NCBI GenBank assembly: GCA_003151115.1
Contig: PLWS01000005.1
Location: forward strand, 62,001-126,000
Length of the DNA: 64,000 bases
Direction: 5' to 3'
Origin: Vulcanimicrobiota bacterium
GTDB lineage: Bacteria > Vulcanimicrobiota > Vulcanimicrobiia > Vulcanimicrobiales > Vulcanimicrobiaceae
Positions 1 through 64,000 of the stretch are shown here, piece by piece. The notes beneath the pieces were generated by a model, which was given only the letters and a program-made list of their open reading frames with translations, had not been told where the DNA came from and did not search any database. How positions within the stretch are numbered: the first letter of the stretch is position 1; the number at the start of each line of letters is the position of its first letter. The translations under genes were made by a program, and so were the position numbers.

Positions 1-175
1 CCACCATCACATCGGCGAGGGCAACATCGGTTTCGACGGGTTCCGCGCGCTTGCCGCGCGCCCTGAGTTACGCGACAAAACCGCGATTCTCGAAACGCCG
101 GGTGAAGAAGCCGACGACGTGCGCAACATCGAAACGATTCGCGCGATATTCAAAGGCGCCGGCCACGAAATATGA
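1..175 (+). CDS. nfo: Deoxyribonuclease IV (endonuclease IV), C-terminal fragment
   Basis: Only the last 57 codons are inside the window; the reading frame begins at base 2 and stops with TGA at 173-175. The fragment opens with HHIGEGNIGFDGF, which matches the metal-binding HIG.G.IG..F stretch near the C-terminus of endonuclease IV. That family cleaves DNA 5' of abasic sites in base-excision repair using a trinuclear zinc centre. The stop overlaps the dinB start as ATGA, so the two repair genes are probably translationally coupled. The N-terminal part of the barrel cannot be judged. Confidence 0.85.
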   Translation, partial: HHHIGEGNIGFDGFRALAARPELRDKTAILETPGEEADDVRNIETIRAIFKGAGHEI

Positions 176-1227
176 TCGCGCATTTTGACATCGACGCCTT
201 TTACGCGAATGTGGAAATTCGTGACAATCCCGACCTGCGCGGGAAGCCGGTCGCGGTTGCGGGATCGAGCCGCCGCGCCGTCGTGCTGACGGCATCATAC
301 GAAGCGCGGCCGTTCGGTGTAAAATCGGCGGTGCCGCTGTGGCGCGCGCTCGAGGCTTGCCCCGATCTCGTCGTGGTAAAGCCGAACATGCAAAAGTACC
401 GCGAGGTATCGCATCAAATTTTTGCGATCTTCGAACGGCGCGGGCATCCGGTGCAAGGCCTGTCGATGGACGAAGCATTCGTAGACTTCGGCGATTGCAC
501 GCTCGATGCGGGGCGCGAACTGGCGCAAACGATTCGGGGCGAGATCTTCGAGGAATGCCGGTTGACCGTGAGCGCAGGCGTTGCCAGCGGAATGATGGTC
601 GCGAAGATTCTTTCCGATTCGTGCAAACCCGATGGCTTGGAATCGCTCGCGCCGGGACGCGAGGCGGAATTTCTGGCGCCGCTTCCCGTCGGCCGGTTGT
701 GGGGCGTCGGTCCGAAAACGCAAACGCGCTTGCAAGAGCGCGGCATTACGACAATCGGCGATGTGGCCGCGCTATCGGACGAACGCGTGCGCGCGATTTT
801 CGGATCGTGGGGGATGGAGTTGCGCGACCTGGCGCGCGGCATCGACCGGCGTAACGTCGAGCCCGAACGCGAAACGAAATCGATCTCGACCGAAGAGACC
901 TTCGAATACGACGTGTGCGACGAAAAACAACTGCGCGAGCTCTTGCGGGAGCAAGCTCTGGAATTAGCGCAGAAGCTCGAGAAGGAAGGGCTCTCGGCCT
1001 GCACGATCGGCATCAAAATCAAACGCGCCGATTTTCAAATCATCGTGCGGCAGACGAATCTCGCCGAACCGACCATGGACGCGCAGCAAATCTTCGTCTC
1101 CGCCGTTCACTGCCTGCAGCGCGCGGAGCTAGGACGTTCGCCGGTGCGCCTGCTCGGAACGCGGGTCGCGTCGCTCGTGGCAGGCGAGCCGAAACAGCAG
1201 ACGCTATTTGCAGGTAGCCTGCAATAG
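172..1227 (+). CDS. dinB: DNA polymerase IV (Y-family translesion polymerase)
   Basis: A 351-residue Y-family polymerase of normal length. The catalytic acidic residues are visible: Asp6 in FDIDAFYANVE and Asp100-Glu101 in SMDEAF. The middle carries the helix-hairpin-helix region (LWGVGPKTQTRL), and the C-terminal 110 residues fit the little-finger domain. It copies past damaged bases with low fidelity. I see no C-terminal beta-clamp motif that I would call with confidence; the last residues (QQTLFAG) could serve. It overlaps nfo by 4 bases, forming a small DNA-repair pair. Confidence 0.95.
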   Translation: MIAHFDIDAFYANVEIRDNPDLRGKPVAVAGSSRRAVVLTASYEARPFGVKSAVPLWRALEACPDLVVVKPNMQKYREVSHQIFAIFERRGHPVQGLSMDEAFVDFGDCTLDAGRELAQTIRGEIFEECRLTVSAGVASGMMVAKILSDSCKPDGLESLAPGREAEFLAPLPVGRLWGVGPKTQTRLQERGITTIGDVAALSDERVRAIFGSWGMELRDLARGIDRRNVEPERETKSISTEETFEYDVCDEKQLRELLREQALELAQKLEKEGLSACTIGIKIKRADFQIIVRQTNLAEPTMDAQQIFVSAVHCLQRAELGRSPVRLLGTRVASLVAGEPKQQTLFAGSLQ

Positions 1228-1237
1228 GAGGCTCGAC

Positions 1238-1561
1238 ATGATCGTAGCGACCACGGAAAACATCGCCGGTTATCGCGTCAAAGAAACGAAGGGCCAAGTC
1301 TTCGGAGTAGTCGTTCGAAGCCGCGGCCTGGGCGGCAACATCGTAGCGGCTCTCCGCTCGATTATGGGCGGCGAAATCATAGAGTACACGCAACTCCTCG
1401 AAGAGACGCGCCGCCACGCGATCGATCGCATGGTGCAAAACGCTCAAGCGATGGGCGCCGATGCAGTTGCCATGATGCGCTTCGATTCCTCGGAGATGGG
1501 CAACACGATGACCGAGGTTGTCGCGTACGGTACCGCTGTCACGCTGACGCCGGCGCAGTAA
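1238..1561 (+). CDS. YbjQ/UPF0145 family protein
   Basis: A 107-residue protein of the YbjQ (UPF0145, DUF74) family, a small conserved fold that forms pentameric rings in solved members; function unknown. Recognisable parts are the opening IVATTENIAGYRV, the central RSRGLGGNIVA and the C-terminal GADAVAMMRFD. I start it at ATG 1238 because a good Shine-Dalgarno sequence (TAGGAGG, 1226-1232) lies just upstream; an in-frame start at 1208 would overlap dinB. The stop shares one base with the next start (TAATG), suggesting coupled translation with the membrane protein that follows. Confidence 0.88.
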   Translation: MIVATTENIAGYRVKETKGQVFGVVVRSRGLGGNIVAALRSIMGGEIIEYTQLLEETRRHAIDRMVQNAQAMGADAVAMMRFDSSEMGNTMTEVVAYGTAVTLTPAQ

Positions 1562-1842
1562 TGCTTCGCGCAATTCTTATTCTCGCCGGACTCTGTGCGC
1601 TTGCGTTCGGACTTCTTACACTGCGGTTTTCGTTTATCGGTGCACTGCCGCCGCTGATTGCCGGCGTGGTGCTACTGCTCGGCACAATTTTCGAAGGCCG
1701 GTATCGTCCGCGCGCTCGCTCAAACGGCGACAGATGGGAGCCGACCGGCGAGAAATTCATCGATCCCGGCACGGGTAAACTCGTCGACGTCGTCTACAAT
1801 CCGAAAACGGGCGAGCGTGAGTACAAAGAAACTCCGCCGTAG
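1561..1842 (+). CDS. Small membrane protein, unknown function
   Basis: A 93-residue protein I do not recognise. Two hydrophobic helices (about residues 3-20 and 27-45) are followed by an Arg-rich stretch (GRYRPRARS) and a short polar tail rich in Thr, Gly and Lys. By the positive-inside rule the tail should be cytoplasmic. It is joined to the YbjQ gene by a one-base overlap, so the two are probably co-expressed; the tail may be a contact for the YbjQ ring, but that is inference. Confidence 0.7.
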   Translation: MLRAILILAGLCALAFGLLTLRFSFIGALPPLIAGVVLLLGTIFEGRYRPRARSNGDRWEPTGEKFIDPGTGKLVDVVYNPKTGEREYKETPP

Positions 1843-1863
1843 TACGTGCCGTGCGGGCCTCGC

Positions 1864-1938
1864 CCTTCGACAAACTCAGGATGACATCGTCGGCCGTGGT
1901 TCGACCGGGGCGCCTAATGGCGCCCGCTCACCATGACA
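1864..1938. repeat. Hairpin repeat pair (CCT/AGG copy plus GGT/ACC copy)
   Basis: Two repeat units in the same orientation, best read on the minus strand. The first (1864-1886) is CCTTCGACAAACTCAGG followed by ATGACA. The second (about 1896-1938) has TGGTTCGAC, then a stem GGGCGCC-TAAT-GGCGCCC, then GCTCACCATGACA. They fill the space between two convergent genes. The same two unit types recur elsewhere in the window (20022, 21626, 41312). Confidence 0.85.
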
Positions 1939-1941
1939 ATG

Positions 1942-2940
1942 CTAAATATGGTCCGTCGACCACACTCCATCAGCGGCGCCTGTTGTTTTAGCGCGCTCTA
2001 AGAATTTCTTGCCGCGCGAGCTGAGCGGCGCGATCATGAGCAGCGCGTCTTTGCGCTTGCGCACCGAACCGCGCGGCAATAGGCTACGCACGTTATCCGG
2101 CGGCAGCCAGCCGGTGATTTTCCGCAGATCGCCCGCGGCGGCGCGCAAGAGCGGGGCGACGAGCCCGCGATCTTTTGCATCACTAAATCCGAATTCGTCG
2201 AGAACATAGGCATCGTGCGCCGGTTCGCGCTGCCCGAAGACGTAGGCGGCAATCCCGCGCCCGCGGCGCGCGACCAAGTGCACGGCCTGCCCGCCGGCAT
2301 GTTCGGAGCCCTGTTGGATCCGCGTCTGCAGCCACTTCCAAAACGCCGGCCCGCGCTCGAATCCCCAGTCGCGGCGCGATTGCGTCGCGTCGAAGCAGCG
2401 GCGAATTGCGGGCCAATCCTTTTGCGTCAGCGGCGCGACATCGATGCGCGTCTGCGAAAGAGCATCGGCACGAAACGAGATCAGCCGCGAGGGAAGTTCA
2501 ACAAATCCGAGCGCCTTATAAAACTGCGGGTGAATATCCGAGAAGAGGTAGGCGAAATCGAAGCGCTGCGACTTGGCTTCATCCAAGGCAAGAGCGAGCA
2601 TGGCGCTGGCATACCCGTGGCTGCGCTGCTCCGGCGGCGTGAAAACCGCGCCGATACCGATCGACGCCAGCCGGTTCGATCGCAGCCACGCAATCCTCTC
2701 GTAGCGCTTGAATGACGCGACGATGGTTTTTCCCGAGCGAAGTCCGAGCGTTTGATAGTGGCGCTTGCCATAATCCGTACGCGCAAGTTGCAGCGTCTGC
2801 GAGACATAAGCATCGAAGGTCCGTCCGTTCGCCCACAGGGGTGCGGTCAGCGGCAAGACGCGTTTCGCGTACTCTTCGGGCGGAATGGGACTCAGTGTTT
2901 CGGTCACCGCGCGGAGCGAATGGAGCCGGACGATCGCCAT
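1942..2940 (-). CDS. GNAT family N-acetyltransferase
   Basis: A 332-residue protein whose N-terminal half is a GNAT acyltransferase domain. The acetyl-CoA binding motif A is PPEQRSHGYASAML (residues 102-115), fitting the Q/R-x-x-G-x-A signature, followed by FYKALGF typical of the last GNAT strand. The C-terminal half (about 170-332) is a second, more divergent region, as in Eis-like enzymes with two GNAT folds and a C-terminal extension. The substrate cannot be told. Its start overlaps the end of the helicase gene by 37 bases. Confidence 0.75.
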   Translation of the reverse strand: MAIVRLHSLRAVTETLSPIPPEEYAKRVLPLTAPLWANGRTFDAYVSQTLQLARTDYGKRHYQTLGLRSGKTIVASFKRYERIAWLRSNRLASIGIGAVFTPPEQRSHGYASAMLALALDEAKSQRFDFAYLFSDIHPQFYKALGFVELPSRLISFRADALSQTRIDVAPLTQKDWPAIRRCFDATQSRRDWGFERGPAFWKWLQTRIQQGSEHAGGQAVHLVARRGRGIAAYVFGQREPAHDAYVLDEFGFSDAKDRGLVAPLLRAAAGDLRKITGWLPPDNVRSLLPRGSVRKRKDALLMIAPLSSRGKKFLERAKTTGAADGVWSTDHI

Positions 2941-5105
2941 TTATCCGACAAGTCGACGGCGCCGGGAATGCGCGCGGCCTGCAGTTCGGCCAAGAATTCG
3001 GGCGCCGCGACACCGCGCGTGGCTTTTTCGTGGGCGGTGACGAGCGCCGAGCGTTTTGCGCGGCGCAATGCGTAGACAAACGCGCGCCGTTCCTCGCGGT
3101 TATACCGCTCCCGCGTTTTGCTTCGGAACATGTAATACGTGAACTTCGCGGTGCGCGCCGCGCGCGCTTCGCCGACGTTTTCCTTGGCGATCATACCTTG
3201 GCTGGGACTGTAAAGAAATGCGTCGGGCACGTAGTACCGGGGAAAGGCGCCTGCCCGAATGTTTGGCAAGAGGATGTGATCGAACTCGCGCCCGGCGGCC
3301 GCATCGATGCTCAGAATGCGAACCGTGTCGCCCTCCTCGATGGCTTCGCACGATTCGAATTCGCTGTACATTCGCTCTTCGGCATACTTTAGGAACTCCG
3401 CGAGCGACGCGTCGGGATAATCGGAAGCGAAAGCTGCGATTCGATCGTGCAGGCGGCACAGCGTCAGCTGTTGGTACGCGGCGTGCGCGGATCCGGGCGC
3501 GCGTTTTCGCGCGAGCCCTTGGTTCCAGACGAGCCGCGCCAGTTCCGGAAGCGGAAGGGTGCGCAACGCGTTCAGCCATTCTTTTCGCAGCTCGCGCAGC
3601 CGCATCAGCCGGTCACGCGCCAAATTCGGCAGTGCAGCGTCGCGATCGCCGCGCAGGACGTTCCAGCCGAGGCGCACGTCGCGCATCGGATCCCAGCGCG
3701 GCGCATGCGGCCCCGTTGCGGGCAGCGGCTCCTCGGTGAAGAGCAGCGTTTGCGAATCTTCGGGTTCGGCGCAGAGCGCCGCCAACGTCGAATCTGCGAA
3801 CGCAACAGCCGGCCCGGAAAGCACGCGCAACAAGTATTCGTGGCGGAACGGATCGTGCACGAACCACAGAATCGCGAGCGCGTCGATCGCTTCGGGCTCG
3901 GCGAAAACGTTGAGGTCCCCCGCTATCTGCGCGGGGATGTTTCGCTCGAGCAGCGCGTCGCAGTAGGCGCGTACATTTGCAACCGAACGGAAAAGCAAGG
4001 CGATCTCGCTCGGTTGCGCGCCGCCGGCCAGCAGCGTGGCGACGTGCTCGGCCACGAACTGCGTTTCGGCTTTTTTCGTGGTCGCACGAAAAAGCGTAAG
4101 GCCGACTTGCGGATCGGTGCTTACAGGCGGCGACCCATGTGCGCCCAGTAGATGCCGGCACGCGACGTCAACGGAGAACGGACTGCGGTGCTGTTCGGTC
4201 AAAGCCACGCGATCGCCGGGCAAAGCCAGCACACGATCGGGCCGCGCGCCGCGGAACGTTGACGTCGCCGAAGCTTCGTCGATTGCAAAACAGACAGCGT
4301 CGGCGTTTTCTCCGTAGATGGCTTGTACCAGCTGCAGCTGCGCGAGCGTCAGCCCCTGAGCATCGTCGACGAATGCAGCCGGATAGCGCTCTCGTACCTC
4401 GCTAGCGAGAGCCGGCGCATCGCGCAACGTTTTTACGGCTTCGGCGATCGCATCGCGGGGACTCAGGCAGCCGCGCTTAACCGGGTGATCGAGATAAGAG
4501 CGATAGAGTTTGGCCAAAATCTTCGCGAGGTCCACTTCGCGCCGGTATTGGCGCTGGAGTTCGGCGCCGTCGACATTTAGCGAATCTTGGTGAGTCTCTT
4601 TGGTGTAGTACAGCAAATCCGGGTGCGCGAAATTGGGCGGCTGCGCGTAAAACGCGGTCGCGCCGCGCAGCGCGCTTTCCAGGAATTGTTCGGGAGAAAC
4701 GAGCGCGTCGCGGAATTTGCAGAACAACAGAAAGGCTGCATCCAAGAAACGCTGCGGCGCGCGCAGACCCGGCACTTCCGGGTCGACTTGCGCTTCCATG
4801 AACTCGGTCCATTCCAGCGAAAGCAACGGCTGCGCCGATTCTTCAAAGAGAATCGCCGCTTGTACGTCGTCGATGAGCTCCGGCCGTGCTCCGTCGCGGG
4901 GGTTCCGCGTGAGAATCTCCAGCGCGAGTTCATCCAACGCGCGCACGTCGATCCGTTCGTTGGTGCAGAGACGGCGCAAGACGTCGAGCGAAGCGGAAGC
5001 GGGCGCCGTCATCAGTACCGCACTCGATTGCGCGGCTTCGTTTGCGCGGCGCACGAGGTCGGTGGTTTTCCCGCTTCCGGCCGCGCCGGTAACGAACAGA
5101 CTCAC
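2904..5105 (-). CDS. UvrD/Rep-like (SF1) helicase, partner of the adjacent nuclease
   Basis: A 733-residue superfamily 1 helicase. Visible motifs: Walker A GAAGSGKTT (8-15 region), motif II DDAQ (247-250), FRGA (284-287), motif IV EQHRSP (304-309), motif V around SIDAAAGREFDHILLP (599-614) and motif VI YALRRAKR (678-685). Motif II carries Asp where most relatives have Glu (DEFQ/DEAQ). No nuclease domain follows, unlike AddA, AddB or RecB. I start at GTG 5105, which overlaps the stop of the upstream nuclease gene as GTGA; the open frame continues upstream but that part is the nuclease gene read out of frame. Likely role: DNA end processing with the neighbour. Confidence 0.85.
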   Translation of the reverse strand: MSLFVTGAAGSGKTTDLVRRANEAAQSSAVLMTAPASASLDVLRRLCTNERIDVRALDELALEILTRNPRDGARPELIDDVQAAILFEESAQPLLSLEWTEFMEAQVDPEVPGLRAPQRFLDAAFLLFCKFRDALVSPEQFLESALRGATAFYAQPPNFAHPDLLYYTKETHQDSLNVDGAELQRQYRREVDLAKILAKLYRSYLDHPVKRGCLSPRDAIAEAVKTLRDAPALASEVRERYPAAFVDDAQGLTLAQLQLVQAIYGENADAVCFAIDEASATSTFRGARPDRVLALPGDRVALTEQHRSPFSVDVACRHLLGAHGSPPVSTDPQVGLTLFRATTKKAETQFVAEHVATLLAGGAQPSEIALLFRSVANVRAYCDALLERNIPAQIAGDLNVFAEPEAIDALAILWFVHDPFRHEYLLRVLSGPAVAFADSTLAALCAEPEDSQTLLFTEEPLPATGPHAPRWDPMRDVRLGWNVLRGDRDAALPNLARDRLMRLRELRKEWLNALRTLPLPELARLVWNQGLARKRAPGSAHAAYQQLTLCRLHDRIAAFASDYPDASLAEFLKYAEERMYSEFESCEAIEEGDTVRILSIDAAAGREFDHILLPNIRAGAFPRYYVPDAFLYSPSQGMIAKENVGEARAARTAKFTYYMFRSKTRERYNREERRAFVYALRRAKRSALVTAHEKATRGVAAPEFLAELQAARIPGAVDLSDKWRSSGSIRSAR

Positions 5106-6412
5106 CGGCCGAACCGCTGATCCGGCGGATAGGGCCGATCCGCGCAGGCGATCGAATACGCGCAGTACGTGCACGCCGACGGATCCGCGGTGACCGCAAA
5201 CGCAGTCGGTTTGCCGGAGGTCAGCTCGGCGCATATTTCGATCATTCGCTCGCGCGCGCGTTCGAGTTCGCTCAGCGGAATCACGCCCGTCGCGCTTTGC
5301 GAGCGGCCGATTTCCGATGGCACCGGCACGACCTCGAGAACGACCGGCTGCACGTCGAGCAGCGCATCCTTCAGCGGAAGAAGTGCGAGCTTCCACACGC
5401 GGTCGCCCTCGGCGGTTCGCGCCCAGTAATAAAACGGCAGCTGGAAATCTTTGAAGCGGCGGATCTTTTCGCGGTATTCGGCCGCGTTGGTCGCAATCGT
5501 GCCCGTCTTGTAATCGATCACCGCAACGGCTCCGGTCTTGTCGTCGCGGTCGAGCCGGTCGATGTAACCGATGAACTCGTAGCCTTCCATTTCGAGCTCG
5601 GCCGGGAGTTCGCAGCCGACCACGGTGAACGAGGCGCGCTTGGCTTCGGCGAGCAGCCACTCGACGTATTTTTTGGCGGTGCGCTGCGCGCGGCGGCGCT
5701 GCAGTTCGTACTCGACCGGCGTCTCGAAATTGTTTCGGTGACGGTCGAACGCCGAGTTGACCAACCCCTCGAGTTTGAGTGAAAGCTCGGCCGGATCGGC
5801 GTCGCCCGGGCGCGGGAATTCTCCGTGCAAAGCTTCGAGCGCGGCGTGAAAGGCCGTACCGTAAAACGAAGCGGACGATCCTTTGTCCTCAACCGCGCCG
5901 CACATGTACCGGTAGAACCATTTTCTCGGACACTCGACGTAGGCGTTGAGTTGGGATGCGGAAAAGCGCGGGCGCGCCGCGCTCATGCCCAGGCGAGGTT
6001 CGGGTACGGCGGGCTCGCAAAGCGTCAGTGTGCCGGCGCGCTCCGTCGCAGCCGCCGGACCTCCATCGGTTTCGAGTTGAAAACGGCGCACGATCTCTTG
6101 CCGCGCAGTCTCGCCGTCTTGGAGTTTCTCCAGTTCGCGCAGCGCCGCGGCAAACGGCGCGAGCATGCGCTCTTGTGCGACGCGGTCGAGCAGCCCGCCC
6201 TCGTTCGCCGAGAGCGCGGCGTATGCTGCGCCGAGTTCTTGCGGGACGCCGGAGAACGGGGATTGCAGCATTCGCACCGCATGCTGCTCTTCCGGCCTGC
6301 GCGTCCAAGCTAAAGCCGCCGCTAGAAAAGCACGCTGCTCCGCAGACTGCACGCTCTCTCTTTGGAAAACGTACGAAGGCGACCCTGCTCGCAGCGTATA
6401 ACCGCGAGGCAT
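5102..6412 (-). CDS. AddB/RecB-type PD-(D/E)XK nuclease with truncated helicase part
   Basis: A 436-residue protein. The C-terminal domain is a RecB-family nuclease: FSASQLNAYVECPRKWFY (150-167), His189, GYIDRLD (282-288), IDYKTG (299-304) and QLPFYYW (324-330). Cys161, Cys414, Cys417 and Cys423 are placed as the AddB-type iron-sulphur cluster. Residues 1-115 (GYTLRAGSPSYV, later RMLQSPFSGV) look like the 2B region of a UvrD-type helicase that begins after motif IV; no Walker motifs are present. It is followed by a helicase gene through a GTGA overlap. Its ATG at 6412 shares bases with the ubiX start on the other strand; a later start is possible. Confidence 0.82.
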   Translation of the reverse strand: MPRGYTLRAGSPSYVFQRESVQSAEQRAFLAAALAWTRRPEEQHAVRMLQSPFSGVPQELGAAYAALSANEGGLLDRVAQERMLAPFAAALRELEKLQDGETARQEIVRRFQLETDGGPAAATERAGTLTLCEPAVPEPRLGMSAARPRFSASQLNAYVECPRKWFYRYMCGAVEDKGSSASFYGTAFHAALEALHGEFPRPGDADPAELSLKLEGLVNSAFDRHRNNFETPVEYELQRRRAQRTAKKYVEWLLAEAKRASFTVVGCELPAELEMEGYEFIGYIDRLDRDDKTGAVAVIDYKTGTIATNAAEYREKIRRFKDFQLPFYYWARTAEGDRVWKLALLPLKDALLDVQPVVLEVVPVPSEIGRSQSATGVIPLSELERARERMIEICAELTSGKPTAFAVTADPSACTYCAYSIACADRPYPPDQRFGR

Positions 6413-6968
6413 GCGGAGAATCATCGTCGGCGTCAGCGGAGCCAGCGGAAGTGCGTTTGCCTATCGCGCGCTTGAGGCTCTGCGCGATTCTCCGGGCATC
6501 GAAACGCATTTGGTCGTCAGCCGGCAAGCCGCGCGTACGATTGAGCTGGAGACCAAGAAGACCGTTAAAGATTTTGAAGCGCTGGCGGACGTTTCATACG
6601 GTCACGACGATTTGGCCGCGGCTATTTCCAGCGGATCGTTCATCACCGAAGGCATGCTCGTGATTCCCTGTTCGATCGGGAGCGCAGCCGCCATCGCGTA
6701 CTCGCTCAACGCGAACCTGCTGGTGCGTGCCGCCGACGTATGCTTAAAGGAAAGGCGGAAGCTGGTGCTCGTGGTTCGCGAGACGCCGCTGCACGCCGGA
6801 CATCTGCGCACTCTGACGCAGCTGGCCGAGACCGGCGCGGTCATCATGCCGCCGATGCCGGCGCTTTACGCCAAGCCCAAGACGGTCGATGACATCGTTG
6901 CGCACACCGTCGGCAAAGCGCTCGACCAATTCGGCATCGAGCACAAACTTTTCGAGCGCTGGTCTTAG
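6411..6968 (+). CDS. ubiX: Flavin prenyltransferase UbiX
   Basis: A 185-residue UbiX/Pad1 protein. It opens with RRIIVGVSGASGS, the flavin-phosphate loop, and continues with the conserved SCSIG-like PCSIGSAAAIAYSL segment and a C-terminal VRETPLHAGHL and PPMPALY, all typical. It makes prenylated FMN, the cofactor of UbiD-type decarboxylases. No ubiD gene is in this window, so the partner must lie elsewhere. The gene is divergent from the nuclease gene with overlapping start codons, and its stop overlaps that of the next, convergent gene by 4 bases. Confidence 0.92.
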   Translation: MRRIIVGVSGASGSAFAYRALEALRDSPGIETHLVVSRQAARTIELETKKTVKDFEALADVSYGHDDLAAAISSGSFITEGMLVIPCSIGSAAAIAYSLNANLLVRAADVCLKERRKLVLVVRETPLHAGHLRTLTQLAETGAVIMPPMPALYAKPKTVDDIVAHTVGKALDQFGIEHKLFERWS

Positions 6969-7711
6969 CGGGCGAACTTTTCGGCGAGCGCGATGTCGCT
7001 CACCCGGTCAACGTTTATCCCGATCTCCGCGTATGGTGAGACGATCGCGCGTACCGGCGCTCCGATCACATGCGAAGCGCGCGCCTCGGCTTGCGCAATG
7101 GTCAAACACCGGAGCGCGTAACGCCACAGAATCCGCCAGCCGAAGAGCGAGGCGAGTTCGAGCGGATTCTTGCGCGCCTCTCCCAGCCGTTCGATCACGC
7201 GATCCAGCGCGGGCCAGACGCGCGGCTTCATCGTGATGAAGCCCGTGCCGCAATAATCTCCGTCGCGCAGGTGCGCCCAAGTGTGCGGCGCTTCGGGAAA
7301 AGCGGCCAGGTGTACCGCTTTTTCGAGGCAGCCGTATGTCAGATCCGCATTCGCCGCGCCGGCGCGCGCGATGTAGTCGTTGATCGCCTGCGGCGTCAGT
7401 ACCGGCAAGTCCGAAGCGCTGACCAAGAGATCGGCATTGGGATCGCTTCCCGCAAGTCCGCTGCGCAAGCTGTCGCGAATGCGCACGCCGTCCGGGCGAA
7501 CGTCGTCGGCTAACGAAAGCGCCGCCGAGCCGTGCGACTGCGGCGGAGCGACGACCACGATGCGTCCAACGCTCGCCGAGTTTCGTAACGCGCGAAGCGT
7601 GCGTTCCACCAGCGTCGTGCCGTTGATCTCGACGAAGGCTTTGTTTGGGGCGCCCGGCGTGCGTGCCGCGAGTTCGTCGTGCGGACCGCCCGCGAGGACT
7701 ATCGCGTCCAT
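6965..7711 (-). CDS. MobA-like NTP transferase
   Basis: A 248-residue nucleotidyltransferase-fold protein. The N-terminus MDAIVLAGGP carries the LAGG loop, with Lys in NKAFVEINGTTL serving as the usual phosphate-binding Lys; ASDLPVLT is the metal-binding Asp segment, and INVDRVSDI at the end matches the MobA/GlmU/IspD-like C-terminus (NINTPED type). The substrate is not clear: it might be a molybdopterin or sugar nucleotidyltransferase. It lies directly downstream of ispE with a 13-base overlap, so it could act in the same pathway as a divergent IspD, but it is not a canonical one. Confidence 0.75.
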   Translation of the reverse strand: MDAIVLAGGPHDELAARTPGAPNKAFVEINGTTLVERTLRALRNSASVGRIVVVAPPQSHGSAALSLADDVRPDGVRIRDSLRSGLAGSDPNADLLVSASDLPVLTPQAINDYIARAGAANADLTYGCLEKAVHLAAFPEAPHTWAHLRDGDYCGTGFITMKPRVWPALDRVIERLGEARKNPLELASLFGWRILWRYALRCLTIAQAEARASHVIGAPVRAIVSPYAEIGINVDRVSDIALAEKFAR

Positions 7712-8568
7712 GCCGCGCCGCTCCGGAAGGCGCACGGAAAGATTTCGAATTCCGGCACGGCGGCAATGCGGTTGGCGAGATCGTCGCGCGCCGCAGCGGT
7801 CGAAGTCAGCGCGTAGACGGCCGAGCCCGAACCGGTCAGCATCGGCTTGCGCGCACCCGCAGCACGCAGCATTTCGATTGCCTGCGCGATCTCGGCCGTC
7901 GAGGATACGACGTCGAGAAAATCGTTTTGCTGTAACTCGACGACGCGATCGAAATCGCCGCGCTGCAGCGCTTCGCCCATGCTCAGAGTCACCGATCCGC
8001 TGCGTGGCCGCGAACCGCGGTCGCGTTCGTCGAGCGCGGCGTACGCGTCGCGCGTCGAAACGGAAACGGGCGGCTTTACGATCACGGCATGCCAATCGGG
8101 CGCTTTTCCTAGTGCCGTTACGCGCTCGCCCGTGCCTTCCACCAACGCGGCAGTTTCCACCAAGAAGGACGGAACGTCGGAACCTAACTCCATCGCCGCT
8201 TGCAGATAATCGATCTGCGGGACGCTTCCAAAAACGCCGCGCTGCGCTGCGAGCAGGATGGCAGCAGCGTCGCTCGACCCGCCGCCTAGGCCCGCTTGCA
8301 CCGGGATGTTCTTGCGCAGCTCGATTCTCGCACCGGATCGCAGATCGAGGGTGCGATAGGCGCGCTCGACCAGGTTGTCGTTTTGCAAGGCCCGATCGTC
8401 GCAGAGAAATTGCAGACCCTCGCCGCCCATCGAGATCTCGAGCTCGTCGCAGAGATCGACCGGCACCATCACGCTGCGGATGCCGTGGAGACCGCCCGCG
8501 ACCCGGCCGAGCACTTCGAGCGAAAGATTTAATTTCGCCGGGGCTTGCAACGTAACGCCTGCCTTCAT
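7699..8568 (-). CDS. ispE: 4-diphosphocytidyl-2-C-methyl-D-erythritol kinase
   Basis: A 289-residue GHMP kinase. APAKLNLSLEV (9-19) is the IspE N-terminal signature with the catalytic Lys, and PVQAGLGGGSSDAAA (89-103) is the ATP-binding glycine loop; LTGSGSAVYAL near the C-terminus is GHMP motif 3. It phosphorylates CDP-methylerythritol in the non-mevalonate isoprenoid pathway. I start at ATG 8568, where homology begins, rather than at upstream in-frame codons. It overlaps the downstream nucleotidyltransferase gene by 13 bases. Confidence 0.92.
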   Translation of the reverse strand: MKAGVTLQAPAKLNLSLEVLGRVAGGLHGIRSVMVPVDLCDELEISMGGEGLQFLCDDRALQNDNLVERAYRTLDLRSGARIELRKNIPVQAGLGGGSSDAAAILLAAQRGVFGSVPQIDYLQAAMELGSDVPSFLVETAALVEGTGERVTALGKAPDWHAVIVKPPVSVSTRDAYAALDERDRGSRPRSGSVTLSMGEALQRGDFDRVVELQQNDFLDVVSSTAEIAQAIEMLRAAGARKPMLTGSGSAVYALTSTAAARDDLANRIAAVPEFEIFPCAFRSGAAWTR

Positions 8569-8658
8569 TGTTTGGCGCAGCTCTTGTTCTCGAATTGGCG
8601 CATCCCCTGGTCCCGGGTGCGGCGGGACATCGCCTAGCAAGGTCGTAGTCCAACGCCA
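8569..8658. promoter_or_regulatory. Divergent intergenic region with an 8-base direct repeat
   Basis: This 90-base gap separates ispE (minus) from the glycosidase (plus) and must hold both promoters. It contains TTGGCGCA twice (8572-8579 and 8595-8602; 23 bases apart, about two helical turns) and a possible hairpin GTCCCG...CGGGAC (about 8610-8629). The direct repeat could be an operator. I could not recognise a confident -10/-35 pair. Confidence 0.3.
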
Positions 8659-11103
8659 ATGCGGGCGAGCTACGACGCACAGCACAACGAATTTTGCGCC
8701 TACGTCTTGCCGGAAGCCCAGACGCCCTACGGTCTATTACTTGGGAATTTCAAGACCTACGCGCAGTCGACCGCGAAGGGCGGCGTCCGCGGACTGTGGG
8801 ATGCCGACACCGATCAAATCATTTTCGGCACGCACCAAGTCGCCTACCGGCTGCGCGAGCTGAAGCAGACGATCTTTCCGCATCAGATCACGCGCGAGTT
8901 CACGTTTCTCCCCTACGCGCAAATCTCCGAATTCACGCTGGCCGATCGCCTGCACGTGACCGAAGCGTTTTACGTTCCGCACGGACCGCGGCACGAATCT
9001 GCCGTCAGCTTCGTCGTCGACATCACGCTCTACAATCCGGGCGGCACGCCGATTGAAGTCACCGCGTTTCCATGGGCGCTTTTGGTGGGACAGCGTTTTT
9101 ACGGTGAGCCCGAGCACGAAGTGCACGCGTCCGTCGAGGGCGATTACATCTGTTCGAAAAACCAGCAGACCGGCGCCGAACGGTGGTGGGGCGCTTCGCT
9201 TTCGCCGCACGCATCGGTAGTCGGCGTGCGCGAACAAGTCATGCTGCATAGCATGCGCGTGGGTTCGCTCAAGCCGGACGAACATTTAGAGGAAGTGACG
9301 CCGCAACTGGCCGAGTGCGTCAGCCGCCGCATCTTCGGCGCCTTTGAGTACCGCATCACCGTGCCGCCCGGCTCGCGTGAAGCGCTGCGTCTGGCCGTTG
9401 TCTTTCATAAGGAAGGACGTGAGAAATCGCGCCCCGTGCTCGAGCAGCTGCTGCACGATCCCAAGGCGCTGCACGAAACGCAGCGCTATTTCGCCGTCAA
9501 ACTCCGCGACGCGCGGTTCATTTGTCCGTCGCCGGCGATTAGCCGCGCGGTGGTTTGGGCTCGCGCGAACATGCTGCGCGTCATCAAGCACTACCCGAAC
9601 GGTTGGGGTTCGACCAACTCGCCTCCGTCGGATATTCTCGTCTCGCGCGATACGTCGTGGTTCGTGCACGGCTTCGACTACTTCTTGCCGCAATTCAGCC
9701 GCGACGCGATCGAGGTCTTCAATAAGTTTGCCGACGACAGCGGCGAGATGATCGAGTATGTGCGCGGCGTGAGCGGCTTCAAGACGTCGTACGATCTCAA
9801 TATCAACGACGATACGCCGCTGCACCTCATCGCGATGCTGCACCATTACAACGCCACGCTCGACGACCAGTGGGTCCGCCAATGGTTTCCGCTGATCTGT
9901 AAGATCGCCGACTACATGCTGACCCAGCGCGACAAGAACGGCCTGATTTTTTGCCGCGCCGGCGGCGTTGACATGTTCGGAATCAGTTCGTGGCGCAACA
10001 TCATCCCGTACTATACGCTCGACGGAGCCGTCACCGAGATCAATGCCGAGGCGGTATTCGCGCTCGATGCAGCCGCGATGCTCGCGGCCGTCGTTGGCGA
10101 CAACGACCGCTGGAGCCAATATTCGCGCGAGTCGCAAGCGCTGCGCGAAGCAGTGATGCAGTATCTCTACAATGACGACACCGCCGCGTTCGTGCTCAAT
10201 TACGATCAGCAGCAGAACTATCAGGATAACTTTACCGCCGACGAAATCTTCCCGGTGCTCTTTAACGTCGCCGATGCGGGACAGCGGCGCAAGATCTTGG
10301 ATCGTTTGTGCGAGGCGGACTTTGAAACGCCCGTCGGCATCCGCACGATCTCGACGGCGGACGCGTGGTATTTTCCGTCGCACGGCTTTGGACTACTGGG
10401 CGGCGTGTGGCCCGATCTCACGCTGTGGTTCGCCGTGTCGCTGGCGCACAACGGTTCGCCCGATGCCGCGGTCAAATGGCTGGAAGCGATCTACGACACA
10501 ATGGAAGCGGGCGCCGTGCGCAACACGGTTCCCGGCGAGTTCTGCGAATGGTTCGACGGCGGTTCGCTCACCAATCGTGGGATGTACCTCTCGCCTTGGA
10601 CGAGCGCAAAATATTTATGGGCGGTGGCCGAAACGATCGGCGGCCTCAACGGATACCGCACCAGCGGAAGACCGCACTTGGTGCCGCAGCGCGTCAAGAA
10701 CTGGCAGTGGTCGGCGGCGGCGCGCGTGCAGTGGGGCGGAAAGAGCTGCACGTACGTGATCGATTTCAACCGCAATCATATCTATGCCGACATGCATGAA
10801 CTTTCTGCCGAAGAGCCTTTCGTCTGCCTTTACGCCGGGCGCGACGTGAGCGATGAAGTGACGACCTCACCCGTTGAAGTGGCTGCGATCGCGTTTGAAG
10901 ACGACGAAGGCGCGGTGCGCGTGTTCATCTGCAATCTGCAAGATCTGGCGCGTCACGTCACGGTCGAATTCCGCGGACTCACCGAACGCGTGTCGCTGGA
11001 AGCCGGCGAGCTGCACGAACTTCACCTACTCGGCAAGCCTGCCGACCGGAAAGCCCGCGCTGCGACGCGCGACGTCGCGCCGCAATCGCTGCAGCATGTA
11101 TAA
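8659..11103 (+). CDS. Six-hairpin glycosidase (amylo-alpha-1,6-glucosidase/glucoamylase-like)
   Basis: An 814-residue protein. The first ~290 residues look like a beta-sandwich domain. An (alpha/alpha)6 catalytic domain follows, with DTSWFVHGFDYFLP, YDLNINDDTPLH, a core rich in Trp, Asp and His such as ISTADAWYFPSHGFGLLGG, and GEFCEWFDGGS near its end. A small C-terminal beta domain covers about 710-800. The architecture resembles GH15/GH63/GH94-type enzymes and bacterial glycogen-debranching enzymes. I see no signal peptide, so it should be cytoplasmic and act on glycogen-like or disaccharide substrates. The exact reaction cannot be told from sequence alone. Confidence 0.72.
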   Translation: MRASYDAQHNEFCAYVLPEAQTPYGLLLGNFKTYAQSTAKGGVRGLWDADTDQIIFGTHQVAYRLRELKQTIFPHQITREFTFLPYAQISEFTLADRLHVTEAFYVPHGPRHESAVSFVVDITLYNPGGTPIEVTAFPWALLVGQRFYGEPEHEVHASVEGDYICSKNQQTGAERWWGASLSPHASVVGVREQVMLHSMRVGSLKPDEHLEEVTPQLAECVSRRIFGAFEYRITVPPGSREALRLAVVFHKEGREKSRPVLEQLLHDPKALHETQRYFAVKLRDARFICPSPAISRAVVWARANMLRVIKHYPNGWGSTNSPPSDILVSRDTSWFVHGFDYFLPQFSRDAIEVFNKFADDSGEMIEYVRGVSGFKTSYDLNINDDTPLHLIAMLHHYNATLDDQWVRQWFPLICKIADYMLTQRDKNGLIFCRAGGVDMFGISSWRNIIPYYTLDGAVTEINAEAVFALDAAAMLAAVVGDNDRWSQYSRESQALREAVMQYLYNDDTAAFVLNYDQQQNYQDNFTADEIFPVLFNVADAGQRRKILDRLCEADFETPVGIRTISTADAWYFPSHGFGLLGGVWPDLTLWFAVSLAHNGSPDAAVKWLEAIYDTMEAGAVRNTVPGEFCEWFDGGSLTNRGMYLSPWTSAKYLWAVAETIGGLNGYRTSGRPHLVPQRVKNWQWSAAARVQWGGKSCTYVIDFNRNHIYADMHELSAEEPFVCLYAGRDVSDEVTTSPVEVAAIAFEDDEGAVRVFICNLQDLARHVTVEFRGLTERVSLEAGELHELHLLGKPADRKARAATRDVAPQSLQHV

Positions 11104-11110
11104 TCGTCCG

Positions 11111-11578
11111 ATGGATCCGTCCAAGCGGTTCGCTACGATCGTGATGGCGCTGGGCATCGTCGTGCTCGTTTGTGCGATCCTCATCGGCGAGCGCGCGGGC
11201 GATCGTGCCATCGGCCAGGTCACCGAAAAGCGCTTGGAGAGCGTCGCGCCGATTTCCGTTGCGCCGGCGGCGCCGGACGCCACCGTGGCGCCCTACGGGC
11301 CCGATTGGAAGCGCACCGACGTCATGGCTGCCGCGCCCGACCCTGGCTTCCCCGACCCGCGCGTGCCGCCCGCATTGCCGCCCCCGCCGACGCCCATTCC
11401 GCGCTTCACGCCGCCGCCGTTCGCGGCGCCTACCGGTGCGCCGGCTGCGAAGGCCACGCCGAACCTGAGCCTCCCGATTTGGCGGCGAAGCCAGCCGCTG
11501 CCGACGGGCGCGCCCGCGTCCGCCGCACCTGCGACGCCGGCCGGTTCTCCGCAACCGGAGCAAACGACTCAGCCTTAG
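11111..11578 (+). CDS. Membrane-anchored Ala/Pro-rich protein
   Basis: A 155-residue protein with one N-terminal hydrophobic helix (about residues 8-27) and a long low-complexity tail rich in Pro, Ala and Thr (runs such as [12 protein letters not shown]). This is a signal-anchor or uncleaved signal followed by an extended periplasmic segment. I do not recognise a family. It starts 7 bases after the glycosidase stop; an in-frame ATG at 11096 would overlap it. The next gene is pdxS, with a 23-base gap containing a ribosome-binding site. Confidence 0.65.
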
Positions 11579-11601
11579 AAGATATACCAGGGAGTTTTTT
11601 T

Positions 11602-12489
11602 ATGGCCGAAACCGGCACCATCACCGTTAAACGCGGACTAGCCCAGATGCTCAAAGGCGGCGTCATCATGGACGTCGTCACGCCCGAACACGCCGTTATC
11701 GCGCAAGAAGCCGGCGCCGTCGCCGTGATGGCCCTCGAACGAATTCCGGCCGATATTCGCGCGGCCGGCGGCGTCGCGAGGATGAGCAATCTCGAACTCG
11801 TGCGTTCGATCATGGACGCCGTGACGATTCCGGTTATGGCCAAATGCCGCATCGGCCACTTCGCCGAAGCGCAGGCGCTGCAGCAAATCGGCATCGATTT
11901 CATCGACGAATCCGAAGTGCTTACGCCCGCCGACGAGCAGTACCACGTCGACAAGAATCCGTTCACGACGCCGTTCGTCTGCGGTGCGCGCAACTTGGGC
12001 GAAGCGCTGCGCCGGATCAACGAAGGCGCCGCCATGATTCGCAGCAAGGGCGAAGCCGGCAGCGGAAACATCGTCGAAGCCGTGCGTCACATGCGCGCGA
12101 TTACCGGGTCGATTAAAGCGCTCGCGCGCACGAAAGATCTCAAAGCGCAAGCGCGCGAGATGCGCGTGCCGGTCAAACTCGTGAAAGAGGTTGCCGAGGC
12201 CGGAAAACTTCCGGTCGTGCTGTTCTGTGCGGGCGGCGTCTCGACGCCGGCCGATGCGTCTCTCATGATGCAGCTCGGCGCCGAAGGCATCTTCGTCGGG
12301 AGCGGCATCTTCAAGTCGAACAACCCGCGCTTGTTTGCCAAAGCCATCGTTGCCGCGACGACGCATTTCGACGATCCGAAAGTCATCGTCGAAGCCAGCC
12401 TCTCGCTGGGCAAAGACAGTCGCGCGATGGAAGGGCTGGATTTGCGCAAGATTCCCGAGTCGGAGCTGCTCGCGCCCCGCGGAAACTAA
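11602..12489 (+). CDS. pdxS: Pyridoxal 5'-phosphate synthase lyase subunit PdxS
   Basis: A 295-residue PdxS (Pdx1, SnzP) of normal length. [11 protein letters not shown] (51-61) and Lys81 in VMAKCRIGH are the family's active-site elements; Lys81 is the residue that forms the imine with ribose 5-phosphate, and GEAGSGN around 160 is the phosphate loop. With PdxT it makes pyridoxal phosphate directly from ribose 5-phosphate, glyceraldehyde 3-phosphate and glutamine. pdxT follows with no gap. A Shine-Dalgarno (GGGAG) precedes the ATG by about 8 bases. Confidence 0.97.
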
Positions 12490-13089
12490 ATGCGCATTGG
12501 CGTGCTCGCGCTTCAAGGCGACGTCGTCGAGCACCTGAGCGCGCTGGAAGAATCCGGCGTCGATGCAATCCCCGTCAAAACTCCGGAAGAGCTTGCGAGC
12601 GTAGACGGCCTGGTAATTCCGGGCGGCGAGTCAACCACGGTGATGAAGCTCCTCGATCGATTCGAATTGGCCGAACCGGTGATTGCAAGAACGCGCGAAG
12701 GCATGCCGCTGTGGGGCACGTGCATGGGCATGATCGTCGTGGCGCGCGACGTGACGGGCACGCAGCAGCCGACGCTTGGATTGATGGACATCTCTGTGCG
12801 GCGCAACGCCTTCGGGCGGCAAAACGAATCCGCCGAAGTATCCCTGCCGATTCCCGCGCTGGGCGGCAAAGATTTCCCGGCCGTTTTCATTCGTGCGCCG
12901 TGGGTCGAGCGCGCCGGGCAAGCCGTAGAAGTATTGGCCGAACGCGACGGCCGCGCGGTCATGGTCCGTCAAGGAAATATGCTGGCAACGTCGTTCCACC
13001 CCGAATTGAGCGGCGATCGGCGGGTGCACGAGTATTTCATGCGCATGGTGCGCGATGCGCCTGTAGGGAAGCGCCGCAAAATCGCTTAA
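12490..13089 (+). CDS. pdxT: Pyridoxal 5'-phosphate synthase glutaminase subunit PdxT
   Basis: A 199-residue class I glutaminase. GGESTT (45-50) is the PdxT signature, the nucleophile is Cys78 in WGTCMGM, and the His-Glu pair is His170/Glu172 in SFHPEL. It supplies ammonia to PdxS, with which it is adjacent stop-to-start (TAA then ATG). Having PdxST implies the deoxyxylulose-independent vitamin B6 route. PLP-dependent enzymes nearby include the decarboxylase at 14363. Confidence 0.96.
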   Translation: MRIGVLALQGDVVEHLSALEESGVDAIPVKTPEELASVDGLVIPGGESTTVMKLLDRFELAEPVIARTREGMPLWGTCMGMIVVARDVTGTQQPTLGLMDISVRRNAFGRQNESAEVSLPIPALGGKDFPAVFIRAPWVERAGQAVEVLAERDGRAVMVRQGNMLATSFHPELSGDRRVHEYFMRMVRDAPVGKRRKIA

Positions 13090-13110
13090 GTCTCCCCTTG
13101 GGAGGATGTG

Positions 13111-13641
13111 GTGACCGACGTATTGGTGCTGAACTTCACCTACGAAGCGCTGAATATTACCAGCTTTCAGCGCGCGGTGAAGCTGTTGTTTGCGGGGAAG
13201 GCCGAGCTACTGCACGGCCGCGAGCGCATCATTGCATCGACGTCGTTCGAAATGCGGATGCCGTCGGTGATTCGCATGCTCTACTACATCCGCCGGCCGA
13301 TGCAAAAAGTCGCGCTGACCAAGAAGAACATCCTCATTCGCGACGACCACTCGTGCCAGTATTGCGGATTGCGGGGGGACCGCCTAATGACGGTCGACCA
13401 CGTGATCCCGCGAAGTAAGGGCGGCCCGTCAACGTGGGAAAACCTCGTCTGCGCCTGCATGCGCTGCAACAACCGCAAGAACAACCGCTCGCCGCACGAC
13501 GCGAACATGTCGCTCAAACGCAAGCCGCGGCAGCCCAAGTACATTCCGTGGATCCAAATCAAACGGAACACACTGCCCGACGAGTGGGGCAAGTTTCTCT
13601 TCCTTTACAACGTTTCGATCGACGAGCGAATCGAAGCCTAG
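13111..13641 (+). CDS. HNH endonuclease family protein
   Basis: A 176-residue HNH protein of the type common in Cyanobacteria and other Terrabacteria. Two CxxC pairs (CQYC 82-85 and CMRC 116-119) bind a structural zinc, and VDHVIPRSKGG (95-105) holds the catalytic Asp-His, with NNRK following. The N-terminal 75 residues (VLNFTYEALNI...) are the typical accompanying domain. I choose GTG 13111: the GGAGG box at 13101-13105 is 5 bases from it but only 2 from an in-frame GTG at 13108. Its cellular role is not established; it stands alone and does not look like part of a restriction system. Confidence 0.85.
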   Translation: MTDVLVLNFTYEALNITSFQRAVKLLFAGKAELLHGRERIIASTSFEMRMPSVIRMLYYIRRPMQKVALTKKNILIRDDHSCQYCGLRGDRLMTVDHVIPRSKGGPSTWENLVCACMRCNNRKNNRSPHDANMSLKRKPRQPKYIPWIQIKRNTLPDEWGKFLFLYNVSIDERIEA

Positions 13642-13645
13642 TCCG

Positions 13646-14215
13646 GTGCGCCCGTTGCTGCCCGCGGCGTTCTTCGCCGCGATTCTGCTATGTGCGTCCG
13701 GCTGCGCCCATTCACGTTGGTCTGCGAAAACGCTCGCAGACGGCGTTCCGATTGCGGCGTCTCCGGTCGTTGGGACTGTGGTGGAACTTCGAGCGCTGCC
13801 CCGGCCGCAGGGCGTCGATGCCTTCAACGCGACCCGCGTTTCGCAAGAGCGCGTAGTCTACCGGTTGCGCGCGGTGCTCTTACGTTTCACGCTGGCAAGC
13901 GATGGCGACATTCACCTCGCGATCGCCCAACCCGGCGAGCCGGCTGCCACCGTGATCGCCGAAATTCCGGATCCCGCTCGCATGACGGGCGCGCCGGATC
14001 GTTATCGCAATCAGGTAACGCAGGCGCGGCGCGGATTCATTCAGACGTTCGGGACGCCGACCAATGTCTGGAAAGAGGTCGATCGCGCAGTTGTGCTGAC
14101 CGGGCCGATCTTTTATGACTACCGGCACGGGCAAGTCGGTGGCAAGTTCGCGGGAGCCGAGAGCGGAATCGAGATTCATCCGGTCCTGAGCATCGCTCCG
14201 GCAGGGAAAACGTAA
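13646..14215 (+). CDS. Putative lipoprotein, unknown function
   Basis: A 189-residue protein beginning with a hydrophobic signal and a lipobox CASGC (lipidated Cys20). The mature part has beta-rich segments (VVGTVVELRALP, YRLRAVLLRFTLAS) and the phrase GRYRNQVTQARRGF-like middle; I do not recognise a family. It starts at GTG 13646, 4 bases after the HNH gene stop. The terminal IEIHPVLSIAP resembles the end of DNA/RNA-binding secreted domains seen in other secreted proteins, but this is only an impression. Confidence 0.6.
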   Translation: MRPLLPAAFFAAILLCASGCAHSRWSAKTLADGVPIAASPVVGTVVELRALPRPQGVDAFNATRVSQERVVYRLRAVLLRFTLASDGDIHLAIAQPGEPAATVIAEIPDPARMTGAPDRYRNQVTQARRGFIQTFGTPTNVWKEVDRAVVLTGPIFYDYRHGQVGGKFAGAESGIEIHPVLSIAPAGKT

Positions 14216-14362
14216 GATTCTTTGCATCCTTAGTAGTGAAATGATGCTTTCAAGTGTTGCGCTACGCATGGCCGCCTGGCTCATTTCGCATCATAGCGCC
14301 ACGGCAAAGGGACGTTCGCAGATCTAAATCTGGCGCGTCGTTACCTTTTCTCGCACTCTCCG
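14216..14362. other. 147-base leader/intergenic region
   Basis: The space before the decarboxylase holds a weak inverted repeat (ATGATGC 14241-14247 with GCATCAT 14288-14294) and a palindrome AGATCTAAATCT (about 14320-14331). I found no convincing promoter hexamers or riboswitch motif. It is the likely promoter and leader for the decarboxylase-R3H-tmk-holB run. Confidence 0.3.
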
Positions 14363-15859
14363 ATGAGGGAGGCCGTGGACCAATCTAAGACCCCGTACTT
14401 TCAGGCTCTGCTCGACTACGTCGACGCAGGTGTCATTCCGTTCCACACGCCCGGCCATAAACAGGGCATCGGCATGGATTTGGCGTTCCGCGAATTCGTT
14501 GGCGACAACCTGTTGGCGATCGATCTCACGCCGATGCCGGGCATCGACGACTTGCTGCAGCCCACGGAGTCGCTGCTCGAAGCGCAGCAGCTGGCGGCTG
14601 AAGCCTATGGCGCCGACCGCAGTTACTTTTTGATCAACGGGTCGACCAGCGGCAATCAGTGCATGATGATGGCAGCCGTCAATCCGGGCGACAAGATGGC
14701 GGTGCCGCGAAACGCGCACAAGTCGATGCTGGGCGGACTGGTGATGAGCGGCGCCGAGCCGATCTACATGCAGCCCGTCGTGGATGAGGCGCTGCACATG
14801 GACCATTGCGTGACGCCGGAAACCGTCGAACAAACCCTGCGCGAACATCCCGACGTCAAGGCCGTCTACGTCGTCACGCCGACCTACTACGGCGTCGCGG
14901 CCGATATCAAAGGCATCGTAAAGGTCGCGCGTGCCGCCGGCAAGTTGGTGCTGGTGGACGAGGCCTGGGGGCCGCACTTCCACTTTCATCCCGATCTGCC
15001 GCTCTCCGCAACGGCCGCTAAAGCCGATCTGGTGATCAACTCGACGCATAAGATGCTCTCGGCATTTTCGCAATGCGCGATGCTTCACCAGATAGGCCCG
15101 CGCGTGCGCGTGGATCGCCTGGAGGGCGTGCTCAAGATGTTTCTCTCGACCTCGCCCAATCTGCCGATGGTCGCCTCGCTCGACGTCGCCCGCAAGCAGA
15201 TGGCGATGGACGGGCTCGAGCTGCTTTCGCGGACGATCGAACTGGCGCAGGAGACCCGCAAAAAACTCAACGCGATCGACGGCGTCTACTGTTTCGGCGA
15301 CGAGCTCAAGGGGCGTCCCGGCATCTTCGATCTCGATCCGACGAAGGTGACGATCACGGTCAAAGACCTGGGCTATACCGGTTACGAAGCTTCGGCGATT
15401 CTGCGCCGCCGCTATAACGTGCAAGTCGAGCTTGCCGACCTTTTCAATGTTGTTGCGCTCTTTACAATCGGCACGTCGCAAGAAGCGGCGGACCGGCTCG
15501 TGCAAGGCGTAGCCGAGCTGGCCCGCGAGGATCGGCCGGTCGATATTTTTTCGCCTTCGGGCATTTTGGAGCGGCGGCTAAAAACCGGCAGCTACAAGTT
15601 GCCGAAGATTCCGCCGATGCGAATGCTGCCGCGCGAAGCTTTTCTGGCAGATACCGAAGCTGTGCGGTTCAAGCAAAGCAAAGGCCGCATCTGCGCCGAG
15701 ACGATCTCGCCCTATCCGCCGGGCATTCCGGTTATTTCGCCGGGTGAGGAAGTCACCGACGAGATCATCGACTACTTGTCGCTGGAAATCAAAGCCGGAG
15801 TCCGGATGCAAGGTCCGTTCGATCGCGAGCTGAAGCGCATCCGAGTCGTCAAGGAATAG
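14363..15859 (+). CDS. Orn/Lys/Arg decarboxylase family protein (fold I, PLP)
   Basis: A 498-residue fold type I PLP decarboxylase lacking the N-terminal wing of the long inducible enzymes. PFHTPGHKQG (26-35) is the family's N-terminal signature, Asp199 in VDEAWG pairs with the PLP nitrogen and Lys230 in STHKMLS forms the Schiff base. Relatives include Bacillus SpeA/YaaO; specificity for Arg, Lys or Orn cannot be told. Two starts compete: ATG 14363, and GTG 14375 just after AGGGAGG. The neighbourhood with tmk and holB downstream recalls Bacillus yaaO-tmk-holB. Confidence 0.9.
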   Translation: MREAVDQSKTPYFQALLDYVDAGVIPFHTPGHKQGIGMDLAFREFVGDNLLAIDLTPMPGIDDLLQPTESLLEAQQLAAEAYGADRSYFLINGSTSGNQCMMMAAVNPGDKMAVPRNAHKSMLGGLVMSGAEPIYMQPVVDEALHMDHCVTPETVEQTLREHPDVKAVYVVTPTYYGVAADIKGIVKVARAAGKLVLVDEAWGPHFHFHPDLPLSATAAKADLVINSTHKMLSAFSQCAMLHQIGPRVRVDRLEGVLKMFLSTSPNLPMVASLDVARKQMAMDGLELLSRTIELAQETRKKLNAIDGVYCFGDELKGRPGIFDLDPTKVTITVKDLGYTGYEASAILRRRYNVQVELADLFNVVALFTIGTSQEAADRLVQGVAELAREDRPVDIFSPSGILERRLKTGSYKLPKIPPMRMLPREAFLADTEAVRFKQSKGRICAETISPYPPGIPVISPGEEVTDEIIDYLSLEIKAGVRMQGPFDRELKRIRVVKE

Positions 15860-15914
15860 ATTGGGCACCTGTAAAAAATACACCAAACGGAATTCTTTTA
15901 GTGAGGATTGGTGA

Positions 15915-17444
15915 TTGGCCGTTAAAGCCGAATCCATGGCTCCTAACTGGGAGCTGACGCAACTCCTCGATATCTTCCCTCTCCCTATACGGCAATCGCT
16001 CGTACGCCTGCCCAACCTCGAGGATATGATCGAGGTTGTGCTCGACCTCGGGCGGCCGCCCGAAGCGCGCTTCGAAAACGACTTCGTCTATCTTTCGGAG
16101 ACGCCGGTCTCGGCCGAAGACATCGCGCAAGTCTGCTCGCGCCTCTCGGCGTTCGGAGCCGATAACCGCGCGGGCATCGAGCAAACGCTGCACCGCATCA
16201 GCGCGATTCGCAACCGGACGGGAAAGATCGTCGGCCTTACGTGCCGCGTCGGACGCGCGGTCTACGGGACGATCGACATCATTCTGGATATCTTGCGGAG
16301 CGGCAAATCTATTTGCTTGCTGGGGCGCCCCGGCGTCGGCAAGACGACGATGCTGCGCGAGTGTGCGCGCATGCTCTCTGAAGATCGCAAGCGCGTCGTG
16401 ATCGTGGATACGTCCAATGAAATCGCCGGCGACAGCGACATTCCGCATCCCGGCATCGGCACGGCGCGCCGCATGCAAGTGACCGATCCGGCGCTGCAGC
16501 ACGCTGTCATGATCGAAGCGGTCGAAAACCACATGCCGCAGGTCATCGTCATCGATGAGATCGGGACTGCGGCCGAGGCGGAAGCCGCGCGAACGATCGC
16601 CGAGCGCGGCGTCGAGCTGATCGGAACGGCGCACGGCCAGACGCTGGAAAATCTGCTGATGAACCCGACGCTGACCGACCTGATGGGCGGCATCGGCGCG
16701 GTGACCCTCTCGGATGAGGAAGCGCGCCGCCGCGGGACCCGCAAGACCGTTCTGGAGCGCAAGGCGCCGCCGACCTTCGAGGTGGTCGTGGAGATCCACG
16801 ACCGCGACCGGCTGGCGATTCACAAGAACGTCGGCGAAGTCGTCGATGCACTGCTGCGCGGCTACCAGCCGCAGCCGGAGATCCGCCAGCGCACCCCCGC
16901 GGGCGTTTCCATCGTGCAGGAAGCCGACACCGAGTCCATGCCGCACATCGCGATGGCGCCGAGCTACGACGTGCCTGAAGAAGACCGCGAGAAACCGCTG
17001 ATGATCTTCCCGTATGGCGTTTCGCGCAACAAGATCGAGCGCGCGGTTCACAACCTGCGCGTTAACGCGTCCATTGCCCGCAAATGGGACGATGCCGACG
17101 TGGTTCTCACCTTGAAGGCCTTAGAGCGCAAAGAGCAGCCGCGGCTCAAGCAGATCGCGTCGGAAAACATTCCGATCTACGCGATCAAGACCAATACCAC
17201 GACGCAGATTCAAAGCTGCCTCAAAGACGTCTTCAATCTGCCCTCGCTTGACAACGAAGAGATCGCTTTGCGGGAAGCCGAGGAGGCGGTCTATCAGGTG
17301 CTGCTCGACAGCCAGGCCATCGAACTTTCACCGCAGACCTCCTACCTGCGCCGGATGCAGCACCAAGTCGCCGAGAAGTACCGGCTGCAGTCGCGCAGCA
17401 CGGGCCTAGAGCCCAATCGAAGGGTGCGGATATTTAAAGCCTAA
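15915..17444 (+). CDS. R3H domain ATPase (SpoIIIAA/Ycf45-like)
   Basis: A 509-residue protein with an AAA/RecA-like ATPase in the N-terminal half: Walker A GRPGVGKTT (137-145), Walker B IVIDEIG (211-217), and the SpoIIIAA-like stretches DTSNEIAGD and GTAHGQTLENLL. The C-terminal ~70 residues (YRLQSRSTGLEPNRRVRI) form an R3H single-stranded nucleic-acid-binding domain. This architecture is widespread in Cyanobacteria (Ycf45) and some Firmicutes; the role is poorly known. I use TTG 15915, 7 bases after GAGGA (15903-15907); ATG 15936 is an alternative. Confidence 0.88.
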   Translation: MAVKAESMAPNWELTQLLDIFPLPIRQSLVRLPNLEDMIEVVLDLGRPPEARFENDFVYLSETPVSAEDIAQVCSRLSAFGADNRAGIEQTLHRISAIRNRTGKIVGLTCRVGRAVYGTIDIILDILRSGKSICLLGRPGVGKTTMLRECARMLSEDRKRVVIVDTSNEIAGDSDIPHPGIGTARRMQVTDPALQHAVMIEAVENHMPQVIVIDEIGTAAEAEAARTIAERGVELIGTAHGQTLENLLMNPTLTDLMGGIGAVTLSDEEARRRGTRKTVLERKAPPTFEVVVEIHDRDRLAIHKNVGEVVDALLRGYQPQPEIRQRTPAGVSIVQEADTESMPHIAMAPSYDVPEEDREKPLMIFPYGVSRNKIERAVHNLRVNASIARKWDDADVVLTLKALERKEQPRLKQIASENIPIYAIKTNTTTQIQSCLKDVFNLPSLDNEEIALREAEEAVYQVLLDSQAIELSPQTSYLRRMQHQVAEKYRLQSRSTGLEPNRRVRIFKA

Positions 17445-17455
17445 AGTACCCCGCC

Positions 17456-18424
17456 ATGCAAAAAATCGTTTGTCTCGCGAGTATTTTGGTGTTGCTCGGG
17501 GCTGCTCCGAAACCGGCGAAAACCTCGCTCGGAACCTTCGTCCGCTCCATCCTGCCGATGGCCGGCCAAAACTTCGCCCCCATCCGCGGCGCCAAGTATG
17601 ACTCCGATACGTACTATGCCGAGTACAGGCCGCTGCCGAAAGCCCTCTGCACGGCGTGCAAGATTTACGATCAATACGCCCGTGGGAAATATCCCGAGAA
17701 CTGGTACGTCAGCGACCGGTGGAACACGACGTGGACGATGCCGAAAACCGAAGCCTACATCAGGGCGCAGTTGGGTCCGGTGCTTTCACCGTTTTCGCTC
17801 CACCGCACGGTGAGCTATTCCTATCCGACGCTCACTTGGCGCAATCCGGCCAACGGCCAGTGGGTTGTGATAGACGTCTATAAGGATTCTTTCAACGTTC
17901 AAGTAGGGCGCGATCTTGCCAAGCCGGTCCACGTGCTGAATCCTCCGAGCAAGATCCAGTTGCAGCAGCTGGCCAGCGGTGTTTCGAATCTCATGCGCCT
18001 CGCGCTTCCCGACGCGGTGAACAATTTTGCTTCGTTGCGCGCGCCCGGGAAGAAGAAAGACATCCTGGGCGAGGATAGCTATCCGCTTAACGCGTCGTTT
18101 GGATCGATGTTCGGCAAATGCGACGTCTCCAATGTTACAAACGGTTACGGTTTTAAGGACTTCCAGCCGAAATGGGTGCTGAACTGTTACACTATTTCGA
18201 TGGCCGGCACGAAGGCGGGGCTCGAAGAACCGCTGCGCGCGGCCATCTACGACGCGATTCCGAGCGGATATACGTCGGTGACGGACGCGGCGGCGCTCCT
18301 ATTGGACGACTACCGTTGGGATAACAGCGACCTGGCGGTTTCGGTCAATCTCGGTTCGAGCGAGAATAAGGGCGTCGTCAGTTTCAACATCTCCATCTTT
18401 CACTTCTTGCCCAAGCCGACGTAG
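17456..18424 (+). CDS. Secreted protein, unknown function
   Basis: A 322-residue protein with a short N-terminal signal (MQKIVCLASILVLLGAAP). The mature part is rich in aromatic residues (DSDTYYAEYRPLP, ENWYVSDRWNTTW) and has a possible disulphide pair early (CTAC). I do not recognise a family. It sits inside the decarboxylase-tmk-holB run, 11 bases after the R3H ATPase. The tmk gene follows in the same frame just beyond the stop codon, so readthrough of this TAG would fuse the two. Confidence 0.65.
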   Translation: MQKIVCLASILVLLGAAPKPAKTSLGTFVRSILPMAGQNFAPIRGAKYDSDTYYAEYRPLPKALCTACKIYDQYARGKYPENWYVSDRWNTTWTMPKTEAYIRAQLGPVLSPFSLHRTVSYSYPTLTWRNPANGQWVVIDVYKDSFNVQVGRDLAKPVHVLNPPSKIQLQQLASGVSNLMRLALPDAVNNFASLRAPGKKKDILGEDSYPLNASFGSMFGKCDVSNVTNGYGFKDFQPKWVLNCYTISMAGTKAGLEEPLRAAIYDAIPSGYTSVTDAAALLLDDYRWDNSDLAVSVNLGSSENKGVVSFNISIFHFLPKPT

Positions 18425-18427
18425 CCA

Positions 18428-19033
18428 CTGTTTATTTCATTCGAAGGCATTGAAGGCAGCGGCAAGACGACGCTCCTTTCGGCCGTTGAGGCGGAGCTCC
18501 GCAACGAAGGGCGCGACCTTCTGGTGACGCGCGAGCCGGGGGGCACGCCGGCCGGCGACGCCATTCGGCGCGTTTTCATCGAACCGCATTTCGAGTTGAG
18601 CGCGATGGCCGAGACGTTACTCGTTAATGCATCCCGCGCGCAGCTCGTTACCGATGTTATCCGGCCGGCGCTCGAGGCAGGCACGCTCGTATTGTGCGAC
18701 CGCTACGTCGATTCTTCGCTCGCGTATCAGGCCTACGGTCGCGAACAAAAGCTCGAAGCGGTGCGCGCGATTTGCAATGCTGCGACGGGCGGATTAATGC
18801 CCGGCTTGACGCTGCTTATCGACGTTTCGTATGAAACCTCGCGCGAGCGCCTGCACCGGCGCGGCAATGTCGACGACCGCCTGGAAAAAATGGAGGAAGC
18901 GTTTCACCGGCGCGCGCGCGCCGGGTTCTTGGAACTCGCGAAGAGCGATTCGCGCATCGTCGTGATCGACGGCGAGCAGGACGAAGCGCAGGTGTTTAAA
19001 GCGGCGATGGAAGCGATCCGGCGTGCTCTTTGA
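18428..19033 (+). CDS. tmk: Thymidylate kinase, apparent CTG start
   Basis: A 201-residue dTMP kinase (dTMP to dTDP). The P-loop EGIEGSGKTT (6-15), TREPGGTPAG and CDRYVDSSLAYQ are all in place. The homology begins LFISFEGIEG immediately after the TAG stop of the upstream gene (18422-18424). In that frame there is no ATG, GTG or TTG before the P-loop; the only start-like codon is CTG 18428 (ATT 18434 is a weaker option). No Shine-Dalgarno is evident. Either CTG is used, perhaps by re-initiation, or the sequence has an error. The stop overlaps holB. Confidence 0.9.
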   Translation: MFISFEGIEGSGKTTLLSAVEAELRNEGRDLLVTREPGGTPAGDAIRRVFIEPHFELSAMAETLLVNASRAQLVTDVIRPALEAGTLVLCDRYVDSSLAYQAYGREQKLEAVRAICNAATGGLMPGLTLLIDVSYETSRERLHRRGNVDDRLEKMEEAFHRRARAGFLELAKSDSRIVVIDGEQDEAQVFKAAMEAIRRAL

Positions 19034-20021
19034 GGTTGTTGGGGCGGAAGGCCCCAAGCGTTTCTTCGGACGGCTCACCAAAGAGACGATCGCGCACGCC
19101 TACCTTTTTACCGGCCCGCCTGGAGTGGGAAAGAAAACGTTTGCGCGGCGGTTGGCGCAGTCGCTGCTCTGCGAAGCGCCCAAAGAACACGTGCTCGGCT
19201 ACGACGGCACGTGCACTTCGTGCAAACTGATTGGCAAGGAAGAGACGCGTCACCCCGATCTCTTGGAGAGCGTCGGCGCGCTGAAGATCGGCGAAGCCGA
19301 CGAGCCGATGGCTTTTCACGAAGCCGATGCGATCACGTCGCGCGATCTGGTCCGCCAACTCTCCCTGCAATCCTATTCCGGCGGCTTCCGCATCTTCGTG
19401 CTGGGCGATATCGACTTTGCCTCGCCGGCCGCGGCCAACGCGCTGCTAAAGTTCTTCGAAGAGCCGCCGCCGCGCGTCGTCCTGCTTCTGACAACGGCAA
19501 CGCCGTCGCGATTGCTTTCGACCATTCGCTCGCGTCTGGTCGAGGTTCGCTTTCCGTCGCTGCGGCAATCCGAAGTCATCGAGATCTTGCGCGAGAAAGG
19601 CTACGATCAAAAAAAAGCGCAACTCGGCGCTGCGCTTTCGCAAGGTTCGGCGACGCGCGCTCTCGCGGCGCTCTCCGACGACGAGGAACAGCTGCGCGAC
19701 CAAGTTGCGGACTGGTTTTTCGAGGTCGTAAAGGGCGCGACGCCGGAAGAAGGTTGGGCGTCGCGCGAAACCCTCGATGAAGGGTTGGAAATCGTCAAAA
19801 CGTTGATGCGCGATTGGATTGTGTTACGTTCCGAAGGTGTTGCGGCAGGCTCCGCTCTTGCGGTTGACTATGAGCCGAAGCTTAAGAAACTCCCGAAGAT
19901 CGATGCGGCGTCAGCCATCGGTGCGCTCACCAAGATCGGCGAAGCGCAAAGGCTGGCAGGCACAAACGTTTCACCGGCGCTTGTGAGCGAGTTTGTCCGG
20001 ATGTCGTTACCGACCCCATAA
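19023..20021 (+). CDS. holB: DNA polymerase III subunit delta'
   Basis: A 332-residue clamp-loader ATPase-fold subunit. Walker A-like GPPGVGKK (31-38), Cys residues C50, C64 and C67 in the zinc-module position, and NALLKFFEEPPPR with IRSRLVEVRF follow the DnaX/HolB pattern. It helps load the beta clamp at the replication fork. GTG 19023 overlaps tmk by 11 bases. The tmk-holB pair is conserved in many Firmicutes. A hairpin repeat begins one base after the stop. Confidence 0.9.
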   Translation: MLFEVVGAEGPKRFFGRLTKETIAHAYLFTGPPGVGKKTFARRLAQSLLCEAPKEHVLGYDGTCTSCKLIGKEETRHPDLLESVGALKIGEADEPMAFHEADAITSRDLVRQLSLQSYSGGFRIFVLGDIDFASPAAANALLKFFEEPPPRVVLLLTTATPSRLLSTIRSRLVEVRFPSLRQSEVIEILREKGYDQKKAQLGAALSQGSATRALAALSDDEEQLRDQVADWFFEVVKGATPEEGWASRETLDEGLEIVKTLMRDWIVLRSEGVAAGSALAVDYEPKLKKLPKIDAASAIGALTKIGEAQRLAGTNVSPALVSEFVRMSLPTP

Positions 20022-20065
20022 TGTCATGGTGAGCGAGCGCCATTAGGCGCTCCAGTCGAACCACG
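20022..20065. repeat. Hairpin repeat (GGT/ACC type)
   Basis: One copy, plus orientation: TGTCATGGTGAGC, then stem GAGCGCC-ATTA-GGCGCTC, then AGTCGAACCACG. The stem differs from the copies at 1896 and 41432 (GGGCGCC/GGCGCCC) by a compensatory A-T for G-C change. It sits between convergent genes, immediately after the holB stop codon. Confidence 0.85.
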
Positions 20066-20092
20066 GCCGAGCGCAGCCGAGGCCCGCGTGAG

Positions 20093-20788
20093 TTACCAAT
20101 AAGGGCGGAAAGCGACGTCGCTGTACTGCTTCGAGACGACCAGCGCGATGTAGCCGAGCGCGATTGCCGTAAGCAGAGCGACGGCAATCTGGTTGCCAAT
20201 CTCGTTAAATGGCAGCCATTGAACGGCGTACTGCGTAAGCCCAACCCATACGATCAGTGAAATGATGACGAGAATTGCCGTCGCCAATGGCTGGCGTCGC
20301 GCGGATTGCAAGGATGCGGAAAGTGCCGCACCGCCAGGCGTACCACCGATCGCCGCAGCTGGAATTGAATAAATGAAAGCCCAAACGGCAAGCGCCCCGA
20401 GCGCCTGCGCCACGTAGCCGTTGCCGCTTATCGCGCCGATGTACGTCGCGATCCAGGTGAGGAAGAGAAAACCGATGACGGCGATCAGAATATTCCCGGC
20501 CTTGCGCCGGCCGTCGGCCCAGGCCGAAGGTAAACTTGCGCGTCCGTGCCGCCACGCGTCATCGGCGAAGATCACCGATATACCGAACGCGAAGCCGAGC
20601 ATGACCTTTACGAGCAGATTTATGAGGCCACCGTCGTTCCCGTTTATCGCCGAAAACAACCATTGCCGGAAATCATCCAAGCCGATCGCGATCAACGCAA
20701 CAATTAGCGGCGGAAAGAGTACGCCGAGATTGCGCGCATAAAGCGGCAACGCTTGTGCGTACATGGCGAGGTCGACCTTGCGCGTCAC
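20093..20788 (-). CDS. Integral membrane protein, unknown function
   Basis: A 231-residue hydrophobic protein with about five or six predicted membrane helices (for example around residues 21-39, 58-75, 101-120, 126-147 and 171-190, plus one near the C-terminus). I do not recognise a family; the layout recalls small DUF4013-like membrane proteins. It starts at GTG 20788, overlapping the stop of the upstream phosphorylase gene as GTGA, so the two are co-translated. Nothing in the sequence links it to methylthioadenosine metabolism other than position. Confidence 0.65.
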   Translation of the reverse strand: MTRKVDLAMYAQALPLYARNLGVLFPPLIVALIAIGLDDFRQWLFSAINGNDGGLINLLVKVMLGFAFGISVIFADDAWRHGRASLPSAWADGRRKAGNILIAVIGFLFLTWIATYIGAISGNGYVAQALGALAVWAFIYSIPAAAIGGTPGGAALSASLQSARRQPLATAILVIISLIVWVGLTQYAVQWLPFNEIGNQIAVALLTAIALGYIALVVSKQYSDVAFRPYW

Positions 20789-21588
20789 GCGCGCGAACCT
20801 TGCAGTGCCGACTGGCAGCCACAGGAGCCTTTGACGTCGATTTTCTCGATGATGCGCCCGATCGCGCCTTTCACCCGGGCGTTGTTGCGATTGAACACTT
20901 CGATGACCTCATGATGCGAGACCGGCGGCCCTTCCAAGCCTTCCAAGCCGACGTCGTAATCGGTGATCAGCGAGATGTTGACGTAGCACATCTCGAGTTC
21001 GCGCGCGAGATAGCACTCGGGATACTGCGTCATGTTGATGACTTCCCAGCCGGCCGACGCGAACCACTTGGATTCCGAACGAGTCGAAAAACGTGGTCCT
21101 TGCACGACGACGATCGTGCCGCGTTCATGGGTATCGATATCGAGCGACTTCAATGCCCCGATTGCGATCGGCCGCAGCTGCGGACAGTACGGGTCGGCGA
21201 AGCTCACGTGCGTGGTGATCGGTCCGTCGTAGAACGTGTCGATTCGGCCGGTGGTGCGGTCGACGACTTGATCGGCAACCACCATCGAGCCGGGCTTGAC
21301 GGCTTTGGCTAATGAGCCGCACGCCGTCGGTCCGATAATCCGCTTCACGCCCAGCGCTTTCATCGCCCACATGTTGGCGCGATAATTGATCATGTGCGGC
21401 GGAATGCGGTGAGCTTTGCCATGGCGTGGCAGAAAGGCGACCTTCTTGCCGGCAATCTCGCCCAGCGCGAATGCATCGCTCGGCGAGCCGTATGGCGTCT
21501 CGACCTCGATTTCGCGTGCGTTTTCGATCAGCGAATAGAACCCGGAGCCCCCGAAGACGCCGATGTCGGCACATTCTTTTGTTTGCAT
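20785..21588 (-). CDS. mtnP: S-methyl-5'-thioadenosine phosphorylase
   Basis: A 267-residue PNP-family enzyme. GVFGGSGFYSL opens the fold, followed by FLPRHGKAHRIPPHMINYRA, GPTACGSL and the methionine/Asp substrate motif NMTQYPE; ITDYDVG is the nucleoside-binding Asp segment. This pattern matches MTAP/MtnP rather than purine nucleoside phosphorylase. It cleaves methylthioadenosine, the by-product of polyamine synthesis, releasing adenine. The decarboxylase at 14363 could feed the same pathway. GTGA overlap with the membrane protein downstream. Confidence 0.9.
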   Translation of the reverse strand: MQTKECADIGVFGGSGFYSLIENAREIEVETPYGSPSDAFALGEIAGKKVAFLPRHGKAHRIPPHMINYRANMWAMKALGVKRIIGPTACGSLAKAVKPGSMVVADQVVDRTTGRIDTFYDGPITTHVSFADPYCPQLRPIAIGALKSLDIDTHERGTIVVVQGPRFSTRSESKWFASAGWEVINMTQYPECYLARELEMCYVNISLITDYDVGLEGLEGPPVSHHEVIEVFNRNNARVKGAIGRIIEKIDVKGSCGCQSALQGSRA

Positions 21589-21625
21589 GGCGGGCGCTTT
21601 TCTGGAAAAACGTTCGCATCCCTAG

Positions 21626-21813
21626 TGTCATGGTGAGCGGCGTTCGCTTCGCGAACGCCAGTCGAACCACGCTCGAGCGCAGCGCGCGATAGCGCGCTAA
21701 GACGAGAGCCGCATTAACGCGGGCCTCGACGTGCGCGCCTAAAGGGCGCGCTGCTCGGCCGTCCTTCGACGACGCGTTCATCCTTACCGGATGAACGGCT
21801 GCTCAGGATGACA
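21626..21813. repeat. Composite hairpin-repeat block
   Basis: This 188-base block fills most of the gap between mtnP and the nuclease-like gene. It contains a GGT/ACC copy (TGTCATGGTGAGC, stem GGCGTTCGC/GCGAACGCC, AGTCGAACCACG), a middle hairpin (GTGCGCGCC-TAAA-GGGCGCGC) that may be a degenerate unit, and a CCT/AGG copy on the minus strand (stem CGTTCATCC/GGATGAACG, ending CTCAGGATGACA). The stems differ in sequence from those of other blocks while keeping full pairing. Confidence 0.8.
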
Positions 21814-21819
21814 ATAAGT

Positions 21820-22293
21820 TTAGCGGTTAAAATCGCTCGGTTTCAGATCCTCGATAAACTTCTTGAACTTCTCGATGTCCGCTTCGCCGGTTTTTTCGTT
21901 CGAGATCGATTCTTCGAGCACGATTTTGTCGGAGACGTAGATCGGAGCGCTCATGCGCAAGGCCAGCGCGATGCCGTCGGAGGGTCGCGTGTCGACTTCT
22001 TGGAGCTCGCCATTCTTGCGCACGACGAGTTTGGCGAAGAACGTGGACTCGCGAATGTCGTGAATGACGACTTGTTCGAGGCGCGCCTCGAGCGTTTCGA
22101 AGATCGTGCGGATCAAATCGTGCGTCAGCGGACGCGGAACGGGTGCGCCTTCTAGCGCTAGCGCAATCGCGGTAGCTTCGAACGGACCGATGAGAATTGG
22201 AAGGAAACGTTGTCCGTCGACATCTTTGAGGATGACGACCGGATCGTGCGTGAGCAGATCGATCCCGAGCTTATCGACCTTCATCTGGCGCAT
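21820..22293 (-). CDS. Bifunctional nuclease family protein (DUF151)
   Basis: A 157-residue BFN/DUF151 protein. The N-terminal VDKLGIDLLTHDPVVILKD, ILIGPFEATAIALALEG, and the core VDTRPSDGIALALR are the family hallmarks. Plant and bacterial members have been described as having RNase/DNase activity, but the role in most bacteria is unknown. I start at ATG 22293 (MRQMKVDK); ATG 22284 is also possible. It is divergent from ychF across a 79-base gap that must hold both promoters. Confidence 0.82.
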   Translation of the reverse strand: MRQMKVDKLGIDLLTHDPVVILKDVDGQRFLPILIGPFEATAIALALEGAPVPRPLTHDLIRTIFETLEARLEQVVIHDIRESTFFAKLVVRKNGELQEVDTRPSDGIALALRMSAPIYVSDKIVLEESISNEKTGEADIEKFKKFIEDLKPSDFNR

Positions 22294-22372
22294 GCTTATC
22301 CAAACGTACGCGTTCGGAAGCGCTCTGCCTGCCAGGTCGCGGCAGCAGCCCAGCCGAACGGAGCGCGGTTCC

Positions 22373-23467
22373 ATGGCGCTATCGTGCGGTATCGTCGGCT
22401 TGCCCAACGTCGGCAAGTCCACAATCTTTAACGCGCTCACGCGGTCTGCGCAGGCGTTGGCTGCCAACTACCCGTTTGCGACGATCGAACCCAACGTCGG
22501 CGAGGTGCCGGTGCCCGACGAGCGGCTCGACGCGCTGGCGGAGCTGGAAAAATCCGAACGCATCGTTCCGGCGACCGTGCGCTTTGTGGACATCGCCGGC
22601 TTGGTGCGCGGCGCGAGCTCGGGCCAGGGGCTCGGCAACGCCTTTCTCAGCCACATCCGCGAGACCGACGCGATCGCGATGGTCGTTCGGTGCTTTCACG
22701 ACGAGAACGTGGTGCACGTCGAGGGCGGGCCCGATCCGGCCCGCGACATCGAAATCGTCGGCCTGGAGCTGGCGCTGGCGGACCTAGCGACGCTGCAGAA
22801 GCGGGTCGACAAACTCGCGCGCGAGGCCCGCGCCAACCCCAAGATGCGCCACAAAGCCGCGGCCGCCGAAAATCTGGTCGCGGCTTTGGAACAGGGGCGC
22901 CCGGCGCGGTCGTTTCCGGCCGGCTCGGACGAAGCCGAAGTGGCCGCCGAATCGTTTCTGCTGACCGCTAAACCGCTGCTCTACGTCGCCAACGTCGACG
23001 AGGAGCAACTCGTGCAGCCTGGGCCGCTGGTGCAAGCCGTGGAGGCCATCGCGAAGGCCGACGGGAGCCGCGTCGTGGTCTTGAGCGGAAAGGTCGAGGC
23101 CGAACTGGCCGGACTGACCGCCGCCGAGGCCGTGGAGTTCCGGCACGAGCTCGGCATCGAGCGCAGCGGCCTGGACCGCCTGGCGGCCAGCGCCTACGAC
23201 GCGCTCGGCCTGATGACGTTTCTGACCGCCGGACCCAAAGAGAGCCGCGCCTGGCCCATCGAGCGCGGGACCAAGGCGCCGCAAGCCGCCGGCACCATCC
23301 ACACCGACATCGAGCGCGGCTTCATTCGTGCAGAAATCGTAGACTACGCCGACTACGTGCGATATAAAACGATGGACGCGCTGCGAGCCGCGGGTAAGGT
23401 GCGCAGCGAGGGTAAGGATTATGTAATGCGAGAAGGCGATGTCGTGAACTTTCGGTTTAACGTTTGA
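22373..23467 (+). CDS. ychF: Redox-regulated GTPase/ATPase YchF (OLA1)
   Basis: A 364-residue YchF protein. Walker A GLPNVGKST (9-17), switch residues NYPFATIEPNVG, DIAGLVRGASSGQGLGN (motif G3 region) and ANVDEEQL in place of the NKxD guanine motif, which marks the OLA1/YchF subgroup that favours ATP. The C-terminal ~85 residues are a TGS domain (TAGPKESRAW..., ending VVNFRFNV). It interacts with ribosomes in studied species. The stop overlaps the gdhA TTG start by 4 bases (TTGA). Confidence 0.95.
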   Translation: MALSCGIVGLPNVGKSTIFNALTRSAQALAANYPFATIEPNVGEVPVPDERLDALAELEKSERIVPATVRFVDIAGLVRGASSGQGLGNAFLSHIRETDAIAMVVRCFHDENVVHVEGGPDPARDIEIVGLELALADLATLQKRVDKLAREARANPKMRHKAAAAENLVAALEQGRPARSFPAGSDEAEVAAESFLLTAKPLLYVANVDEEQLVQPGPLVQAVEAIAKADGSRVVVLSGKVEAELAGLTAAEAVEFRHELGIERSGLDRLAASAYDALGLMTFLTAGPKESRAWPIERGTKAPQAAGTIHTDIERGFIRAEIVDYADYVRYKTMDALRAAGKVRSEGKDYVMREGDVVNFRFNV

Positions 23468-24729
23468 ACCCCTCAACCACCGCGCGCGATGTCTCGGTAT
23501 TCGGCGACGGCATCGCGTACTTCAACGAAGCGGCCGAGCTGCTCCAACTTGAGCGCCCGATGCGCGCGATTCTCACCCATCCCTCGCGCCAAATCATCTT
23601 TTCGATTCCGTTCCAGCGAGATTCGGGCGAGTTCGAAGTCTACACCGGCTACCGCGTGCAGTACAATTTCGCGCGCGGGCCCGTTAAAGGCGGCATTCGC
23701 TACCATCCTGGCGTGACGCTCGACGAAGTCACCGCGCTCGCGTTTTGGATGACCTGGAAATGCGCGGTCGTCGATCTTCCGTTCGGAGGCGCCAAGGGCG
23801 GCGTGACGTGCGATCCGTCAAAACTTTCGGATAACGAACTCGAGCGTATCACGCGCCGGTACGCCGCGGAGCTGGTGGAGGTCGTCGGACCCGACAAAGA
23901 TGTGCCCGCGCCCGACGTCGGCACGAACTCGAAGACGATGGCGTGGTTCATGGACACCTACTCGATGCACATGCGCATGACGGTGCCGGGCGTCGTGACC
24001 GGCAAGCCGCTCGCGATCGGTGGCTCGAAGGGACGCGTGGAAGCGACGGGGCGCGGTGTCACGATCGTGGCGATGGACGAGATGGAGAATATGAAGCTCA
24101 AGCCGTCGCAAGCCGAAGTCATCATTCAAGGGTTTGGCAACGTCGGCATGTGGGCCGCGCGGTTGTTTGCGCAGCGTGGATGTAAGATCGTCGGCATTTC
24201 AGATGTCACTGGTGCGTACTATAATCCGAAGGGGATCGATCTCGACAAGGCGATCGAGCTAGCGGAGCAGGATCACAATTTGGCGGCATTCCGGGGCGGA
24301 GATAAGATCAGCAACGCGGAGTTGCTGGTGAGCGAGTGCGACGTGCTCGTGCCGGCTGCGCTTGAGCGCGTGCTGACGTCGGAGAATGCCCCGAATATCA
24401 AGGCGAAGCTCGTTGTTGAGGGCGCGAACGGTCCGACGACGCCGGACGCCGATCACATTTTGAACGAGCGCGGCATCACCGTCATTCCCGACATTATGGC
24501 CAACGCAGGCGGCGTTACCGTTTCGTATTTCGAGTGGGTTCAAGACAAGATGGGCTACTTCTGGAAGCTCAATGAAGTAAACGAACGCCTCGAAGATACG
24601 CTCATAACGAATTTCCACGAACTGCGGGGAATGAGCAAGCGCCACGGCATTCCATACCGTACCGCAGCGTACATGGTGGCGATAGATCGCGTTGTGCAGT
24701 CGCTAAAACTTCGTGGAGTGTACGCCTAG
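23464..24729 (+). CDS. gdhA: Glutamate dehydrogenase
   Basis: A 421-residue Glu/Leu/Phe/Val dehydrogenase. Substrate-binding [10 protein letters not shown] and the catalytic Lys in [11 protein letters not shown] are present in the N-terminal domain, and the nucleotide-binding GFGNVG begins the Rossmann domain; [13 protein letters not shown] is typical of the glutamate-specific enzymes. The length fits the hexameric small GDH class. It interconverts glutamate and 2-oxoglutarate plus ammonia; coenzyme preference cannot be told. TTG start 23464 overlaps the ychF stop as TTGA. Confidence 0.93.
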
Positions 24730-24754
24730 CCCGCTCACGCAGGGCCCCCGCGTC

Positions 24755-25663
24755 TTACTCAAACACCATCAGCGCTTTCAGCTTCGTAGCGATAGGTTGC
24801 GCTAACGCATGCCGATTCTGATACCGGTCACCCACCGACGTCGGGAGGGCGTTGTCGGCGGCTGAGGCCAAGTCGTAGCGCTTTTTCCATGCCGCGCCAG
24901 CGTGGCCGCTGTCACAGGTTGCCAGTACGAACGCCTCGAGGTAGGCCTGTAGCATCTGCGGATCCGTTGTTACCGAACGCCCGTGGGCCGCTACATAGTC
25001 CTTATTGATTGTGATATATCCCTGGTTTGGAAACTTCGGGTTTGCGTTCCATCCGACATAATGCGCTAGCGGATCGTACGGAGGAAGTGCTGAGGCTGGT
25101 TGAAGATCGGGAGTGACGCCTGCGACTCCTGGCGTCAGCTCGCGTGCCACCGCAGTCAGAAGTCCCTGAACTTCAGGGTCGTTGTCGGATAATAATGTAC
25201 CCGGTTGGAATTTGAACCCATCTTGATCAAGCTGCGGCACGAGCTTACCAGCGATTGCAACGTCACCGACGCGCTGCAGATCGGTGTAAAGTGTATGCCA
25301 TTTCGAGCCCGCCGGTGAAATGTTCATTCCCATAATGACTAGCGCCGTGAAGAGTGCTTGATGCTCTTCTGGCGTCGGCGTATACGATACGTCAAGCATC
25401 TTGGAATGCGAGTCGCCGATCCAGATAGTCGGTTTCTTAGCGTCGCTGTCTTTCGCCGGAACGTAGTATGCTATCGGTTCCTTTTTCGGCATATTTGCAT
25501 CGCTTACGATTGCGAAAACGGCGTGCGATTGTGAAATGGTGTTTTCCAGGGCAGTCAAATCTGCACTCGAAATGTCAAAATGGGCGCTGTCTTGAGCGAG
25601 GCCGAGTGCAGAAGTTGCCGTCGTGCAGACGGCTAACGACAGCGCGATGAGGAGATGTTTCAC
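24755..25663 (-). CDS. Secreted protein, unknown function
   Basis: A 302-residue protein with a clear signal peptide (MKHLLIALSLAVCTTATSALG, cleavage about residue 20-23). The mature part contains GWNANPKFPNQGYITINKDY and a repeating helical region, but no motif I can assign. It is on the minus strand and probably single; a hairpin-repeat block lies upstream. Base usage is a little less GC-rich than its neighbours, which may point to a more recent arrival, though I have not computed it. Confidence 0.6.
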   Translation of the reverse strand: MKHLLIALSLAVCTTATSALGLAQDSAHFDISSADLTALENTISQSHAVFAIVSDANMPKKEPIAYYVPAKDSDAKKPTIWIGDSHSKMLDVSYTPTPEEHQALFTALVIMGMNISPAGSKWHTLYTDLQRVGDVAIAGKLVPQLDQDGFKFQPGTLLSDNDPEVQGLLTAVARELTPGVAGVTPDLQPASALPPYDPLAHYVGWNANPKFPNQGYITINKDYVAAHGRSVTTDPQMLQAYLEAFVLATCDSGHAGAAWKKRYDLASAADNALPTSVGDRYQNRHALAQPIATKLKALMVFE

Positions 25664-25760
25664 TAAATGGCGAGGCTCCGGCGTGAGGTGCTTATCTGCA
25701 CGATACCCTGAAACGTCCGCGCAAAACCGAGTACGGCTTGCCCTTTGGTTTCCTCTAGAC

Positions 25761-25822
25761 GCCCTTCGATATGCGCTCCTACGGAGCGCTACTCAGGGTC
25801 CTTCGACAAGCTCAGGATGACA
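25761..25822. repeat. Two overlapping hairpin repeats (CCT/AGG type)
   Basis: On the minus strand the first unit reads TGTCATCCTGAGCTTGTCGA followed by AGGACC; the second continues CCCTGAG with stem GCGCTCC-GTA-GGAGCGC and ends ATCGAAGGG. The two share CCCTGAG/GGACC bases at their junction. They lie between the secreted protein and the rhodanese gene, 2 bases after the rhodanese stop codon. Confidence 0.85.
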
Positions 25823-25824
25823 CT

Positions 25825-26130
25825 TTAATCGCCGCGGCGTCTCTCCGTTGGGAGGCCGGCTGATTGCCAAGCGGCGTAGCCGCCCTCAAGCGCTTCTGTG
25901 TTGTAACCTTTTTCGCGCAGCGTTTGCGCGACGCGCGAACACGAGTTGCCGCTGCCGCAGTATAGAACGACGTGCTCTTCTTTCGAGAACGGTAACTCCA
26001 CCATAGCCTCGAGTGCCTCGCCATCGGCGCGCATCGAGCCCGGAATTTGCTTCTCATCGGGCTTCTTGCGAATGTCGATGAGCTTCAGTGAACCGGGTTG
26101 CGCGTTCTTGACGTCCTCGACGCTAGCCAT
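25825..26130 (-). CDS. Rhodanese-like domain protein
   Basis: A 101-residue single rhodanese domain. LKLIDIRKKPDEKQIPGSM matches the N-terminal CH2-like motif, and LYCGSGNSCSRVA contains the catalytic Cys58 in a six-residue loop (CGSGNS), typical of sulphurtransferases. C-terminal GYNTEALEGGYAAW is also typical. I start at ATG 26130, two bases after the SGNH gene stop. Substrate unknown; it could move sulphane sulphur. Position behind the secreted hydrolase may be coincidental. Confidence 0.85.
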   Translation of the reverse strand: MASVEDVKNAQPGSLKLIDIRKKPDEKQIPGSMRADGEALEAMVELPFSKEEHVVLYCGSGNSCSRVAQTLREKGYNTEALEGGYAAWQSAGLPTERRRGD

Positions 26131-26132
26131 GG

Positions 26133-27686
26133 CTAGGGCAGCGGATACGGCCAAGCCGGGTTGATCGCCTTGATGACATACGGGTTGTACGTATCCGTCT
26201 GCGCGATCGCGCCGATTTGTGCGTTCGAAAGCGGCGCGATCCCGAGATTGTACTTCGTGTCGAGCGCACCGATAAAGACGTTCGCGATCACCGCATAACC
26301 GGTGTTCGAGGGATGTAAACCATCGTAACTCAGGATGCCGCCGCCGAATTGCATCGTCAGCGTTACGCCGGGGGCGAGCGTCAGTCCCGATGCAGCCAAG
26401 GCCCGGAAGTTGGTCGTGATCGGCGCGAGCGCTGCTCCGGTTGCGGTTGTCGTCGCATCGATCGCTTGATTGTAACCCGCATTGAGCGCGATGACCGTCG
26501 CGGAAAACGCCGTGTCAAGATAGTTCGGGCCGTCGCCGCTGCCCGCTCCATTCGGATCGAGGTTCGGGGTAACGGTCGGCGACGACGAGCCGAGTTCAGC
26601 GAGAATTCCGAAGAAGCCGGACTCCGTTAAGAAACCCGTCGCGCCGGTGTACTTGCTGATGACATAAGCCTGAACGGCGCCGGCGAATGCCGCCGGGACT
26701 CCCAGCGCTTGCAAATCGGCCGAGATCTTCGCGGCCGGGAAGAATTGGGGAACCGGCGGTTCACCGGTGCCCGGATTGCCGAGAATGTCGGGCAAATCGC
26801 CGACGACGACTTGCGAGCCGCTCGCCTGCAGGGTCGTGATGATTTGCTGCAAGTCCGTGGCGAGCTGCGTGGGCGAATCGCTCGCGGGCGAATTGCCATG
26901 TGAGAAAATGAACTTTAGCAAATCGTTCGCGCCGAGCCACACCGTCGTGACTTTCGGTTTGAGCGAAACGGCGGCGTTGAGCATCGTCGGGTTGGTTAAC
27001 GTCGCACCGAACTGGCCGAGCACCGGATAGTACAGTTTGCTTTCGTCTTGGATGAGCGATTGCAAGCCACCCGAACTTGCGTCGCCCGGAAGCGTGACGT
27101 ATGCAGGACAGCTTGTGCCGACCGGTCCCGGCGGCGCGCCTGTGATCGGCGCGTTCATCGCTACGGCTTCGTGCATCGTCGCGCCAGGAATGCCGAGATT
27201 GGCAATCGGCGATGTCGGGGCCATGCGCGTGAGCGGCCACGTTACCGGCGAGTACGCTTGTTGGTTGAAAGCGTCGCATCCCAGATGTGTCGCGGCGAAA
27301 CCCGCGTTCAAGGTTGAAACCACGAGCTGCGCGCCCAAGCCCGGTTTGACGATCAGCGGCAACACGCCGGTGGTAGCCGGATTTTTCCCCGCGTATTGCT
27401 GATAGAGCAGCGACCAAAAGCCGTTCTCTTGTGTTGGCGGAACGGCCGCGCCCGGAAGCGCGGAGATTCCAGGCGCAGTCGCAGTCGGATCGCCGAGTTG
27501 TCCGCCGGATTGCTCGCCGAATGTCAGGCTGTCGCCGACGCCGACTAAGTTTTGTTGCGTCAAACCGCCGCCGGCCGGCACCACCGGCGGAGTCGGCGTG
27601 TTTGCATTGCTGCCCAGGCCTCCGCTGCATGCCGCCAGCGCGATGAGTGTGAGCGCAGCCGCAGCGCGTTTCATAGTCGTATGCAT
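26133..27686 (-). CDS. SGNH/GDSL hydrolase lipoprotein
   Basis: A 517-residue lipoprotein (lipobox LAAC, lipidated Cys20 when started at ATG 27686). The SGNH blocks are visible: block I VGVGDSLTFG, block II LGIPGAT with the oxyanion Gly, block III WLGANDLLKF with the Asn, and block V DGLHPSNTGY with the catalytic Asp-His. The central insert with GPPGPVGTSCP is unusual. It should be a surface-anchored esterase or lipase. Starts at 27695 and 27674 are possible. The upstream barrel protein is 17 bases away, so they may be co-expressed. Confidence 0.82.
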   Translation of the reverse strand: MHTTMKRAAAALTLIALAACSGGLGSNANTPTPPVVPAGGGLTQQNLVGVGDSLTFGEQSGGQLGDPTATAPGISALPGAAVPPTQENGFWSLLYQQYAGKNPATTGVLPLIVKPGLGAQLVVSTLNAGFAATHLGCDAFNQQAYSPVTWPLTRMAPTSPIANLGIPGATMHEAVAMNAPITGAPPGPVGTSCPAYVTLPGDASSGGLQSLIQDESKLYYPVLGQFGATLTNPTMLNAAVSLKPKVTTVWLGANDLLKFIFSHGNSPASDSPTQLATDLQQIITTLQASGSQVVVGDLPDILGNPGTGEPPVPQFFPAAKISADLQALGVPAAFAGAVQAYVISKYTGATGFLTESGFFGILAELGSSSPTVTPNLDPNGAGSGDGPNYLDTAFSATVIALNAGYNQAIDATTTATGAALAPITTNFRALAASGLTLAPGVTLTMQFGGGILSYDGLHPSNTGYAVIANVFIGALDTKYNLGIAPLSNAQIGAIAQTDTYNPYVIKAINPAWPYPLP

Positions 27687-27703
27687 GTTACACATTCCCG
27701 TAG

Positions 27704-28918
27704 TTAAAACTGAATGACGCTGGGCGAACCAATACCGATTTGTATCTGCAGCTGTGTGGCCTTCAGGCCTCCGACCGTCGGAACCGTGTTCGCCGAACAC
27801 GGCAGCTGCAGGCAGTTGAGTTGCTTGATACCGTACGGCGTGTAATTGGTCGGGCCGCCGCTATTGAGCACCAGCTGCACGAACGCCGTTGGCCCCAGGC
27901 GCTGAGCAATCCCGGCAAAGTAAGCGACCACATGCTGCGCGTACGGATCGGCGGGCAGATAGTCGCGCGAGCTTTGCGGTTCCAGGAAAATCTTGGTGCT
28001 CGGGGTCGGGTTGTACTCGAGATAAAGAATCTGATAGAGCTGCGGGTGGTTCTGCTGGTTGAGTCCGGCCGTGTGCACGAGCCATGACGGCGCTACCGTG
28101 AACGTACCGAACATTTTCGGCGTTTTCAAGAACGGGATCGTCACAGCCACCGAGTAGACTTGCGTGGTGCGCGTGCTGATGCCGAAGTGCGGCACGCCGT
28201 TGAAGTCTACGAACGGAACCACGTCGCCGTTGTTTCCGGACGCATTGACCTGCGACCAGCGCGAAACGTAGGTCGGTGTCACGACGATCGGAATCGACTG
28301 ACCTCTGAATTTTCCGACGTTGATCAAGTTTTCCCAAAGGCCGAGGAAGAATTTATCTTTGGTGGTGACGTCGATGGGTGCGCTGATGCCGGTGCAGGTG
28401 CTCGATGTTGCGCCACTCAGGTCGACGCAGCTCGGATTGACGCCCGGAGTCGGCGGAAAACCGTTCGGCAGATAAAACGGAACCTGGCCGCTGTTGAAGC
28501 CAACCGGATAATGCTGCAGCTCATAATAGTTGGCGATGACGCTCATCTTCGGACTGAAGCCCCAGCCCGCGACGAGGTCGGTGCCGCCCTGCATCCATTT
28601 GTTTCCAAAGCTGCCGATGTTGCCGTAGGGATGCGCGAACGAGAAATCGACCGTGTAGGTGAAGCCGGTCGGGAGCCCAATCTGCGCTTTGCCTCCGACC
28701 GGAACCTGACCGACCGGCGGGACTTGCGCCACCGTGCCCGGCGGCAAAGGCTGCACGTTCTTTTTGGCGGCTTGTGCATTGAGCGCGTTCTTGATCGCCG
28801 TGTTCGCGCCGCGAACGACGGTTCCGTACGGTCCGGTTATGTCAGCCAGCGCCGGCGCGGCCGCGAGAATGCCCGAAATCACACAGAGTGCGCCTGCACG
28901 AAAAAAAGAACGAAACAT
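27704..28918 (-). CDS. Outer-membrane beta-barrel-like protein
   Basis: A 404-residue protein with a signal peptide (ALCVISGILAAAPALA, cleavage about 25). The mature chain has alternating polar/aromatic strands (FTYTVDFSFAHPYG, VYSVAVTIPFLK, LQIQIGIGSP) and ends VIQF; a C-terminal Phe with alternating hydrophobics fits the BAM recognition signal. This argues for an outer membrane. I do not recognise the subfamily. It lies between an RND pump and an SGNH lipoprotein on one strand; a TolC-type channel it is not. Confidence 0.7.
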   Translation of the reverse strand: MFRSFFRAGALCVISGILAAAPALADITGPYGTVVRGANTAIKNALNAQAAKKNVQPLPPGTVAQVPPVGQVPVGGKAQIGLPTGFTYTVDFSFAHPYGNIGSFGNKWMQGGTDLVAGWGFSPKMSVIANYYELQHYPVGFNSGQVPFYLPNGFPPTPGVNPSCVDLSGATSSTCTGISAPIDVTTKDKFFLGLWENLINVGKFRGQSIPIVVTPTYVSRWSQVNASGNNGDVVPFVDFNGVPHFGISTRTTQVYSVAVTIPFLKTPKMFGTFTVAPSWLVHTAGLNQQNHPQLYQILYLEYNPTPSTKIFLEPQSSRDYLPADPYAQHVVAYFAGIAQRLGPTAFVQLVLNSGGPTNYTPYGIKQLNCLQLPCSANTVPTVGGLKATQLQIQIGIGSPSVIQF

Positions 28919-28955
28919 TAAATCGATCTCCAGCTCCAGCGGTGAGGACTCGGTC

Positions 28956-31900
28956 TTAGGCGGGAACTGGGGGTTCGCCTTCAGGCGGGCCGAAGTCCGG
29001 CAAACCCGTTGGAAGAGTACTCGGCCGTTTGCGCCGCAGCACCCACGATTTCACGATGACGTACAGCACGGGCGTGATTGCTAAGTTTAGGATCGTGGAG
29101 ACGACCATGCCGCCGAAGACCGCCGTACCGAGCGAGTGACGCGCCGAGCTGCCGGCTCCGCTTGCAAAAACGAGCGGTGTGACGGCGATAATGAACGCGA
29201 GCGACGTCATGAGAATCGGACGCAGCCGCGTTTGCGCCGCGCGCGAGGCCGCGGTTATGAGGTCCGCGCCTTGCGCCAACTGTTGATTGGCAAACTCGAC
29301 GATAAGAATGGCGCTCTTACTCGCCAGTCCGATCAACATGACGAAACCGACTTGCGCGTAGGCGTCGCTGGCGATATGGCGGACGTCGAGGAAGACCAGC
29401 GCGCCGAGAATCGCGACCGGGACGGCCAGCAGCACGATGAGCGGATCGACGAAACTTTCGTATTGCGCCGCCAGCACCAGGAACACGAAAATGATGCCGA
29501 CGCCGAAGATGAGCGTGGAAAGCACGCCGCCTTCAATCTCTTCGCGCGAAATGCCCGACCATTCGTAACTCACGCCCGGCGGATCGATCTGCGCCGCGAG
29601 TTTCTCCATCGCCGCGATCGCTTGTCCCGAACCTTTGCCCGCCGCCGCCGATCCGTTGATTTCAATTGCACGGTAGAGATTGTAGTGGTTGATGATCGGC
29701 GACGAGAGCCCGAGCTTCGTTGAAGCGATCCCGCCCAACGGAACCATGCCGCCGTCCTTGGAGCGCACATAGAGATACTGGAGCGACTGCATGGTGCTGC
29801 GGAACGGCTCCTGTGCCTGCACCATCACGCGATACGAACGGTTGAGATAATCGAAGTCGTTGACATAGAACGAACCGAGGTCGGTTTGCATCGTGTTGAA
29901 GACGTCGGTCAGCGAAACGCCGATCGATTTGGCTTTCTCGCGGTCGACGTGGATCTGCATCTGGGGCGAATTGATGCGGAAGGTCGTGAAGACGTTGAGT
30001 AGGTCGGGATTGCGGTTGCCCAGTCCCATGTAGCCGAACGCCGTTCCCATCAGTGCGGGGAGGCCGACGTTGCCGCGATCTTCCAGTTCGAATTCAAAGC
30101 CGCCGAAGTTGCCGACGCCTTGAATCGCTGGCAAGTTAAACGCGAATACTTGCGCGTCGGGAATGCCGAAGAATTGCATTTGAATGCGCTGCAGCAGCGC
30201 CGGCAGCGAGTGTTGCGCGCCGCGGCGCTGCGACCACGGCGCCAGACGCACGAAGAGAATGCCGCGGTTGGGGCCGCTTCCCGTGAAACTGAATCCGGAG
30301 ACATCGAAGACGTGCACGATCTCGGGCTGTTTGCTGAGAATCGCTTCGACGCGCTTTGCGACGCTCAGTTCGTGGGAGAGCGAAGAGCCTTCCGGCGCTT
30401 GGATCGTCACGACGAAAAATCCCTGATCTTCGTCGGGAATGAACGCGGTCGGCGCGGTGCGGAAGAGGAAGAACGTCGCGAGGAGCGCGCCGACAAAGAC
30501 CGCGGCAACCAAATAACGCGCGCGCATCATTTTCGGCAGCGTGTCGCGATACCAGCTGCGAAAGGCGGCCAAGCCGCGATTGAAGATCACAAAGAGCGGA
30601 AAGTGCGAGTGGAAGTCGCTGCGCAGCATGCGCGCCGACATGACGGGCGTCAGCGTGAGCGAGGCGAAGAGCGAGATCGTAATCGAGGCCGCGATCGTCA
30701 TCGCGAATTGGCGATAGAGTTGGCCGGTCGTTCCCGGAAAGAAAGCGACCGGCACGAAAACCGCCAGCAGGACCAGCGATGACGCCACGACCGCGCCCTG
30801 CACCTCGCGCATGGCCGCGGCCGCTCCCTCGTTCCCTGTCATGCCTTTCTCTTGAATGAAGCGCGCGATGTTTTCGATGACGACGATCGCGTCGTCCACC
30901 ACCAAACCGGTCGCAAGCGTCAGGCCGAAGAGCGTGATCGTGTTAATCGTGAAGCCGAAGAGCTTCATCACGAAGAACGTGCCGATGAGCGAGATCGGGA
31001 GCGTGACGGCCGGAATAACCGTCGATCGCGGATCCTGTAAAAAGAGATAGATCACCGCGATGACCAGCAAAATCGAAAGCAGCAGCGTCCAGATAACTTC
31101 GCGGATCGATTCGTTCACGAACTCCGAGCTATCGAAGGCCATCTCCCAAGTGACGCCGGGCGGGAACGTCTTTTGGAGCTGATCCATTTGCGCGCGCACG
31201 CCCTGAGAGACTTGCAGCGCGTTGGCGGTCGGCAATTGCAGCACGCCCATGCCGACGACGTCCTTGTTTCCGTCGAATGCGATGACGCTCGAGTAATCCT
31301 CGGCGCCGATCTCGATGCGCGCGACGTCGCCCAGCCGCGTAAAGCCGCCGTTTGGATCCGCGCGCAGGATGATGTTGCCGAATTGTGCGGGCGTACTCAG
31401 GCGTCCCTCGGCGTGGACGCTGATGGTAAACGGCTGGTTGGGAGCTTCGGGGGCGCTGCCGATGCTGCCAGCGGCGACTTCGACGTTCTGCTCTTGCAAC
31501 GCGCCGATCACGTCAGAAATTGCCAGGCCGCGCGCCTGCAGTTGCTGCGGATTGACCCACACGCGCATCGCGTAGCGCCGCTGCCCGAAGATGATGACGT
31601 TGCTGACGCCGGCGACGCGTTTGAGCGAGTTGACGACGTTGAGTTCCGCGTAGTTGCTCAAGAAGAGTTGGTTGTATTGCGGATTGCTCGAGCGGATGGC
31701 GATCGCCATTGCGAATGTGCCGGAGTTTTTCGAGACGGTGACGCCGGTTTGTTTGACTTCGTTCGGCAAGCGCCCTAAAGCCGATTGCACCGCGTTCTGC
31801 ACATCGCTGGCCGCGGTGTCGAGATTCGTGCCGAGATTAAAGGTGGCAGTGATCGAGCTGGTGCCGTTGTCGGAGCTCGTGGAAGTGATATAACGCAGCC

Positions 31901-32120
31901 CCTCGACCCCGTTGACGGCTTGTTCCAGGGGCGTGGTGACGGCCGATTCTACCGCCTGGGCGTTCGCGCCGGTGTAATTGGCGTTGATCGTAACGACCGG
32001 TGGCGCGATCTGCGGATATTGCGCGATCGGCAAGGTCGGTATGACGATAAGCCCCGCGATGACGATGACCAGGGAACAGACGGCCGCGAGTATCGGCCGG
32101 CGCAAAAAGAACGGAGTCAC
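28956..32120 (-). CDS. RND efflux transporter (HAE1/AcrB family)
   Basis: A 1054-residue inner-membrane pump of normal AcrB length. The N-terminus FFLRRPILAAVCSLVI, the TM4 proton-relay pair in GLVVDDAIVVIENI, and the second-half elements (IAMEKLAAQIDPPG-like region and AILIVEFANQ) are as in AcrB/MexB. It exports hydrophobic compounds using proton motive force. No periplasmic adaptor gene is next to it: lipA lies upstream (9 bases) and a barrel protein downstream. GTG start 32120. It may use an adaptor encoded elsewhere. Confidence 0.93.
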   Translation of the reverse strand: MTPFFLRRPILAAVCSLVIVIAGLIVIPTLPIAQYPQIAPPVVTINANYTGANAQAVESAVTTPLEQAVNGVEGLRYITSTSSDNGTSSITATFNLGTNLDTAASDVQNAVQSALGRLPNEVKQTGVTVSKNSGTFAMAIAIRSSNPQYNQLFLSNYAELNVVNSLKRVAGVSNVIIFGQRRYAMRVWVNPQQLQARGLAISDVIGALQEQNVEVAAGSIGSAPEAPNQPFTISVHAEGRLSTPAQFGNIILRADPNGGFTRLGDVARIEIGAEDYSSVIAFDGNKDVVGMGVLQLPTANALQVSQGVRAQMDQLQKTFPPGVTWEMAFDSSEFVNESIREVIWTLLLSILLVIAVIYLFLQDPRSTVIPAVTLPISLIGTFFVMKLFGFTINTITLFGLTLATGLVVDDAIVVIENIARFIQEKGMTGNEGAAAAMREVQGAVVASSLVLLAVFVPVAFFPGTTGQLYRQFAMTIAASITISLFASLTLTPVMSARMLRSDFHSHFPLFVIFNRGLAAFRSWYRDTLPKMMRARYLVAAVFVGALLATFFLFRTAPTAFIPDEDQGFFVVTIQAPEGSSLSHELSVAKRVEAILSKQPEIVHVFDVSGFSFTGSGPNRGILFVRLAPWSQRRGAQHSLPALLQRIQMQFFGIPDAQVFAFNLPAIQGVGNFGGFEFELEDRGNVGLPALMGTAFGYMGLGNRNPDLLNVFTTFRINSPQMQIHVDREKAKSIGVSLTDVFNTMQTDLGSFYVNDFDYLNRSYRVMVQAQEPFRSTMQSLQYLYVRSKDGGMVPLGGIASTKLGLSSPIINHYNLYRAIEINGSAAAGKGSGQAIAAMEKLAAQIDPPGVSYEWSGISREEIEGGVLSTLIFGVGIIFVFLVLAAQYESFVDPLIVLLAVPVAILGALVFLDVRHIASDAYAQVGFVMLIGLASKSAILIVEFANQQLAQGADLITAASRAAQTRLRPILMTSLAFIIAVTPLVFASGAGSSARHSLGTAVFGGMVVSTILNLAITPVLYVIVKSWVLRRKRPSTLPTGLPDFGPPEGEPPVPA

Positions 32121-32129
32121 TGTTATGCG

Positions 32130-33011
32130 CTAAGTAAAGGCCTGTTCGGCGTGATACGAACTGCGCGAGAGCGGGCTCGAAACGACTTGGTGGAAGCCCT
32201 TGGTCCGCGCGAGCTCACCGAGCTGCGCGAATTTCTGCGGATGGACGAACGTTTCGACCGGCAGATGTTTCTTCGTGGGCTGCAGGTACTGGCCGATCGT
32301 AAAAATGTCGACACCGACCGAGCGCGCGTCGTTCATCGTCTGCTCGATCTCTTCGTCGGTCTCGCCAAGTCCGATCATGATCGAGGTCTTCGTATACCGT
32401 TCCGGCGCGCGCGACTTCGCGTGTTCGAGAATGCGTAACGATTGATCGTACTTCGCGCGTTTGTCACGTACACGCGGTGTGAGACGGCGCACCGTTTCGA
32501 CGTTATGCGCGAAGACGTCGGGCTTCGCATCGAGGACGATATCGAGCGCGTTCAGATCGCCGCGATAGTCGCCGCTCAAGATTTCCACGCGCGATCCCGG
32601 GACGCGTTCATGGATTTCGCGCACGGTGTTTGCGAAGATGAGCGCGCCGCCGTCGGCCAGGTCGTCACGATCGACCGCGGTTAAGACCAAATACTTCCAT
32701 CCAAGGTCGCGGACGGCTTCGGCTACGCGCACCGGCTCTCTCCAGTCGAGGGCGCCCTTCGGGTTCCCGGTTTTTACGTTGCAGAAGCGGCAGCCGCGCG
32801 TACACGTGTCGCCGAGAATCATAATCGTTGCCGTTCCCGCGCCCCAACACTCGGCGAGATTCGGACACATCGCTTCTTGGCAGACCGTATTCAAGCGCAA
32901 GCCCGTCACTTCGCGCTTCACGCGCTCGTAATCGTCGCCGTGCGGCAGTTTCACTTTCAGCCACTCGGGCTTGGGCACGCGCGGCTCTCGAGTTAAGTCG
33001 ACGTGTATCAT
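32130..33011 (-). CDS. lipA: Lipoyl synthase
   Basis: A 293-residue radical SAM enzyme with the two required clusters: Cys44, Cys49 and Cys55 (CQEAMCPNLAEC) for the auxiliary sulphur-donor cluster, and Cys70, Cys74 and Cys77 (CTRGCRFC) for the SAM cluster; the C-terminal SSYHAEQ holds the conserved Ser. It inserts two sulphurs into octanoyl chains on lipoyl domains. Its ATG overlaps the lipB stop as ATGA. lipB and lpd lie upstream on the same strand, giving a lipoate block. Confidence 0.96.
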   Translation of the reverse strand: MIHVDLTREPRVPKPEWLKVKLPHGDDYERVKREVTGLRLNTVCQEAMCPNLAECWGAGTATIMILGDTCTRGCRFCNVKTGNPKGALDWREPVRVAEAVRDLGWKYLVLTAVDRDDLADGGALIFANTVREIHERVPGSRVEILSGDYRGDLNALDIVLDAKPDVFAHNVETVRRLTPRVRDKRAKYDQSLRILEHAKSRAPERYTKTSIMIGLGETDEEIEQTMNDARSVGVDIFTIGQYLQPTKKHLPVETFVHPQKFAQLGELARTKGFHQVVSSPLSRSSYHAEQAFT

Positions 33012-33790
33012 GCAACGACTCGTGCAGCGTCGTTGGAAAGGGCGATGGTTTCAGTTGTCATCGTGAGTTCATCGAACGACCCGCCGCAGTCCTGAGCGAG
33101 CGGAGCGAGTCGAAGGGAATGCGCCGTAGGTGCATCAGTCGAGGGGACCCACTCCAACGAAAATTCACGAGCGAAAGCTTCGAGCAGCGCGTCGCGAGCT
33201 TCCGCGATCGAAATCGCGCGGCCCGTTTCGCGTGAAAGGCTCGTTAGGCCGCGATCACTGAAGCCACACGGATTGATGAGCGAGTCGTAGCTCAAGTCGT
33301 TTGAAACGTTAAGCGCGATGCCGTGCATCGACGTCATCTTTCTTACGGCCAACCCGATCGCGCAAAGCTGATCGTTGCCGACCCAAACCCCGGCGTGTTC
33401 CGCGCAGCGCTCGCCCGTGACGCCGAACCGCGTGCATGCCTCGATGACCGCGCTCTCAAGCGCGCGCACGAGCGGTACGACTTCGCGAAAGCGTGCAAGC
33501 CTCCGAATCGGATACACAACGAGCTGCCCCGGCCCGTGATAGGTGACGTCGCCGCCGCGTTCGATCTCGACGAGATCCACGCCCCGCTTCGCCAGCGCTT
33601 CCTTTGAAAGCAGAACATTGGCGTTCTTAGCATTCCGGCCGAGCGTAATGACTGGCGGATGCTGTACGAAAATCCACGTCTCCGGCTCTTGGCCGCTGCC
33701 GACCAGTTCGTGCAGCTCATGCTGTAGCTGCCAAACCTCACGGTAAGGCCGCAACCCGAGATCGAGCACCCTGGCGAACATTTCAGCCAC
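33008..33790 (-). CDS. lipB: Octanoyltransferase LipB with a repeat-derived C-terminal tail
   Basis: A 260-residue LipB (BPL/LplA fold). RGGDVTYHGPGQLVVYP, KMTSMHGIALNV with the conserved Lys and NPCGF with the acyl-accepting Cys are all present. It transfers octanoate from ACP to lipoyl domains. Most LipB proteins end soon after the conserved core; here residues about 225-245 are encoded by a hairpin repeat (33057-33117) and a short tail follows. GTG 33790 or ATG 33781 can be the start. It overlaps lipA by 4 bases. Confidence 0.93.
   Translation of the reverse strand: MAEMFARVLDLGLRPYREVWQLQHELHELVGSGQEPETWIFVQHPPVITLGRNAKNANVLLSKEALAKRGVDLVEIERGGDVTYHGPGQLVVYPIRRLARFREVVPLVRALESAVIEACTRFGVTGERCAEHAGVWVGNDQLCAIGLAVRKMTSMHGIALNVSNDLSYDSLINPCGFSDRGLTSLSRETGRAISIAEARDALLEAFAREFSLEWVPSTDAPTAHSLRLAPLAQDCGGSFDELTMTTETIALSNDAARVVA
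33057..33117. repeat. Two hairpin repeats inside the lipB 3' end
   Basis: On the plus strand, TGTCATCGTGAG-TTCA-TCGAACGA (33057-33079) is a unit with CGT/ACG arms, and CCTGAGCGAGCGG followed by AGCGAGTCGAAGG (about 33091-33116) has CCT/AGG arms. They are translated from the minus strand as part of LipB. The CGT/ACG unit is the only one of its type in the window. Confidence 0.75.
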
Positions 33791-33797
33791 TAGAATC

Positions 33798-35249
33798 TTA
33801 TTTTGCAGCGGCTGGTTGCGGGGCTTTGGGTTTGGGGTTCACGATGTGGATCGCTTTGCCGTGGGCGGCCTCGGCGGCTTCCATGATGCCTTCGGTTAGC
33901 GTCGGATGCGGATGGATGGAGAGGCTGATGTCCTCGAGTGTGGCGCCCATTTCGAGGGCAATCACGCCTTCGCCAATGAGCGATTCCGCTTGCGGCGCGA
34001 CGATGTGCATGCCGAGAAGCATGTCGGTTTTCGCGTCGCCGACGAGTTTGATCAGCCCGTCGGTATCATTCATCGTGCGTGCGCGGCCGCTGGCCTTCTG
34101 CGGGAACTTACCGATGCGCAGCTCGTGACCGGCAGCTTTTGCCTCTTCCTCGGAAAGGCCGACGGTCGCGACTTCGGGATCGGTGTACACGCAATTCGGT
34201 ATCGCTACGGGGTCGAAGGCGGCAGAACGATCGCCGGCGATCACTTCGGCCGCGATGACGCCTTCTTTCATCGCTTTGTGCGCGAGCAGCGGCATTCCGG
34301 CGATGTCGCCGATGGCGAAGATGTTTTTCACCTTCGTGCGGCGTTGCGGATCGACGTCGATAAAACCGCGATCGTTCACTTGCAAGCCGGCGGCTTGCAG
34401 GTTCAAGTTGTCGCTTACCGGACGCCGGCCGACGGCAACGAGCACACACTCGAAGTCGCGCGTTTCATCTTTACCGTTTGTGCCTTCGCCGTTGAACGTC
34501 GCTTTGACGGTCTTGCCGTCTTTTTTGACGGCGCCGACTTTTGTGTTCAGCATGATTTCGACGCCCTGCTTTTTGAGGATGCGGCCGAGCTCTTTGCCGA
34601 TCTCCAGATCCGTGCCGGTTAATATCTGCGGCATCATCTCGACGACGAGTACTTTCGTGCCGAGGCGCGTGTAGACGGTCGCGAATTCTAACCCGATGAC
34701 GCCGCCGCCGATGATTAAAATGGTTTTCGGAACGGACTTCAGTTGTACGGCGTCGTCGGAGTTGATGATGGTCTCGCCGTCGCGTGGCCACGCTTTCACG
34801 TCGATGGGCGCCGAGCCAGTCGCGATGACGGCGTACTCCGCCTTAATCGTGTCGGTGCCGCCCTCTTTCGTCTTGACCGTTATTTCGGTTGCGCTTTTAA
34901 AGGAAGCTTCGCCGTAAATGAATTGCACGTTGTTGAATTTGAAGAGCTGCTTCACGCCGCCGACGTTGGCGTTGACGACCTCGGTCTTGAACTTGGCGAC
35001 GCCTTCGCGATCGACTTGTGCTTTGGGTACTTTCAGCCCGAGCGCGTCCGCATGATCGATCTGCCGCACGATTTCACCCACATGCAGCAGCGCCTTGGTC
35101 GGAATGCAGCCCCAATTCAAGCAAACGCCGCCCGCCTCGTCGCGGTCCACGCAAATGACTTTCTTCCCGAGTTGCCCTAACCGGATCGCGGCATGGTAGC
35201 CGCCCGGACCTGCGCCGATCACGACGGCGTCGACTTGATGCTCTGCCAT
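33798..35249 (-). CDS. lpd: Dihydrolipoamide dehydrogenase
   Basis: A 483-residue flavoprotein disulphide reductase. FAD-binding VVIGAGPGGYHAA (9-21), the redox pair Cys43/Cys48 in GVCLNWGCIP, NAD-binding GGGVIGLEFA, and the C-terminal IHPHPTLTE with the catalytic His-Glu are all present. It reoxidises lipoamide in 2-oxoacid dehydrogenase or glycine cleavage complexes; no E1 or E2 gene is here. lipB follows 8 bases downstream, so lipoate production and use are linked. The tail is Ala/Pro/Lys-rich. Confidence 0.95.
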   Translation of the reverse strand: MAEHQVDAVVIGAGPGGYHAAIRLGQLGKKVICVDRDEAGGVCLNWGCIPTKALLHVGEIVRQIDHADALGLKVPKAQVDREGVAKFKTEVVNANVGGVKQLFKFNNVQFIYGEASFKSATEITVKTKEGGTDTIKAEYAVIATGSAPIDVKAWPRDGETIINSDDAVQLKSVPKTILIIGGGVIGLEFATVYTRLGTKVLVVEMMPQILTGTDLEIGKELGRILKKQGVEIMLNTKVGAVKKDGKTVKATFNGEGTNGKDETRDFECVLVAVGRRPVSDNLNLQAAGLQVNDRGFIDVDPQRRTKVKNIFAIGDIAGMPLLAHKAMKEGVIAAEVIAGDRSAAFDPVAIPNCVYTDPEVATVGLSEEEAKAAGHELRIGKFPQKASGRARTMNDTDGLIKLVGDAKTDMLLGMHIVAPQAESLIGEGVIALEMGATLEDISLSIHPHPTLTEGIMEAAEAAHGKAIHIVNPKPKAPQPAAAK

Positions 35250-35349
35250 GAAATCGGCTTCGACGGGCTCGCGCTCGCTTCCGCCGAAGCTGAATAATAA
35301 CTCTTGCGGTTATAACTGGTGCGTTAGCCGTTGAGTAAGGAGCGAAGGC
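35250..35349. promoter_or_regulatory. Divergent lpd / flavin reductase promoter region
   Basis: A 100-base gap between divergent genes. On the plus strand a TATAAC-like element (within GGTTATAACTGG, about 35307-35318) could serve as a -10 for the flavin reductase, and the sequence AAGGAG (about 35338-35343) is its Shine-Dalgarno. On the minus strand a candidate promoter for lpd is less clear. Confidence 0.35.
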
Positions 35350-35928
35350 ATGACCGTTATTTCCGTAATCATCGGAAGCACTCGAGAGGGCCGATTTTCC
35401 GAAAAGCCGGCCGCATGGATTCTCCAACACCTTAAGAAGCGCGCCGACATCGACGCGCGGCCGCTCGACCTTCGCGACTTTCCGATGCCGTTCTTTGACC
35501 AGCAGGCGACGCCGGCCACGCCGGGTCGAGCTCCCTATGAAAATGACGTCGTGAAGAAATGGACCGCCGCGATCGCGCAGTCCGACGGCTTCGTCGTCGT
35601 CACCCCTGAATACAACTACGGACCCGCGGCGGTGCTCAAGAACGCGCTGGACTGGGTGTATCCGGAGTGGAATCGCAAAGCGATCGGCTTCGTGAGTTAT
35701 GGCTCCGCGCTCGGCGCGCGCAGCGTCCAGCAGATCCGCTTAACGGCGATCGAGCTTCAGCTGGCTCCGATTCGTACAACCGTTCACATCCCTGTCGGCG
35801 CCCTATGGGCGCACTACAAAGGCGGCGATGTCGACGCTGAGCTGGCCGAGCTGGAGGATCGTGCCGGCGCGATGATCGACGATCTGCTGTGGTGGACCGA
35901 AGCTTTAAAGGCGGCTCGCGCGGCGTGA
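35350..35928 (+). CDS. NAD(P)H-dependent FMN reductase (flavodoxin fold)
   Basis: A 192-residue NADPH-dependent FMN reductase-family protein (PF03358 type). IIGSTREGRFSEKPA is the FMN phosphate loop, VVVTPEYNYGPAAVLKNALDW is the central family motif, and GFVSYGSALGAR follows. It may reduce flavins, quinones or azo compounds with NAD(P)H. It begins 6 bases after AAGGAG. The following mutY gene overlaps its stop through GTGA, an operon-like arrangement. Confidence 0.9.
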   Translation: MTVISVIIGSTREGRFSEKPAAWILQHLKKRADIDARPLDLRDFPMPFFDQQATPATPGRAPYENDVVKKWTAAIAQSDGFVVVTPEYNYGPAAVLKNALDWVYPEWNRKAIGFVSYGSALGARSVQQIRLTAIELQLAPIRTTVHIPVGALWAHYKGGDVDAELAELEDRAGAMIDDLLWWTEALKAARAA

Positions 35929-36773
35929 GCCCAATCCAAAAGCGGCTGCTTGCGTGGTATGCGCGAAACGGCCGGACGCACTTGCCATGGCGCAAAACGC
36001 GGGATGCGTATCGCATCGTCGTCAGCGAGTTCATGCTGCAGCAGACGCAAGTTGAGCGGGTGCTGCCGAAGTATCGCGCTTTTCTGAAACGTTTTCCCAA
36101 TATTCGAACGCTTGCCGCCGCTTCGGTGGCTGAGGCGATCCGCGAATGGCAAGGCCTAGGGTACAACTCGCGCGCGTTGCGCTTGAAACGCATCGCCGAA
36201 GCGGCCGTCACGAAGTTCGGCGGCAAGATTCCGCGCGATCTGGAGTCGCTGCGTTCGTTAAAAGGCATTGGGCCCTATACGGCTGCCGCTCTGCGCGCCT
36301 TTGCCTTCGATGAAGACGACGCGGCTGTCGATACGAACGTGCGTCGTGTAGTAGAGCGATTAACGCTCGGGACAGAAGAGCCGCAAGCGCTCGTTCCGCG
36401 CGGCCGGGGACACGATTGGAATTCCGCGCTCATGGATTTCGGCGCGACGATCTGCACCGCGCGCGCGCCGAAGTGCGCGGTCTGTCCGCTGAAAACCGTT
36501 TGCGCGGCTTTTCCGATCGATCCGCCGGCGATCAAAAGCCCGCGCTCGAAAGCGAAGAGCGTGCCGTTCGAACGGACGACCCGGTTCGCGCGCGGCCGGA
36601 TTATCGACCGCTTACGGAGGCTTCCCCCAGGCAGGCGCGTGTCGTTGCTCGCCTTGCACCGCGATCTCGCATTGCCGGGCCGCACGGCGCAGGACGTGAC
36701 AACACTGGTCGAAGCGCTCGCGCGGGACGGTCTGGTAACGCTCTGCAACCGGAAGGTCGCGCTGACGGACTAG
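35925..36773 (+). CDS. mutY: Adenine DNA glycosylase MutY, short C-terminus
   Basis: A 282-residue HhH-GPD glycosylase. Catalytic Glu35 in VSEFMLQQTQ, the helix-hairpin-helix LKGIGPYTAAA, catalytic Asp in AAVDTNVRR, and the four-Cys iron-sulphur motif CTARAPKCAVCPLKTVC identify MutY rather than Nth. It removes adenine from A:8-oxoG pairs. The C-terminal NUDIX-like domain of E. coli MutY is missing; instead a short winged-helix-like tail is seen, as in actinobacterial MutY. Started at GTG 35925, overlapping the FMN reductase stop as GTGA. Confidence 0.9.
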   Translation: MSPIQKRLLAWYARNGRTHLPWRKTRDAYRIVVSEFMLQQTQVERVLPKYRAFLKRFPNIRTLAAASVAEAIREWQGLGYNSRALRLKRIAEAAVTKFGGKIPRDLESLRSLKGIGPYTAAALRAFAFDEDDAAVDTNVRRVVERLTLGTEEPQALVPRGRGHDWNSALMDFGATICTARAPKCAVCPLKTVCAAFPIDPPAIKSPRSKAKSVPFERTTRFARGRIIDRLRRLPPGRRVSLLALHRDLALPGRTAQDVTTLVEALARDGLVTLCNRKVALTD

Positions 36774-36789
36774 CCGTAGATTCATTCGC

Positions 36790-37248
36790 ATGCAGGTTGT
36801 CTTACGGACGATTCTCGCTTTTATAATTTTCTTGAATGCCGCGCCGGCCGCGGCCGCGAGCAATGATCCGGCGGCAGCGCTGCGGGCCTTCCTTACGTCC
36901 GTGGATCAGAAAGACTACGCCGCGGCGTGGTCGGATTTTACTCGTAGCACCCAGGACGCGATCGTAAAGTCCGTCGCTAATAACGAGCATATGGACGCGG
37001 CGCAAGTTCATTCGCTCTTCGATGCTAACGACAGCCGTATTGACGCCGGCTTTTGGGATTCTTTTCGCAAATCTTCAACGGCAGGCGCTCTCGCGCAATA
37101 TGGCATGACCTCGGACGTTTTCGGAAACGGCGCGAACGCGGAGGTGCGGATACTGACGGGCGGGAGGACCGTCACGATAAAAATGTTTCTTGAAGTCGGC
37201 GCGTGGAAAGTCGGCTGGATGGAGACCTTTTTCCCAAACAGCAAGTAA
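36790..37248 (+). CDS. Secreted protein, NTF2-like fold likely
   Basis: A 152-residue protein with a signal peptide (LAFIIFLNAAPAAAASN). The mature part starts PAAALRAFLTSVDQKDYAAAWSDFT, the kind of helix that opens DUF4878/NTF2-like domains, and ends VGAWKVGWMETFFP. No catalytic residues are obvious. It is between mutY and the first S9 peptidase in the same direction. Function unknown. Confidence 0.6.
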   Translation: MQVVLRTILAFIIFLNAAPAAAASNDPAAALRAFLTSVDQKDYAAAWSDFTRSTQDAIVKSVANNEHMDAAQVHSLFDANDSRIDAGFWDSFRKSSTAGALAQYGMTSDVFGNGANAEVRILTGGRTVTIKMFLEVGAWKVGWMETFFPNSK

Positions 37249-37297
37249 CGCCGCGGCACGGCAGGTTGCCCTTACCGACTAGCGTACATTCGCTTCG

Positions 37298-39301
37298 ATG
37301 CGCTTAGCAATAATCGCCGCGATTTCTATCGCGGTTTTGTTCCCGGCGGCGGCCTCCGCTCGTACCATCGACTTCAGCGATCTCCGCAATGTCGTATCGC
37401 TGAGCAGTCCGCAAATTTCCCCCGACGGGAAACGGATCGTGTTCTTGCGTTCGCGTCCGGATTTTACAAAGGATCGCTCGCCGAGCGATTTGATGCTCAT
37501 TGACGTGAAGACCAAAAGGGTACGCCAGCTCACGTTCAACCGCCGCGGCTTGAGTTCACCGCGCTGGTCGCCGGACGGATCGAGCATCGCGTTCCTGATG
37601 TCGACGACCGTTGAGGGCGTGACCGATCCGCAGGAAGAGATCTTCGTTCTGCCGTTGGACGGCGGCGATCCGCGGCCGATAACCAAAGCCGGGCAAGGCG
37701 TGGACGGATACGCGTGGAGCCCGAACGGGTCTCAATTTGCGTTCATCACGCAAGATCCGAATCCGTACAAGAAACAGGTCGATGCGCATCTCGACGCCTT
37801 CGAAATAGGTTCGAACGATTATCTGCACACCGAGGCGGCGATTCCGTCGCATCTTTGGGTTATCGGATCGAACGGCGGCACGGCAAAACGCTTGACGAGC
37901 GGGTCGTGGAGTTTAGGGATCGTGGATCCCGGTGTGACTTCCGCGTTGTCATGGTCGCCCGACGGAACGAAGATCGCGTTCGACCATTTCCCGACCGCAC
38001 TCAATGGCGATACTCTTGCCACGCACATCGACGTGATCGACGTACGCACCGGAAAGCGCGTGCCGCTGACCGGAAACTCGGGACTGGAAGGCGGCGGAAC
38101 ATTCGCGCCCGCCGGCTCTGCGATCTCATATTCGCGCAACGTCGCCGGCGATCCGACCAACGGAAACGCCATTTACGTCACACATCTTGGTGGTGGTCCG
38201 GGAAAAGATATTCGCACGGCGATCGATCGCACGATAAACGGCACAGATTGGGCTCCGAGCGGGAAAGCGATCTGGCTCTTTGGACCGGATGGATCGAGTG
38301 TGGCCGCGTGGTACCTCACGCTCGGCGGTTCGACGAAGCGGATCAATTTTGGTAGCGTCGCGATCTCACAAACCGGGCCGATCGCGCGCAAGACGGGTGC
38401 ATTCGCATTTACCGGAACGACGACGAACCATCCCGCGGAGCTGTACTACTTAGCCTCGCCGTCGGCGACACCGATCCGGCTCACGAATTACAACGGTTTC
38501 ATTTCAAAATTGCAACTTGGAAAAGTCACGGAAGTCAATTGGAAGAACGATGGCTTTGCCGAAGACGGCGTGCTCACGCTGCCGCCGTCCTTCGACAAAC
38601 TCAGGATGACAGGGCATAGGTTTCCTTTAGTTCTGGTGATCCATGGTGGGCCTCAATCGGCATCGACGCTGGCCTGGAATAGTCAGAATCAACTTTTTGC
38701 CGCGCACGGCTATCTAGTCTTCAATCCCAATTACCGCGGCAGCACGAATTTGGGCGATCGCTACGAACACGCGATCTGGCACGACGCCGGCGCGGGGCCG
38801 GGGCGCGATGTGATGGCCGGAATCGCAACCGTCGAGAAAGCTTATAAGGTAGACAAGAGCCGCGTCGCGGTTTCGGGCTGGTCCTACGGCGGCTACATGA
38901 CGTCGTGGATGACGGGCCACTACAACATTTGGAAGGCGGCCGTCGCGGGCGCGGCGCTCAACGACTGGTTCGACGACTACAACGTCGCGTTTTATGTCTA
39001 CACGGACGTGCCGTGGTTCGGCGGATCGCCGTGGAACCCGAAATATTCGGCGATGTGGCGCGACCAGTCTCCGATAACGTATGCGCAATCAATTAAGGCG
39101 CCGACGCTCATCATGGGCGACATCGGCGACAATAACGTGACGATCACCAATTCGTTTAAGATGTATCACGCGCTCAAAGACAACGGCGTGCCGGTACAGT
39201 TCGTGGCCTATCCTGTGCACGGACATTTTCCGAGCGATCCCGTTCGCTCCGAAGACGTTACGAGGCGCTGGCTGGCTTGGATCGACCGGTACTTGAGGTA
39301 A
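37298..39301 (+). CDS. S9 family peptidase (prolyl oligopeptidase-like), repeat inserted
   Basis: A 667-residue secreted peptidase: signal peptide (ISIAVLFPAAASA), an N-terminal beta-propeller (SPDGKR, WSPDGS, WSPDGT blades) and a C-terminal alpha/beta hydrolase. Ser529 in GWSYGGYM is the nucleophile, Asp lies in GDIGDNNVT and His in VHGHFPS. Residues 431-438 (SFDKLRMT) are encoded by an in-frame 24-base hairpin repeat at the propeller/hydrolase junction; the next gene, a close paralogue, has GYDASKAY there instead. It probably trims peptides in the periplasm. Confidence 0.9.
   Translation: MRLAIIAAISIAVLFPAAASARTIDFSDLRNVVSLSSPQISPDGKRIVFLRSRPDFTKDRSPSDLMLIDVKTKRVRQLTFNRRGLSSPRWSPDGSSIAFLMSTTVEGVTDPQEEIFVLPLDGGDPRPITKAGQGVDGYAWSPNGSQFAFITQDPNPYKKQVDAHLDAFEIGSNDYLHTEAAIPSHLWVIGSNGGTAKRLTSGSWSLGIVDPGVTSALSWSPDGTKIAFDHFPTALNGDTLATHIDVIDVRTGKRVPLTGNSGLEGGGTFAPAGSAISYSRNVAGDPTNGNAIYVTHLGGGPGKDIRTAIDRTINGTDWAPSGKAIWLFGPDGSSVAAWYLTLGGSTKRINFGSVAISQTGPIARKTGAFAFTGTTTNHPAELYYLASPSATPIRLTNYNGFISKLQLGKVTEVNWKNDGFAEDGVLTLPPSFDKLRMTGHRFPLVLVIHGGPQSASTLAWNSQNQLFAAHGYLVFNPNYRGSTNLGDRYEHAIWHDAGAGPGRDVMAGIATVEKAYKVDKSRVAVSGWSYGGYMTSWMTGHYNIWKAAVAGAALNDWFDDYNVAFYVYTDVPWFGGSPWNPKYSAMWRDQSPITYAQSIKAPTLIMGDIGDNNVTITNSFKMYHALKDNGVPVQFVAYPVHGHFPSDPVRSEDVTRRWLAWIDRYLR
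38588..38611. repeat. In-frame hairpin repeat inside the S9 peptidase gene
   Basis: TCCTTCGACAAACTCAGG plus ATGACA, identical over 23 bases to the intergenic copy at 1864 (CCT/AGG type). It starts exactly on a codon boundary and adds eight codons without a stop, so the protein frame is kept. Confidence 0.9.
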
Positions 39302-41305
39302 TGATGAAGCTCTTTGCTTTTGTTTCCGCGCTCGTTTTCGCCGCTGCAGCTTCGGCGTCCGCGCGTACGATGGTTTTGGACGATATGAAGTCGCTCTCGG
39401 GGCTTTCCGAACCGACGATCTCGCCCGACGGCAATACGATTGCATTCATTCTCTCCGTGCCCGACTATAAAGCGGACCGCAGCACGCGTACGCTGATGCT
39501 CTACACTCTGAGCGACTCGAGCACGCGCGCGTTGACGTCGGCGCGGCGTGGCTTCGCCGGCATGGTCGCCCGATGGGCGGCGCCTGGCGTTTCTCTCGAT
39601 AACGGGCGAAGGCGACAAAGCGGCCGAGCAAGTCTTCGTGTTGGATATGCACGGCGGCGATGCCGCGCAGCTAACACATGCGGCAAATGGGGTCGAGCAA
39701 TTCACGTGGCGCCCCGACGGCGGAGCGATTGCCTACGTCACGCCCGACAATCCGCCGAATAAAAAAGATATCGAGCACCACCTCGACGCCTTCGTCGTCG
39801 GCGATCAAGCCTATCAAGAAAAAGCGGCGCCTACGCCAAACCACATTTGGCTGATCAATGCCGACGGCTCGGGCAACAAACGCTTGACGCAAGGCCTGTG
39901 GAGCTTGCCCACCGCCACGCCGCCGGGTCCGCCTGCATCTCCGCTGTCGTGGTCGCCCGATGGGAAGTCGATCATCTTCACTCGTATGCCGAATGCTTAT
40001 GACACCGACGGGTATTTGGCCACGGTTGATGTGCTCGACGTGCAAACCGGTGCAATTCGCACGCTAACGTCGCACGGCAAGTACGAAGGGTACGGCAGTT
40101 ACTCGCCCGACGGAACCAAGATCGCTTACTGGTATCCGCTTCAAGGCGATCCTTCGGCGCAAAACGATGTCCTTGTAACCTCGGCAAACGGCGGTAACGG
40201 CACGGACGTCACGGCCGACGACATCGATACGAACGTGGCGCGCGCGATCTGGATGCCCGATTCGAAGGCACTATTGATTGCCGGGCACAAGGGCACCGAC
40301 GCGGCGCTTTGGCTGAAGCCGCTCGACGGCGCGGCCCAGCGCTTGCAACTCGGACCGGTGCAGCCGGTTCAGCCGTACTGGCTCGACGCCAGCGTTAGCA
40401 ACACGGGCGCGATCGCTTTTACGGGTAGCGAAGCGAACCACCCAACTGAGCTGTATTACATGAGCTCGCCGAGCGCGGCGCCGAAGCAGCTGACCTCGTA
40501 CAACGATGCAGTTGCGAAACTCGATCTCGGCAAAGTGCAACCCGTTAGTTGGAACTTCGAAGGCTTCTCCGAGAACGGTACGCTGACGTATCCGCCGGGA
40601 TACGACGCGAGCAAGGCGTATCCGCTGGTGCTAGTCGTTCACGGCGGCCCAAACTCCGCTTCGATTCTGTCGTTCAGCACGCTGAACCAACTGTTGGCGG
40701 CGCGCGGCTTCCTGGTCTTCAATCCGAATTACCGCGGCAGCGACAATCAAGGCGAGAAATACTGGCATGCGATCTTCAACGATGCCGGCGCGGGGCCGGG
40801 GCGCGACGTGATGGCGGGAATTGCAGCGGTCGAACAGGCTGCGCATGTCGATACTTCGCGCATCGGCGTTTCGGGCTGGTCATACGGCGGCTACATGACG
40901 TCGTGGCTTGAAAGCCATTACAATATATGGAAGGCGGCCGTCGCGGGTGCCGCCGTCAATAATTGGGTCGATGAATATGCGCTTTCGGACAACGGCGTAA
41001 CCGTCGGCATTTCGGAGATTCCGGGGTCTCCCTACGTCGGAAACAACATGGAAGCGTACCGTGCGCAGTCGCCGATCACATACGCGTGGAACATTACGGC
41101 GCCGACGCTTATCTTAAGCGATACCGGCGACGTGCGGGTTCCGATCACGCAGTCGTACGAAATGTTCCGCGCGCTCACCGATCACCACGTTCCCGTGCGC
41201 TTCTTCGCCTATCCGATTTCGGGGCATTCGCCGGGCGATCCGGTGCGCTCGATGGACGTAAACCGCCGCTGGATTGCCTGGCTAGTTCAGTATTTAAAGC
41301 CGTAA
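39301..41305 (+). pseudogene. S9 family peptidase, frameshifted near residue 85
   Basis: A tandem paralogue of the preceding gene. The signal peptide and first blade (MMKLFAFVSALVFAAAASA ... ALTSARRG) are in one frame; from about 39551 the similarity (ASPAWSPDGRRLAFL) continues in the frame that starts with GTG 39548. The intact paralogue reads RRGLSSPRWSPDG there, so five bases appear lost (or one gained). The rest is whole, with GWSYGGYM and SGHSPGD motifs. It may be a pseudogene, a phase-variable or frameshifted gene, or a sequencing error. Expressed from GTG 39548 it would lack a signal peptide. Confidence 0.75.
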
Positions 41306-41311
41306 CGCCAT

Positions 41312-41474
41312 CGTCATCCTGAGCCTGTCGAAGGACCTCGAGCAGGGCCCTTAGGGCCCGAGTCGAGAGGGATGCCCTCGTCCTTCGACACGCGCATCAA
41401 AGATGCGCTACTCAGGATGACATGCTCGGGGTGGTTCGACTGGGGGCGCCTAATGGCGCCCGCTCACCATGACA
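41312..41474. repeat. Composite hairpin-repeat block, three or more units
   Basis: From the left: a plus-oriented CCT/AGG unit (CGTCATCCTGAGCC, TGTCGAAGGACC); a middle hairpin GGGCCC-TTA-GGGCCC flanked by CTCGAG-like bases; a minus-oriented CCT/AGG unit with stem GCGCATC-AAA-GATGCGC; and a minus-oriented GGT/ACC unit with stem GGGCGCC-TAAT-GGCGCCC. The block occupies nearly all the space between two convergent genes. Confidence 0.85.
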
Positions 41475-41475
41475 C

Positions 41476-43098
41476 TCAGACCAGTAGCGTGTTCGCCATC
41501 ATCCCTTGGTCCTCGTGGACCAATTTGTGGCAATGGAAGACATCTTTGCCGCGCCATTGTTTGTAACGAATGCGCATGATGACTTTGCCGTTGGGTGGAA
41601 CCCAAACGCTGTCGCAGATAATGGGCGGACTGTAGTTGATCGTGCCGCTCGGGCCGGTCACCGAGTGCACTTCGAAAGAATTGGTATGTATATGGAACGG
41701 ATGGCCTTCGGGCATGAGGTTAGTGATCGTCCACTGTTCGGCGCTGCCGACCGGTAGTACGAATTCCGGCGGAACGGTGGTCTCGCTGTAGACGTTGCTA
41801 TTGACGGTTAGGGCCGTTCCAAAGAGAATCGACGTCGATGGTACGCCGTTGAATACTACCGAGCGCTGCCCGGAGATGTCGCCGTCGGCGATCAACGGAT
41901 ACTCGCGCGTGGGCGTGGGGAGCGACGTCGGTATTGCCATCGAGACCGGCGTTCCCGATACGACGAATTGCGTGAGTCCGAATGCGGGCCACGGGTGAGG
42001 GTCGGTTGTATCCGCGACGCCGGAAAGCATGTAGTTTCCGGTGGTCGATGGCGCGCGCAACAATAGTTCGATGCGGCCGCCCATCGTCAAGAGAATTGGT
42101 GCGGTCGCGGTATTGACCAACTGCGGAGCGAGCAAGTTCACGCCGTCGTAGCCGATTACATAAACTTCGAACCCTGGAAGCGATAGCGGCAGGTTCAGTG
42201 TGTCCGAGCCGTTGAGAATGCGCAGGCGAACGACCTCGCCGGGCTGCATTTGCACCTGCGGAGGCGCCGAAGGCGTCGGAACGCCGCAGTTCGACGCTCC
42301 GCACACCGGCGGGACAGTGAAGTCGACTAAGTTGACGAGCTGACCGTTGACCAGCGCGAAGAGATAATCTGCGCGCGGTTTGAAACCGCCGCTGGTGGGC
42401 GGCTTGTAAGCCGCGTACTCGAGATCGTAGATGCCGGGCGTCGTGGTGCTCGCGTTGACGTTGATCGTTTGAAACGCCAGTCGCAAGTCGCGCGCGGCAG
42501 CAATCTCCGGAACGTTGTCGATCGCGCCCTTAACGATGATCAAACCCGCCATTCCGCCAGAAACCTCGACGTCGGTCGATCCGTGGTGATGCGGATGGTA
42601 CCAATAGAGTCCGGGCGGCTGATCCACCGGGACCGAAAAATTATAGGTGTAGGTGCTGCCGGGCTGAATCGCAATCATCATCGCCGCTCGATCGCTCGTG
42701 CCGACAGGGTCGAAAATATGCGGCACGACTTGAACGCCGTGCACGTGCAGGTTCGCCGTGTTGAAGAGATGCGGGTTGTTCATCGGGTCGACACTAGGCC
42801 CGGGCGTGGCCGCCGCATTTGCCGGAAATCCGTTCACAACATTGATCGTGAGCTGCTGCCCCGGCACGATAGTCATCGTCGGTCCCGGAATGATGCCGTC
42901 AAACGTGCGCGTCCGCAGTGTCTTTCCGCCAAAAATATGGTCGGCGTATTGCGTAGTCAGCGTAAAGGCCGACGAAATGTTCGGAGAGAGCGAGCCGCCT
43001 CCGGTAATGGCGTTGCATCCTTCAATGGCGAGGACGCCGGCCGTGGCGGCGGCTGCGGCTCCGCCAATGAGAAGATCGCGCCGTGATATATCAGGCAT
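41476..43098 (-). CDS. Tat-exported multicopper oxidase
   Basis: A 540-residue multicopper oxidase. The start ISRRDLLIGGAAAA (Arg6-Arg7) is a twin-arginine signal, ending near a Cys that could be lipidated. Copper ligands: NLHVHG, YWYHPHHHG, HPFHIH, and FHCHKLVHEDQGMM (type 1 site with axial Met). It belongs with CueO/laccase-like bilirubin-oxidase-type enzymes and oxidises Cu(I), phenols or metals with O2. I start at ATG 43098, where the Tat motif begins, rather than at an upstream codon. It stands divergent from nth with a 43-base gap. Confidence 0.9.
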   Translation of the reverse strand: MPDISRRDLLIGGAAAAATAGVLAIEGCNAITGGGSLSPNISSAFTLTTQYADHIFGGKTLRTRTFDGIIPGPTMTIVPGQQLTINVVNGFPANAAATPGPSVDPMNNPHLFNTANLHVHGVQVVPHIFDPVGTSDRAAMMIAIQPGSTYTYNFSVPVDQPPGLYWYHPHHHGSTDVEVSGGMAGLIIVKGAIDNVPEIAAARDLRLAFQTINVNASTTTPGIYDLEYAAYKPPTSGGFKPRADYLFALVNGQLVNLVDFTVPPVCGASNCGVPTPSAPPQVQMQPGEVVRLRILNGSDTLNLPLSLPGFEVYVIGYDGVNLLAPQLVNTATAPILLTMGGRIELLLRAPSTTGNYMLSGVADTTDPHPWPAFGLTQFVVSGTPVSMAIPTSLPTPTREYPLIADGDISGQRSVVFNGVPSTSILFGTALTVNSNVYSETTVPPEFVLPVGSAEQWTITNLMPEGHPFHIHTNSFEVHSVTGPSGTINYSPPIICDSVWVPPNGKVIMRIRYKQWRGKDVFHCHKLVHEDQGMMANTLLV

Positions 43099-43141
43099 GC
43101 GGGTGAGGATACGTCGGACGGCGCGGCAAATCCGCTGCTCC

Positions 43142-43891
43142 ATGCCGAAGATTCCGTTTCCCAAAAGCAAGGTCAGCAGGGCGACGGCGGATCGCGAGCT
43201 CGCGATTCTGGAGCGGACCTATCCGCACGCCGCCACGGCGCTGCGGTATTCCAATCCGTTCGAACTGCTGATCGCCGTGATTCTTTCGGCCCAATGCACC
43301 GACGCGCGCGTGAATTTAGCAACTCCGGCGTTGTTTGCAAAATACCCGACTCCCGAGAAGCTCGCGAAAGCGAAACGACGCGACGTGGAGAGGCTGATCC
43401 GTTCGTGCGGGTTTTTCCGTATGAAATCCAAGAACATCATCAACGCCGCGCGCGCTTTGGTGGCGCAGCACGACGGCCGGGTCCCCTCGCAGCGGGAAGA
43501 GCTCGAAGCGCTGGCGGGCGTCGGGAGAAAAACCGCAAGCGTCGTTATGTCGGTTGCGTTCGGGGAAGCCGCGATCGCAGTAGACACGCACGTTTTCCGC
43601 GTCGCGCACCGCCTCGGGCTAACGCTGGGAAAAACTCCGCGCGACGTCGAGCAAGATCTGCAGAAGATCGTTCCGCGCCCCAAGTGGCGCCACGCACATC
43701 ATTGGCTGATCTTGCACGGCCGCGCGATTTGCAAGGCGCCGGTTCCGCTCTGCGGACAATGCCCCGTAAACCAGATTTGTCCGACGCCAAAAATACTCGC
43801 TAGAAGCTTAACGGCCCGGGCCCTTGCAAGTGCGGCGGGGGCTCCAAAGCCTCGTCCGCGGCGATCAGCTGCAGCAAGGAAGAAGCGGTAA
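43142..43891 (+). CDS. nth: Endonuclease III
   Basis: A 249-residue HhH-GPD glycosylase/AP lyase. Catalytic Lys in LAGVGRKTASVV and catalytic Asp in AVDTHVFRVAHRL, with the iron-sulphur motif CKAPVPLCGQCPVNQIC. These mark Nth, which removes oxidised pyrimidines. The C-terminal 30 residues (KPRPRRSAAARKKR) form a basic tail that overlaps the antisense gene below by 92 bases. MutY, its relative, lies 7 kb away. Confidence 0.93.
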   Translation: MPKIPFPKSKVSRATADRELAILERTYPHAATALRYSNPFELLIAVILSAQCTDARVNLATPALFAKYPTPEKLAKAKRRDVERLIRSCGFFRMKSKNIINAARALVAQHDGRVPSQREELEALAGVGRKTASVVMSVAFGEAAIAVDTHVFRVAHRLGLTLGKTPRDVEQDLQKIVPRPKWRHAHHWLILHGRAICKAPVPLCGQCPVNQICPTPKILARSLTARALASAAGAPKPRPRRSAAARKKR

Positions 43892-44312
43892 GCGCTTCGC
43901 CATAACCGGCTTCGGTTGAAATCTTCGAAAGGTTGATCAGCGACGGCGTCTGCGCGCCGGGGTCAAATTGCCATTCGCCATCCAGGCCTAACCCCGCGAC
44001 GCGCACGAGCTGGTGGACTTCGTCCAGGTCTAGACTCACGCGCTTATCCGCAAAGCGCAGACGCAGCCGCAACGGCCGCAAGAGCTTCACGAATTTCATG
44101 CCGCTGCGTCCGAGGATTGCGTTCAGCCGTTTGGCGCCGGCCGCCAGCCTTTCGCCGAAGGCTTCGAGAGCTTGTTCGGCGTCCTCGAACGGAACCGGGC
44201 CAAGGTCGCCGCCATCCGCGGCACGGGCGATCTCCCGGCGGGCGCGAATGCGGGTGGCCGCTTCTACGATCGGATTTTGCTGCGTGAACTTCTCTTCAAA
44301 GGGATTCGGCAT
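43800..44312 (-). CDS. Unknown protein, convergent overlap with nth
   Basis: A 170-residue protein I do not recognise. It is helical, with a basic-hydrophobic segment KFVKLLRPLRLRLRF in the middle and an acidic-rich end. It shares 92 bases with the 3' end of nth on the other strand. Its start (44312) lies just upstream of the DPP-IV-like gene on the other strand. Real coding is likely because the nth basic tail could be the less constrained part, but confidence is moderate. Confidence 0.5.
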   Translation of the reverse strand: MPNPFEEKFTQQNPIVEAATRIRARREIARAADGGDLGPVPFEDAEQALEAFGERLAAGAKRLNAILGRSGMKFVKLLRPLRLRLRFADKRVSLDLDEVHQLVRVAGLGLDGEWQFDPGAQTPSLINLSKISTEAGYGEALTASSLLQLIAADEALEPPPHLQGPGPLSF

Positions 44313-44360
44313 AAGGGGCGCCTCAAGTATTCGCGGCGCCTTTCGGTGAAGTCCGCTTCC

Positions 44361-46481
44361 ATGCTGCGCCGTTTCTTAGCTGCGTTGCCGGTGCTGGCGC
44401 TGCTCTGTGCCGCGCCGGCCGGCGCGCAACTGACGCTCGACACGGTCTTCGGCGTCACCCCGCCTTGGGGATCGCAGCCTTCGCGCGTGACTTGGGCCCC
44501 CGACGGCAATTCGTTCCTCTACGTATTGCAGACGCAAGATCCGTTCCAAGCCGTTCCGGTACATCTTTACGACGCGCGCGCGCACGACGACCGCATTCTG
44601 ATCGATCCGCGCGGATACGGAAGGGGCGCCGGCACGCCTGGATCGCTGGTGTGGTCGCCCGATTCGCATTCGCTGGCCTTTACGATTCGCGGAAAGCTGT
44701 ACGTGCGGAGCATCTCCGGGGGCGCAGATACGACGATCGACACACGCGTTTCGGATCCGCAGTGGTCGCCGTGCGGCGACGCGATCGCTTATGTAAAATC
44801 TGCCGACTTGTTCGTGGCCTCGCTCGCGCCGAAACTTTCGATCCGCCGGCTGACGCGCGGCGGCAGTGCAGACCGCATACTCAACGGCGGCTTGGATTGG
44901 GTCTATCCCGAAGAGCTCGGCACCGCGCACGGCTTTGCATTGGCTCCGGACGGCAAATCGATTGCCTACATGCGGATGGACGAACGGCCCGTCACGGCTT
45001 TTCCGATCGTGGACTTCATGCCGGTAGACAACGCGGTCTCAAATGAAAAATATCCGCTCGCGGGCGAAAAAAATCCGAAGGTTGTGCTGAGAGTCGTCAC
45101 GCTCGCTTCAGGCGCGGACTCGCTGGTCTACAACGCCGGCCCGAGCGACGAGTACTTGCCGTTTTTTGCTTGGCAGCCGAATTCGCCGAACCTTGTATAC
45201 GAAGTGCTTGACCGCGCGCAAAAACATCTGCGCGTCGTTTTGCGGGCCTCGAACCTGCATGCCGCCGAGGTTCTTTACAATCAATCCGACGACAAGTGGG
45301 TCGACGATATCCCCTTGCCGGCGTGGCTCTCCGGCGGACGGTCGCTATGGATGCTCGATCGCGACGGGACAAACGGGCTGTATTTGCGCGACGCTTCGGG
45401 CAATCTCAAACGGCTGACAGGCGCCTATCGTTCGGATTCATTGGCGGGATTGGATGGCGCGAATACAACCGCCTATGTTACCGCCGCCTATCCGACGCGG
45501 CGCGACCGCGCTTTGCTGGCGGTTTCACTCAACGCCGGTGTCACCAACCTCACGCCCGCGGCCGGAGCGCATAACGTCTCGCTCGCTCCTGGTGGCGTGT
45601 TTTTCGTCGATACACACTCGACCCTAAACGATCCGCCGCAGACGGATCTTGTCACCACCGCGAATCGCAGCGTAACCGCGATTCTTGCTCTGCGCAACGA
45701 GACGCTGCGCGCGGAACTGCTGCCGGTCGAAATGTTTTCCGTGCCATCTCAGTACGGGCCGCTCGATGCGACGATGATCAAGCCGACGGGATTCGATCCG
45801 GCGCGCAAATACCCGGTCATCGTTTATGTTTACGGCGGGCCGGCGGCGCCGACGACAGCCGATACGTTCGGCGAGCAACGCGGACTCTATCACCAGATGC
45901 TCGCCCAAAACGGCTTCATCGTCTTCAGCATTGACGGGCCGGCGTCGCAAATCGATAGCGACGCCAACGTTCGGCTGCTCTATCACAACTTCGGCCCGGG
46001 CTCGCTGCTCGGCCAAGAAATCGGGGCGCGCTACGTGCAGTTGCTTCCGTATGTCGATCCCGCGCGCATCGGCATTTGGGGCTGGAGTTTCGGCGGATAT
46101 GAAACGACATATGCGCTCACGCACAGTCCGCTCTTTAAAGCGGGCGCGGCGGTTGCGCCCGTTACCGACTGGCATTTCTACGACACGATCTACACCGAGC
46201 GCTATATGGGCAAGCCGCAAGACGATCTCGTCTCGTACAACGCGAGTTCGGTTTTGCCGGCCGCCGCGAATCTGCATGGCGATCTGCTGATCAGTCACGG
46301 AACCTCCGATGACAACGTGCACATGGCCAACACGATCTCGCTGCTGCAGTCGTTCATCGACGCCGATAAGACAAACGTCGACTTCATGGTTTATCCGCGC
46401 CGGGTGCATAGCATCGCCGGAATCGCGCAACGGCGCCACCTCTACGGGCACATGCTCGAATGGTGGCTGAAACATCTATGA
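44361..46481 (+). CDS. DPP-IV-like S9 peptidase
   Basis: A 706-residue secreted peptidase: signal peptide (ALPVLALLCAAPAGA), DPP-IV-type beta-propeller containing DWVYPEELG (the Glu-Glu pair that binds the peptide N-terminus in DPP-IV), and an alpha/beta hydrolase with Ser in GWSFGGYET, Asp in HGTSDDNVHM and His in RRVHSIAG. It should remove N-terminal dipeptides, often Xaa-Pro. I start at ATG 44361; GTG 44346 is also possible. The stop overlaps the next gene as ATGA. This is the third S9 gene in 9 kb. Confidence 0.9.
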   Translation: MLRRFLAALPVLALLCAAPAGAQLTLDTVFGVTPPWGSQPSRVTWAPDGNSFLYVLQTQDPFQAVPVHLYDARAHDDRILIDPRGYGRGAGTPGSLVWSPDSHSLAFTIRGKLYVRSISGGADTTIDTRVSDPQWSPCGDAIAYVKSADLFVASLAPKLSIRRLTRGGSADRILNGGLDWVYPEELGTAHGFALAPDGKSIAYMRMDERPVTAFPIVDFMPVDNAVSNEKYPLAGEKNPKVVLRVVTLASGADSLVYNAGPSDEYLPFFAWQPNSPNLVYEVLDRAQKHLRVVLRASNLHAAEVLYNQSDDKWVDDIPLPAWLSGGRSLWMLDRDGTNGLYLRDASGNLKRLTGAYRSDSLAGLDGANTTAYVTAAYPTRRDRALLAVSLNAGVTNLTPAAGAHNVSLAPGGVFFVDTHSTLNDPPQTDLVTTANRSVTAILALRNETLRAELLPVEMFSVPSQYGPLDATMIKPTGFDPARKYPVIVYVYGGPAAPTTADTFGEQRGLYHQMLAQNGFIVFSIDGPASQIDSDANVRLLYHNFGPGSLLGQEIGARYVQLLPYVDPARIGIWGWSFGGYETTYALTHSPLFKAGAAVAPVTDWHFYDTIYTERYMGKPQDDLVSYNASSVLPAAANLHGDLLISHGTSDDNVHMANTISLLQSFIDADKTNVDFMVYPRRVHSIAGIAQRRHLYGHMLEWWLKHL

Positions 46482-47275
46482 GCGAGATTGATTCCGATTT
46501 TAAAGTCGTCGTAGACACGCCGGGTTGGCATCGCATCAAGCCGCGCATTCCCGACACGCCGCAGCGCCGCCAGTTGGAGCGTCAGCGGCGCGTGCGCGAA
46601 TTCGTCTTCGGCGCGAAAGACGGGATACTGACGACAATGGGCGTGGTCACCGGCGTTGGCGTCGCCTCCGGCGGCCGGGTCGCGGTGCTGGTGAGCGGTC
46701 TCGTCGCGCTAATTGCGGGTTCGCTTTCGATGGCCGTCGGGGAATATCAGGGCAGCAAATCGGAACGTGAAGTCGTGCGCAAATCCATCGAGATGGAGAA
46801 GCGCGAGATGGCGGAAAATCCCAAAGACGAGTTTGCCGAGCTTGTCGCTTATTACAAGCTTAAAGGCTTCAGCTCCGACGAAGCGCACCTCATCGTTTCG
46901 CGCCTTTCAAAAAACCCCGAAATCTATCTCTACGAAATGATGCGCGATGAGTTCGGAATCGATCCGCGCATCGCCGAATCGTCGGATATTCTTCCGGCGC
47001 TGGCCATGGGCTCATCGTACGCAGCGGGGTCCCTGGTTCCCATCCTGCCGTATTTTTTCCCGGCCTTGGCGTCCGCTCAGGCGGTTTTCACCAGTTTCGC
47101 TATCGCGATCGTGGGGTTGTTCGGCATCGGCGTGTTCGCCGGCAGTTTGAGCGCGCGAAACAAATGGCTGCGCGGCCTCGAGATCGCGTTTTACGGCTCG
47201 GTCGTTTTCGCGCTGTCCTTCCTTGCCGGGCATTTCATCCCGCCGATCTTTCATCAGAAAGCGGCCGGCTTTTAA
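46478..47275 (+). CDS. VIT1/CCC1 family transporter
   Basis: A 265-residue protein of the VIT1/CCC1 iron/manganese transporter family. After a ~40-residue cytoplasmic start, FGAKDGILTTMGVVTGVGVASGG is the first membrane segment with the family Asp; SLSMAVGEYQGSKSE is the second signature; the cytoplasmic Glu-rich helix and three further membrane segments follow. It likely exports Fe(II) or Mn(II). Joined to the DPP-IV-like gene by an ATGA overlap. The stop codon is the first part of a terminator for the opposite gene. Confidence 0.88.
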   Translation: MSEIDSDFKVVVDTPGWHRIKPRIPDTPQRRQLERQRRVREFVFGAKDGILTTMGVVTGVGVASGGRVAVLVSGLVALIAGSLSMAVGEYQGSKSEREVVRKSIEMEKREMAENPKDEFAELVAYYKLKGFSSDEAHLIVSRLSKNPEIYLYEMMRDEFGIDPRIAESSDILPALAMGSSYAAGSLVPILPYFFPALASAQAVFTSFAIAIVGLFGIGVFAGSLSARNKWLRGLEIAFYGSVVFALSFLAGHFIPPIFHQKAAGF

Positions 47276-47302
47276 AAAAAAGCGCAGCTTTCGCTGCGCT
47301 TT
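47274..47302 (-). terminator. Intrinsic terminator for the Lys/Pro-rich gene
   Basis: Stem AAAGCGCAGC (47279-47288), loop TTTC, stem GCTGCGCTTT (47293-47302). On the minus strand the hairpin is followed by a run of eight T (from 47281 down to 47274), the classic intrinsic terminator. On the plus strand only TTTGGG follows, so it is weak there. Confidence 0.85.
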
Positions 47303-47326
47303 GGGTATCAAATAAAGACGGGTTGT

Positions 47327-47659
47327 CTATTTCTTGGTGGGTTTGGGCATCGGCTTCTTGGTGCGTTTCGGAGTCGGTTTCTTGGTGGGTTTGGGCATCG
47401 GCTTCTTGGTGCGTTTCGGAGCCGGTTTCGGGGTCGGTTTGGCTTTCATGCGGCTCGTCTTGCTTCTCTTGGATGCCGTCTTGGCAGCCGTCTTGGCAGC
47501 CGTCTTGGGTGCCGACTTTGCGGTCGACTTGGCGCCGACTTGAATCGCCGTGGATTTGGCTTTCGTCGTGGTCTTGGGGGCTTTCGATTGGTTGGCGGCC
47601 ATGGCCGTGCCGGTCATAAGGAAAGCCGCCGCTGTCATTGACGCGAGTAGCTTCTTCAA
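47327..47659 (-). CDS. Secreted Lys/Pro/Ala repeat protein
   Basis: A 110-residue protein: signal peptide (LASMTAAAFLMTGTAMA, cleavage about residue 24), a Lys/Ala/Thr-rich part (KSAPKTAAKTAAKTA), then repeats of KPMPKPTKK / KPTPKRTKK to the end. Highly basic and without a fold signal. I start at TTG 47659, which lies 8 bases after a strong AGGAGG; upstream in-frame codons lack a ribosome-binding site. It may coat the cell envelope or bind DNA or polyanions outside the cell; this is inference. It has its own terminator. Confidence 0.7.
   Translation of the reverse strand: MKKLLASMTAAAFLMTGTAMAANQSKAPKTTTKAKSTAIQVGAKSTAKSAPKTAAKTAAKTASKRSKTSRMKAKPTPKPAPKRTKKPMPKPTKKPTPKRTKKPMPKPTKK
47331..47426. 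repeat. Two 48-base tandem repeats (coding)
   Basis: Two consecutive 48-base units (47331-47378 and 47379-47426), identical except for one base (GAGTCGG versus GAGCCGG). Each unit encodes 16 residues of the Lys/Pro-rich tail, and within each unit there are two shorter related halves. Confidence 0.85.
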
Positions 47660-47688
47660 AATGCGTTCCTCCTTTCCGTGAAAGTAGC

Positions 47689-47715
47689 ACCGGGCTTCCA
47701 AATAAGGAAGCCGGT
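47689..47715 (-). other. Hairpin in the leader of the Lys/Pro-rich gene
   Basis: ACCGGGCTTCC (47689-47699), loop AAATAA, GGAAGCCGGT (47706-47715): ten pairs with one bulged G. It lies between the acyl-CoA dehydrogenase stop and the Lys/Pro-rich gene start, so it could end the former transcript or structure the latter's leader. There is no T run. Confidence 0.45.
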
Positions 47716-47764
47716 CGGAGCGGTAACGTTTCGCCTCTCCGGAAAGTGCCCCTCTCGGCGGAAA

Positions 47765-48907
47765 TTAGCCCTTCCAGCGCCCCACGAGCGCCCGCGAAAT
47801 GACCAAGCGCTGGATCTGCTGGGTGCCTTCGTAAATCTGCGTGATTTTGGCGTCGCGCATCATGCGTTCGACCGGATAATCAACCGAATAACCGTACCCG
47901 CCCAAAACTTGCACGGCGTCGGTGGTCACGCGCATCGCGACGTCGCCGCACTTGAGCTTACACATCGCGGCCCATAGGGTCACGTCGTCGGACTCTTCGT
48001 CGCACTTCCGCGCCGCTTCGTAGAGAAGCAGACGCGACGCCTCGACCTCGGTCTTCATATCCGCGAGCATAAAACCGACGCCTTGCTGCTGGCCGATGGG
48101 TTTACCGAACGCGATGCGTTCCTGCGCGTACTTGGTCGCGTACTCGAGCGCGCCTTGCGCGATCCCCAGCGCCTGCGCCGCGATTCCGGGCCGCGATTTG
48201 TCGAGCACCTTCATCGCGATCTTGAAACCGTCGCCTTCGGGTCCGATGAGATTTGCGGCGGGAACTTCGCAATTGTCGAAAATCAGTTCGACCGTCGGCG
48301 ATCCCCGGATGCCCATTTTTTTCTCGATCTTGCCGACCTGAAATCCCGGGAACGTTTTCTCCACGAGGAAGGCGCTGATTCCGTTAGCGCCTTTCGTGGG
48401 ATCCGTGACCGCAAAAACGCAGACGGCGTCGGCCACGCTGCCGTTGGTGATCCAAATCTTCTGGCCGTTCAGGATGTACTGGTCGCCGCGCTTCTCGGCG
48501 CGCGTCCGCATCGACCCGGCCGCGTCGGACCCGCTGCCCGCTTCGGTCAGCGCGTAGGCGGCAATCCACTCGCCCGAGGCGAGTTTCGGCAGGTACTTAC
48601 TTTTCTGCTCGACGGTTCCGGCGATAAGGATCGGAAGCATTGCCAGTTCTTGTACTGCGACGATCAGCGAGCTCGACGCGCACGCTTTGGCGATTTCTTC
48701 GACCACTCTTACATAGGTGAGAAAACTGCCGCCCAGGCCGCCGTATTCCGAGGGGATTGGAATGCCGAGCATATCGCTTTCCGCGAACAGTTTGCGGATG
48801 TCTTGCGGGAACTCGCCGCGCTGGTCGATCTCCGCCGCTCGCGGTGCGACTTTTTCGGCAACGAGCTCGCGCACCGCCGCCAGTATTTGTGCGTCTTCGT
48901 CGGGCAT
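47765..48907 (-). CDS. Acyl-CoA dehydrogenase
   Basis: A 380-residue FAD-dependent acyl-CoA dehydrogenase. YALTEAGSGSDA and WITNGS are the FAD/substrate signatures, and IYEGTQQIQ near the C-terminus contains the catalytic Glu in the position used by short- and medium-chain enzymes. It introduces the alpha-beta double bond in beta-oxidation or branched-chain degradation. ATG 48907 matches the usual N-terminus; GTG 48943 would add 12 residues. It is divergent from the CoA-transferase pair. Confidence 0.94.
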   Translation of the reverse strand: MPDEDAQILAAVRELVAEKVAPRAAEIDQRGEFPQDIRKLFAESDMLGIPIPSEYGGLGGSFLTYVRVVEEIAKACASSSLIVAVQELAMLPILIAGTVEQKSKYLPKLASGEWIAAYALTEAGSGSDAAGSMRTRAEKRGDQYILNGQKIWITNGSVADAVCVFAVTDPTKGANGISAFLVEKTFPGFQVGKIEKKMGIRGSPTVELIFDNCEVPAANLIGPEGDGFKIAMKVLDKSRPGIAAQALGIAQGALEYATKYAQERIAFGKPIGQQQGVGFMLADMKTEVEASRLLLYEAARKCDEESDDVTLWAAMCKLKCGDVAMRVTTDAVQVLGGYGYSVDYPVERMMRDAKITQIYEGTQQIQRLVISRALVGRWKG

Positions 48908-48967
48908 GCGCCGCTTGTTCGGCGGCCGCCAGGGTTTCCCCACGCGAAAAGCCTATGTCGCAAACGG

Positions 48968-49723
48968 ATGGATAAAGTAGTCGCCACATGCGCCGAAGCT
49001 GTGAAAGACATACCGAGCGGCGCTTCGATTGCGGTCGGCGGTTTTGGCCTCAACGGCATTCCGTTTAACCTGATACAGGCGCTGCTCGAGCAGGGCGCCA
49101 CGGATCTCGTGACCGTTTCCAATAATTGCGGCGTGGACGGCTGGGGGCTCGGCGTGTTGCTCGATGCAAAACGCATCAAGCGAACGACGGGTTCCTACGT
49201 CGGCGAAAATCGCGAGTTCGAGCGTCAGTATCTGCAAGGGGAACTGGAAGTGGAACTCGTTCCGCAAGGGACGCTTGCCGAACGGCTGCGCGCCGGCGGC
49301 TGCGGGATTCCGGCATTTTACACTCCGGCCGGCGTGGGAACGCAAGTGGCCGAGGGCGGATTGCCGTGGCGGCATAACCCTGACGGCAGCATTGCGAAGG
49401 AATCTCCGAAAAAAGAGACGCGCAGCTTCGACGGTACGGATTATGTTTTGGAGCGCGGCATCGTCTGCGATTTTGCGCTCGTGCGCGCGAGCATTGGGGA
49501 CCGGACGGGCAATCTCATCTTTCACAAATCTACGCGGAACTTCAATCCGCTTTGTGCGATGGCCGGTAAAATTACGATCGCGGAAGTCGAAGAGCTGGTC
49601 GAGCCCGGAGAGATCGATCCGGAAGACGTTCATCTGCAGGGCATCTTCGTGCAGCGCGTCGTGCGCGTAGGCACGGAAGGCAAACGCATCGAGCGCGTGA
49701 CCACTCGAAAGAGGGCTCCATAA
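48968..49723 (+). CDS. scoA: 3-oxoacid CoA-transferase subunit A
   Basis: A 251-residue alpha subunit of a type I CoA-transferase. [13 protein letters not shown] (24-36) and [13 protein letters not shown] are the family signatures; the tail [14 protein letters not shown] is typical of succinyl-CoA:3-ketoacid transferases. With subunit B it activates acetoacetate using succinyl-CoA. I use ATG 48968, where similarity begins. The stop shares a base with the subunit B start (TAATG). Confidence 0.92.
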
Positions 49724-50391
49724 TGCCGCTGACTCGAACGCAACTCGCGGCGCGCGTGGCGCAAGAGCTGCGCGACGGCGAATATATCAATCTGGGCATC
49801 GGCCTGCCGACGCTGGTTCCCAACTACGTACCTCCGGGCGTAACCGTGGTACTGCAGAGCGAGAACGGCATTCTGGGGATGGGTCCCTACCCGTATGAGG
49901 GCGAGGAAGATCCGGATCTCATCAATGCCAGCAAAGAAACCGTTGTCGTGCTGCCGGGAGCTTCATTTTTCGATTCGGCGCTTTCGTTCGGCATGATCCG
50001 CGGCGGTCACATCGACCTTGCCGTGCTCGGGGCGATGCAAGTCTCCGAAAAAGGCGACCTCGCCAATTGGATGATCCCCGGCAAGATGGTCAAGGGCATG
50101 GGCGGCGCTATGGATTTGGTGCACGGCGCCAAGTACCTTATCGTCATGATGGAGCACGTTGCCAAAGGCGGCGCGCACAAGATCGTCAAGGAATGTTCGC
50201 TGCCGCTCACCGGCAGGGGCGTCGTCGACCGGATCGTCACCGACATGGCCGTCATCGACGTCGAAGCGAAAGGCTTAATTCTTCGGGAGCTCGCGCCCGG
50301 CGTAACGATCGACGACGTAAAAAATGCGACGGGCCCCGACGTGCAAGTGCACGCGGAGCCCACCGTCATGAAGATTCCCGAAGGGGTCTAA
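49723..50391 (+). CDS. scoB: 3-oxoacid CoA-transferase subunit B
   Basis: A 222-residue beta subunit. [17 protein letters not shown] and the catalytic Glu47 in [11 protein letters not shown], which forms the acyl-glutamyl intermediate, are clear; [12 protein letters not shown] follows. It pairs with the gene before it (TAATG overlap). Together with the divergent acyl-CoA dehydrogenase it suggests ketone body or short fatty acid use. The gene end is 4 bases from a convergent gene. Confidence 0.93.
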
Positions 50392-50395
50392 CGCG

Positions 50396-50854
50396 TTAGC
50401 GCTTGGTACAGACCTCGACACCCGTCACTTTCTTGTGGTTGGCGACCATCGTGAACGAACTCGTGTACTTCGCCGCCGAATTCATTACAATCGTGTCGAC
50501 GGCAGCCCCGGGCGGAAAGACTTGTTTGAACACAATATTCGTGCCGCTGACCGGTCCGTTGTTGACCGCATAGGTACTGTCGCCGTTGACGAAGGCATAG
50601 AACCACGCTTTACGGGTCTTGTCGTAGACGGCGATTCCTTCAGAAGGATACGGTCCGGTGATCGAAACGCGCATTGCCTTACCGTTGAGCATCGGCGTAA
50701 ACGTTTCGGTGTATTTATCCTTGCCGGCGACGCAATTCCACGTGCCGAGCCAAGTACCGACCTGCGTAATGCCTGCGGCTATTTTCGCCTGGCTGGACGC
50801 CGTGAACGCCGCGAAAAGCAGTGGCACAATTGCCAACATAAAGAAACGTCTCAT
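50396..50854 (-). CDS. Secreted protein, unknown function
   Basis: A 152-residue protein with a signal peptide (FMLAIVPLLFAAFTASSQA). The mature part contains GTWLGTWNCVAG and a C-terminal VTGVEVCTK, so two Cys could form a disulphide, and the TGPYPSEGIAVYDKT pattern suggests a beta-barrel-like lipocalin/DUF1579-type fold; not certain. I start at ATG 50854 after GGAG. It is downstream of an ABC permease gene by 22 bases. Confidence 0.65.
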   Translation of the reverse strand: MRRFFMLAIVPLLFAAFTASSQAKIAAGITQVGTWLGTWNCVAGKDKYTETFTPMLNGKAMRVSITGPYPSEGIAVYDKTRKAWFYAFVNGDSTYAVNNGPVSGTNIVFKQVFPPGAAVDTIVMNSAAKYTSSFTMVANHKKVTGVEVCTKR

Positions 50855-50876
50855 AGAAACTCCTAGAAGTGAGCGA

Positions 50877-52460
50877 TTAGGCTGCTTCGGCTTGGGCAAA
50901 GGTCGCGCCGCGCCCTTGTATTCGTGCCGCCGCGAAAACGATGAGCAAGAGCGCTTCACAGAGCGCGCACGCGATGCCCGCGACGGCGGCCGGCACGAAC
51001 GAGCGCGTCAGCACACCGGCCGTCACCGCGGCCGCGATCGCGGGAACGGCGAAGACGTAGGTCAGGAGCGCGCGCAGCATCGCCAGGGGGCCACGCTGAT
51101 CGAGTCCTGACGGCAAGAGCGCGTAGAGTGCGAGTCCGATACTTCGCAAGTAAATCGAGATGGCGATCGCAATCGGTATTCCGGCGGCCGCGACGCCGTA
51201 GATTCCGAGCGTCGCGGCAAAAACGATCGTGCCGGCTGCGATGCAAACCGACAAGCGCCACGACGTGGCCAATACCCAGGCGAGCAGGCGCAGCCAGATC
51301 GGATCCGGGCCCATCCACCAAAGCGGTTTGCGCAGATCGGCGGCCAACCCGAAAGATGAAGCGATCGTGATGAAGATGATCACCATGTTTGCTATGCTGG
51401 CGGCCATCACGAGCGCCGTGTCGAGCGGATCGCGCGATTGTCTGGCGGCGCTGCCGAGAATCGCGCCGGCGGCGGCACAGCCGATCAGCCCGATTAAGAA
51501 CATCCGTTTCGCTCCCGGCGCGCGAACGAACGCGATCCATTCTTTCCAGGCGATGGTCCAAGCGCCCGAAACGTTTTCAAATAACCTAAATTTATCTGGG
51601 CTGCCGATCTGGTAAAAGCGCTCCGCAGTGAGAACCCCCGGAAGGCGCCGGCGGCGCTGCCGGTAGGCGAGGACGCGCAGTGAAGACGAGTAGAGTTCCG
51701 GATAGAGATCGCGTCCGGTTACGAACGATAGCGCGAGCATGCCCGCGGCCGCCGCATAAAACGATCCGATCGCTGCCGGATTGCCGTGAAAGAGTGCGTT
51801 GATCGCGAATCCGGCGCCGGATCTCTGCATGTCGCCGGCCCAGGCGTTCAGTGCAGGATTGAGGAGGCTCCCCAGTAGCACGGCGACGGGCAGCAGCCCC
51901 GCCGCCACGATCGCCGCCGCGGTCGTTTGCGCAACCCGCGCGCCGGCAGCGGCTCGCAATTTCAACATCGGCACGGCGGTCGCGGCGGTGAAGAGCGTTG
52001 CCGCAATAATCGTCACGCCCACGACGCCCGTGATGCTGACGTGTCTGCCCGCCGGAAGAATGAGCGCATAAAACAAGACAGCAAATGCGGTCCGCAAAAC
52101 CACCGATGCGCAGCGGCGCAACTGGAGCCAGGTAACGACCGCCGTTTCGGAGAGGCGCGAACCGCACAGAAAGCGGGCGTCCGCGGCCGAGGAGAAGACG
52201 CCGACGAAGCCCGACGCCGCGCCGTACATGATGATGCCGAGCAGCGCGACGAACGCGAACATGATCGCCGATGCAAACGGCTCTGGAACGCTCACGGCAA
52301 GAAGCGGCGAGCGCGTGTGCGTTCGCAGCACGGCCATCATGACGAACCACGCGGCGATCACGGCATACATGATCGTGCGCCCGGGCTGGCGGAAGATCGT
52401 TTGTATGCGGTGCAGCAGTTGGGTGAAATCGAGGTAGGCGAGCGTCAGAAAATCGCTCAC
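50877..52460 (-). CDS. ABC exporter permease
   Basis: A 527-residue membrane protein with about twelve hydrophobic segments in two halves, resembling the putative ABC exporter permeases (PF16962-like) rather than a standard ABC-2 domain. Between the halves is a cytoplasmic part with GSPDKFRLFENVSGAWTIAWKEW. It starts at GTG 52460, overlapping the ATPase stop as GTGA, so the two form one transporter. The substrate is unknown. Confidence 0.78.
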   Translation of the reverse strand: MSDFLTLAYLDFTQLLHRIQTIFRQPGRTIMYAVIAAWFVMMAVLRTHTRSPLLAVSVPEPFASAIMFAFVALLGIIMYGAASGFVGVFSSAADARFLCGSRLSETAVVTWLQLRRCASVVLRTAFAVLFYALILPAGRHVSITGVVGVTIIAATLFTAATAVPMLKLRAAAGARVAQTTAAAIVAAGLLPVAVLLGSLLNPALNAWAGDMQRSGAGFAINALFHGNPAAIGSFYAAAAGMLALSFVTGRDLYPELYSSSLRVLAYRQRRRRLPGVLTAERFYQIGSPDKFRLFENVSGAWTIAWKEWIAFVRAPGAKRMFLIGLIGCAAAGAILGSAARQSRDPLDTALVMAASIANMVIIFITIASSFGLAADLRKPLWWMGPDPIWLRLLAWVLATSWRLSVCIAAGTIVFAATLGIYGVAAAGIPIAIAISIYLRSIGLALYALLPSGLDQRGPLAMLRALLTYVFAVPAIAAAVTAGVLTRSFVPAAVAGIACALCEALLLIVFAAARIQGRGATFAQAEAA

Positions 52461-53167
52461 CGCGTCAATTCCAAGAACAGATCTTCGGCGGTGCCGTGTG
52501 TGCCCGAACGCGCTTGCAGCTCGTCGAATGTGCCCGAGGCAACGATGCGGCCGTTCTTTAAAATGACGACGCGGTCGCAGATCGTCTGCGCTTGTTCGAG
52601 CATGTGCGTGCTCATGACGATCGCGGTCCCGTTCTCGCGCAGATCTTTGATGATCGCGCGCAGTTCGCGCTGGCCCAGCGGATCAAGGCCGACCATCGGT
52701 TCGTCGAATAGGATGACGGGTGTGGCGGCGAGCACCGTAGCCGCGACGAGCGTTTTTTGCCGCATGCCTTTGGAAAGCGCATTGCCGAGGGTGTCGCGCT
52801 GCGGGCTCATTCCGAACCGCTCGAGCAGATCGTTCGCGCGCGTTTGCCAGCCCGCGGAGAGCCGGCAGCTCTTAGCTACGAAAACGAGATGCTCCCAGAC
52901 CGTTAGCATCGGATAGACGTCGGGCGTTTCCGAAATAAGCGCGATGTTTTGGCCCCGTTTCGATCCGAGCTCGCGCCCGTCCCACGAAAACGTGCCGGCG
53001 TCGGGGCGCAGCAGACCCGCCGCGCATAGGAACGTGGTGCTTTTACCGGCGCCGTTCGGTCCGAGCAGTCCGACGATCTCGCCGCCGCCGACGTTGAGCG
53101 AAACGTCGTCTACGGCAACGGTGCGGCCGAAGGCTTTGCGCAGGCCCGCGATCGTCAGCTGCGGCAT
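52457..53167 (-). CDS. ABC transporter ATP-binding protein
   Basis: A 236-residue ABC ATPase: Walker A GPNGAGKST (36-44), signature LSKGMRQKT in place of LSGGQ, Walker B VILFDEPMVGLD, and the switch His in VMSTHMLEQA. The LSKGMRQK signature is typical of ABC-2 type exporters. It is linked by one-base and 4-base overlaps to the genes on each side, which makes a three-gene ABC cluster with the exporter at 53167. Confidence 0.92.
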   Translation of the reverse strand: MPQLTIAGLRKAFGRTVAVDDVSLNVGGGEIVGLLGPNGAGKSTTFLCAAGLLRPDAGTFSWDGRELGSKRGQNIALISETPDVYPMLTVWEHLVFVAKSCRLSAGWQTRANDLLERFGMSPQRDTLGNALSKGMRQKTLVAATVLAATPVILFDEPMVGLDPLGQRELRAIIKDLRENGTAIVMSTHMLEQAQTICDRVVILKNGRIVASGTFDELQARSGTHGTAEDLFLELTR

Positions 53168-54981
53168 CAGGTCGCGATCTTCGTTTCGTCGCGGAATTGT
53201 CTGTTGTACAAACGCGCGTAGGGGCCGTTGCGCGCGAGCAGCACCGCGTGCGTGCCGCTTTCGACGATGCGTCCGTTCTCGACGACGAATATGACGTCGG
53301 CGCTCAAGATGGTCGAAAGACGGTGCGCGATCACCAAGCTCGTGCGTCCGCGCATCAGCGGTACGAGGGCGTCTTGGATTGCGGCCTCACTGTGCGAGTC
53401 GAGCGAACTGGTCGCCTCGTCGAGAATGAGAATGCGCGGATTCTTCAGCAAAACTCGCGCGATGGCCAAGCGTTGGCGTTCGCCGCCGGAAAGTTTGTGG
53501 CCGCGCTCGCCGACGACCGTTTGGTAGCCCTCGGGAAGCGACGCCACGAAATCCTCGATGTTTGCCGCGCGGGCGGCCGCGCGCATCTCTTCATCGGTCG
53601 CATCGGGTTTTGCGTACCGCAAATTGTTCCCAATCGTGTCGTGAAAGAGGTACGTCTCTTGCGTGACGATGCCGATGTTGCGGCGCAGCGATTCCAGCGT
53701 GAGCGTGCGCACGTCGTGACCGTCGACCAGCACGCGTCCGCGCTGCGGGTCGTAAAAACGGGGAACGAGTTGAGTAATCGTCGTCTTGCCCGCGCCTGAC
53801 GGTCCGACAAACGCGGCGACTTGGCCGGGTTCGACGGTAAAACTCACGCCGCTTAGCGCCGTGCGGTCGGTTCCGTACGAAAACGTAACGTCGTCGAAGC
53901 GAATCTCGCCGCGCGAAGTTTCCAGCGCGACGGCGCCTGGAGGCTCATATTGTTCGGGCGTCAGGTCGAGATATCCGAAAATGCGCTCGAAGACCGCCAG
54001 CGCGCTGACGATCTGCACTTGAATGCCGGCCAGCGTCGCGGCCGGGCCGTAGAGCCGGAACTGAATGTACTGAACGAACGCTACCACGACGCCGACGTCT
54101 AGCGCGCCCGCGAGTGCGAGCCATCCGCCGCCGAACCAGACAATCGCCGGACCCACGGTTACCATGGCGCCGATGGCCGAGATGAACCAGCGGCCGACCA
54201 TGGCCAGCTTGATCTCGAGCTGCATCAGGTCGGTTCCGGCGCGGTAGAATCGGCTGCGTTCGAATGCCTCGCGCGTGAAAGATTTGATGAGGGTAATGCC
54301 GGAGATCGAGAGCGTCTCTTGCGTGATCGATTCGATCTGGTCGCGCTTCTCGCGCGTCTGGCGGCGGACGTTGTACATCCTGCGGCCAACCGGAGCGAGC
54401 GGAAGGATCATCAGCGGCACGATTGCCAGCGAAATAAGCGCAAGCCGCCAGTTCCAGAGAAACATCCACACGACGGTCGTTGCGATCGTCACGACGTTGG
54501 TCACGATCGATGTCAGCGTCCCGGTGACGACGTTATCGATATTGTCCACGTCGCTTGAGACGCGGTTCATGATCTCGCCCGTCTTCGTGCCCGTGAAGAA
54601 GGACAGCGGCATCTTGTGCAAATGCGAGACGAGGCTGGTGCGCATGTCCCGCATGATGCCTTCGCCGACGATCGAGTTCAAATAACCCTGCACGACGCCG
54701 AATGCGATCGACACAAGCGCCGAACCGACGATAATCGCCACATCGATGCCGAGCTCGCGCAAGCTGCGGTGGGGAATGGCGCTGTCGATGATGCGCGCGA
54801 TCATGAATGCGGGGATGAGTCCGAGCAGCGCGGCAACTACGATGCAGAAGAGAACGGTGGCTTCTTCGCGCCAGTAGGGCAAGAAAAATGCGCCCATGCG
54901 CTTCCAGTCGACGCGCATGCGTATCTTCGGCTTTTCGCCGTACATGTTGCCCCACATGAGATGCCCGCCGCCGCCAAACAT
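53167..54981 (-). CDS. ABC transporter, fused permease/ATPase (MsbA/LmrA type)
   Basis: A 604-residue half-transporter: six membrane helices in residues about 35-330, coupling region MNRVSSDVDNID, and an ATPase with GPSGAGKTT, LSGGERQR, ILILDEATSSLDS and the His of IAHRLST. It likely works as a homodimer exporting lipid or drug. The N-terminus is rich in Gly (MFGGGGHLMWGNM). The stop overlaps the next ATPase start by one base, so the two transporters may be co-expressed. Confidence 0.93.
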   Translation of the reverse strand: MFGGGGHLMWGNMYGEKPKIRMRVDWKRMGAFFLPYWREEATVLFCIVVAALLGLIPAFMIARIIDSAIPHRSLRELGIDVAIIVGSALVSIAFGVVQGYLNSIVGEGIMRDMRTSLVSHLHKMPLSFFTGTKTGEIMNRVSSDVDNIDNVVTGTLTSIVTNVVTIATTVVWMFLWNWRLALISLAIVPLMILPLAPVGRRMYNVRRQTREKRDQIESITQETLSISGITLIKSFTREAFERSRFYRAGTDLMQLEIKLAMVGRWFISAIGAMVTVGPAIVWFGGGWLALAGALDVGVVVAFVQYIQFRLYGPAATLAGIQVQIVSALAVFERIFGYLDLTPEQYEPPGAVALETSRGEIRFDDVTFSYGTDRTALSGVSFTVEPGQVAAFVGPSGAGKTTITQLVPRFYDPQRGRVLVDGHDVRTLTLESLRRNIGIVTQETYLFHDTIGNNLRYAKPDATDEEMRAAARAANIEDFVASLPEGYQTVVGERGHKLSGGERQRLAIARVLLKNPRILILDEATSSLDSHSEAAIQDALVPLMRGRTSLVIAHRLSTILSADVIFVVENGRIVESGTHAVLLARNGPYARLYNRQFRDETKIAT

Positions 54982-54997
54982 GAAGTTGACTAGCGCC

Positions 54998-55438
54998 TTA
55001 TGGAGTTGCCGGGCATAAAGTGGCTAACACGGCTTGCGCTTCGGGCAGCGGCGTCACGTAAACGTAGCTCAGGTCATAGAGCTTACCTGAGTAGGCAATA
55101 AACACGTGCTCCGTGTGAGTCGCCAAGCCGCGAGTTGAGACTACCGTCAGGCGATCGGCGATCAGGCCGTTGCAAAGTTTGACCGTTCCTTCGGACTCGA
55201 TCTGCAGCGGTATGGAGCCGCTCTTGAAGGCCGCTTCGAAAGTAGCGCGCTGATCTTCGGTCGTTCCGCTAAACGGCACCCCCGAGAACATGAACTGCTG
55301 AGCCTGGCCCGGCAACTCCCACGACGCGATCGCGGGATGATTTGGGTTCGGCGGCAGCTTGACCCAGCCCGTGGCCGGAGGCGCGAATACCGGAGCCAGA
55401 GTTAAGACCAGTGCGAGGAAAGGTGAAAGAAATTGCAT
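54998..55438 (-). CDS. Secreted protein, unknown function
   Basis: A 146-residue protein with a signal peptide (SPFLALVLTLAPVFAPP). The mature part has GWVKLPPNPNHP, a single central Cys (VKLCNGLIADRL) and a Cys near the end (TLCPATP), which could pair. The pattern of short beta strands suggests a small beta fold. Its start overlaps the dnaJ stop by one base (TAATG), so it may be translated from the dnaK operon; a role in the envelope stress response is only inferred. Confidence 0.6.
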   Translation of the reverse strand: MQFLSPFLALVLTLAPVFAPPATGWVKLPPNPNHPAIASWELPGQAQQFMFSGVPFSGTTEDQRATFEAAFKSGSIPLQIESEGTVKLCNGLIADRLTVVSTRGLATHTEHVFIAYSGKLYDLSYVYVTPLPEAQAVLATLCPATP

Positions 55439-56454
55439 TACTTCTTTCCGTTGCGGATCGAAGCGAGTTCTTTGAAGAGTTTTTTCTCTTTGTCGGAAAG
55501 ATTGGCCGGCAGCTGCCCGATGAGCCGGACATATTGATCGCCTGCGCCGCCGTCGCGCACTTTGGGCATGCCTTTTCCGCTCAGGCGCAAGAGGCGGTTG
55601 CTTTGCGTGCCGGGCGGAATTGTCATCGCGACTTGTCCAGCCATCGTGGGAACCTTCACTTCACCGCCCAAAGCTAAATCGTAGATGCTGACCGGCATGT
55701 CGACGTAGAGATCGTCGCCCTTGCGTTTATATGTCGGATCATCGGCCAATTTGACGATCAGGTAGAGATCGCCGTTGGGGCCTCCGCCGATGCCCGCTCC
55801 GCCTTGCCCGGCCAAGCGAATGCGCTGTCCCTCGCGGATTCCGCGGGGAATCGTCACCTCGAATTTTTTCGTGGAGAGAAGCCTGCCCGTGCCGTGACAT
55901 TGAGGACAGAGTGTCCCGCGCTCCGTGCCGGTTCCGCGGCAGCGCGGGCAGACGTCTTCCAGCTGCAGCGAGATTGATTTCTTGCCGCCGTCGTAGATGT
56001 CGCGCAGCGACAGCTCGATCGTCGTTTCGAGATCTTGCCCGCGCTGCGCGAAGCCGGCGCTTTGCGCGGTGGTGCGCCGTCCGACGCCCGAGAAAAACAT
56101 ATCGAAGAAATCGGAGAAGCCGCTCGGCCCCGCGCCCGCCGCTCCGCCGAAATCCCCGAAATCGTATTGAAAGGTTTCGCTCTGGGCGTTTCTGTAGCGC
56201 CGCTGCTGTTCGGCTTGGTTCGCAGCCTCTTGCCAGTTGCTGCCCAAGACGTCATATTTGCGGCGCTTATCAGAGTCGCCTAAGACCTCGTAGGCTTCCT
56301 GAAGCTCTTTGAATTTTTCTTCGGCTTCCTGCTGATTGTTTGGATTAGCATCGGGATGCCATTTGCGCGCGAGCTTGCGGTACGCCGACTTGATGTCTTT
56401 TTCGGCGGCATTTTTGGGAACGCCAAGGATCTGGTAATAATCCTTATAGTTCAT
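55438..56454 (-). CDS. dnaJ: DnaJ-type co-chaperone with a half zinc finger
   Basis: A 338-residue J-protein. The J domain is complete (HPD at 33-35), followed by a Gly/Phe-rich part (about 95-125). The central Cys-rich domain has only two CxxCxGxG modules, CPRCRGTG (169-176) and CPQCHGTG (183-190), where DnaJ has four, so just one zinc site can form. The C-terminal substrate domains ([19 protein letters not shown]) are normal. It stimulates DnaK ATPase. ATG overlaps the grpE stop as ATGA. Confidence 0.92.
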
Positions 56455-57014
56455 TCAGATTTGGAAACGACGACTTTGGCGGGGCGCAGGAGCTCGTCGC
56501 CGATGGTGTATCCCTTTTGCGTTTCCTCGAGCACGACGCCGTCGCCATCGGGCGAAGGCTGCGTCGCGATTGCCTCGGCAAACGCAGGATCGAATTGCGT
56601 GCCCTTGACGCTCAGCGGTTTCACGCCTTGCGACGCGAGCAGCGCTTCGAAGCCTTTGAGCGTTTGTGAAACGCCTTCGCGCAAGGGCCCGCTCTCGGGA
56701 CCTTCGTAGGAAAGCGCGCGTTCCAAATTGTCGATCACGGGCAGCAAACTCTTGAGAAGATCGCGGCGCTTGTGCTCGGCCATGTCGCGGTTGTGCCGCT
56801 CGCTGCGCTTCTTGTAGTTTTCGAAATCCGCCATCGCGAGCAGCAGTTTGTTGTAATTTTCGTCGGCGCGCGCGACAGCCGCCGCGAGCTGAGTCTCCAA
56901 ATCCGGCGTTTCGGCCGCGGAGGATTCGAGCTCGTCGGATACCGGAACGTCGGCTTGCGTGATTACGTCGTCATTCATAAATTGCAGATCAAAAGCGGCC
57001 TTTAAAGAATCCAT
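56451..57014 (-). CDS. grpE: Nucleotide exchange factor GrpE
   Basis: A 187-residue GrpE. The long N-terminal helix ([21 protein letters not shown]) and the C-terminal beta domain ([29 protein letters not shown]) are typical, with an acidic Glu-rich start. It releases ADP from DnaK. Two starts are plausible, 57014 and ATG 56978; the second gives a normal length. It lies between dnaK and dnaJ, giving the dnaK-grpE-dnaJ order found in Actinobacteria. Confidence 0.92.
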
Positions 57015-57032
57015 GTAACAAGCGGGTTTGCG

Positions 57033-57076
57033 GTCCGACCCGAGCGACTAAACATACGCCGTCGCTCGGGGCGGAC
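57033..57076 (-). other. Intercistronic hairpin between dnaK and grpE
   Basis: Arms GTCCGACCCGAGCGAC (57033-57048) and GTCGCTCGGGGCGGAC (57061-57076), 15 of 16 bases paired, loop of 12. It falls in the 74-base gap between dnaK and grpE and has no T run after it. It could be an mRNA processing or stabilising element that sets dnaK apart from the rest of the operon. Confidence 0.7.
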
Positions 57077-57088
57077 TGCAGAACCGCG

Positions 57089-58936
57089 TTACTTGGATTC
57101 CTTAAACTCCGCGTCTATGACGTCTTCGCTAGGCTTCGGAGCCTCGGGTTCGCCTTCGGCTTGCCCGTTTGACGCGCCGTTTCCGGACGGAGCGCCCTCC
57201 GGCGCGGCCTTTTGATAGAGTAGCTCCGCCATCTTATAACTGGCGGCTTGGAGCTTGTCGATCGCAGGCTTGATCTCCATGGCGGTGCCGTTTTCGCTGA
57301 CCTTCTTGAGGTCGGACAGCGCTGTTTCGACTTCGCCGCGAGGGCCCTCTTCGAGCTTCTCGCCGACTTCCTTGAGCGATTTCTCGGTCGAGTAGATCAA
57401 ACTGGAGGCTTGGTTGCGGATCTCCGCTTCCTCGCGCTTTGCCTGGTCGCTCGCCGCCGAAATCTCGGCGTCTTTGACCATGCGCTCGACTTCCTCTTTG
57501 CTCAGATTGGTCGAGGACGTGATCGTGATCTGCTGCTCTTTGCCGGTTCCCAGATCTTTTGCAGCGACGTTCACGATGCCGTTGGCGTCGATGTTGAACG
57601 TCACTTCGATCTGCGGAACGCCGCGCGGAGCCGGCGGGATGCCTTCCAAGCGGAAGCGTCCCATCGTGCGGTTGTCGGCAGCCATCGGCCGTTCACCCTG
57701 GAGGACGTGGATGTCCACCGAGGTTTGACCGTCGTCCGCCGTCGTGAAGATCTGCGATTTCTTCGTCGGAATCGTCGTGTTGCGCTCGATGAGCTTCGTC
57801 ATCACGCCGCCGAGGGTTTCAAGTCCCAGCGAGAGCGGCGTTACGTCGAGCAATACGACGTTGCTGACTTCGCCGGCAAGTACGCCGGCTTGAATCGCCG
57901 CACCGACCGCGACGACTTCGTCGGGGTTGACGGTGAGGTTCGGATCCTTACCGGTGAGTTTGCGCACGAGTTCCTGGATGACCGGCATGCGCGTGGCGCC
58001 GCCGACCATGATGACCTCGTTGATTTGCGAGACGTCGAGTTTCGCATCGGCGATCGCGTTCTTGAAGGGCTGCACGGTGCGGTCGGTCAGATCGCTCGTG
58101 AGTTCTTCGAATTTGGCGCGCGTCAGCGTGAAGTCCAAGTGCTTGGGACCATTTTGGTCGGCCGTGATGAACGGCAGATTGATGGTCGTCTGCACGACGG
58201 AGCTGAGTTCGACCTTCGCTTTTTCGGCCGCCTCGGTAAGGCGCTGCATCGCCTGCTTGTCGCCGGAGAGATCGATGCCTTGTTCCTTCCGGAACTCGCC
58301 GACCAGCCAGTCGACGATGCGCTGATCGTAATCGTCGCCGCCCAAATGCGTGTCGCCGTTGGTGGCTTTGACTTCGAAGACGCCTTCGCCGACATCCAGC
58401 ACGGAAACGTCGAAGGTTCCGCCGCCGAGATCCCACACGAGAATCGTCTCGTTGCCTTTTTTCTCCAGGCCGTAGGCCAGCGCGGCAGCCGTCGGTTCGT
58501 TGATGATGCGCAGCACTTCCAGGCCGGCAATCTTGCCGGCATCTTTGGTCGCTTGCCGCTGCGCATCGTTGAAATATGCCGGGACCGTGATGACCGCTTT
58601 GGTCACCCGTTCGCCGAGATAATTACTAGCGTCGTTAACGAGCTTTTGAAGAATCATCGCCGAAATTTCTTGCGGCGTGTAATCCTTGCCGTCGATTTTT
58701 ACCGCGAAATCGGTGCCCATGTGCCGCTTGATCGAAGAGATCGTGCGGTCAGGGTTCGTGATCGCTTGCCGTTTTGCGAGCTGTCCGACGAGACGCTCAC
58801 CGGTTTTTGTGAATGCGACGACGGAAGGCGTCGTACGCGATCCTTCGGCATTCGGAATAACTGTGGGCTGCGAGCCCTCCATAACGGCGACGACCGAGTT
58901 GGTCGTGCCGAGGTCGATACCGACCACTTTTGCCAT
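57089..58936 (-). CDS. dnaK: Hsp70 chaperone DnaK
   Basis: A 615-residue Hsp70 with the ATPase opening [12 protein letters not shown], ATPase motif [13 protein letters not shown], the linker [12 protein letters not shown], substrate-binding beta domain and a C-terminal lid. The tail is rich in Glu, Pro, Ala and Gly and lacks a clear EEVD-like end. It folds client proteins with GrpE and DnaJ, whose genes follow. Start ATG 58936 has GGAAAGG about 10 bases upstream. Confidence 0.97.
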
Positions 58937-59138
58937 ACTAAAACTACCTTTCCGAGCCCCGGACCAGCTTTCGCGGGCGTCAAAGAACGCTCACTGAGCC
59001 TTGCCACTTATGGACTACAAGGACAACAGGGGTACCGATTATAGTACGCCATCGGTCCCGTCCTGTTCCATTAAGTTAAACAAGTTGGCGGCCATCTCGG
59101 TTGCAGGGTTCTCCTGCCCAAAAACCGCGCGGTCTAAC
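58937..59138 (-). promoter_or_regulatory. dnaK upstream region with a candidate -10
   Basis: On the minus strand TATAAT (59039-59044) is a good -10 match about 95 bases before the dnaK start; the -35 region is poor. I looked for CIRCE (TTAGCACTC-type) and HAIR elements and found none. The region also lacks a hrcA or hspR gene nearby, so regulation is not clear. Confidence 0.4.
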
Positions 59139-59140
59139 GG

Positions 59141-59168
59141 AAAAAAGGGACCGCTCGCGCGGTCCCTT
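59141..59168 (-). terminator. Intrinsic terminator after the HtrA gene
   Basis: Stem AAGGGACCGC (59145-59154), loop TCGC, stem GCGGTCCCTT (59159-59168). On the minus strand the hairpin is followed by T residues (complement of the A run at 59141-59146). It ends the transcript of the gene at 59189. Confidence 0.8.
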
Positions 59169-59188
59169 GGCCTCTCCCTTGAGGTCCG

Positions 59189-60436
59189 TTAAGGCTGCTG
59201 GTCGGGCTGTTGTTGGTCCGGCGGCTGCTGGTCGGGCGCTTGCCCGAGGTCCGGTTTGGCGCCGAGCGTGACCTGGGCTAGACGCTTGGTGCCTCCCGAC
59301 CAGAACTCGACGCTGACGTGGTCGCCGGGCTTCAGTTTGCCGATGGCGGTCGAGAGCGCGGCGCCGTCGTTGAACGCCTTGCCGTTGAGTTTGAGGATGA
59401 CGTCGCCGGGTTGGATGCCCGCCGAGTCGGCGGGCGAGCCGCTGACGACCTGGATGACGGCCACGCCGCCTTGTCCATGATAGTTCGTTTGATTGCGGAA
59501 TCCGGAGCTCACCGACTGCAGCTCGACGCCCATGAAGGCTTCGGCCGGCGGCTGCGTGATGCCCGGATGCGCGATCATCTGATCGACGACGCGCTTGACC
59601 GTGTTGGACGGAATTGCAAAGCCGATGCCTTGCGCGCGTCCGCCCAGCGTGGACTGGTTGACGCCGATGACGTTGCCGTTCATGTCGATGAGCGGGCCGC
59701 CGGAGTTGCCGAAGTTGATCGGCGCGGACGTCTGGAGCAAACCTTTGAACGTAATCGACTGGCCGCTCTCGGTTTGAATCGGCTCGCTGCGGTCGAAGGC
59801 TGAAACGACGCCGACCGTTACGCTCTGTTGGAGTTCGTAGGGTTCGCCGATCGCAATCGCCCACTGCCCTTGTTCGAGTTTGTCGGAATCGGCAAGCGCG
59901 AGCGAAGCGGGAAGGTGATGTCCGTCGGTGACTTTGAGCAGCGCGAGGTCTGCGCCGACGTTAGCGGCGACCAACTTGGCCGGCGCCTTCTCGCCGTTCG
60001 GGAAGACAATCGTAATCGAAGTGATCTGCGCTCCGGGAATCGGACGCACGACGTGCGCGTTCGTCACGATGTAGCCTTGCGTTCCGTAGACGAATCCCGA
60101 GCCGGAATCTTTCGCGCTGTAGGGTTGAAGCACGCCGGGACCTTGCTGTCCGAAAAACTGCTGCATGATCGGATCGACCGGGATGTACTGCTTTCCGTTG
60201 ACCGATACGTCGATGGCCACCACGGAAGGCTTGACCCGTTTGACGGCGCTGACGATGCGCTCCTGATCGCTTCCTCCGCCGGTCGAAAGCGGCGCGGCGG
60301 CTGCGGCCGGCGGATCGTGCGGCGGTCCGGTGACCGCGACGAAATGCGTGCTGGCGTACAGCATCATGAGGAACGAACCGATGACTGCGCCGGACAGAGC
60401 GATAATAGCGGCCGGCAAAATGCGTTGTCTCAACAT
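59189..60436 (-). CDS. HtrA/DegP-type serine protease
   Basis: A 415-residue membrane-anchored protease. After one N-terminal helix (about 9-28), the trypsin-like domain has catalytic His128 (TNAHVV), Asp163 (GADLALL) and Ser245 (NFGNSGGPL). One PDZ domain follows (about 300-385) and the tail ends in Pro-Asp-Gln-Gln repeats. It degrades misfolded periplasmic proteins. ATG 60436 has AGGA 4 bases away. It shares the neighbourhood of the dnaK block and has its own terminator. Confidence 0.93.
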   Translation of the reverse strand: MLRQRILPAAIIALSGAVIGSFLMMLYASTHFVAVTGPPHDPPAAAAAPLSTGGGSDQERIVSAVKRVKPSVVAIDVSVNGKQYIPVDPIMQQFFGQQGPGVLQPYSAKDSGSGFVYGTQGYIVTNAHVVRPIPGAQITSITIVFPNGEKAPAKLVAANVGADLALLKVTDGHHLPASLALADSDKLEQGQWAIAIGEPYELQQSVTVGVVSAFDRSEPIQTESGQSITFKGLLQTSAPINFGNSGGPLIDMNGNVIGVNQSTLGGRAQGIGFAIPSNTVKRVVDQMIAHPGITQPPAEAFMGVELQSVSSGFRNQTNYHGQGGVAVIQVVSGSPADSAGIQPGDVILKLNGKAFNDGAALSTAIGKLKPGDHVSVEFWSGGTKRLAQVTLGAKPDLGQAPDQQPPDQQQPDQQP

Positions 60437-60490
60437 ATTTCCTAACCTACTCCCCGCCACCCGAAAGGTTGCTGAAAGGGAGATTAAAGC

Positions 60491-61198
60491 CTAAACGGGG
60501 GCGCCCGCAGGCGCATCACTGATTATAACGCCGTCGAGCATCCGCAGGATGCGCCGCGAGTGTTTGGCGACGCCCTCGTCGTGGGTGACCACGATGATCG
60601 TGCGGCCGCTCGCGCTCAGGCGGTCGAACAGGCCGAGGATCTCCGAACTAGTTTTCGAGTCCAGGTTACCGGTCGGTTCGTCGGCCAGCAACACGGCCGG
60701 GTCGTTGACCAGGGCCCGCGCGATGGCGACGCGCTGCTGCTCGCCGCCGGAAAGTTCGGTCGGCTTGTGGCGCGCCCGTTCGCCGATGCCGACTTCCGTG
60801 AGGCGCTCCAGCGCCCGCCGCTCGCGCTCTTTGGCGGGCATGCCGGCATAGAAGAGCGGCAGCGTCACGTTGCGCAGTGCGTCGGTGCGCGCCAGCAGGT
60901 TGAAGCCTTGAAACACAAAGCCGAGTTTCTTCAGGCGGATCTCCGCGAGCTGATTATCATCGAGCTGCGAAACGTCGATGCCGTCGAGTTTGTAGGTTCC
61001 GGTCGTCGCGCGATCCAGGCAGCCCAGCACGTTCATCAGCGTCGACTTCCCCGAACCCGACGGGCCCATAATCGCAACGTATTCGCCGCGGTTGATTGTA
61101 AACGTCAGCCCGCGCAGCGCCTGCACTTGCAGTTCGCCGCTGGCATAGGTTTTGGTGAGATTCGCGACGTCGATGACGACGTTCGGGCGCTCATTCAT
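60491..61198 (-). CDS. ABC ATPase, MacB/LolD type
   Basis: A 235-residue ABC ATPase: Walker [10 protein letters not shown] (45-53), [15 protein letters not shown], Walker [12 protein letters not shown] and VVTHD. The [14 protein letters not shown] and [14 protein letters not shown] segments match MacB/LolD/FtsE proteins. It energises the two permeases encoded upstream in the operon. ATG 61198 overlaps the first permease's stop by 8 bases. No promoter is expected between them. Confidence 0.93.
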
Positions 61199-62396
61199 AG
61201 CGCAGCGCCTGAATCGGGTCGAGCTTGGCCGCGCGGTACGCGGGGTAGGTCCCGAAGACGACCGTGACGATCGTCGCGAATCCGACCGCGATGACGATCG
61301 CTTCAAGCCATGGAATTCCGCCGGTCACGCCGGAAATCCGCGCGATAAATCCGCGATCGACGATCTCGCCCAGCGCGACGCCTAAAAGCATACCGGTGAT
61401 GCATCCGAACGCCGAGAGCAGCAGCGACTCGATGAAGAACTGCAGCAGCACCTGCGAGCGCCGCGCCCCGATCGCCTTGCGGATTCCGATCTCGCGCGTT
61501 CTCTCGGTAACGGAGACCAGCATGATGTTCATGATCCCGATGCCGGCGACCACGAGCGAAATGGCGCCGACGGCGCCGACGATCAGTCCCACGATGTTGA
61601 AGAAACCGTTAATCGTTTGTGCGAAAAAGCCGAAATCGAAATACTGATACTGAGCGCCGTGAGCTTGCGCGAGCAGCGCTTGCGTTTGTTTCTCGATCTT
61701 CTTGAGATCGGCTCCCTGTTCGGCAAGCACCGAAATGCCGAAGAAGCTGCTGCCGCGCTGGTAATTGTTGTAGAACGTCGTCCAAGGTATAGCGACATCG
61801 TTGCTGATGTCTAATCCGAGCGCCGCCGTGTCGATCTTGGTTTTTCCGAAGACGCCGACGATCACGTATCGTTTGCTGCCGACGTAAATCGAAGTCCCGA
61901 TGACGCTGCCGGGCGAAGCGGCGTTCGGAAAGAGCCGCGTCAGGGCATTATCCGAAATCACGCAAACCGGCGTGGCTCGTGCGATGTCGTCGGCGTCGAG
62001 CGTCCGGCCTGCCACGAGCGGCGATGTGCTGAACCGTTTGTCCGACTCGCCGCCGAACCGCAGGCGCACGCGCTGATGCCCGGCGTCGACGATGGACGGC
62101 GCTCGTGAAAAGGGAATGACGCTTGCAACGCCCGGCACGCTCTGCTGCACGAGCGCGAGATCGCTGAGTTTGAGCGCGGCCCGGACCACGTTCCCCTGCG
62201 AGGCTTTTGGAAAGACGAAGAACGTATTGGCGTTGGTCCCTTTGAAGATGCCGCTGACCGCGCCGGCCATGCCTTGCGCGGCAACTTGCACCGATACGAT
62301 GGTCGCCACGCCCACGACCAATCCGATGACCGTCAAAATCGAGCGCGTCCGGTTCGCGAGCAGCACCCGGAATGCTTCAATGAAATAAGCGAACAT
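61191..62396 (-). CDS. MacB-like (FtsX-fold) permease, first copy
   Basis: A 401-residue permease: one N-terminal membrane helix, a periplasmic MacB-type core of about 230 residues, and three C-terminal helices with [22 protein letters not shown], the MacB/FtsX signature. The end [10 protein letters not shown] is typical. It couples the ATPase to periplasmic export, not to transmembrane passage. Its ATG shares one base with the stop of the second permease. Started at 62396, not at the longer upstream frame. Confidence 0.92.
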
Positions 62397-63589
62397 CAGC
62401 CGCGCAGCGCTTCCACGGGGTCGAGCTTGCCGGCGCGCGCCGCCGGATAAGAACCGAAGCCGATTCCGACGGCCAGTGAAAATCCCGCCGCGATGGCAAT
62501 GACCAGCGCCCACGGTACCGGCGCAGCGCCGACGCTTTGCGCGATGACCGGAAGCATGAAGATGACGATCGACACGCCGATGATCGTACCGATCAATCCG
62601 CCTCCCAGCGAGAGGAGAGTGGCTTCGATCAAAAATTGGACGGCGATCTCTTGTGCGTTGGCGCCAATCGATTTGCGGATCCCAATCTCGCGCGTTCGCT
62701 CGCTTACCGATACGAGCATAATGTTCATGATGCCGACGCCCGCAACGAACAAAGCGACTCCGCCGATAAATGTCAGTCCCACGCCGATGAAGTTGATCAC
62801 GTTTACGAATATGGCGTTAAATGCCAGCTGATCTTGCACCGTGTATTCCGCGTGCGGGTGTATGCGTGCCATTGCGGCTTTTACGTCCATGATGACCTGC
62901 ACGGGGTTCTGCGAGCGGCTCACGGGCCAAAACTCGATGAAATCGATCGGGCCGGGCGCGATGCGGCGCATCGTCGTGTATGGTATGTAGATCGTTTCGC
63001 CGATCAAACTGCGAAACAGATTGGCCTTAATCGAAACGACGCCGATGACCGTGAGTCGTTGCGTACCCACGTTAATCGTGCGTCCGACCGCACCGCCGTT
63101 TGGGAAAAAGGACTGAGCTGCATCGTGGGAGAGCACTGCAACATTCGCGCCTGCCGCCACGTCGTTCGTATCGAGCAAGCGCCCTGAATCGACGATAAAT
63201 CCCGTCTCCTGTGTCAGTTCGCGCGTAGACTCGACGCTGATGAACGCGCTTTTTCCGCTGACGGTCACGCGGTAGTTACGCTGCTGATAGAACGGGATGG
63301 CGCGTGAAACCGAGCCGGAAGCGTATGACTGCATCAGCGCGGCGTCGCGGTAGTACATCGTGGCCTCGGCCGGATTATTTTGCGATTGGTCGGGCACGAC
63401 GATGAATCCCGGATCGCCTCCGCTCGCGATCGCCTGCTTCATTCCGCCGGATGCGGCTTGGCTCAAGCCGAGAACGGCAATGACCGAGGCGATGCCGATG
63501 ATCATTCCCAACGCGGAAAGGGCCGATCGCGACCGGTTCCGCCAGATGCTTTCGAACGCTTCCGGGATGTAGGCCAGAAAGCGCGACAT
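62396..63589 (-). CDS. MacB-like (FtsX-fold) permease, second copy
   Basis: A 397-residue paralogue of the previous gene, with the same layout (helix, periplasmic core, three helices with [22 protein letters not shown], ending LDPVEALRG). The presence of two permeases for one ATPase suggests a heterodimer, unlike E. coli MacB, which is a homodimer with its own fused ATPase. Its ATG shares one base with the stop of the adaptor gene. Confidence 0.92.
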   Translation of the reverse strand: MSRFLAYIPEAFESIWRNRSRSALSALGMIIGIASVIAVLGLSQAASGGMKQAIASGGDPGFIVVPDQSQNNPAEATMYYRDAALMQSYASGSVSRAIPFYQQRNYRVTVSGKSAFISVESTRELTQETGFIVDSGRLLDTNDVAAGANVAVLSHDAAQSFFPNGGAVGRTINVGTQRLTVIGVVSIKANLFRSLIGETIYIPYTTMRRIAPGPIDFIEFWPVSRSQNPVQVIMDVKAAMARIHPHAEYTVQDQLAFNAIFVNVINFIGVGLTFIGGVALFVAGVGIMNIMLVSVSERTREIGIRKSIGANAQEIAVQFLIEATLLSLGGGLIGTIIGVSIVIFMLPVIAQSVGAAPVPWALVIAIAAGFSLAVGIGFGSYPAARAGKLDPVEALRG

Positions 63590-64000
63590 CAGCTCGCCGG
63601 TGTCGCCTTACCCGCCGGCGTCGTCGTGACGTTTTGCCCGTCGTGCAGCAGCGGGTCTTTTGCGGCAACGATCGAGTCACCCGGGAGCAGACCCGACTTC
63701 ACCACGGTCTGCGTATCGTTCTTCGGGCCGGTACCGACGTACGTCTTTACCAGTTTGCGATTGCGAACGACGTACACGTAGGAGCCTTTGCCGTCTTTGT
63801 TGAGCGCCGCGCTCGGAACGACGATGGCGTTGCGTACGTCGGTTGTGAGGATATCGACGTCCACGCTCATACCGTCGCGCAAGAAGCTCGGCGCACCGTC
63901 GAGACGAATCGTCGTTACGACTTGCTTCGCCGTGCTCGATGGGTCGGTCGACTTCGTTGCGACCGGCGCGATTACCGAGACGTAACCGGTAAGCGTGCGT
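63589..64000 (-). CDS. Periplasmic adaptor (membrane fusion) protein, C-terminal part
   Basis: The last 137 codons of a MacA/HlyD-like adaptor; the gene runs beyond the end of the window. Visible are GYVSVIAPVATK, RDGMSVDVDILT, IVVPSAALN and VVKSGLLPGDSIV, which match the beta-barrel and membrane-proximal domains of RND/MacA adaptors. The tail is Ala/Thr/Pro-rich. It joins the MacB-like permeases to an outer-membrane channel. Upstream domains and the start cannot be seen. Confidence 0.85.
   Translation of the reverse strand, partial: RTLTGYVSVIAPVATKSTDPSSTAKQVVTTIRLDGAPSFLRDGMSVDVDILTTDVRNAIVVPSAALNKDGKGSYVYVVRNRKLVKTYVGTGPKNDTQTVVKSGLLPGDSIVAAKDPLLHDGQNVTTTPAGKATPAS

Follow-up and report, generated by a model that had tools for sequence, protein, structure and literature searches.

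Organization of the tmk locus

We analyzed a window of 64,000 nt from a Vulcanimicrobiota bacterium (contig PLWS01000005.1, positions 62,001 to 126,000, forward strand), in which the essential gene tmk lies downstream of an R3H/AAA-ATPase gene and of a gene for a predicted secreted protein, and directly upstream of holB (Table 1). The tmk product scores 161.6 bits against TIGR00041 (curated cut-off 83.25 bits), which places it among the dTMP kinases, and 147 bits against PF02223; it is the single tmk match in the source genome, which is 98.5% complete. The product of the gene in front of it is predicted to be secreted on the basis of its hydrophobic N terminus. The TTG given as start of the R3H/AAA gene is merely the first mechanical start of that frame. 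At the downstream end holB begins, with its GTG, within the final tmk codons, so that the two genes share 11 nt (19023-19033).

Table 1. Features at the tmk locus (positions are those of the window)
Feature	Position	Strand	Remarks
R3H/AAA-ATPase gene (Spore_III_AA-like)	15915..17444	+	the gene that usually precedes tmk in this family
Predicted secreted-protein gene, without Pfam family	17456..18424	+	between R3H gene and tmk
TAG, stop of the secreted-protein gene	18422..18424	+	in the tmk frame, 3 nt ahead of the CTG
tmk, dTMP kinase	18428..19033	+	201 codons plus TGA counted from the CTG; profile matches, solved relatives
CTG, proposed tmk start codon	18428..18430	+	
ATT, rival start	18434..18436	+	sole other near-cognate codon ahead of the P-loop motif EGIEGSGKTT, besides an ATT within the motif
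GTG, first canonical in-frame start	18524..18526	+	use would remove the P-loop; likely site of a wrong automatic call
holB, DNA polymerase III delta-prime type gene	19023..20021	+	GTG start

The junction between the secreted-protein gene and tmk reads ACG TAG CCA CTG TTT ATT TCA TTC GAA, and after the CTG the tmk frame encodes FISFEGIEGSGKTT. An earlier sequence-only reading of this DNA had claimed that the TAG ends the upstream gene in the frame of tmk, that neither ATG, GTG nor TTG fits as a tmk start and that no Shine-Dalgarno sequence is evident. All three observations held: the letters and the frame are as described, with 202 open codons past the TAG, the first canonical start codon is the GTG at codon 33 of this frame and thus past the P-loop, and inspection by eye of the 30 nt before the CTG revealed no Shine-Dalgarno sequence in any of the four genomes with this arrangement.

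Start codons of tmk in the genus

Next, we compared the junction among the genomes of the genus, in which the congeners carry the name Candidatus Eremiobacterota. A tmk gene is present in all seven of them. In four genomes (the source genome G000 as well as G068, G070 and G071) the start of tmk shows the order TAG-NNN-CTG, the spacer codon being CCA, CAA, CCG and CCG, respectively, and TTT follows the CTG; in the other three (G069, G072 and G073) a GTG is located at exactly the codon of the CTG. The letters are identical in three named public MAGs of the CTG genomes (Candidatus Eremiobacterota bin6B, bin6A and palsa_1493; L031-L033). Compared in pairs, the four CTG genes show third-position differences at 66 to 91 of the 201 codons (33 to 45%), 68 of the 201 codon columns are identical throughout, and the changes are mostly in the third position, as under purifying selection. 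Leucine occupies 23 columns in all four genes; seven of these columns keep one codon throughout, and the start column is the only one that is CTG throughout. In the alignment with solved thymidylate kinases the CTG residue corresponds to residue 1 of 3hjn, and the following phenylalanine to residue 2 of 2pbr and 1g3u. Two features of a conserved near-cognate start were observed, namely the lack of a usable canonical start and the retention of the rare start by relatives, while a Shine-Dalgarno sequence at proper spacing was found in none of the four genomes.

A tree of the R3H/AAA protein (68 rows, several of them partial, with the CTG rows filling just 35% of the columns) groups all four CTG rows as a single clade (98/85), with the GTG rows of G069 and G072 as sister group (99/91) and the GTG row G073 outside. 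As the CTG rows form one clade among GTG relatives, the switch went from GTG to CTG; since the CTG genomes number four and all belong to this clade, the conservation of the CTG counts as one event. The spacing from R3H stop to Tmk core differs as well, being about 985 nt in the CTG genomes versus 14, 14 and 20 nt in the GTG congeners. The secreted-protein gene adjoins tmk solely in the CTG clade (4/7 genomes of the genus). Relatives of this gene were found in 18 of 99 family genomes. Besides the four of the CTG type, these are 14 genomes in which the relative is located on a different contig from tmk or no tmk was found (G052, G037). No match to the gene was found anywhere in the three GTG congeners, of which G072 is just 56% complete. 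Judging from this distribution, we place the insertion of the gene between the R3H/AAA gene and tmk on the same branch as the switch from GTG to CTG.

The genome comparison establishes the lack of other starts, the CTG in four genomes, the GTG in their sisters and the polarity of the tree. We consider CTG 18428-18430 to be the real tmk start with a probability of about 0.85. This had been the first hypothesis of the sequence-only reading, and it is the best supported one, both by the GTG or CTG at one and the same codon in 3/7 and 4/7 genomes and by the structure alignment. The same reading had proposed to look for ATG in close relatives, and had regarded a canonical start there, together with a base error, as speaking against the CTG. 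Here the outcome was divided: congeners with a canonical codon at this place do exist, in the form of GTG, but the base error does not.

Alternative readings of the junction

We weighed three other readings of the junction. ATT and ATC are weak bacterial starts, and the codon at 18434-18436 is ATT, ATC, ATT and ATC in the four CTG genomes, so that translation could begin there and give (M)SFEGIEGSGKTT. Such a start would cut into the first beta strand, however, and the solved structures 3hjn, 2pbr and 1g3u all have the matching phenylalanine at residue 2. Moreover, the GTG congeners begin two codons earlier, and the four-way CTG, one of 23 leucine columns, would be left without explanation. 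We regard a start at this codon as improbable. The position of the TAG in the tmk frame, one codon ahead of the CTG in 4/4 genomes, would also fit readthrough, as had been suggested alternatively, which would yield a fusion of the secreted protein and Tmk. We consider this very unlikely, because RF1 is present (476 bits, cut-off 423) and an ARAGORN scan of the 43 tRNAs found in the source genome gave no CTA anticodon, one of the 43 having no assigned anticodon; neither a suppressor tRNA with this anticodon nor a loss of RF1 was thus found. In addition, a hydrophobic, signal-like N terminus would be senseless on a cytoplasmic enzyme, the GTG sisters have no secreted-protein gene in front of tmk, and a codon read as leucine in a fusion should show variation like that in the other 22 leucine columns.

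That the assembly is wrong here, or that tmk is a pseudogene, is suggested by the metagenome-type assemblies and by nothing else. The same arrangement occurs in four genomes whose tmk genes differ at a third or more of their third positions, and we dismissed the assembly error, also raised in the sequence-only reading, because the CTG recurs in other assemblies amid different synonymous codons. The prevalence of third-position changes and the fact that this is the sole tmk of an almost complete genome argue against a pseudogene. Either possibility appears extremely remote to us.

Start codons of tmk and infC in the family

For better evaluation of the CTG we determined baselines in the family, among other bacteria and in the window. 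A tmk match was found in 88 of 99 family genomes. Counting one locus per genome, we could read the codon preceding the conserved phenylalanine at 87 of the 88 loci (L168 has no motif match): it is ATG in 37, GTG in 29, CTG in 4 and TTG in 3 frames (together 73/87), and another codon in 14. Among the best 80 of 504 relatives across all bacteria (78 loci, as L068 and L079 have no motif match), 76 of 79 tmk frames carry ATG, GTG or TTG within 25 codons, and the only three frames without such a codon are those of the three CTG congeners. Within the window, tmk has the most coding-like stretch before the first canonical start among 50 long ORFs selected by a mechanical filter (0.36), followed by three ORFs, possibly shadows, with 0.26, 0.25 and 0.20. 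Co-directional gene pairs without a canonical start at most 15 codons from the upstream stop made up 12 of 59 in 200 kb of G062 and 4 of 25 in the window. Non-canonical starts are thus not general in either stretch, and we rejected a general shift in start-codon use. Besides tmk, the pairs concerned in the window involve 11104-12486, 13406-14212 and 1228-1839. The first of these encodes PdxS and likely has an internal start, given that its match sets in only at residue 168-175 of the frame. For 13406-14212 no matching family was found, and at its start it seems to overlap another reading frame. We also observed in G062 (L194, about 12291-12657, minus strand) a frame beginning TGEIWTIAG..., presumably MazF-like, which directly follows an in-frame TAG and lacks a canonical start ahead of the conserved N terminus.

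As a positive control for the detection of weak starts through comparison we used infC, which was found in 15/15 family genomes searched. In all 15 (L231-L245) the codon before A-R-P-L-R-[IV]-N, the apparent start of IF3, is ATA. It is usually preceded by a GGAG-type sequence, with L244 as an exception, and in L232, L236, L242 and L245 the stretch from the in-frame stop to the ATA is free of canonical starts. The infC gene of the family thus appears to start at ATA, which is of the known IF3-controlled type, and from its occurrence in 15/15 genomes it would follow that a weak start of the IF3 type is used elsewhere in the family. For S. aureus, AUA is reported as the infC start (PMC13009471).

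A candidate GUA start of tmk in ten other family genomes

Regarding the 14 family loci with other codons more closely, together with a second tmk copy of G074 (L203) and the locus of G098 (counted above as TTG before the phenylalanine), we found a shared GTA junction at 11 loci in ten genomes: G004, G027, G029, G047, G058, G062, G063, G074 (twice), G097 and G098 (L123, L126, L129/L298, L142, L145, L146, L147, L160, L163, L167 and L203/L299). At these loci the R3H protein ends in G-[AV]-[SP]-A, and its stop codon overlaps a GTA in the tmk frame by 4 nt (GTAG or GTAA). The distances from the stop to the Tmk core are 20, 8, 32, 20, 5, 26, 5, 26, 26 and 8 nt at ten of the loci and 11 nt on contig C2 of G074; all 11 are 2 modulo 3, and the tmk frame therefore behaves as if translated from the stop on. 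The glycine codon, GGA in 7/11 and GGG in 4/11 loci, creates a GGRG 7 nt upstream of the GTA. GGA and GGG together make up 28.4% of the glycine codons in ten R3H frames of this group (L298 left out), and among 26 invariant glycine columns of the eight full-length R3H genes the GGRG column is the only one composed entirely of GGA or GGG. The final GCG of the R3H gene did not stand out significantly as a selected codon, 4 of 26 invariant alanine columns being GCG throughout.

At five of the loci (G058, G062, G029, G047 and G097) the frame contains no canonical start from its in-frame stop to the Tmk core, and on C2 of G074 none is found up to the contig end. In G063 and in the second G074 copy the nearest one is 137 and 133 codons upstream, respectively, and possible alternative starts are present in G027 (TTG at -16), G004 (GTG at -4) and G098 (TTG at -1). 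A further genome, G075, is organized alike, except that its overlap is a canonical GTGA. The overlap with GTA alone proves nothing, because 6 of 59 gene pairs in G062 have a GTA in this phase (-1) at the upstream stop; the tmk pair is the only one of these six without a canonical start nearby. A -1 frameshift from the R3H gene into tmk was rejected by the reasoning that the tRNA reading GCG would be unable to re-pair on CGC. Both the C2 and C56 contigs of G074 carry a full tmk copy of the GTA type after an R3H-type end, which may reflect a duplication or mixed strains.

The 11 loci seem to be candidates for a natural GUA start with a GGRG sequence, resembling the ordinary ATGA overlap. According to its authors in 2018, the sole demonstrated GUA start known to them was a laboratory recJ mutant of E. 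coli (PMC6200909). The GTA genomes are relatives of one another, and a single event may underlie the junction: in the tree, taken as unrooted, nine GTA rows fall to the same side of a branch. Whether weak-start control of tmk has arisen more than once in the family, in the CTG subclade and by way of a natural GUA start in ten genomes, is in our judgement evenly balanced.

Proposed route of initiation and implications

Based on these findings we propose that translation of tmk begins with fMet at CTG 18428-18430. A ribosome that has finished the secreted-protein gene at TAG 18422-18424 could start anew at the CTG after just 3 nt; the GTG present in the ancestor of the genus turned into CTG on the branch where the secreted-protein gene entered. 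With an ordinary initiator tRNA the CTG would be a weak start subject to IF3, that is, a deliberately or tolerably weak reinitiation start, and since it would be weak in this way, Tmk synthesis is probably low and dependent on upstream translation. Initiation at the CTG itself, the coupling and the control by IF3 are what we infer, and termination at the TAG followed by reinitiation at the CTG is the likely route. In all four CTG genomes 3 nt separate the TAG from the CTG, a spacing as short as in a termination-reinitiation pair; translational coupling is reported to require an overlap or very short gaps (PMC10666635). Reinitiation is described as being lowered by excess IF3, more so without a Shine-Dalgarno sequence (PMC2268962). 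The candidate initiator tRNA of the source genome, the choice of which is our own reading, looks ordinary in form, having a C at position 1, a CAT anticodon and a GGG/CCC anticodon stem. The anticodon and stem of this candidate speak against an altered initiator tRNA, and we rejected that possibility.

Given how poorly CUG serves as a start in E. coli, it is surprising in an essential gene, unless aided by reinitiation. It is reported to account for 0.024% of bacterial starts and, in E. coli, to give 0.86% of the output of AUG (PMC11497404), and 1 of 5,080 ancestral GUG starts is reported to have turned into CUG (PMC5622118). Starts at CUG tend to be written off as noise of annotation; a CTG start whose origin can be placed on a tree, together with an accompanying insertion and in a gene that is essential and single-copy, would be a clean test case for weak starts and reinitiation. 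Standard gene callers would either miss tmk altogether or place its start at GTG 18524, which would cost the protein its P-loop. The predicted N-terminal peptides of the CTG-type Tmk are MFISFEGIEGSGK. If the GUA reading is true, the set of natural bacterial start codons would be wider, and weak tmk starts together with infC at ATA would, if true, link the dTTP supply to IF3.

Comparison with known systems

Searching the literature for thymidylate kinase with a CTG start codon, we found no work on the subject, judged by title, and for start codons of Eremiobacterota photosynthesis work only. One close likeness is infC with its AUU or AUA start, where a weak near-cognate start is retained across species, as in S. 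aureus and in the present family. However, infC usually has a GGAG-type sequence upstream, whereas the CTG of tmk has none, and infC is autoregulated, whereas no role of Tmk in initiation is known. In Streptomyces, sigR is likewise described as keeping a rare start throughout the genus, where 32 of 34 species have GTC and 2 have GTT, and as being repressed by IF3 (PMC5472188); it differs from tmk in codon and gene, in its extended Shine-Dalgarno sequence and in its experimental proof. Termination-reinitiation pairs share with tmk the 3-nt spacing of stop and start and the lack of a separate Shine-Dalgarno sequence, but the known pairs covered by these sources start canonically (PMC10666635, PMC2268962), while tmk would start at CTG. 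Annotated bacterial CUG starts, finally, are rare but known, at the frequency given above (PMC11497404). Compared to these, a whole clade keeps the CTG here, in an essential single-copy gene and with a dated switch from GTG to CTG. Taken together, the CTG of tmk adds to the CUG starts already known a further case that is unusually well dated.

Follow-up and report, generated by a model that had tools for sequence, protein, structure and literature searches.

The 64-kb stretch of DNA analyzed here (the window) contains two tandem genes for S9 family peptidases, the first of which carries a copy of a short REP-like repeat within its reading frame. The features of this locus are as follows.

37298..39301, + strand: S9 family peptidase (beta-propeller plus alpha/beta-hydrolase, PF00326), the repeat-bearing gene, an ORF of 667 aa
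38588..38611, − strand: REP element, first hairpin only; tag strand TGTCA-TCCT-GAG-TTTGT-CGA-AGGA; the + strand encodes SFDKLRMT (residues 431-438)
38588..38623, + strand: 36-nt carrier-specific stretch (SFDKLRMTGHRF), which replaces 24 nt of non-carriers (e.g., GYNAQKSY)
39548..41305, + strand: repeat-free S9 peptidase paralogue in tandem, with PPGYDASKAYPL at the equivalent turn

Pfam analysis placed PF00326 in the repeat-bearing peptidase with an E value of 2.9e-40, and the catalytic motifs are GWSYGG, with Ser529, and VHGHFP, with the His. Occupying 38588-38611, the 24-mer TCCTTCGACAAACTCAGGATGACA begins at a codon boundary within ORF 37298-39301. Its position, codon boundary, and translation all agree with a preliminary description of this DNA, as does the identity over 23 bases with an intergenic copy (38589-38611 equal 1864-1886). 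The net gain of four residues that this description reported also holds: at the equivalent turn, the gene has PPSFDKLRMTGHRFPL and the paralogue has PPGYDASKAYPL. The repeat had been called an inserted unit, and the 24-mer is indeed there, but not as a clean 24-nt insertion; in carriers, 36 nt (SFDKLRMT plus GHxF) stand for 24 native nt. Likewise, the site is not the propeller-hydrolase linker proper, as the word "hinge" had implied, but a turn right before the first well-conserved hydrolase strand, FPLVLVIHGGP. This turn varies in length among solved S9 enzymes (8wt1: PPELDE----GEKAPLVV). Fold, catalytic motifs, and turn position are alike in S9 peptidases of the S9C/DPP IV clan (solved examples 8wt1, 5yzm, and DPP4), whereas the window enzyme has REP-encoded residues in the pre-strand turn. 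AlphaFold modelling of the peptidase, based on both window paralogues, gave a mean pLDDT of 42, and the model was set aside. The paralogue has an apparent frameshift near 39540-39560 (window 39303-39600), with its N-terminal part in another frame; it is intact in sister species, and the frameshift in the window genome reflects either pseudogenisation or an assembly error.

The 24-mer is a member of a repeat family. At up to three mismatches, the window holds 5 copies, against 0 in 100 shuffles, and the window genome (2.56 Mb in 8 contigs, 98.5% complete) holds 75, with 0 for the reversed pattern; the REP-like element totals about 80 copies in this genome. Copies in the window outside the S9 gene are listed here.

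1863..1886, − strand: intergenic REP copy, first hairpin, equal to the S9 copy over 23 bases
1897..1938, − strand: REP copy, TGGT/ACCA stem subfamily, long apical hairpin
20022..20063, + strand: REP copy, TGGT stem, long apical hairpin
21626..21669, + strand: REP copy, TGGT stem, long apical hairpin
21762..21813, − strand: REP copy, TCCT stem, long apical hairpin
25762..25822, − strand: complete two-hairpin unit, first hairpin 25799-25822, second (CCCT-GAG...CGA-AGGG) 25762-25798
33056..33079, + strand: REP copy, compensated TCGT/ACGA stem, in frame in the LipB C-terminal tail (SFDELTMT); second hairpin towards 33110
41312..41370, + strand: two-hairpin unit downstream of the S9 paralogue, first hairpin 41312-41335, second 41336-41370
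41381..41422, − strand: REP copy, TCCT stem, long apical hairpin
41432..41474, − strand: REP copy, TGGT stem, long apical hairpin

On the opposite strand, the repeat follows the rule [T/C]GTCA, N4, GAG, loop, CGA, and N4' complementary to N4. Because the first scan had required complementarity, the stem was scanned again without that requirement, for 5-nt loops only. All four stem pairs were Watson-Crick in 65 of 83 matches in the window genome and in 104 of 132 foreign matches (80 loci in other genomes), and the reversed sequence gave 0. The N4 stem thus covaries both within the genome and between phyla. Across 55 distinct sequences, the covariation score was 0.501, compared with 0.164 in shuffles (0 of 500 reached it), and 88.4% of stem cells were paired, compared with 68.7%; the covariation was lost when the partner was shifted by one, two, or three columns. 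Thermodynamic folding of the 24-mer alone was no better than that of shuffles (not significant), and the short hairpin structure therefore rests on covariation. Between stem and loop, a mismatched GA faces GA, invariant in the motif as defined, and the base opposite the first A is C in 74 of the 83 matches in the window genome but T in 74 of the 132 foreign matches.

The loop has 5 nt in 65 of 90 copies and is longer in the others, some of which are nested or have apical hairpins. With any first base permitted in the scan, the tag was TGTCA in 87 of 90 copies and CGTCA in 3. Stems found in the window genome by the complementarity-requiring scan were TCCT/AGGA (53), TGGT/ACCA (34), and TCGT/ACGA, TGCT/AGCA, and CCCT/AGGG (1 each). 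A second hairpin of the same GAG...CGA plan follows 66 of 82 copies, whereas a control offset of +300 gives 3. Measured on 44 second hairpins, the apical stem has a mean length of 6.1 bp (3.5 bp in shuffles), although 43 of the 44 sequences differ. The S9 copy consists of the first hairpin alone, with no second hairpin, and may therefore be a partial copy made by another route. A heuristic gene call placed intergenic copies between convergent genes in 25 cases, codirectional genes in 20, and divergent genes in 5.

The likeness of the S9 sequence to the repeat might instead be partly accidental. S9 turns often read PPxFDxxKKYPL, in which SFDK would be native and only 12 nt (LRMT) added. Native turns do come near SFDK (PPSYDSKK in G005 and PPHYDKHK in G033), and aligning SFDK to GYDA leaves an exact four-residue gap. 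However, all 24 nt equal a repeat variant found elsewhere in the window genome, in copies with a TTTGT loop, and 0 chance matches to the 24-mer are expected at up to three mismatches. These findings largely refute convergence or a native origin, which we consider very improbable; at most, native bases served as microhomology.

No Rfam family matched in the 64-kb window, and open-access literature searched with PELVEG, SFDKLRMT, or TTCGACAAGCTCAGG yielded no paper on the repeat; papers found with GTCATCCTGAG were unrelated. The closest published family is the CGTC-tagged REP superfamily of Di Nocera, De Gregorio and Rocco 2013 (PMC3733652). Those REPs are mostly head-to-head dimers with a terminal, unpaired CGTC tag that is often TGTC, matching the TGTC/CGTC tag here. 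Both families share AT at the stem start, a location mostly between convergent and codirectional genes, the lack of a dedicated transposase, occurrence in several phyla, and intragenic copies, often in replication and repair genes (PMC3733652). In contrast, the AT of CGTC-tagged REPs is complementary in stem positions 1 and 2, which is not the case in the window-genome repeat, and their 8 to 9 regular pairs differ from the 4(-5) Watson-Crick pairs, GA/GA mismatch, and one G-C pair seen here. The published loops have 4 to 5 nt; here 65 of 90 copies have 5-nt loops, about a quarter of copies have long apical hairpins in their place, and a second hairpin built alike comes after most copies. Because its stem is bulged, its apical hairpins can be long, and its unit comprises two hairpins, unlike the published description, we did not file the repeat as a plain CGTC-tagged REP.

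Two other systems are comparable in part. The palindromic elements of Rickettsia (RPE; Ogata et al. 2000; presented in PMC10969869 and PMC3733652) are likewise short palindromic elements that lie in frame in unrelated protein genes and are read as extra residues. RPE are mostly longer, about 150 bp according to PMC10969869, whereas the S9 copy adds a net 4 residues. As with RPE, copies lie in frame in conserved genes with a relative whose site is empty, in S9, Mfd, FadB, and LigA. The Escherichia coli REPs of TnpAREP (RAYT) also have an unpaired tetranucleotide tag beside an imperfect palindrome with conserved mismatches, but the tag is GTAG rather than TGTC and the mismatch AA/GC rather than GA/GA (PMC8266576).

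Alignment of close homologues, which the preliminary description had proposed as a test, showed that not all orthologues share the peptide. Among seven species of the genus, the insert SFDKLRMTGHxF is present in G000 (the window genome), G001, G002, and G006. The site is empty in G003, G004, and G005, and in the outgroup G033, which have eight native residues, e.g., GYNAQKSY. An artefact of assembly or binning can be dismissed almost entirely: although every genome compared is a draft assembly (5 to 130 contigs in the congeners), the insert occurs in four separately assembled species with conserved synteny and 83-87% protein identity to the window gene.

The species tree from five flanking genes, (((G000+,((G002+,G006+),G005-)),(G001+,G004-)),G003-) with support of 84-100%, pairs carriers with non-carriers, so that the carriers do not form a clade. 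This pattern could suggest that each of the four carriers acquired the insert independently at a hot site, and in the loops of LigA, ValS, and Mfd the REP version or frame received clearly differs between species. However, all four S9 carriers have the same frame and identical junctions, including GGGCAY-RRS-TTT outside the repeat, which makes one origin likely and parallel insertion improbable. Identical junctions in species that are not a clade point to one origin followed by short-tract exchange or loss. We found no cluster of carrier-specific sites outside the 36 nt. Introgression of a long insert-bearing segment was rejected: beyond the 36 nt, the flanks agree with the species relationships, and diagnostic sites are more numerous for other splits. 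The patchy distribution is best explained by short-tract recombination that passed the filled or empty allele from one species to another; a gain after the G003 split plus two replacements is an equivalent account.

In carriers, the dN/dS of the hydrolase domain (0.026-0.068) indicates strong purifying selection, as does that in non-carriers (0.056-0.062), and every congener retains intact Ser and His catalytic motifs. Together with the empty orthologous sites, these results support the proposal in the preliminary description that the repeat entered a live gene. Within the insert, synonymous variation among carriers affects 1 of 7 codons, against 4.1 expected (P about 0.02), which may be a sign that the insert is constrained at the nucleotide level or has spread recently, and is not neutral. 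Accordingly, the repeat might be retained for an action of its hairpin at the DNA or RNA level within the gene (mRNA stability, pausing, or protein binding) and not through mere tolerance of the peptide, and stems in coding copies of the ValS-type gene are preserved through compensatory or replaced arms. Against this, 31 of 481 other 7-codon windows of the S9 gene are equally invariant and three of the seven species live without the insert, and we consider such a function unlikely.

The S9 gene is one of many that hold the repeat, which is beyond what the preliminary description could see. In the window genome, internal in-frame copies occur in Pfam-supported genes for S9, LigA, a class I (valyl-type) tRNA synthetase, Mfd, QueG, a FadB-like protein, and MazG, and C-terminal ones in LipB, a sigma factor, and a NuoG-like protein. 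N-terminal copies (OTC, PTPS, S13, aldo/keto reductase, YceI, and ZnuA) were excluded from the insertions because the true start codon may lie downstream. This survey covers in-frame copies. In-frame copies in other genomes, among the matches listed, include HsdM (L136), SMC (L148), CarB (L160), TrmFO/MnmG (L154), ArgS (L143), and an Lhr-type helicase (L176).

At four in-frame loops, sister species differ in repeat version or reading frame. LigA (L230, G000:C3:19865-22000), the sole LigA match in the genome, carries within its adenylation domain a run of three first hairpins that amounts to about 45 residues; this loop contains other REP sequences in G003 and G005 and is short and repeat free in G001 and G002. 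The valyl-type tRNA synthetase loop (L239-L246) has TCCT versions in G000 and G001, TGGT versions in G002 and G005, and another frame in G003. The Mfd loop reads VVRQAHHD in G000, G002, and G005, has another version in G003, and has none in G001. The LigA, tRNA synthetase, and Mfd loops are thus recurrent REP sites. For FadB, a sister species without the element exists. In the tRNA synthetase of G000, the second hairpin stem is altered on both sides, from CCCC/GGGG to CGCC/GGCG.

Four of the six frames of the element are open (SFDKLRMT, VLRQAQDD, CHPELVEG, and VILSLSKD). A stop-free frame had been taken as a sign of insertion or tolerance; the frame is indeed open here, but because four frames of the element are, this is not peculiar to the S9 copy. 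The repeat accounts for the peptide strings SFDKLRMT, PELVEG, and ILSLSKD that are common in ORFs of many genomes, and the recurrence of such strings, mentioned in the preliminary description, was borne out: among the matches listed, in-frame copies lie in long ORFs and a 21-mer of the repeat occurs in Bacteroidota, Verrucomicrobiota, Eremiobacterota, Nitrospinota, Gracilibacteria, Leptospiraceae, and others. Across 59 relatives, the abundance of the repeat is patchy. The exact 21-mer also occurs, among the matches listed, in a MAG labelled Rickettsia typhi (L175), a bin that is possibly mislabelled; R. typhi is reported to be without CGTC repeats (PMC3733652).

Taken together, we assign a probability of roughly 85% to the reading that a REP-like element entered the S9 turn once, in frame, and was tolerated, the allele then being exchanged or replaced between congeners. 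On this reading, the element is short and non-autonomous and has a fixed architecture, with a TGTCA tag, a 4-bp covarying stem, an internal GA/GA mismatch (GAG...CGA), a 5-nt loop or apical hairpin on top, and usually a second hairpin of the same plan behind it. A first-hairpin copy, read in one of the four open frames, would have entered the length-variable surface turn, displacing about 12 nt of the native turn and preserving the frame. The protein presumably tolerated the insert, the eight residues having little effect on the enzyme, and filled or empty alleles may later have been swapped between congeneric species by short-tract homologous recombination or lost by replacement. Judged from sequence, S9 and the other repeat-bearing proteins seem to have kept their function. 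Selfish DNA that resides within genes is a known kind, and the S9 repeat is a well-supported instance of it.

As for its movement, the element may fold as single-stranded DNA and be copied by a factor acting on single strands, such as an HUH-type endonuclease or replication template switching. RAYT-associated REPs have a cognate Y1 transposase (PF01797) in the genome, whereas no RAYT gene was found in the genus here: PF01797 (Y1_Tnp) matched no gene in the window genome or its six congeners (G000-G006). We rejected a RAYT/Y1 transposase as the local mover, given this absence and the lack of the element at the relatives' Y1 loci examined (L178 has one 3.3 kb away). On contig C8 of G000 (182 kb; L019-L028, L077-L082, L098, and L106), copies are dense and 25 of 25 lie in one orientation, with genes balanced between strands; on contig C2 of G002, the figure is 11 of 11. 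These one-way copies fit a strand-specific process and might arise if insertion favours one strand during replication. A weak correlation links the orientation of the repeat to local GC skew (P 0.005).

A broader reading, which we offer tentatively and at somewhat less than even odds, is that a pan-bacterial two-hairpin REP family (TGTCA-N4-GAG...CGA-N4'), with no recognised transposase and strand-polarised spread, changes the same surface loops of essential proteins again and again, as is made possible by its four stop-free frames out of six. Related species would thus come to differ in their LigA, class I tRNA synthetase, and Mfd loops. In-frame residence itself is of a known kind (compare RPE), and the interest lies mainly in this recurrent rewriting. 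The same S9 enzyme with and without a repeat-encoded loop in close species is a clean natural experiment, and essential enzymes whose REP-encoded loops differ between sister species are a further comparison set. These cases make it possible to test with what frequency selfish hairpin DNA turns into protein sequence, whether such sequence is neutral, and by what means RAYT-less REPs move.

In LipB, the tail after residue about 207 (window 33008-33110) is made of a two-hairpin repeat copy. A copy is also found at the end of lipB in G002, and one lies nearby in G003. Antisense to lipB, an ORF containing VLSERSESKG (window 32828-33235, + strand) is the repeat read in another frame and is probably a spurious gene.
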